Notes under the pieces: generated by a model
Database searches by the model: none
Told to the model about the DNA's origin: nothing
Seen by the model: the letters and a program-made list of their open reading frames with translations, nothing else
Source: a virus
IMG/VR virus record: IMGVR_UViG_3300024057_000015
Location: 1-21,221 of that record
Strand: one strand, 5' to 3'
DNA length: 21,221 bases
In this document: positions 1 to 21,221 of the stretch, one piece after another
Layout: each line of letters opens with the position of its first letter
Position numbering within the stretch: position 1 is the stretch's first letter
Program-made: the position numbers and the translations under genes

Positions 1-3000
1 GCCAAGGGCGTGCCCCAGGCACTGTTCAGCGCGCACTACCTAGCCCTGACCTGGATCACCCGGAGGGCCGCCGCGATACTGCACCAGCGCACGGGCGAGG
101 CGTGGGAGCCGGCCGAGGTCCAGGCCGCCGTCTGGGCCTGGTCGCGCACGCTACGCTTCACGGTGAAGCGGGACGACCAGAAAAACCGGCTATCGAAGTT
201 CGAGATGGTCCGCTATGGGATGTTCGGCCCGGGGGACGTGAAACCGGACGACTTCGCAGAGCTGATGATGTCGACGGTTCAGCGGGGCGTGGAGCTGTTC
301 GAGCGGGGCAAACTGCCCAAGGCCAAGGAGGTTCTCGGTGGACTCGCAAAAAGAACAAGAAGTGCGCGACGCGCTGTCGGCGATTTTGGATTCACAGCAC
401 TCGAAGGCGGACCAGATGAAGGGTTTTCTGCTGGACACGCTGCAGACCTCCGACGAGCTGCCCGGCGGCTCGACGAGCGATTCCCCGTCGAGGAGCGACA
501 GCAGCAGGCCACCAAGCGCGCCCGACTCCGAGAGCCCGGAGCCGACTACTCCCCCGCCGACCAGGAGCAGCGAGCCAGCGACGCCCTTGCCGAGATCAGA
601 GACAGTGCCGCCGAGCAGCAGGGCGAGCTCGCCGCCCGCCCCGCCCGAGAGCTCAAGCCCGGAGATCGCGTCACCTACCGAGGAACCGAGGTTGCCGGGT
701 TCGCAGGAACCGAAGGGACCGTCAGCAGCGTAGGGCCCGGCAAACTCGGCGTGGGCGTCGACTGGGACAAGCCGCTCAACAAGAGCGGCGCCAACCACGG
801 GACACACCCGGCCACCGAGCTGGCCGAGCCTGGCCAGCAGGCCGAGCTCGACTTCGGCGACACCCCCGACGCCGCCGAGCCCGCCGGCCCCGAGCAGCGC
901 GGAGGCGTCCGGGTCCTCGCCCGAGACCTCCCTGCCAGGATCGAGCGCGACCGAGGGGCCGAGCTAGTCGGGTCGACCGTCATCACGCCCCGCGACCTCG
1001 CGACGCTTGCCTCGATCCTCCGCGACCGTCGTATCGAGACAATACGCCACTTCTGGATCGATAAGAACGGGAAGATCGTCTCGACCGAGGCCGGCTCGAG
1101 CGGGATGCCCGGCTACTCCTCGATTGCGATCGGGTTGGCCCCGGAGTCCGCAGAGGATTTCATCCCGTACTACCACCGGCTCGCCCGGAGGGCCCTACGC
1201 CTACTGAAGTCTCGGGGTGTGCGTGAGCTCTACCTCATGCACAACCACCCATCAGCCACCCCGACGTCGAGCATGGACGATCGCAAGGCGAACCGCCGGG
1301 CAACGGTCGAGTTCCTGGCCCATCAGATCAAGATCGTCGCCAACGAGGGCGCCCCGAAGGGCCAGAAGCGGCGGGTTCAGCGCCTGATGAAGGCGATCGA
1401 GGACGACCGCTTCTGGCCCTACAGGCCGCACGAGCACGACCCCGACAACTTCATCATGACCGAGCCGGGGGCCCTGCAAGATCCTGACGCGCCGCCGGGA
1501 GTGCGCGAGCAGCTCGACGACCTGACGAAACTGTACGACGCCGGCGTCCTCGTCGAGCCCCGCGGTCACGTCGTGATCGACCACGACCGCTACACCTGGA
1601 TCGGGCCCACCGGAGAGTTGAAGTCCGACCTGCCGACGCACGACTTCCACAACCTGGACGACAAGCCCGACCCCCTGCGGCGACCCGAGGACATCGCCAT
1701 CCCTCACCCGAAGCTGCGGGCGCACCGGGGTGCAGGCCCACAGGACGTCGCGGAGCTCGGCAGTCAGATCGTCACCGGGGAGCGGGACGTCGTGCTGATC
1801 TACGCCGACGCCGCCGGCCGCGTCGTGGGACTCGAGGAGGTCCCTCGAGGGCTGCTCGATCAGACGATGGAGCTCGCCAACTGGGTCCGAGGTCGAGTGC
1901 CGGAGTACGGCGCGGTGGAAGTCTTCCTCTACACCCGCGACAAGGAGACGGTCGAGTCCATGCGGCGGGCGATGCAGGCGGGAATCGTCCGCGATGCACT
2001 CATCGACACGTCTTCGGTCTGGAGCGCGCAGGAGAAGGGCATCTTCGCGCTGTACGAGCTCGGCAAGGCCAAGGGGAAGCCCAAGGCGTCGCGGCGTCTG
2101 TGGGAGCGGGCCACGCGCTACGGCACCGACCCCCGCCCGGTCGGCGAGATCCTCCGCGAGCGCCAGCGGGCCTACAACGGGGCGGGGGTGCGGTTCCCGC
2201 GCTTCTCGACGAAGTTCATCGGGTCCGGGGAGAGCACGCTCAACTACGGCTGGGGGCTGTACTTCACGTCGCTCAAGGCGATCGGGCAGTGGTATCGCGA
2301 CGCCGACATGCAGCGGAAGGGCAGGGTCGCCACATTCTTCCGAGGCGCCGAGTTCCAGGCCGGACTGATCGACAGCACGGGCCACGCGCAGGCTGTCGTC
2401 GACCTGGTCGCCGGGATCGACCTCGACGAGATCCGGGCGAAGCTGCCCGACGACATGAAGCAAGCGGAGAATGTGGTCCTCGTACATGCTGCAAGGCACT
2501 TGATGTTCGCCTGGGGTCGCGAGGTGACTATCCGGGGGGTCACGGTCGAGGGCTTGCGGAGACGGGTACTGGCAGTTGCAGATAACGGGATCATGAACGC
2601 CGAGATGGCTCGCGACGGCTTTTCCGGCAAGCCAGAGTTGCACTCGCCATCTCGTCTCGAGGCCGCCGACTTCCGCGTTTTCGAGGCCAAACTGAACCGC
2701 GAGGTCTGGCGGCAGATGGTGCCTGAGCTCACCCTACAGGGCCGCGAGGGCCAGGTGGCCGAGGTCGAGATCCCCGGGCCGGAGGAGATGCTGCACTGGA
2801 ACGGTGCGATGGGGGACATCGACTCCGAGGGGGAGTTCATCAAGCCCGACATCGACAACCCCAACCACCACGCATACACGCGACTCGCGGCGGCTGGGTG
2901 GGACCCCGAGTATGGGAAGCAACCGCGGAAGCGGAGGCCGACGCCACTGGCCGACAACACCGGCCACACGATCTACCGGATCCTCGTACAGCAGGCGGCG

Positions 3001-6000
3001 TGGTTTATCGAGAGCCCGGATAGGCAGCCGGGGGCTCCCGAGAACATAGCGAGCGATAGCTACGCGAAGTTCCTGCGGGACCATGACCTTAAAGACCCCG
3101 AGGAGGCCGCGTCCCGCTACCTCGACTCCATCGGGATCCGCGGCGTGGCCTACGTCGGCCGGACGAGCGGCGAGCCGGGCTACGTCGTGTTCAACGACGA
3201 CCAGGTGTCGCTCCCCGTCGCGTTCTACCAGGACGACCGCGGGCGGATCGACATCGACCGGGTGTCGAAGCAAATCACCATCACACTGACCGACGCGGCC
3301 GACGCCTCGACGGTCTTCCACGAGATGGCCCACTTCTACCTCGAGGCCATGGCCGATCTGGTCGAACGGCCCGAAGCGTCGCCCGAGCTCCAGGCCGACT
3401 GGGCCGAGGTGCTGCGCTTCCTGAAGGTCAAGACTCGCGAGCAGATCGACACCCCGCAGCACGAGAAGTTCGCCAGATCCTTCGAGGAGTACCTGCGTCG
3501 AGCCCAGGCGCCCAGCGAGGGCCTGCGCTCCGTCTTCGGGCGGATCCGGGCCCTGATGCTCGCCGTCTACGGCCAGGCCGAGAAGCTCGCCAGCCTTTCC
3601 CCGCGGATCAAGGACGTGTTCGACCGGCTGCTCGCCACCGAGCAGGAGATTGCCGCAGCGCGTTCCGCGATGCGTCTCGAGCCGATCGAGGCACTGACCC
3701 GTACGATGTCCTCCGACGAGCTGGAGCGCTACCGCGAGGCCGCGGAGAAGGCGGCTGCGGAGGCCGAGGACGACCTGCGTGTCGCCGCCCTGGCCGACGC
3801 CGAGGAGTTCCGCGAGCATGTGGCGGGCCGGCGCGAGCTGATGGCCGCCGAGATCCGCACCGCCTGGGCGGAATCCCGCCTGATGACCGCGCTCCACTAC
3901 CTGCAGCGTGGCCGGATGATCGAGGGCGAGACCCCGCGCGAGCTCCTGAACGACGACGGGAAGTCGCTGAAGCTCGACAAGCAGGCCCTGATCGACGAGT
4001 TCGGCGGCGGGATCCTCAAGCAGCTCGCCCGAGGGAACCAGCACCCCTACACCAACCAGGCTGACCGGGCGACCGATCCGGGCACCCTCGCTGAGTTGCT
4101 GGGGTACGACTCCGCGGCCGAGCTCATCGCCGAGCTGACCGGCGCGCCCAACTACCAGAAGGCCTTCGACGAGGAGATCGAGCGCCGGGTCGAGGCCCGC
4201 TACGGCGACATCATGCGCGACCCCGGGGCCCTGACCGAGCGGGCGATGGACGCCGTGGTGGCGCCGGCGGCCTTCGAGCAGCTCCTGATCGAGCTCGACC
4301 ACGCCCGCCGGCAGCTCGCGCCTGGCGAGGCCGCAAACGCCTCGATGGTCGACCGCGCCTCGCTCAAGGCCTACGCCGGCCGGGTGATCGCTGGCAAGAC
4401 AATCATGGAACTCCAGCCTTACGCCTACGCCCAGGCGGCACAGCGGCACGGCACGAAGGCCCAGAGGTCGACCAACCCGGAGACCATCCACCGGGAGCGG
4501 ATGCTCCAGCTCGTCAACCTGGCGCTCTACCGCGAGGCCCGGGACGCCCGCCTCGAGGCCGACCGAGCCCTGCGCTACGCCCGCCGGATGATGGGCAAGT
4601 CGACCCAGCAGATGCTCGGCAAGGCCGACAGTGCTACGGCCGACCCGACCCAGGGCATCGCCGGAGGGTCCTACCAGGCGACGGCCAACCAGCTCCTCGA
4701 GCACTTCGAACTACGGCCGGAGTCGAAGCGATCGACCGAGCGCCGGCAGAGGCTCCGCGACTGGGTGGCCGAGCAGATCGCCGAGGGCGAGGACGTCGTC
4801 GTCACGCCCCGCCTAGTCGAGCTCACCGAGCGGGCGAAGAAGCATTTCCGGGAGCTGCGGGTCGACGAGTTCCGCGACCTGCGGAACGCGCTGCAGAACA
4901 TCGAGGGGCTGGCCCGGCTCAAGACGAAACTACTCGACGGCGAGGACACCCGAGACTTCCGCCGTGGGGTCGGCGAGCTCATCGACTCCGGCGACGCCAA
5001 CCTGGCCGCGGCGAAGCCGATGTGGGATCCCGAGGTGGACCGGCAGAGGACTATAGGAGAAACGGTCAGCGAGTGGGTCGACACCTGGGACTCGAAACTG
5101 CTCCGCATGGAGGAGATCATCGACCGGCTGGACGGCCGGGACGTCCGCGGGCCGTGGACCCGGCTCATCTGGCAGCCGATCGTCGAGGCGCAGAACGCCG
5201 AGAACGAGATGACCGCCACTATCGCCCAGGCCCTGGTCCAGCAGTTCGAGAAGCTGGGCAAGAAGCGCAAGCAAGATCTCCTGACCGAGGAGGTACCGAT
5301 CCGCCGGCTGGGCAGGTCGATCCTCAAGCAGACCGCTCTGGTGGTTGCGCTCAACACGGGCAACGCCGGCAACTATGACCGGCTGCTCCGCGGGGGCATG
5401 GGTCTCGGCGAGCAGTGGGGCCCGGAGGTGATCGAGGAGATTCTCTCGACCCTGACCATCGAGGACTGGACGTTCGTCCAGGGGCTCTGGGACACGCTCG
5501 AGTCGCTCTGGCCGCAGATCGCGGCGCTCGAGAAGCGGGTCACGGGCGTGGCCCCGCCGAAGGTGGAGCGGGTGCCGTTCCGCCGCTCGTTCGCCAACGA
5601 GACGACAGGCGAGAGCACTACCGAGACGTTCGAGGGTGGGTACTACCCGATCGTCTACTCCGAGCGGACGCGCCAGGCGCAGCAGCAGGCCCGCGAGGGC
5701 CAGTCGATGCTGTCGCTGTTCGGTGGGAAGTACGTTCGGGCGATGACGCCCCACGGGCACGTCCAGACCCGCGTCGAGTCCTTCGGCGGCGAGCTGTCGA
5801 CGTCCCTCGAGACGGTGACCCAGCACGTCTCGAAGGTGATCCACGATCTGACGCACCGCGAAGCGACGATGCAGATATTCCGCATCCTGCACGACCGCGA
5901 GTTCATGCAGTGGGCGTGGAACCGGATGGGTAAGACCCGCTGGAAAGCGCTCGAGGACTGGCTCCGCCGGATCATCCAGGTCCAGAACACCAACGACCCG

Positions 6001-7176
6001 GACGTCGAGTCCTTCATCCGCAAGGGCCGGCTCAACGTGGCAGCCGCGGCCATGGGGTTCAAGGCGACGGTGAGTCTGCAGAACATCGTCAACCTGTCCA
6101 ACGTGGTGGAGAAGGTCCCGGTCAGGTGGTTCGGGCCGGCGTTGCGCGAAACGATGCGCCACCCGATCGCTACCCGGGAATTTATCCACGGCAAGTCGGG
6201 CGAGATGAAGTTCCGCTTCCAGACCCTCGACCGCGACATCCGAGAGGCTCTGCAGCGGCAGGGGTCGATCCGGGGCATGACCGGCCGGCAGAAGTTCATC
6301 AAAGAAGCGCAGAAGCTGGGATTCGGGGTGATCGCAGCGACAGACATGATCTCGGCCTATCCGGCCTGGATCGCTGCGTACCGGCACGCCATGGCGGCCG
6401 AGGGCGAGCACGGTCTGGGCCTCACCGAGAAGCAGGCGATCGCTCACGCTGACCGGACGGTCCGGACCACCCTGTCCGCCGGCGGGGAGAAGGACATCGC
6501 GAACATCCAGGCCAGCTCGAGCGAGCTCCTGAAGGCCCTGACGATGTTCTATGGCTGGTTCTCGACGGCCTATATGAGGTTCCGGGCCCTGGGATTCGAC
6601 ATCCGCACGGCCCGCCACAAGGAGGAGGGGGCTGTCGCCCGGGGTCTCCCGTGGTATCTGGGCCGCATGCTGGCCTTCTGGATCGTGCCGGCCACCGTCG
6701 CCGAGCTCCTGGCCAACCGCGGCCCGGACGCCGAGGACGACGAGGGGTGGGTCGAGTGGTTCATCACCAAAACGCTCCAGTATCCCATGCTGACCATCCC
6801 GGTCCTCCGCGACGCTTCGAGCCTGGTCGAGGGCCATATCCGCGGCGAGCGCCGGTCGGCTCGCTTTGGCGCCCTCTCGACGGTGCTCGAGGAAACGGTG
6901 CGGGCCGGTGCGGTCCTGGCCGAGGAGGCCGTCGACCTGTTCGGGCCCGAGGACTTCGACGAGGACAAGGCCGCCGTCGCCGCGGCCCGCGCGATGGGCT
7001 ATACCATGGGCCTGCCGTCGAGCCAGTTCGAGATCACCGGCGGATACCTGTGGGACGTGTTCATCAACGGCCAGGAGCCTGCAGACGTGCTCGAGTTCAT
7101 ACGTCACCTGCTGTACCGCCGCTCCCCCGAGGAGCGGAAAGAATCCGGGGACGAGCCCGTGGCGAGGCGCAACTGA
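1..7176 (+). CDS. Giant polyvalent phage protein (JAB, ADP-ribosyltransferase-like, zincin domains), 5' end outside window
   Basis: The frame is open from the left edge; the first in-window start codon is GTG at 10, so the true start is probably upstream. Residues are numbered from that GTG, 2388 in all. Seen in order: a KOW-like beta segment (about 215-255); a RadC-like JAB domain with HNHPS at 411-415 and D423/D424; a second JAB-like segment lacking the HxHP motif (about 580-690); a phage-type ADP-ribosyltransferase-like segment with YGWGLYF at 746-752 and its end near 1042-1067; a zinc metallopeptidase HEMAH at 1104-1108; a long helical region with coiled coil (about 1190-1300); a GGYYP segment near 1876; and one hydrophobic stretch at 2217-2236 near the C-terminus. 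This architecture fits the large polyvalent proteins that phages inject with their DNA, where effector domains modify or protect against host factors. That role is inferred from the family. The downstream fibre adaptor start overlaps its stop. The frame between about 338 and 475 is suspect (see findings). Confidence 0.85.
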   Translation, partial: AKGVPQALFSAHYLALTWITRRAAAILHQRTGEAWEPAEVQAAVWAWSRTLRFTVKRDDQKNRLSKFEMVRYGMFGPGDVKPDDFAELMMSTVQRGVELFERGKLPKAKEVLGGLAKRTRSARRAVGDFGFTALEGGPDEGFSAGHAADLRRAARRLDERFPVEERQQQATKRARLREPGADYSPADQEQRASDALAEIRDSAAEQQGELAARPARELKPGDRVTYRGTEVAGFAGTEGTVSSVGPGKLGVGVDWDKPLNKSGANHGTHPATELAEPGQQAELDFGDTPDAAEPAGPEQRGGVRVLARDLPARIERDRGAELVGSTVITPRDLATLASILRDRRIETIRHFWIDKNGKIVSTEAGSSGMPGYSSIAIGLAPESAEDFIPYYHRLARRALRLLKSRGVRELYLMHNHPSATPTSSMDDRKANRRATVEFLAHQIKIVANEGAPKGQKRRVQRLMKAIEDDRFWPYRPHEHDPDNFIMTEPGALQDPDAPPGVREQLDDLTKLYDAGVLVEPRGHVVIDHDRYTWIGPTGELKSDLPTHDFHNLDDKPDPLRRPEDIAIPHPKLRAHRGAGPQDVAELGSQIVTGERDVVLIYADAAGRVVGLEEVPRGLLDQTMELANWVRGRVPEYGAVEVFLYTRDKETVESMRRAMQAGIVRDALIDTSSVWSAQEKGIFALYELGKAKGKPKASRRLWERATRYGTDPRPVGEILRERQRAYNGAGVRFPRFSTKFIGSGESTLNYGWGLYFTSLKAIGQWYRDADMQRKGRVATFFRGAEFQAGLIDSTGHAQAVVDLVAGIDLDEIRAKLPDDMKQAENVVLVHAARHLMFAWGREVTIRGVTVEGLRRRVLAVADNGIMNAEMARDGFSGKPELHSPSRLEAADFRVFEAKLNREVWRQMVPELTLQGREGQVAEVEIPGPEEMLHWNGAMGDIDSEGEFIKPDIDNPNHHAYTRLAAAGWDPEYGKQPRKRRPTPLADNTGHTIYRILVQQAAWFIESPDRQPGAPENIASDSYAKFLRDHDLKDPEEAASRYLDSIGIRGVAYVGRTSGEPGYVVFNDDQVSLPVAFYQDDRGRIDIDRVSKQITITLTDAADASTVFHEMAHFYLEAMADLVERPEASPELQADWAEVLRFLKVKTREQIDTPQHEKFARSFEEYLRRAQAPSEGLRSVFGRIRALMLAVYGQAEKLASLSPRIKDVFDRLLATEQEIAAARSAMRLEPIEALTRTMSSDELERYREAAEKAAAEAEDDLRVAALADAEEFREHVAGRRELMAAEIRTAWAESRLMTALHYLQRGRMIEGETPRELLNDDGKSLKLDKQALIDEFGGGILKQLARGNQHPYTNQADRATDPGTLAELLGYDSAAELIAELTGAPNYQKAFDEEIERRVEARYGDIMRDPGALTERAMDAVVAPAAFEQLLIELDHARRQLAPGEAANASMVDRASLKAYAGRVIAGKTIMELQPYAYAQAAQRHGTKAQRSTNPETIHRERMLQLVNLALYREARDARLEADRALRYARRMMGKSTQQMLGKADSATADPTQGIAGGSYQATANQLLEHFELRPESKRSTERRQRLRDWVAEQIAEGEDVVVTPRLVELTERAKKHFRELRVDEFRDLRNALQNIEGLARLKTKLLDGEDTRDFRRGVGELIDSGDANLAAAKPMWDPEVDRQRTIGETVSEWVDTWDSKLLRMEEIIDRLDGRDVRGPWTRLIWQPIVEAQNAENEMTATIAQALVQQFEKLGKKRKQDLLTEEVPIRRLGRSILKQTALVVALNTGNAGNYDRLLRGGMGLGEQWGPEVIEEILSTLTIEDWTFVQGLWDTLESLWPQIAALEKRVTGVAPPKVERVPFRRSFANETTGESTTETFEGGYYPIVYSERTRQAQQQAREGQSMLSLFGGKYVRAMTPHGHVQTRVESFGGELSTSLETVTQHVSKVIHDLTHREATMQIFRILHDREFMQWAWNRMGKTRWKALEDWLRRIIQVQNTNDPDVESFIRKGRLNVAAAAMGFKATVSLQNIVNLSNVVEKVPVRWFGPALRETMRHPIATREFIHGKSGEMKFRFQTLDRDIREALQRQGSIRGMTGRQKFIKEAQKLGFGVIAATDMISAYPAWIAAYRHAMAAEGEHGLGLTEKQAIAHADRTVRTTLSAGGEKDIANIQASSSELLKALTMFYGWFSTAYMRFRALGFDIRTARHKEEGAVARGLPWYLGRMLAFWIVPATVAELLANRGPDAEDDEGWVEWFITKTLQYPMLTIPVLRDASSLVEGHIRGERRSARFGALSTVLEETVRAGAVLAEEAVDLFGPEDFDEDKAAVAAARAMGYTMGLPSSQFEITGGYLWDVFINGQEPADVLEFIRHLLYRRSPEERKESGDEPVARRN
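338..733 (+). CDS. Candidate overlapping ORF in a second frame, or the true N-terminus of the giant protein
   Basis: GTG at 338 is preceded by AAGGAGG at 325-331, an excellent ribosome binding site. The product would be 131 residues. Its first 45 residues have balanced composition and look helical, and their codons end mostly in G or C. Over the same bases the giant ORF frame has many codons ending in A or T and an Arg/Gly/Ala-rich product, which is typical of a shadow frame. After about position 475 the situation reverses: this ORF becomes a Ser/Pro/Thr-rich string, as expected when it shadows the other frame. The reading could be a nested gene, the start of the giant protein followed by a frameshift, or the result of two indels in the assembly. 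No family is recognised. Confidence 0.4.
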   Translation: MDSQKEQEVRDALSAILDSQHSKADQMKGFLLDTLQTSDELPGGSTSDSPSRSDSSRPPSAPDSESPEPTTPPPTRSSEPATPLPRSETVPPSSRASSPPAPPESSSPEIASPTEEPRLPGSQEPKGPSAA

Positions 7177-7727
7177 TGGTCGAGAACGACACCCGCCTAG
7201 TCGAGGAAGCGGGCGACGGCATCGAGACGGCGTTCAACTTCGCCTTCCGTGTCCTCGCCAAGGAGCACCTATACGTCGTCAAGCGGACAAACGCGACCCT
7301 GGTCGACACCGTCCAGGTCCTCGACGTCGACTACACGGTGACTGGTGTCGGGGTCCGCACCGGCGGAACGGTCAACTACACCGTCGCCCCGACGTCCGGA
7401 GAGAATTCCATCATCGAGCGCCAGGTGCCGTACAAGCAGCTCTACGACTTCCGCAACCAGGGCAACTTCCGGCCACGCAGCGTCGAGGACGCGCTCGACT
7501 TCCTGATGATGGCGGTCCAACAGTCCAACGGGACGCTCGCGATCCTGACCGGGTCTGGAGGCGGCATTCCCCTGCTCACCTCCCTCCCGCCGGCGTCGGC
7601 CTTCTGGACCCAGCGTAAGATCCACGTCCGCGGGGCCACCACGAACAGTGAGACCCGGGAATACTCGTGCGCTGAAACCTCAAGCACTGGAGTCTATGAA
7701 TGGATCCCACAAGGCACCACGTCCTGA
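7176..7727 (+). CDS. Tail fibre / tailspike adaptor, T7-fibre N-terminal-like
   Basis: This 183-residue protein starts at ATG 7176, whose A is the last base of the preceding TGA stop. The first ~125 residues follow the pattern of the virion-attachment domain of T7-like tail fibres and tailspikes: an early aromatic-rich FNFAFRV strand, a DYTVTGVG strand, and a closing segment where IERQVPYKQ leads into a SVEDALDFLMMAVQ helix. The C-terminus holds a Cys and a YEWIPQG motif, a common ending of short phage fibre modules. The protein stops soon after the attachment domain instead of carrying a receptor-binding part, so it probably acts as an adaptor on the tail. The next genes may supply the distal pieces. 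The family role is established; the adaptor role here is inferred. Its 3' end overlaps the next gene by 28 bases. Confidence 0.75.
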   Translation: MVENDTRLVEEAGDGIETAFNFAFRVLAKEHLYVVKRTNATLVDTVQVLDVDYTVTGVGVRTGGTVNYTVAPTSGENSIIERQVPYKQLYDFRNQGNFRPRSVEDALDFLMMAVQQSNGTLAILTGSGGGIPLLTSLPPASAFWTQRKIHVRGATTNSETREYSCAETSSTGVYEWIPQGTTS

Positions 7728-9241
7728 TCCGGTTCCTTCTGGCCGCCCTGCTCCTGGTCGTCGCGCCGGCGGTCGCCCAGGTGCGGATCGCTCCGGTGAT
7801 CGCTATCGACAGTGCGCCTACTGCCGCGACGAGCTGCACTGGGTTCTCTAAGTCGATCATCTACGCGGTGACCTATGCCGACGTCGCGAACGCCGGCGAA
7901 CTCTGGGCCTGCGATGGCTCGACCCTGTGGGTAATGGTCTCCGGAGCGTTCCTGGTCCCAGGGAACGACACCGAGGTGATCTTTAACGACGGGGGCTCAT
8001 CGCTCGGAACTGCGGCCAGCCTGACCTTCGACGACGCGACCGGCATAATGACGGTCCAGGGCGACGCGGCGTCCACGGTGCTCCTCGACAATACAGCTAC
8101 ATCGGCCGCCGCGAGCCCGTCGCTGACGCTGTCGAACGCGGACTCGGACGACAAGCAGTGGGAGGTCGAGTCGAGTTCGACGGGAACCTACGATCTGATC
8201 GGCGATGACGCGAACGTCTACTGGTCGATGACCCAGACGGGTGACATCACCCACGAAGGCACCGTGATTATAAACAAGGCGAACGGGGCAGAGCCGCAGA
8301 TTATGATTAACCAGAGCCAGCCCAACTTCCACGCTCTGGAGCTGCGGAACATCAACCCCATCCTGTCCGGCTCGCCCCGGATTCAGTTCAGAACGGGAGG
8401 CGACCCTACGACCTACCGCTTGAAGATGGGCATCGACTGGGACGGGGTGGACGCCGTCTGGCGCCACTACGGGGACGGCAATCAAGTGCTGTTCGAGATC
8501 AATGTCCTCGACGATGCCACCGCCGGCTTGTATACGATTTTCGGTAACCCCTCGTCGGGCCTGGTGATCGACAACGCGGAGCCGACATCCGAGGAGTCCT
8601 CCCCTACCTTGCATTTCAGCAACGGCGGCGCAACGTCTGCATCGGACGACGTGTTCCTCGACACCGACTCGGTGGGTACGTTCCACGTCAGGAACGACGG
8701 CGACACGTCGGGTCTGAGCGTCGAGCAGGATGGGGACGTCGCGATATCGGGGGACCTGGCGCTAGGACAGCAGGTCGACGCGGACATCTGCATCACATTC
8801 GACAGGGCCACCGACGACCACACGTTCTGCTATGACGAGATCAACGCGCGCTTCGAGTTGGATTCAGCGTCTATCGGTGGGAGCGTGACCAAGTGCCGCA
8901 CGATCGAGAACCTCGCCGCGGCTGACACCGACCGGCCGATCTTCTCCTACCACTCGGCCGTCACCCTCGCGACCGCCTGGTGCCAGTGCGAGGGGACCTG
9001 CACCACAGAGGCCGACATCACCCTCGAGACGCGCCAGGTCGGCACCGCGTCGACCGTCGACGCCGTCACCGGGACGATCACCTGCGAGGATATGGCCACA
9101 GCGGCGGCCGAGGTCGCGCTCTCCGGCGCTGGCGCGACGGTTGATGCCCTAGACATCGTCCGGTTTGACGTGGCTGCGAGCCCCGTGGTCTCCCCGGAGA
9201 CCGATACGTATATCCTGTGCTGGAAGTATTCGGAGGATTGA
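7700..9241 (+). CDS. Fibre-like beta-rich protein with predicted Sec signal peptide
   Basis: This 513-residue protein starts at ATG 7700, with GGAG at 7689-7692 as ribosome binding site. Residues 1-27 form a classic signal peptide: Arg and His residues, then the hydrophobic core LLAALLLVVAP, then AVA-Q as a signal peptidase I site. The mature part resembles phage tail-fibre shafts, with a TEVIFNDGG strand motif at about residue 90 followed by beta-rich segments alternating with Gly, Asp, Ser and Thr. The last ~120 residues form a cysteine-rich domain (CQCEGTC near the middle, CWKY near the end) that may be disulfide-bonded. The position after a fibre adaptor supports a fibre or adhesin role. 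A cleavable signal on such a protein is not expected for a virion part assembled in the cytoplasm. The exact family is not recognised. Confidence 0.75.
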   Translation: MDPTRHHVLIRFLLAALLLVVAPAVAQVRIAPVIAIDSAPTAATSCTGFSKSIIYAVTYADVANAGELWACDGSTLWVMVSGAFLVPGNDTEVIFNDGGSSLGTAASLTFDDATGIMTVQGDAASTVLLDNTATSAAASPSLTLSNADSDDKQWEVESSSTGTYDLIGDDANVYWSMTQTGDITHEGTVIINKANGAEPQIMINQSQPNFHALELRNINPILSGSPRIQFRTGGDPTTYRLKMGIDWDGVDAVWRHYGDGNQVLFEINVLDDATAGLYTIFGNPSSGLVIDNAEPTSEESSPTLHFSNGGATSASDDVFLDTDSVGTFHVRNDGDTSGLSVEQDGDVAISGDLALGQQVDADICITFDRATDDHTFCYDEINARFELDSASIGGSVTKCRTIENLAAADTDRPIFSYHSAVTLATAWCQCEGTCTTEADITLETRQVGTASTVDAVTGTITCEDMATAAAEVALSGAGATVDALDIVRFDVAASPVVSPETDTYILCWKYSED

Positions 9242-10614
9242 TGCGACGACTCCTGATGGCTCTGCTTCTGCTCGGCGGCCTTCCGGCTCTGGGCCAGCCG
9301 ACCGTCTCCGACGAGGAGATATTCTTCGTCTTCCAGACCGACACGACCGGGGGGACGGGGACCGACTACACCCCGATCCTTGGTCCCCTGGGCAGCCCGA
9401 CCGACGAGGACGACGCCGTCTGCGAGATGACCTCGAGCGGGACGGTCAAGCGCCTGGCGGTGTACCGCACGGGGGGCGCGGGTGGCGGCGCGACGTTCAC
9501 GGTGACCGTCCGGCACGATAGCGGCGCCGGCTTCGCCGATACCTCGATGTTCTGCACCATGTCCGGCTTCGTCGACAACCTCTGCACCTGCCCGGGATCG
9601 GGCGAGGCGTGCGGTAACACCGACGCCGATGACATCACCTTCGCCGCGGGGGACAAGCTCACTATAAAGGGTGTGTGTACCGCCGGGACCTGCGGGGCCA
9701 AGTCGATGCGCGGCAGCCTGGCCCTGCAGATGGACCAGCTCGGGACGCAGATCCTCTGCGGAGGCAACAACGACGGTGACCTGACCATCGACTCGAACGG
9801 CTGGTACAGCTTCGGCGGGCAGGCGAACGTAACGTCGTCCAGCGAGAGCGCGAACCAGATTGTCTTCCCCTTCGGGGGCCGGCTGCGGGACCTCCGCGTC
9901 TTGCTCGAGAGCGATGCCGCCGGCTCTGGCGACACACTCACCTGGACCGTCTACCAGAACGGCGGGGCGACTGATCTGGACTGCTCGATCGTCGGGACGA
10001 AGGAGAGCGACCTGAGCTGCACGAACAGTTCCGACGAGGTCGACCTGGTGCATGGCGACCTCATCGCTATGAAGGCCACGGTCGACGCCGGCACGTTGGA
10101 CGCGACGGCGGGGATTCACGCCTCATTCAGCGCCAACTTCGTCCACTCCAAGCGCGGGCACTTCATCATGCCCTGCTCGACCAGGACGGCGCTGGACACC
10201 GCGGCGACCGACTACTACCTGTTCCCTGGGGGCGACTGTTCGAAGTCCTCCTCGTTCCTGAATAATACGCGGACTGGCGTGACGGGCTTCGGCGGGATGC
10301 AGCACTTCGAGATCACGGGCCTGCTCATGGATCTCAACGTCGCCCCCGGGGCGTCGAAGTCCTGGAACGCCGACCTACAGAAGCGCTTCGGCTTCGGGGC
10401 CCCGGCAGACACCGGGCACAGTCTCACTCTGACCGGCGCCTCGGCGACGTTCGATGAGGACTGGACGCCGGCGGATTACGACATCGACCAGCACTTCAAA
10501 CACAATTTGGCGCTCAAGATCGTGCCGACCTTCACGCCGGCGTCAAGCCGGGCTCGCTGGACGGTCGTCGGACGGGCCATCGACCCGATCCAGAGGAGGG
10601 TATATGGGGACTAG
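9241..10614 (+). CDS. Exported beta-sandwich repeat protein (three modules), fibre or adhesin-like
   Basis: This 457-residue protein starts at ATG 9241, which overlaps the preceding stop as TGATG and has GGAGG at 9232-9236. An upstream in-frame GTG at 9217 is less likely because it lies inside the previous gene and would add residues before a good signal peptide. Residues 1-18 read as two Arg, a Leu-rich core and ALG-Q cleavage. The mature chain shows three related modules of roughly 140 residues (about 18-163, 170-298 and 305-447). Each has a strand pattern near 'G-x-L-x-x-L-x-V', a Thr/Trp-rich strand and a cysteine pair or cluster. This looks like internal triplication of a beta-sandwich. 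Function is unknown; context suggests the tail tip or a surface adhesin. Confidence 0.72.
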   Translation: MRRLLMALLLLGGLPALGQPTVSDEEIFFVFQTDTTGGTGTDYTPILGPLGSPTDEDDAVCEMTSSGTVKRLAVYRTGGAGGGATFTVTVRHDSGAGFADTSMFCTMSGFVDNLCTCPGSGEACGNTDADDITFAAGDKLTIKGVCTAGTCGAKSMRGSLALQMDQLGTQILCGGNNDGDLTIDSNGWYSFGGQANVTSSSESANQIVFPFGGRLRDLRVLLESDAAGSGDTLTWTVYQNGGATDLDCSIVGTKESDLSCTNSSDEVDLVHGDLIAMKATVDAGTLDATAGIHASFSANFVHSKRGHFIMPCSTRTALDTAATDYYLFPGGDCSKSSSFLNNTRTGVTGFGGMQHFEITGLLMDLNVAPGASKSWNADLQKRFGFGAPADTGHSLTLTGASATFDEDWTPADYDIDQHFKHNLALKIVPTFTPASSRARWTVVGRAIDPIQRRVYGD

Positions 10615-11194
10615 GCTCTGCATCCTGCTGGCGATTCTCGCTTCGCTCGCCTGTCCTGGCCACGCGGTGGCTGATCCGTGCATCACGATCGACGCGAGCT
10701 CGTGGACGCAACCGGAGCGGAAGGCGGTCTGCGCCCACGCGCATAACATGCTCTGCGTCCCGCTCGACCAGGCCGGCAACTGTACGGGTCACGCCGCGAT
10801 CTGCGAGAACCACCGGCCGACGTCCTACGACGAGCTGACCGGGGCGCTGGCGATGTGCTTCGAGTACATCACGACGGGCGATCCGATCTCGGTCGACCCC
10901 GACACCCTGCTCACCGCGGCCGGCCTGCTCTCGAGCATCCAGGCCCACGCCGCCGCGATGGCTGCGGCCTCTGCCGAGCTCGCGGCCGAGGAGTCCGAGC
11001 AGGACGAGGAGGTTGACGTCGGAGGGGGCAACAACCCGTTCTGCGGCGCCCGCCGGATGGCTGACGTCAACCAGCACGTCGACGACGTGCTCGACTCGGC
11101 GCTGAACATGGCCCAGCTCCGCACTACGACCACGATACTCCTGAAGCAACTCGCTCGGTGCCTACTCGTGACCCGAAGGCGGGGCGGTCAATGA
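10604..11194 (+). CDS. Cys-rich helical protein with predicted signal peptide, unknown function
   Basis: This 196-residue protein starts at ATG 10604 behind GAGGAGG (about 10592-10598) and overlaps the previous gene by 11 bases. Residues 1-23 form a signal peptide with a Leu/Ile/Ala core ending AVA-D. The mature part has about ten cysteines, several at short intervals in the first 65 residues, then an Ala-rich helical segment, an acidic Glu/Asp patch (about 128-138) and a basic C-terminus. Cysteine abundance plus a signal peptide argues for folding in an oxidising compartment such as the periplasm. No family is recognised. It shares gene order, coupling and signal peptide with its two upstream neighbours and one downstream neighbour, so these four probably act together. 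Confidence 0.65.
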   Translation: MGTRLCILLAILASLACPGHAVADPCITIDASSWTQPERKAVCAHAHNMLCVPLDQAGNCTGHAAICENHRPTSYDELTGALAMCFEYITTGDPISVDPDTLLTAAGLLSSIQAHAAAMAAASAELAAEESEQDEEVDVGGGNNPFCGARRMADVNQHVDDVLDSALNMAQLRTTTTILLKQLARCLLVTRRRGGQ

Positions 11195-11805
11195 GGCGCC
11201 GTCTCGTTCTGCTGCTGGCGCTCGCCGCCAGCCCGGAGGCCCTGGCGGGCACGATATCGGTCGGCTGGTCCGCCGTGGAGGACCCTCGGCTAGTAGAGTA
11301 CCGCGTGTGCTACGGCGTTGGCACGCTGGACGACAGCAGTCCTTGCGACGCCGTGGTGCCGTGCCCTGGGTCGACCTGCGCCCACGTCGTCGATCCCGTG
11401 CCCGACTGTACGGAGATGCACGTCTCGATCAAGTCAGTCGGGGCCAGCGAAACCTCCAGCTGGCCTACAGACGGGGACGGCGTCCCGATCGTCGGGAGGT
11501 GGTGGGCCGTCCCGGTCATCAGCGACGTAACCTGGGACGAGACCGGAATCCATACCATCATCGGGTCCAACTTCAACGTCGGAGCTCGCGTGCGCCTGGA
11601 CGGCGTCTGGGTGGCAGACATCGACACGATCGTGGTCGACTGCCATACCGTCAAGATCCCATCCAGGCCCGCGGTCGAGGTTCTGGTCTGGCAGGCCGAC
11701 GACGTGAACGCCGCAGGTATCGCGCCAGGCTTTCTGTACGTGTCGCCCCTCGTCGCGCCCATCGCCTTTACGATCTCGGGCGGCTTCCCTGGGCCGCCGG
11801 CATGA
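11191..11805 (+). CDS. Exported protein with FN3-like and IPT/TIG-like domains
   Basis: This 204-residue protein starts at ATG 11191 in an ATGA overlap with the preceding stop. Residues 1-20 are a signal peptide (three Arg, Leu-rich core, ALA-G site). Residues about 21-100 follow a fibronectin type III pattern: an early 'ISVGWSAVEDP' strand, then 'LVEYRVCYG', then a closing strand rich in Val and Ser, with extra cysteine pairs. Residues about 110-190 resemble an IPT/TIG fold: 'PVISDVTW', then 'TIIGSNF', then 'ARVRLDGVW'. Both fold types are common in phage fibres and extracellular adhesins, where they serve as spacers or glycan-binding units. A virion decoration or secreted-adhesin role is inferred. 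The end overlaps a micro-ORF start. Confidence 0.7.
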   Translation: MRRRLVLLLALAASPEALAGTISVGWSAVEDPRLVEYRVCYGVGTLDDSSPCDAVVPCPGSTCAHVVDPVPDCTEMHVSIKSVGASETSSWPTDGDGVPIVGRWWAVPVISDVTWDETGIHTIIGSNFNVGARVRLDGVWVADIDTIVVDCHTVKIPSRPAVEVLVWQADDVNAAGIAPGFLYVSPLVAPIAFTISGGFPGPPA

Positions 11806-11894
11806 TGCGCGAGCTCCTGGTCAGCTTCGGGTGCTTCGTCGGCCTGGTTGTCGTCGCCGCGCTGTACGACTGGATCTCCCGGTGGCTGCGGTGA
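11802..11894 (+). CDS. Micro-protein with one membrane helix (30 aa)
   Basis: ATG 11802 lies in an ATGATG cluster overlapping the stop of the preceding gene, and the ORF ends in a GTGA overlap with the endolysin start. The 30-residue product has one hydrophobic stretch of about 18 residues (SFGCFVGLVVVAALY) and an Arg-containing C-terminus. Tight coupling on both sides and its place directly before the endolysin suggest a real gene in lysis, such as a minimal holin or holin regulator. No homology can be claimed at this length. Confidence 0.5.
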   Translation: MMRELLVSFGCFVGLVVVAALYDWISRWLR

Positions 11895-12421
11895 AGGACA
11901 GCCGCGACATGCGCGACCTACACCCCGCGTTCGCCCCGGTGGCCGCGGAGATGCTGCGGAGGTGCAACGCGAAGGGCGTCCCGATCTACGTCTACTGCAC
12001 CTGGCGCAGCCCAGAGCGGCAACTCGAGCTCTGGCAGCAGGGGCGGGACGATACGGGTCGGCGGACCCCCGGCGGGCGTGTTGTGACCAACGCGAAGCCC
12101 GGGGACTCGAAGCATAACACCGTAGTCGCCGGAAAGAAGCCGGCGTCGGAGGCGTTCGACGCTGTGCCCCAGGAGATCCTCGACGAGCGCAGCGGCGTAC
12201 CCCTCCGGTACAAGCTCGACTGGACCCCGTTCTACCGCAAGGAGGACGAGCGGCCCTTCCGCGAGTCGGGCGACCTCGAGCTGCTCGACCCCCGCTGGCG
12301 GGTGATGGTCCAGGTCGCCGAGGCCCTCGAGATCGAGTGGGCCGGACGGTGGACCGGCTCTCTAATCGAGTACGTCCACTGGCAGCGGCCGGGCAAAACG
12401 CTGGGGGACCTTCATGTCTGA
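11891..12421 (+). CDS. M15-family peptidase endolysin (L-Ala-D-Glu / VanY type)
   Basis: The likely start is GTG 11891, coupled as GTGA to the preceding micro-ORF; ATG 11909 in the same frame is an alternative. The 176-residue product shows the M15 zinc-peptidase layout. A substrate strand with YCTWRSPERQLELW is followed by the metal ligand H75 in 'DSKHN', D90 in 'SEAFDAVP' and H163 in 'EYVHWQ'. These match the SxH...AxD...H ligand set of peptidoglycan L-alanyl-D-glutamate or D-Ala-D-Ala peptidases used as phage endolysins. The H to D spacing is 15 residues, longer than the usual seven, through an inserted VVAGKK-type loop. There is no signal peptide, so release depends on a holin. Small membrane-protein genes follow immediately. 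Confidence 0.8.
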   Translation: MKDSRDMRDLHPAFAPVAAEMLRRCNAKGVPIYVYCTWRSPERQLELWQQGRDDTGRRTPGGRVVTNAKPGDSKHNTVVAGKKPASEAFDAVPQEILDERSGVPLRYKLDWTPFYRKEDERPFRESGDLELLDPRWRVMVQVAEALEIEWAGRWTGSLIEYVHWQRPGKTLGDLHV

Positions 12422-12677
12422 TGGGACCATCATCGCGTTGATCGGGGTCGTGGTCGCGACCCTTGCCCTAGTGGGACCGGCGCTGGTCTACCTCGGCCTG
12501 AAGCTCGGGACGTTGACCAACAGTTCAGAGGGGGCGCACAAACGGATCGACAGGTTAGAGTTGATGCTGACAGAGGAGTTTCGACTGCTGCGAGGTTCGA
12601 TCGCTACAATGATTGGCGACGCCTGGAAGAATTGCCCGTTGGCGCATGATGGCCGCGGGCCAACGGAGAAGCCATGA
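12414..12677 (+). CDS. Small membrane protein with coiled coil, lysis-associated
   Basis: This 87-residue protein starts at ATG 12414 and overlaps the endolysin end by eight bases. A membrane helix covers about residues 5-30 (IIALIGVVVATLAL and onward). It is followed by a helical segment with heptad-like spacing (about 40-65) and a short Cys-containing C-terminus. One helix plus a coiled coil right after the endolysin fits a holin accessory or anchoring protein. An inner-membrane spanin is another possibility, although a stronger candidate lies downstream. Function is inferred from context only. Confidence 0.6.
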   Translation: MSDGTIIALIGVVVATLALVGPALVYLGLKLGTLTNSSEGAHKRIDRLELMLTEEFRLLRGSIATMIGDAWKNCPLAHDGRGPTEKP

Positions 12678-12862
12678 GAGACTGGAACAAGCTCGACTAC
12701 ATGCTCGCTATCGGTGGCGGCGCTGCGTCGCTGCTGGTCATCTTCGACCGCCCGCCGCCGACCAACGCCTGGGAGGTTGCCAAGGTGATCGTGCAGGGGA
12801 TCAGCCTGTTTGCCCTGGCGGTCGCCGGCACGAGCGCGACGGGACCGGGGCCCGGGGAATGA
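12674..12862 (+). CDS. Holin-like protein with two membrane helices
   Basis: This 62-residue product starts at ATG 12674 in an ATGA overlap. Two hydrophobic stretches are visible, about residues 9-24 (YMLAIGGGAASLLVIF) and 35-52 (VAKVIVQGISLFALAVAG), separated by a short Pro-rich turn. Size, two helices and position in the lysis cassette fit a class II-type holin. Holins are too diverse for sequence-only proof, so this is a contextual call. Confidence 0.6.
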   Translation: MRDWNKLDYMLAIGGGAASLLVIFDRPPPTNAWEVAKVIVQGISLFALAVAGTSATGPGPGE

Positions 12863-13080
12863 GGCGGCTCGGCTGGGCGCTCGCCCTGGCCTTGCTTGTG
12901 GTGTTCGCCGTATTGCCGGAGCTCTGGTTGCTTGCGGCGGGCGACACCAAGGGCCTGTCCGACCGACAGCGCGTGGTGCTGTACAGGGCCGGCGTCGACC
13001 AGGCCGTGAAGCTCATCGAGGAGCAGCACTACGACTCCGCGCTCAGCGTCCTACGGAAGGTCCGCGAGGACACCCAGTGA
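12859..13080 (+). CDS. Single-anchor small membrane protein, lysis-associated
   Basis: This 73-residue protein starts at ATG 12859 in an ATGA overlap. Two Arg precede a long hydrophobic segment (about residues 4-27), followed by a helical soluble tail with 'SDRQRVVLYRAGVDQ' and a charged C-terminus. The layout suggests an N-terminal anchor with the tail outside the inner membrane. It could be an antiholin, an accessory lysis protein or a signal-anchor holin. No family is recognised. Confidence 0.5.
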   Translation: MRRLGWALALALLVVFAVLPELWLLAAGDTKGLSDRQRVVLYRAGVDQAVKLIEEQHYDSALSVLRKVREDTQ

Positions 13081-13322
13081 ACGAGGAGCTACTGAAGAAG
13101 CTGCTGCTGGTGGTGATCGCAGCGCTGCTCGCCGTCTGTGGCGCGATCGGCAGCCTGGTCGCCTGGCACACCAAGAACGTCCACAGCGAGCTCGTCGGCC
13201 TGCGCGCGGACGTGAAGCAGGCCGAGATGCGCTTCGTGGCGCTGAGCAGGGTCGTCGACGTCGAAGCCGGCATCAACCCCTACGCCGAAATCGTCCCGGC
13301 GGAAACAACGGAGGTCCCATGA
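13077..13322 (+). CDS. Inner-membrane spanin-like protein
   Basis: The start is GTG 13077, coupled as GTGA; the product has 81 residues. A membrane helix at about residues 9-30 (LLVVIAALLAVCGAIG) is followed by a soluble helical part (about 34-60) and a short tail rich in Pro, Glu and Thr. One N-terminal anchor plus a coiled-coil-like periplasmic domain is the layout of i-spanins, which connect to an outer-membrane lipoprotein to fuse the membranes at lysis. The next gene contains a lipobox, which supports a pair. Spanins vary greatly in sequence, so the assignment rests on layout and position. Confidence 0.5.
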   Translation: MNEELLKKLLLVVIAALLAVCGAIGSLVAWHTKNVHSELVGLRADVKQAEMRFVALSRVVDVEAGINPYAEIVPAETTEVP

Positions 13323-13972
13323 GTAACATCGACTTGACGGCGCTGCGAGACGATCTCGAGCGCGAGGGAGCGGATATCCTCGAGGAGCTCGGCGCCTCGA
13401 AGGACCAGGCCCGGGCGGCACTGACCGCCATGCTGGCCGACGCCGAGGCGGCGATCGCCGCCGGTGACCTCGAGCACGCCGACGCCTTACGGGCGGAGAT
13501 CCCGGTCATCCTCGAGCGCGAGCTCGTCGAGATCCGGGGGATGAGCCGCCATCGCGCCCTTGGGATCGGGAGCCGGGTCCTGGGCGCCCTGGTCAGCCTA
13601 CTCACGCGAGCTCGAGCTGCCGGCCCGGTGGTCCTGTTGCTCCTGCTGACCGCGGGCTGCTGGGCGCACCGGGGGACGGTCAGGTCCGACGCCATCGACG
13701 GCATGGTGGCTAACCTGTGCGACGTGGTGGCGACCTGCGTCGAGGAGGGTCTGCGCCCTGCCACGGTCGCCGACTGCGGCGAGGACGGCCTGGTGGGCCG
13801 GTTACAGGTCGACAAGCGGATCACTGGCGAGGAGTTGGCTGCCGGAGTCCTGTCGATCTGCGGGCCCGTAGAGGCGTGTGTCGCCGCCTGGCCGGACCTA
13901 CCGGCCCATCGGGGGCGGTCGTACGTGAGGTGGTGCGACTTGCTGGGGTCGACGGCGGCATCAAGCCTTTAG
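13319..13972 (+). CDS. Lysis-cassette protein with internal hydrophobic segment and lipobox
   Basis: This 217-residue product starts at ATG 13319 in an ATGA overlap. The first ~70 residues are an acidic soluble helical region. A basic stretch then leads into GPVVLLLLLTAGC, where LTAGC is a good lipobox with Cys114. The mature part after Cys114 holds several cysteines. A lipoprotein signal 100 residues inside a protein is odd. An internal start at ATG 13541 (residue 75) would give an Arg-rich n-region followed by the lipobox, which would be an outer-membrane spanin-like lipoprotein. The full-length form could instead be a membrane protein with one internal helix. The choice cannot be made from sequence. 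Confidence 0.55.
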   Translation: MSNIDLTALRDDLEREGADILEELGASKDQARAALTAMLADAEAAIAAGDLEHADALRAEIPVILERELVEIRGMSRHRALGIGSRVLGALVSLLTRARAAGPVVLLLLLTAGCWAHRGTVRSDAIDGMVANLCDVVATCVEEGLRPATVADCGEDGLVGRLQVDKRITGEELAAGVLSICGPVEACVAAWPDLPAHRGRSYVRWCDLLGSTAASSL

Positions 13973-14012
13973 GGGCCGACCGAGAGAGAGGGTCGAAACG
14001 AGTGTCGACGGC

Positions 14013-14192
14013 GTGAACTTTGCGGTCGCAATGCGTACCGACGGACAGGTGATCAATACTACGGTGAGTTCCGACGGCGTGTCCCATCTTGCTTTCCATG
14101 GTCCGCTGCCTTACGTCCGTGGCAGCGCAACGGCGGTCGTTAGCGGTACCTGTGCGTTCCAGTTCGTGGTGGAGGAAGCTGTCCCGGGCTAA
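14013..14192 (+). CDS. Possible small ORF, start uncertain
   Basis: GTG 14013 or ATG 14031 in the same frame opens a short ORF of 59 or 53 residues ending at TAA 14190-14192. The product looks beta-rich, with the motifs 'VINTTVSSDGVSHLAFHGP' and 'GTCAFQFVVEE', and could be the end of a fibre-type domain. The frame is open upstream to about 13929 without an ATG or GTG start, and no good ribosome binding site is visible. It may be a remnant cut off from a longer gene. Otherwise the stretch 13973-14216 holds nothing clear; it is the meeting point of the rightward lysis genes and the leftward operon. Confidence 0.3.
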   Translation: MNFAVAMRTDGQVINTTVSSDGVSHLAFHGPLPYVRGSATAVVSGTCAFQFVVEEAVPG

Positions 14193-14216
14193 CCTCCGGG
14201 GGCGGGAATAGTCGCT

Positions 14217-14411
14217 TCACGACCCCCTCTTGAGATCGCGGCAAACGCGGCCGCAGCGGATTCTCTTGACGCTGACACCGAGCACACTCCGTAGTTTGCG
14301 CTTGCCGGCTCGGCCGGCGGCCAAGGCGTCCTTCTCGTCGAGGTCGTGGACGGTGGTCTTCCAGTCGCGCCCGTTCTTGAACGTGACCTTGTAACTGGCT
14401 TTGAAGATCAT
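14217..14411 (-). CDS. Small basic protein, unknown function
   Basis: This 64-residue leftward protein starts at ATG 14411 with GGAGGAG about nine bases upstream. The longer open frame to 14645 overlaps the next gene and is rejected. The N-terminal half reads as a beta hairpin (KASYKVTFKNGRDWKTTVHD) and the C-terminal half is strongly basic with two Cys (IRCGRVCRD). It is the last gene of the three-gene leftward operon. The basic tail could bind nucleic acid, but no family is recognised. Confidence 0.6.
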   Translation of the reverse strand: MIFKASYKVTFKNGRDWKTTVHDLDEKDALAAGRAGKRKLRSVLGVSVKRIRCGRVCRDLKRGS

Positions 14412-14428
14412 CGGTTCAACTCCTCCAT

Positions 14429-14638
14429 CTACCTTCCGGCGAATTGGTCGAACGTAAACGAAGTTCCAAGCGCGGCGTTCGCAGCGTCTAGGAAAGCCTG
14501 AGATTCCGGGGCCGTCACTTCTCCCCACTCGTCTACCTGTTCCCCGGATGTGTCCAGGGGTCGCGAAAACAGTGCGTCGTGCCAGTGTGCGACGGCGCAT
14601 CCGAAATCGAGTAGGTTTGGTGTAGTGGTTTTCCCCAT
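14429..14638 (-). CDS. Small acidic protein, unknown function
   Basis: This 69-residue leftward protein starts at ATG 14638 in an ATGA overlap with the preceding gene's stop, so it is translationally coupled. It begins MGKTTTPNLLDFG, has a Trp/His pair (AHWHDAL), and is acidic and helical in its C-terminal half. No family is recognised. It is the middle gene of an operon probably controlled by the divergent promoter region to its right. Confidence 0.6.
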   Translation of the reverse strand: MGKTTTPNLLDFGCAVAHWHDALFSRPLDTSGEQVDEWGEVTAPESQAFLDAANAALGTSFTFDQFAGR

Positions 14639-14904
14639 CACGCACCGCCTTTGCTCGGCGTCCAGCCAGCCAAGATGTTCAGTTTCCACGGGCGGGTCAT
14701 CCCGTGGCCGACGCTGCCGTCCAGAACGGGCATCGAGCAATTCCGACAGTGGACGGCGTCTTCGATCCTGTCGAGCTCGGCTTGGTCGTAACCGTAGGGC
14801 TGACGGTCGCCGGAAAGTTCCAGCCGCTCGCCGTCGTAGGGCGATTCGAGATAGCCCAAAAACTCGTTCGTCTGTTGGTCGATGACTTCGATCGTGTAGC
14901 TCAT
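14638..14904 (-). CDS. First gene of leftward operon, unknown function
   Basis: This 88-residue leftward protein starts at ATG 14904 with GGAGG six bases upstream and a sigma70-type promoter just behind it. The N-terminus has a strand-turn-strand pattern (SYTIEVIDQQTNEFLGYLE). A CRNC pair and further charged and aromatic residues follow. The pair alone is not enough to call a zinc site. Expressed opposite to the HTH and recombination operon, it is a candidate early or regulatory product. No family is recognised. Confidence 0.65.
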   Translation of the reverse strand: MSYTIEVIDQQTNEFLGYLESPYDGERLELSGDRQPYGYDQAELDRIEDAVHCRNCSMPVLDGSVGHGMTRPWKLNILAGWTPSKGGA

Positions 14905-14938
14905 TGTGTTCCTCCGTGCGTCTCTGCTTGTGCCCCAG

Positions 14939-14967
14939 ATCGTAGCGCACCCCGTTGGCGCTGTCAA
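14939..14967 (-). promoter_or_regulatory. Leftward sigma70-type promoter
   Basis: On the minus strand a perfect TTGACA (-35, plus-strand 14962-14967) is followed after 17 bases by TACGAT (-10, plus-strand 14939-14944). Transcription would begin near 14932, giving a leader of roughly 28 bases to ATG 14904. The -35 box lies within the left palindrome, so a bound repressor would block it. Confidence 0.75.
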
Positions 14968-14968
14968 C
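14954..14968. promoter_or_regulatory. Operator-like palindrome, left copy
   Basis: GTTGGCGCTGTCAAC fits an imperfect palindrome GTTGRC-N3-GYCAAC and covers the -35 box of the leftward promoter. It matches the reverse complement of the right copy at 13 of 15 positions, with about 34 bases between centres. The likely binder is the small HTH protein encoded next to it; this is inference. Confidence 0.6.
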
Positions 14969-14987
14969 ACCTCAATATCAAGCAGTG

Positions 14988-15002
14988 GTTGACACTGCCA
15001 AC
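14988..15002. promoter_or_regulatory. Operator-like palindrome, right copy
   Basis: GTTGACACTGCCAAC fits GTTGRC-N3-GYCAAC and covers the -35 box of the rightward promoter. Together with the left copy it forms a symmetrical arrangement in which one dimeric repressor could control both directions. Confidence 0.6.
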
Positions 15003-15016
15003 AGGCGCGTTATACT
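14989..15016 (+). promoter_or_regulatory. Rightward sigma70-type promoter
   Basis: A perfect TTGACA at 14989-14994 is followed after 16 bases by TATACT at 15011-15016. Transcription would begin near 15023, and an AAAGGAGGTG ribosome binding site lies at 15025-15034 ahead of ATG 15042, so the leader is very short. It drives the HTH, Sak4-like and exonuclease operon. The -35 box lies within the right palindrome. Confidence 0.8.
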
Positions 15017-15041
15017 CCAGGGTGAAAGGAGGTGTTCCCTA

Positions 15042-15260
15042 ATGGCAACATACGCAACCCGAGCCGAGGTCAAGGCTGTGGCCGCAAGGCTCAAAGAGGC
15101 TGGAAGCTCCCAGCGGGAGTTGGCGCGCGTGTCCGGGATGAACCATTCGACGATCTCGAGGTGGTTCTCCGGTCAACGGTGCGACCGTGTCCGGCGTTGG
15201 AAACTGCAAGTCCTCGATAGCGCACTGCGCCTGATCGAGAACCAGAAGGAGGCATCATGA
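15042..15260 (+). CDS. Small helix-turn-helix transcription regulator
   Basis: This 72-residue protein starts at ATG 15042, behind AAAGGAGGTG. The open frame extends upstream to 14955, but that part overlaps the promoter -10 box, so the later ATG is chosen. Residues about 22-45 form a canonical helix-turn-helix: QRELARVSGMNHSTISRWFS, with a Gly in the turn and Ser-Thr-Ile-Ser-Arg-Trp in the recognition helix. The rest is basic. Size and layout match Cro/C1-like phage regulators with only a DNA-binding domain. The paired palindromes just upstream are its probable targets, making it an autoregulator and a switch for the leftward operon; this link is inferred. Its stop overlaps the next start as ATGA. 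Confidence 0.8.
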   Translation: MATYATRAEVKAVAARLKEAGSSQRELARVSGMNHSTISRWFSGQRCDRVRRWKLQVLDSALRLIENQKEAS

Positions 15261-15430
15261 CCGACGCCGATTTCCGCCAGCTCGTCAAAGAGATGCGCGA
15301 GGCTCAGGACAGGTACTTCAAGTTCAGCCGCAGCGGTAGCCAGCGGCAGTTAGGCGACGCGCTTCGCGAGTCTCTCGCCCTGGAAAGGCGCGTCGACAAG
15401 GAGCTCTCACAGGAGGGTCTGTTCTCTTAA
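15257..15430 (+). CDS. Small conserved-type phage protein, unknown function
   Basis: This 57-residue ORF starts at ATG 15257 in an ATGA overlap with the HTH gene. The protein is helical and charged, with 'DFRQLVKEMREAQDRYFK' near the start and 'LALERRVDKEL' near the end. The pattern resembles a small protein often found beside phage recombination genes, judged from memory of phage genomes. Function is unknown. Tight coupling and good codon use support it as real. Confidence 0.7.
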   Translation: MTDADFRQLVKEMREAQDRYFKFSRSGSQRQLGDALRESLALERRVDKELSQEGLFS

Positions 15431-15450
15431 CCCATTCCCGAGGAGAAACC

Positions 15451-16611
15451 ATGGCTCTAAAGATCATCAGCCCCACAGACCCCATCACGGTCGACCAACT
15501 GGTCGTCGCGATCTACGCTCAGCCCGGCTCCGGCCGGACTACGATCGGCTACACCGCCGATAGGGCCCTCGTGTTCGACTTCGACCAGGGCTCGCACCGA
15601 TCCGCGTTCCGCACCCTGGGCGACACCGTGCGCCCCACGCGGTGGGCCGACGTCCAACTCACCGCCGACGAGCTCGGGCCGTACGACACGGTAGTGCTTG
15701 ACACCATCGGGCGCGCTCTCGAGATGCTCGCGGTCCACCTGATCGAGAAGGACCCGAAACTGGCCCGGTCAACAGGAGACCTCGCGCTCCAGGGCTACGG
15801 CGCGCTCAAGTCCGTGTTCGCCCGCTGGGTCGGTCAGGTCAAGTCTTCTGGCTGCGACCTCGTATTCTGCTGCCACATGGACGAGCAGCAGAAGGGCGAC
15901 CGTACCATCGAGCGGCTTGACTGTATCGGCGGTACACGGCAGGAGGTGTACAAGGTGTCCGACCTGATGGGCAAACTCACTGTCGGTGTTGCCGGCAAGC
16001 GACTCCTCGACTTCCGCCCCGGCGAAACGTCGTTCGGTAAGGACCCCGTGGGTCTGGGCCTGCTCGACGTTCCTGTGCTCGACACCCTCGACGACAAGCG
16101 TTGGCTCGGAGGCCTGATTCGCGGTGCTAAGGCCAAACTGAACGAGATGACTGAGGACCAGCGCAAACTCCAGGCCGAGCGCGACGACTTCGCCGACATG
16201 GTCACGGCGACCGAGGAGCCGGCCGAGCTGACCGATCTAATGAAGGCCGCGAACGGCGACAGCGTCATGCGGGCGATCGTCGCAAGGCGAGCCAAGGAGC
16301 TCAACTTGGTCGTCGACCAGGAGCAGAAGTGCTTCGTGAAGCCTGAGCCCGCGGTCATCGAGGGGGCCGAGAAGCACACGCCTGCGGTGGCAGCAAAGAC
16401 ATCCACCGCCGCAGAGGTGTGCGAGAGTCCCCGGGCGGGGAATCTGCCGGAACCGCCGGCCGAGCCGGCAGACACGTCCCTGCCGGATCCGAAGGCCAAG
16501 CCCAAGCCGAAGCGGAACCCCAGGAAGGAGGCCCAGCAACAGCGCCTAGAGAACGTGGCTGCGTCCGGGAAGGCCCCCGCGTCCGGCGACCGAGAGGAGA
16601 TGGAGTTTTGA
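15451..16611 (+). CDS. Sak4-like phage recombination ATPase (AAA_24 type)
   Basis: This 386-residue protein starts at ATG 15451 behind GAGGAG. The N-terminal ~230 residues form a RecA/AAA-type NTPase: a P-loop AQPGSGRTT (about 23-31), 'VFDFDQGSHRSA', a Walker B-like strand DTVVLDTIG (about 72-80), 'QGYGALKSVFARW', and a sensor-like 'VFCCHMDEQ'. This order matches phage Sak4-type single-strand annealing ATPases. The Walker A lysine is Arg29. The C-terminal ~120 residues are low-complexity, rich in Pro, Ala, Lys and Glu, and end in an acidic tail; such tails often contact single-strand binding proteins. Its start codon neighbour downstream is an exonuclease, a common recombinase partnership. 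The family call is by motif and order. Confidence 0.75.
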   Translation: MALKIISPTDPITVDQLVVAIYAQPGSGRTTIGYTADRALVFDFDQGSHRSAFRTLGDTVRPTRWADVQLTADELGPYDTVVLDTIGRALEMLAVHLIEKDPKLARSTGDLALQGYGALKSVFARWVGQVKSSGCDLVFCCHMDEQQKGDRTIERLDCIGGTRQEVYKVSDLMGKLTVGVAGKRLLDFRPGETSFGKDPVGLGLLDVPVLDTLDDKRWLGGLIRGAKAKLNEMTEDQRKLQAERDDFADMVTATEEPAELTDLMKAANGDSVMRAIVARRAKELNLVVDQEQKCFVKPEPAVIEGAEKHTPAVAAKTSTAAEVCESPRAGNLPEPPAEPADTSLPDPKAKPKPKRNPRKEAQQQRLENVAASGKAPASGDREEMEF

Positions 16612-17390
16612 AGGCCCGACTGTCCATCACAACGATCGACTGGTGGCTGTCCTGGGAGGAAGCCACCCTCTATGAACTCCAGGGCAAACTCACGCACCGC
16701 CAGCCGCAGACCGAGGCGATGCTCCGCGGGATCGCGTTTCACGAGGCCCTCGCGCACCTTTCAAGCCTGTGCGAGGGCGCGGACTACACCACGACCGACT
16801 CAATAGATTCCCGTGGGTTCACCTTCGACTTCAACGGCGTCGAGATCCAGATCGAGTCGGTGTCGCCGTACCAGACCGAGCTCAAGATCGAGCGTAGGAT
16901 CGACAGCTCGCTTCTCGACACCGAGATCGGCAGCGAGATCACCCTGGTCGGCAAGGTCGACCGCATCGATGGAAGCACCGTCGAGGACCACAAGACAACC
17001 AGTCACTTCGACGCCGAGCGTCTGCTCGCCTCCTGGCAGTGGCGGTTCTACCTGTGGCTGACCGGAGCGGACGTCTTCCGCTGGCACGTCTACGAGATGA
17101 AGCCTATGGAGACTCCGCGCAAGGCGTTCGCGGCGTGGCTCAAGCGGTTCGACGACTGGCGGGACAACCCGCCGGCCGAGGAGCTCGCGGCTGCCCTACG
17201 GCGCTACAAGGTGACCAACTACCACCAGCTGGAGGCGGCCCGCTACCCCAACCTCGAGGCCGAATGCCTCGGAGCGATGGATCAGTTTCTACGGGCCGTC
17301 AATCTGCTCTGTGACGCCGGCAACCTGGACCCCGGGCGGGTCGGGATCCCGGCGGGCTGGACCCCGAGCGGGGTGGAGGTGCTGGCATAA
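16608..17390 (+). CDS. PD-(D/E)XK exonuclease (RecB/Cas4-like)
   Basis: The start is TTG 16608, in a TTGA overlap with the recombinase stop and with GAGGAG just upstream; a longer upstream frame has no better start. The 260-residue product shows the RecB-like nuclease motifs: H45 in 'GIAFHEAL', D118 in 'GKVDRID', E126/D127-H-K129 in 'VEDHKTT', and Q144 with Y148 in 'WQWRFYLW' as the QxxxY motif. It should resect DNA ends to give single strands for the adjacent Sak4-like ATPase to anneal; that pairing is established for phage recombination modules and inferred here. The gene is followed by a terminator. Confidence 0.8.
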   Translation: MKARLSITTIDWWLSWEEATLYELQGKLTHRQPQTEAMLRGIAFHEALAHLSSLCEGADYTTTDSIDSRGFTFDFNGVEIQIESVSPYQTELKIERRIDSSLLDTEIGSEITLVGKVDRIDGSTVEDHKTTSHFDAERLLASWQWRFYLWLTGADVFRWHVYEMKPMETPRKAFAAWLKRFDDWRDNPPAEELAAALRRYKVTNYHQLEAARYPNLEAECLGAMDQFLRAVNLLCDAGNLDPGRVGIPAGWTPSGVEVLA

Positions 17391-17397
17391 GTTAACC

Positions 17398-17418
17398 GCC
17401 CCGGGTGCGGCCCGGGGC
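17398..17418 (+). other. GC-rich hairpin after exonuclease gene
   Basis: GCCCCGGG at 17398-17405 pairs with CCCGGGGC at 17411-17418 across the loop TGCGG. No T run follows, so it is unlikely to terminate alone. It may be a 3' stabilising hairpin or the first part of the terminator region. Confidence 0.5.
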
Positions 17419-17453
17419 ATTCAAACGGAGACCGGAGACCAAGTGCTGGACCG

Positions 17454-17482
17454 GGGCCGGGGGCCGCACCCTCGGCCCTTTT
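17454..17482 (+). terminator. Intrinsic terminator of the recombination operon
   Basis: GGGCCG (17454-17459), a G, then GGG pair with CCC, a T (G-U) and CGGCCC (17469-17478) across loop CCGCA. TTTT follows at 17479-17482. A ten-base-pair stem with a T run is a good rho-independent terminator, placed about 60 bases after the exonuclease stop. Confidence 0.75.
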
Positions 17483-17499
17483 CCGATTTCCGCAGTCCG

Positions 17500-17582
17500 T
17501 CCACAACGATTTCCACATTATGAATGGGACGCAAGATGCTCAGCTTCAACGACTTCCACAACTTATCCGCAATTTCCACAAC
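17500..17582. repeat. Cluster of TCCACA motifs with DnaA-box-like site
   Basis: The motif TCCACA occurs at 17500, 17512, 17555 and 17575, three times preceded by T and three times followed by A-C. TTATCCGCA at 17563-17571 differs by one base from the DnaA box TTATCCACA. The stretch is more AT-rich than its surroundings and has no gene: from the terminator at 17482 to the start at 17727 no convincing reading frame is seen. A replication origin or a regulator-binding array is possible; both are inference. Confidence 0.45.
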
Positions 17583-17621
17583 GCCTACTACTACTGGTCC
17601 CCTCTCTGGGGCCTCTCTGAG

Positions 17622-17633
17622 TCCGGATCCGGA
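17622..17633. other. Perfect 12-bp palindrome
   Basis: TCCGGATCCGGA is fully symmetrical and lies in the gene-free stretch about 95 bases before the next start. It could be a protein-binding site or a small hairpin. In GC-rich DNA a chance palindrome is also plausible. Confidence 0.35.
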
Positions 17634-17726
17634 GTTTCAGTACACGCCCTGCTGAACCTTGAATAGAGGGGGCGACGTGGCCGCGGCACTTCCGTGGTTC
17701 CATGCCGATGTGGTACTGTTCCACGC

Positions 17727-18125
17727 ATGGTGAAACCGTGTTCCCGTTGCCGTCTGATGAGGCGGCGCCCCGGTGGGCGCTGGTGCAAGGGCTGTCACAG
17801 TGAGTACGAGCGGGAGCGACGACGGCTCAAACGAGGAGGAACGATGTCCGAGGCGAGAGAATGCTACGACGCCGGACGGCCTGGGGTGGTCAGCCAGGGC
17901 GACCAGGTGCTGATCGTCTGCGTCCCTCGGGGCTGGACCGACTCGCTGATCGAGCAGTACGCCTCCGAGGTGGCGCCCACGGGCGCTTCGTTGACGCCTC
18001 GCGCCTGGCGCGTGCCCGTCGGCGCCCAAGGTGAGCAGCCGCTCAGGGAGCTCTGCAGGACGGCCACTCGGCAGGCCATGGAGCACCTGGTCCTGGTCCG
18101 CTGGCCGGTGGCGGCGTCGGCGTGA
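17727..18125 (+). CDS. Protein with N-terminal Cys4 zinc-finger-like motif, possible dual start
   Basis: From ATG 17727 the product has 132 residues. The N-terminus carries CSRC and CKGC pairs in a layout like the zinc ribbons found near phage HNH proteins, then a strongly basic helix. An internal ATG at 17844 in the same frame has a far better ribosome binding site (GAGGAGG) and would give a 93-residue protein without the zinc motif. The C-terminal part is not recognised. Both products may exist, or the zinc-binding segment may have been fused to an older gene. No HNH catalytic motif is seen. Confidence 0.6.
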   Translation: MVKPCSRCRLMRRRPGGRWCKGCHSEYERERRRLKRGGTMSEARECYDAGRPGVVSQGDQVLIVCVPRGWTDSLIEQYASEVAPTGASLTPRAWRVPVGAQGEQPLRELCRTATRQAMEHLVLVRWPVAASA

Positions 18126-18277
18126 AGATCCAGACGGTCGACGTGTACTGCAAGGGCTGCTCCAGCGAGGTCAGGGTCGATTTGCCCATCGAGTGCCCGC
18201 TCCAGGTGACGATCGCGGCGCTCAAGGCCCTTTGCTGTCCGTCTTGCGGAGCCAGCAGCCAACAGGTGTGCGTGTGA
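18122..18277 (+). CDS. Small zinc-ribbon protein
   Basis: GTG 18122 is coupled as GTGA to the gene before, and the ORF ends in a GTGA overlap with the next. The 51-residue product has YCKGC near residue 10 and CCPSC near residue 40, a CxxC...CxxC pair typical of a zinc ribbon. Function is unknown, perhaps nucleic-acid or protein binding. The tight coupling on both sides supports a real gene. Confidence 0.65.
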   Translation: MKIQTVDVYCKGCSSEVRVDLPIECPLQVTIAALKALCCPSCGASSQQVCV

Positions 18278-18645
18278 GCCGGAAGGGCCCAGGGCCCGAG
18301 GACGCCTTCCGCGAGGCTGTGGAGGAGCTCGCCCAGCTCCGTGGTTGGAGGGTCCACCACGTCCGGGCGGCGCTCAAGAAGGACGGGAGCTGGTACTCCC
18401 CGGTCACGGGCAACCCAGGCTTCCCCGACAACGCCTTCGCCCGGGACGGGGTCGTGCTGGTCGTCGAGTTCAAGACCGACGATAGGTACCCCTCGGCGCA
18501 GCAGCGGGGGTGGCTCGACGCGATCCACCCACACTGGTCTGCGAGCAAGGGCGACCGCCCTCCGCTCCGGCCGCCGAAGGCTCGCCTCGCCGCCTACGTC
18601 TGGCGCCCGAGAGACTGGAAATTCATCGAGGAGGTGCTGAAGTGA
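18274..18645 (+). CDS. VRR-NUC type nuclease
   Basis: The start is GTG 18274 in a GTGA overlap; the product has 123 residues. It shows the VRR-NUC layout of the PD-(D/E)XK superfamily: a helix with E17/E18, the motif GFPD at 49-52 with D52, E65-F-K67 in 'LVVEFKTDD', and Q76/Q77 in 'SAQQRGWLD'. Phage VRR-NUC proteins act as structure-specific nucleases, for example in junction resolution or end processing; the exact substrate is not known here. It lies between a zinc-ribbon gene and a conserved phage gene in an overlapping chain. Confidence 0.8.
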   Translation: MSRKGPGPEDAFREAVEELAQLRGWRVHHVRAALKKDGSWYSPVTGNPGFPDNAFARDGVVLVVEFKTDDRYPSAQQRGWLDAIHPHWSASKGDRPPLRPPKARLAAYVWRPRDWKFIEEVLK

Positions 18646-19067
18646 GCCAGGGCCTGCTGAAATTCCGAGAGTCTCGAGCCCGGCAACTGTACCGCCAGTG
18701 GAAGCGCTACCACCTGACTAACCTGCACGTCTGGCGCCGGTTCGACCAGAACGCGCTAGCAATGGCCAAGGTGCGCGAGTTCTACAGCGCCAGGACGATT
18801 ATCTCGGTCCTGCGCTTCGAGATCGACTCCATCAACGGGGATAGCCTGGTCAAGATCAACGACCACTACAGCCCGTTCTACGCCCGCCTCTGGATGGAGG
18901 TCCACCCCGAGCACGAGGGATTCTTCGCGACGCGCCGGCGGACCAGTGAGTCCCGGCCGGCTCGAGGCGACGAGGACGAGGTATTCGACTCCGGCCCGAC
19001 TGGCGCCGAGGAGCGCTGGCTCGAGCAGGAGATCGCCGACCTCGCCCGGGAGACGCTGCGGGGATGA
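18642..19067 (+). CDS. Conserved-type phage protein, unknown function
   Basis: GTG 18642 is coupled as GTGA to the VRR-NUC gene; the product has 141 residues. It contains 'YSARTIISVLRFE' followed by 'VKINDHYSPFYARLW' and then 'HEGFFATRRR', a pattern seen in a widespread phage protein family of unknown function that often neighbours nucleases, judged from memory. The C-terminal third is acidic. No catalytic motif is recognised. Confidence 0.65.
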   Translation: MSQGLLKFRESRARQLYRQWKRYHLTNLHVWRRFDQNALAMAKVREFYSARTIISVLRFEIDSINGDSLVKINDHYSPFYARLWMEVHPEHEGFFATRRRTSESRPARGDEDEVFDSGPTGAEERWLEQEIADLARETLRG

Positions 19068-19071
19068 AGTC

Positions 19072-19587
19072 GTGAAACTGACACCAAAGCAGGCCGCATT
19101 CGCCCAGCGCTACCTGGCCACGCTCAACGCGACCCAGGCGGCGAAGGACGCCGGCTACAGCCCTCGGACGGCCCGGTCTATCGGCGCCGAGAACCTGACA
19201 AAACCTCACATTCAGGCTGCGATCGCCCAGGCGATGAAGACCCAGCAGAAGAAGCTTGAGTTGGACGCCGAGTTCGTCATCGGCCGGCTGATGAAGGCCG
19301 CTGCGTTCGACATCGCCGATGTGTTCGAGGATGACGGGGCGCTGAAGTCGATCAAGGACTGGCCGACCCACGCCCGCGAGCTCGTCTCGGGCTTGAAGAC
19401 CCAGGAGACCACCGACGGCAAGGGCGTCGTGATCGGCCAGACCCGCGAGCTCAAACTCCCCGACCGGATCCGGGCGCTCGAGCTGCTGGGCAAGCGGCTA
19501 CGGCTCTTTGTCGACCGGGTCGAGCACGAGGGGGACATCAAGTACACAGTCATCACTGGCGTTCCGCGACCCGAGGGCGCCGAGTGA
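19072..19587 (+). CDS. terS: Terminase small subunit
   Basis: The start is GTG 19072, four bases after the previous stop; the product has 171 residues. The N-terminus follows the Terminase_2 pattern closely: 'LTPKQAAFAQRYL', 'NATQAAKDAGYS' (a helix-turn-helix) and 'GAENLTKPHIQAAI', then helices and a C-terminal part that should mediate oligomer and large-subunit contacts. TerS rings recognise the packaging site and hand the DNA to the large terminase. The large subunit gene is not nearby; a nuclease operon precedes it and a repeat tract follows. Family assignment is strong. Confidence 0.85.
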   Translation: MKLTPKQAAFAQRYLATLNATQAAKDAGYSPRTARSIGAENLTKPHIQAAIAQAMKTQQKKLELDAEFVIGRLMKAAAFDIADVFEDDGALKSIKDWPTHARELVSGLKTQETTDGKGVVIGQTRELKLPDRIRALELLGKRLRLFVDRVEHEGDIKYTVITGVPRPEGAE

Positions 19588-19590
19588 AAT

Positions 19591-19708
19591 TGGCTAGGCG
19601 TGGCGTGGCGAGCACGGCGGGGCGTGGCCCGGACAGGACCGAGGGGCATGGCTTGGCAGGCGAGGCCCGGCATGGCCCGGAAGGATTGGCACGGCGAGGC
19701 AGGAGCGG
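19591..19708. repeat. GGCNN pentamer repeat tract
   Basis: GGC recurs mostly every five bases, in runs such as GGCTAGGCGTGGCGTGGC and GGCATGGCTTGGCAGGCGAG, with a few interruptions and shifts of phase. No convincing gene lies here. The tract lies directly after the terminase small subunit gene and before a well-formed start at 19758. It may be a binding array, such as a packaging site, or a recombination or slippage product; these are inferences. Confidence 0.75.
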
Positions 19709-19734
19709 AGCGGAACGTAAAAGCGGAACGTAAA
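19709..19734. repeat. 13-bp perfect tandem repeat
   Basis: AGCGGAACGTAAA occurs twice head to tail at 19709-19721 and 19722-19734, right after the pentamer tract. It is followed by an ACAATCGAAACC stretch and a ribosome binding site for the gene at 19758. It could be a regulatory site or part of the packaging region. Confidence 0.7.
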
Positions 19735-19757
19735 ACAATCGAAACCGAGGAGGGTTT

Positions 19758-20519
19758 ATGGCAAAGAGTAAACAGTCAGCACCGGAAGCGATCGAGATCA
19801 AACCTATCAAGATGGGCCAGGTTCAATTCTGGATCGTGGGCGAGAGTCCGCTCGTTCTGAACCGTCTACCCGAGAAGGCTCGCCAGGAGCTGCTCCTCCC
19901 GAAACCCCGGGGCGTGAGTAGGAGCACGCTCAAGCACGACCCCATCGCGGAGTTCCGCTCGTCCATGTGCCTGCGTCCCAGGGACCACAAGGGGACGCGA
20001 ATCTGCGTGCCTTCCACCGCCCTGAAAAACTCAATCCGCACCGCAGCGCTTGATCTCGACGGCGCGTCCAAAGCCCAGGTTGGGCGCCTGTGTTACATAC
20101 CGGGGGAGAAGGTCGATGTTTACGGAACCCCGGAGGTCTACATGGCTGTCGTACGACAGTCCGGCATCGGTCGCACACCAGACGTCAGGACTCGGGCGAT
20201 CATCAAGGAGTGGGCGTGCGGGTTCTCCGTTGACTATGTCAAGCCGATGTTGAGCGACACGGTCCTCGGCAATCTGGTAAACGCGGCCGGCGTCTTCTGC
20301 GGCATCGGTGACGGTAGACCAGAGAAGGGCGCATTGTCTTTCGGCCGGTTCTCTCTCGTCCCCGAGACTGACGCGAAGCTCCGCAGGATCGTCAAGATGG
20401 GCGCCGCCGAGCAGGATGAGGCTATCGCAGACCCAGCCTTTTACGACCAGGACAGCGAGGATCTCTACTCGTGGTTCCACGGCGCGGCTGGTGAGCGCGA
20501 GCTCGAGGTGGCTAAATGA
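19758..20519 (+). CDS. Conserved-type phage protein, unknown function
   Basis: This 253-residue protein starts at ATG 19758 behind GGAGGG. It shows 'WIVGESPLVLNRLPEKA' near the start, 'RICVPSTALKNSIRTAA' in the middle and 'NAAGVFCGIGDGRPEKG' near residue 190. This order (a target strand, a helix with Lys-Asn, a late Gly-rich GIGDGRPEKG) recalls a common phage family seen next to recombination or replication genes; the function is not established. A resemblance to RAMP-type folds is possible but unproven. It is coupled to the next gene by an ATGA overlap, so the two may act together. Confidence 0.65.
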   Translation: MAKSKQSAPEAIEIKPIKMGQVQFWIVGESPLVLNRLPEKARQELLLPKPRGVSRSTLKHDPIAEFRSSMCLRPRDHKGTRICVPSTALKNSIRTAALDLDGASKAQVGRLCYIPGEKVDVYGTPEVYMAVVRQSGIGRTPDVRTRAIIKEWACGFSVDYVKPMLSDTVLGNLVNAAGVFCGIGDGRPEKGALSFGRFSLVPETDAKLRRIVKMGAAEQDEAIADPAFYDQDSEDLYSWFHGAAGERELEVAK

Positions 20520-20983
20520 AGCTGTCAGAGATCGGCGCGGCCCTCGACGGAATCTATCTGAAGCGCGGGGCGCTCGACGCTCAGGCGGTCGTGGATGAGT
20601 CTAAGCCCAGGGGCGCGCCCCTGCACGCCTGCTTCGAGTGGGACGACAAGAAGGCCGGCAATCAGTACAGGGTGGGGCAGGCCCGGCGGCTGATTCGGCG
20701 AGTTCCAATCGAGCGCGGCAAGTCCCGCAAGGTCGCCCCGAAATACCTACCGATCACGACTTCGGAGATGGAGCTAGACGGGGGCTATCGGCCAACGACC
20801 GAGCGCCAGTCGCATGGAGACCGAGTTGCCGCGGTGGCCTTCGAGTGGCGCCAGGTCTTGTCGCTGGTATCCCGCGCAAGGTCCATCTGCGAGGAGCTAG
20901 ATGTCGACCCAGAGGGGGCGGCGGACCTAGAGTCTCGCGTGGAGTCGATGATCTCTCGTCTTACCTGTGCAGACGCGGCTTGA
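20516..20983 (+). CDS. Conserved-type phage protein, unknown function
   Basis: This 155-residue protein starts at ATG 20516 in an ATGA overlap with the gene before. It contains 'LDAQAVVDESK', 'APLHACFEWDDKKAGNQY' and 'GQARRLIRRVPI', the pattern of a widespread phage family in which a short helical domain carries the motif LHxxFEWDDxxA. The second half is helical with a Cys near the end. Function is unknown. It is probably co-translated with its upstream neighbour. Confidence 0.7.
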   Translation: MKLSEIGAALDGIYLKRGALDAQAVVDESKPRGAPLHACFEWDDKKAGNQYRVGQARRLIRRVPIERGKSRKVAPKYLPITTSEMELDGGYRPTTERQSHGDRVAAVAFEWRQVLSLVSRARSICEELDVDPEGAADLESRVESMISRLTCADAA

Positions 20984-21032
20984 GGTGGGGCGAGGTCGTG
21001 GTCCGACCCTGTGCCGTACCAGGGTCTCAAGT

Positions 21033-21221
21033 GTGAGGGCAATCGACTGGTTCTCCGGCATCGGCGGCTTCAGGTTGGGGCTGGAACCGCTGGGTGTAGA
21101 GTTTGTGGCACATTCGGAGGTGGACGACTATGCCGAAAAGGTCTACAGGCGGCACTGGCCCGATTGCCCGAACCTCGGGGACATCCGAGAGGTTGAGCCC
21201 GCCTCCATCCCCGCCGCAGAT
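21033..21221 (+). CDS. C5-cytosine DNA methyltransferase, 3' end outside window
   Basis: The frame is open to the right edge; 63 codons are seen from GTG 21033, which is preferred because it leaves three residues before motif I, as usual. A GTG at 20985 in the same frame is the alternative. Motif I reads DWFSGIGGFRLGLE, followed by 'SEVDDYAEKVYRRHWPD' and 'GDIREV', as in cytosine-5 methyltransferases, where the Gly-rich loop binds S-adenosylmethionine. The catalytic PCQ motif lies beyond the window. In phages such enzymes usually shield DNA from host restriction. Confidence 0.8.
   Translation, partial: MRAIDWFSGIGGFRLGLEPLGVEFVAHSEVDDYAEKVYRRHWPDCPNLGDIREVEPASIPAAD

Follow-up and report, generated by a model that had tools for sequence, protein, structure and literature searches.

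We asked how a phage control region of some 140 bp would regulate the early genes on its two sides, given that it holds two divergent promoters, each with a palindrome across its -35 box, and adjoins the gene of a small helix-turn-helix (HTH) protein, and whether it is better read as a two-way decision circuit or as a feedback device. The region lies in the window, by which we mean the entire virus record IMGVR_UViG_3300024057_000015 (21,221 bp). A longer viral contig, IMGVR_UViG_3300024520_000178 (40,969 bp; hereafter G001), was 99.96% identical to the window over the 10,216 bases compared and extended its sequence leftward. Homologous portal, large terminase (TerL) and head genes were present, with a portal 37-40% identical to those of epsilon15, BPP-1, Carin1 and others, and PHROG families were matched for the large terminase, portal, major head and tail proteins. 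As judged from these predicted virion genes, the phage is of the epsilon15-like short-tailed type. The last 7 kb holds early-type genes, encoding the HTH protein, a 57-aa ORF, a Sak4-like protein, a PD-(D/E)XK nuclease and a small terminase subunit.

Several features elsewhere in these sequences were also recorded. A tRNA-Met gene lies between the large terminase and portal genes (L008, 1514-1589), and the head gene cluster also encodes a 228-aa protein (L008, 4077-4763) that belongs to phrog_33995 and gave a weak ParB-like match. One continuous ORF, at least 2391 residues long, enters the window from its left edge (1-7176) and sits where related phages carry the gene of a very large internal virion protein. 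The longer contig departs from the window within a C5-methyltransferase-like ORF (L010 1593-1970, compared with the window from ~21080), and past the departure point the L010 stretch reads the same protein words on the opposite strand; this departure is probably an assembly fold-back.

Table 1. Positions in the window of the predicted genes, promoters and putative operators of the divergent early region.
Feature	Position	Strand	Remarks
Third leftward ORF, 64 aa	14217..14411	-	No family match
Second leftward ORF, 69 aa	14429..14638	-	No family match
First leftward ORF, 88 aa	14638..14904	-	No family match
Leftward sigma70-like promoter	14939..14967	-	-35 TTGACA 14967-14962; 17-nt spacer; -10 TACGAT 14944-14939; 10/12
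Putative operator 1, GTTGGCGCTGTCAAC	14954..14968	.	Over leftward -35; 0 mismatches to GTTGRC-N3-GYCAAC
Putative operator 2, GTTGACACTGCCAAC	14988..15002	.	Over rightward -35; 0 mismatches; inverted near-copy of operator 1
Rightward sigma70-like promoter	14989..15016	+	-35 TTGACA 14989-14994; 16-nt spacer; -10 TATACT 15011-15016; 11/12
XRE-type HTH protein, 72 aa, putative Cro-like autorepressor	15042..15260	+	Pfam HTH_3
57-aa ORF	15257..15430	+	Start overlaps HTH stop; phrog_15937, unknown function
Sak4-like single-strand annealing ATPase	15451..16611	+	AAA_24, phrog_124
PD-(D/E)XK nuclease	16608..17390	+	PF12705, E 7.7e-8; phrog_1218 exonuclease, E 0.00028

An earlier sequence-only reading of this locus had described two sigma70-like promoters facing away from each other, and our scan recovered both at 14939-15016 with scores of 11/12 and 10/12 (Table 1). 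They recurred at the same sites in G001, where a scan of 40,000 of the 40,969 bases returned six promoter-like sites, with these two alone reaching 10/12. Three promoter-like sites fell within positions 13000-17000, compared to a shuffle mean of 0.4, and a third site, on the minus strand and scoring 9/12, overlaps the divergent pair. The leftward start codon, at 14904, and the rightward one, at 15042, lie ~140 bp apart and flank the control region. The HTH gene starts 19-28 nt beyond the rightward -10 box, and AAAGGAGGTG precedes its start codon. On the rightward arm, the PD-(D/E)XK nuclease is probably a recombination exonuclease, as its family matches suggest, while the three small leftward ORFs matched nothing in any family library scanned.

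Each -35 TTGACA had further been placed inside a 15-bp palindrome of the form GTTGRC-N3-GYCAAC, which both sites fit without mismatch, though as palindromes they are imperfect, with 5/6 arm pairs matching and the mismatched position identical in both. Read on its own strand, the rightward site is GTTGACACTGCCAAC and the leftward site GTTGACAGCGCCAAC, both of the form GTTGACA-NY-GCCAAC, with the same polarity and the -35 box in the first half. Both sites have mixed halves, GTTGGC/GTCAAC, around the centres GCT and ACT. The layout is that of divergent promoters with overlapping operators, the operator role being putative. The two centres are 34 bp apart, a distance that does not correspond to an integral number of helical turns, and cooperative contact between dimers is therefore not implied. 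When the search for further sites of this form was extended to the whole of G001, the two putative operators were the only exact matches in 41 kb, where 0.011 would be expected by composition alone (0.006 in the window). Two further sites in G001 had one mismatch to the form; one of the two, at window positions 20229-20243, falls inside an ORF (19758-20519).

The improbability of this arrangement was assessed by holding the four promoter boxes fixed, shuffling the remaining bases and scoring palindromes with at most one mismatch and a spacing of 0-8. Of 20,000 shuffles, 377 placed both -35 boxes inside palindromes; the spacing was equal in 85 of them, and only 54 had the mirror arrangement. 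The exact geometry was reached in 3 of 200,000, a post hoc count because the geometry was chosen after it had been seen. The mirrored arrangement is thus unlikely by chance, but not astronomically so. A weaker signal came from the general inverted-repeat score of the intergenic region, which was matched in 5 of 500 dinucleotide shuffles. This last result leaves some room for the palindromes being incidental, that is, for one promoter having been duplicated in inverted orientation, with a partial complement of TTGAC downstream of each -35 box that has no protein partner. The two promoter regions are alike beyond the palindrome, at 28 of 63 positions in an ungapped comparison and mostly near the -35 box, as an inverted duplication would give, and if both promoters arose from one such event the two sites count as one event. 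Among viral contigs, GTTGACA-NY-GYCAAC followed by TATAMT occurred in 42 stretches, one of them the present locus and almost all before unrelated genes, which indicates that chance complements to a -35 box are not unusual in so large a collection and that the form of promoter plus palindrome is not by itself specific to this HTH protein. Set against this are the small number of shuffles with mirrored palindromes over both fixed -35 boxes and the HTH gene directly adjoining the sites, and we consider the incidental explanation unlikely. The paired pattern was found in seven stretches of viral contigs, one of which was G001; in the other six, no HTH relative was seen by eye within 1.5 kb. A GTTGRCAACGCCAAC-type palindrome pair was observed before a small-terminase-like gene of an AT-rich viral contig (L012 11704-11759, L017 1220-1275).

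The first rightward gene had been taken to encode a 72-residue HTH protein, in agreement with the ORF at 15042-15260, whose product matched Pfam HTH_3 over residues 15-46 at 33.4 bits compared to a cut-off of 23. It was the sole HTH_3 match in G001. Single-sequence fold prediction gave four helices with a mean pLDDT of 90.3 (72-81 for the other models), and the nearest PDB folds were XRE-type dimers, such as restriction-modification C proteins and HipB, with probabilities of ~1 and none at E <= 0.001. The protein also gave weak matches, below the cut-off, to Phage_CII (E 0.0071) and to phage DNA-metabolism HTH families (phrog_664, E 9e-9), as would occur if it were a CII-like activator, or an accessory protein of recombination or replication acting elsewhere. 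Such a role is very improbable on the other evidence. HTH_3 was the sole curated match well above its cut-off, that of HTH_23 being exceeded by 1 bit only, and the promoters are already near consensus, such that no activator would be needed. CII half-sites are direct repeats, unlike the inverted half-sites observed here.

Relatives of the HTH protein were sought in several collections. The viral contig scan returned the near-identical G001 only, as did those with Sak4, the exonuclease and the 88-aa protein as queries, and phage records gave only partial HTH matches at <60% identity. In the genomes of two classes there were 0 matches among 369 and 0 among 385 at E <= 1e-4, which are weak negatives because these scans had no positive control. 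A scan with the 253-aa protein led to three contigs (L020-L022) that share that gene but not the control region, one of which (L020) also had a weak match to the 155-aa protein. Mycobacteriophage HTH matches were considered as relatives and rejected, as both neighborhoods inspected lay within single-strand operons.

Sites of this form are also common outside phages, which raises the possibility that a regulator of the host, rather than of the phage, uses them. A scan of bacterial genomes for pairs of such palindromes separated by 5-35 bp yielded at least 118 stretches (L023-L140), showing that GTTGRC-N3-GYCAAC is not the signature of one protein family, and 87 of the 118 listed had a TetR-family gene within 1.5 kb (E < 1e-10). 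That gene starts at the pair in 61 of the listed stretches, and an HMM built from these added 27 within 1.5 kb, L095 weakly; an SDR-type dehydrogenase gene also starts at the pair in 39 loci among the matches listed. Both names, TetR and SDR, come from our reading of the sequences and not from a family search. Paired GTTGACRNYGTCAAC palindromes were widespread across bacterial phyla and look like a broad class of TetR operators; a literature search for six literal 15-mers found nothing relevant. Palindromes of this form with a spacing of 36 bp were seen at L016 4400-4702, L100 5818 and L117 7053, with nine tandem copies of GTTGGCAGTGCCAAC in L016, and are perhaps plasmid or phage iterons.

The present sites share with the paired GTTGACRNYGTCAAC elements beside TetR and SDR genes the 15-bp form, TTGAC in the arms and an RNY centre, which was found in 171 of the 178 sites of TetR-linked pairs among the matches listed and which GCT and ACT both fit. 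A host TetR-family regulator using these operators would leave the phage promoters tuned to the state of the host. The details of the sites make this improbable: 173 of those 178 sites were symmetric and only 5 mixed among the matches listed, whereas both window sites are mixed rather than built of symmetric GTTGAC halves, and mixed halves at both sites were seen at only one of the 87 TetR-linked loci listed (L055). The usual spacing of centres was 27-28 bp (53 pairs among the matches listed), compared to 34 bp here. The pair in the window is flanked by the XRE protein and the 88-aa ORF without a family instead of an adjoining TetR gene, and no TetR gene was seen anywhere in the window. The rarity of mixed halves and the 34-bp spacing render a host TetR protein less likely than the phage's own HTH protein. 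Two other classes of site were compared and set aside. The UmuDAb box, with TTGA/TCAA arms flanking a GTnAC core (PMC11332147), did not match the sites read as SOS boxes, nor did BirA sites, which have oppositely oriented GTTGAC/GTCAAC arms with N14-15 between them (PMC545781).

The reading we prefer, and regard as reasonably likely given the sites and the protein family, is that a Cro-like HTH autorepressor binds both mirrored palindromes and switches both early arms off following an initial burst. The promoters, the palindromes, the order of the genes and the predicted fold family of the protein can be read from the sequence. Upon entry of the phage, host sigma70 RNA polymerase would fire both promoters, the leftward one reading the three small ORFs and the rightward one the HTH gene followed by those for Sak4 and the exonuclease. 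With accumulation of the HTH protein, its dimers would occupy the two palindromes, masking both -35 boxes and keeping polymerase off, such that both arms, the HTH gene included, would be turned down in a Cro-type negative feedback or pulse. We infer the binding of the sites, the repression that would follow from it and the timing. Control by one dimer type is favored by the mirrored sites and the XRE gene adjoining them, by the finding of no further HTH_3 match in the contig, and by the comparable arrangement in some relatives of the phage. No HTH relative with a control region of its own, in which site and protein might be seen to co-vary, was found in the scans, which counts against the proposal, as does the finding of no significant inverted pair in four of five related phages.

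That one dimer type would govern both directions and its own gene, as the sequence-only reading had proposed, remains the most economical account, but the idea that the locus forms a minimal early decision circuit found no support. A decision between lysis and lysogeny requires an opponent, and none was found: neither a tyrosine integrase nor a serine recombinase was identified in the 41 kb, nor an HTH_3 repressor that could oppose the small protein. Searches with PF00589 and PF00239 gave no match in the incomplete G001, with controls positive in 14/14 and 10/14 genomes, respectively. An opposing repressor of the CI type was sought in the same 41-kb contig as a second match to HTH_3, one among the repressor families, and the absence of an integrase or repressor applies to the sequence present in this unclosed contig. 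The region is better explained by feedback shut-off or by pulse control than by a choice between two outcomes. Should the protein bind as proposed, the module would be very compact, with one small protein setting both early arms and itself, and would offer a natural case of a Cro-like protein without an opposing CI, as well as a simple part for feedback promoters. Damping of early genes by a Cro-like protein is a normal strategy, and the biological surprise is modest.

Early genes were inspected in seven phages whose portal or terminase genes are epsilon15-like; for BPP-1, in addition, the structural half was examined. Divergent early arms meet at a short control region in the lambdoid Cro/CI systems, and the same holds for the immunity regions of epsilon15, where repressor sites are annotated close to the repressor gene and a small ORF (gp39) is divergent, and of BUCT554, in which a 196-aa HTH repressor is divergent from a 76-aa ORF. 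Both differ from the present phage in having a long HTH repressor and an integrase, neither of which was found in its 41 kb. The long repressor occupies the position at which the small HTH protein heads the recombination arm here, and the small ORFs of epsilon15 and BUCT554 have no HTH match in Pfam, unlike the 72-aa protein. A divergent HTH region was sought in ctQRb9 and not found.

No integrase is annotated in Carin1, ctEw122, SR18 or MZH0603, and in each a small ORF heads one arm of a divergent pair, though the small HTH protein does not head a Sak4-containing arm as it does in the present phage. The ORF of MZH0603 matched HTH_3 above the cut-off, and that of SR18 matched YdaS_toxin (E 2.2e-11, above the cut-off) and P22_Cro (E 4e-5). 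Podoviridae sp. ctEw122 (MW202640.1; TerL 44.8% identical) likewise has a 72-aa annotated Cro at its divergent junction, but this protein resembles P22 Cro and YdaS (P22_Cro E 2e-6, below the Pfam cut-off), and in the intergenic region a single 10/12 promoter was found and no inverted pair reached significance. Cobetia phage Carin1, with epsilon15-like virion genes and a portal of 39.6% identity, has a small HTH-looking ORF (87 aa) divergent from exonuclease and RecT genes with an inverted operator-like pair between them. This 22-nt pair was reached by 0 of 500 shuffles and was the sole significant one among the intergenic regions of five relatives (ctEw122 37/500, SR18 42/500, BUCT554 91/500, MZH0603 377/500). 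It differs from the present pair in its sequence, GTGGTGAC...GCAACACC, and in the 47 nt between arms, and the 87-aa ORF, which matches nothing in Pfam, leads the other arm. It is conceivable, though rather doubtful, that a lineage of epsilon15-like phages retained just the Cro half of a Cro/CI switch present in its ancestors, in which case the one-protein pulse generator, with mirrored operators fused to the -35 boxes, would be the smallest form of such a region. The layout is shared in part with the related phages and the operator sequence not at all, and an autoregulated Cro-like divergent early region is a known kind of system, here in an unusually compact form.
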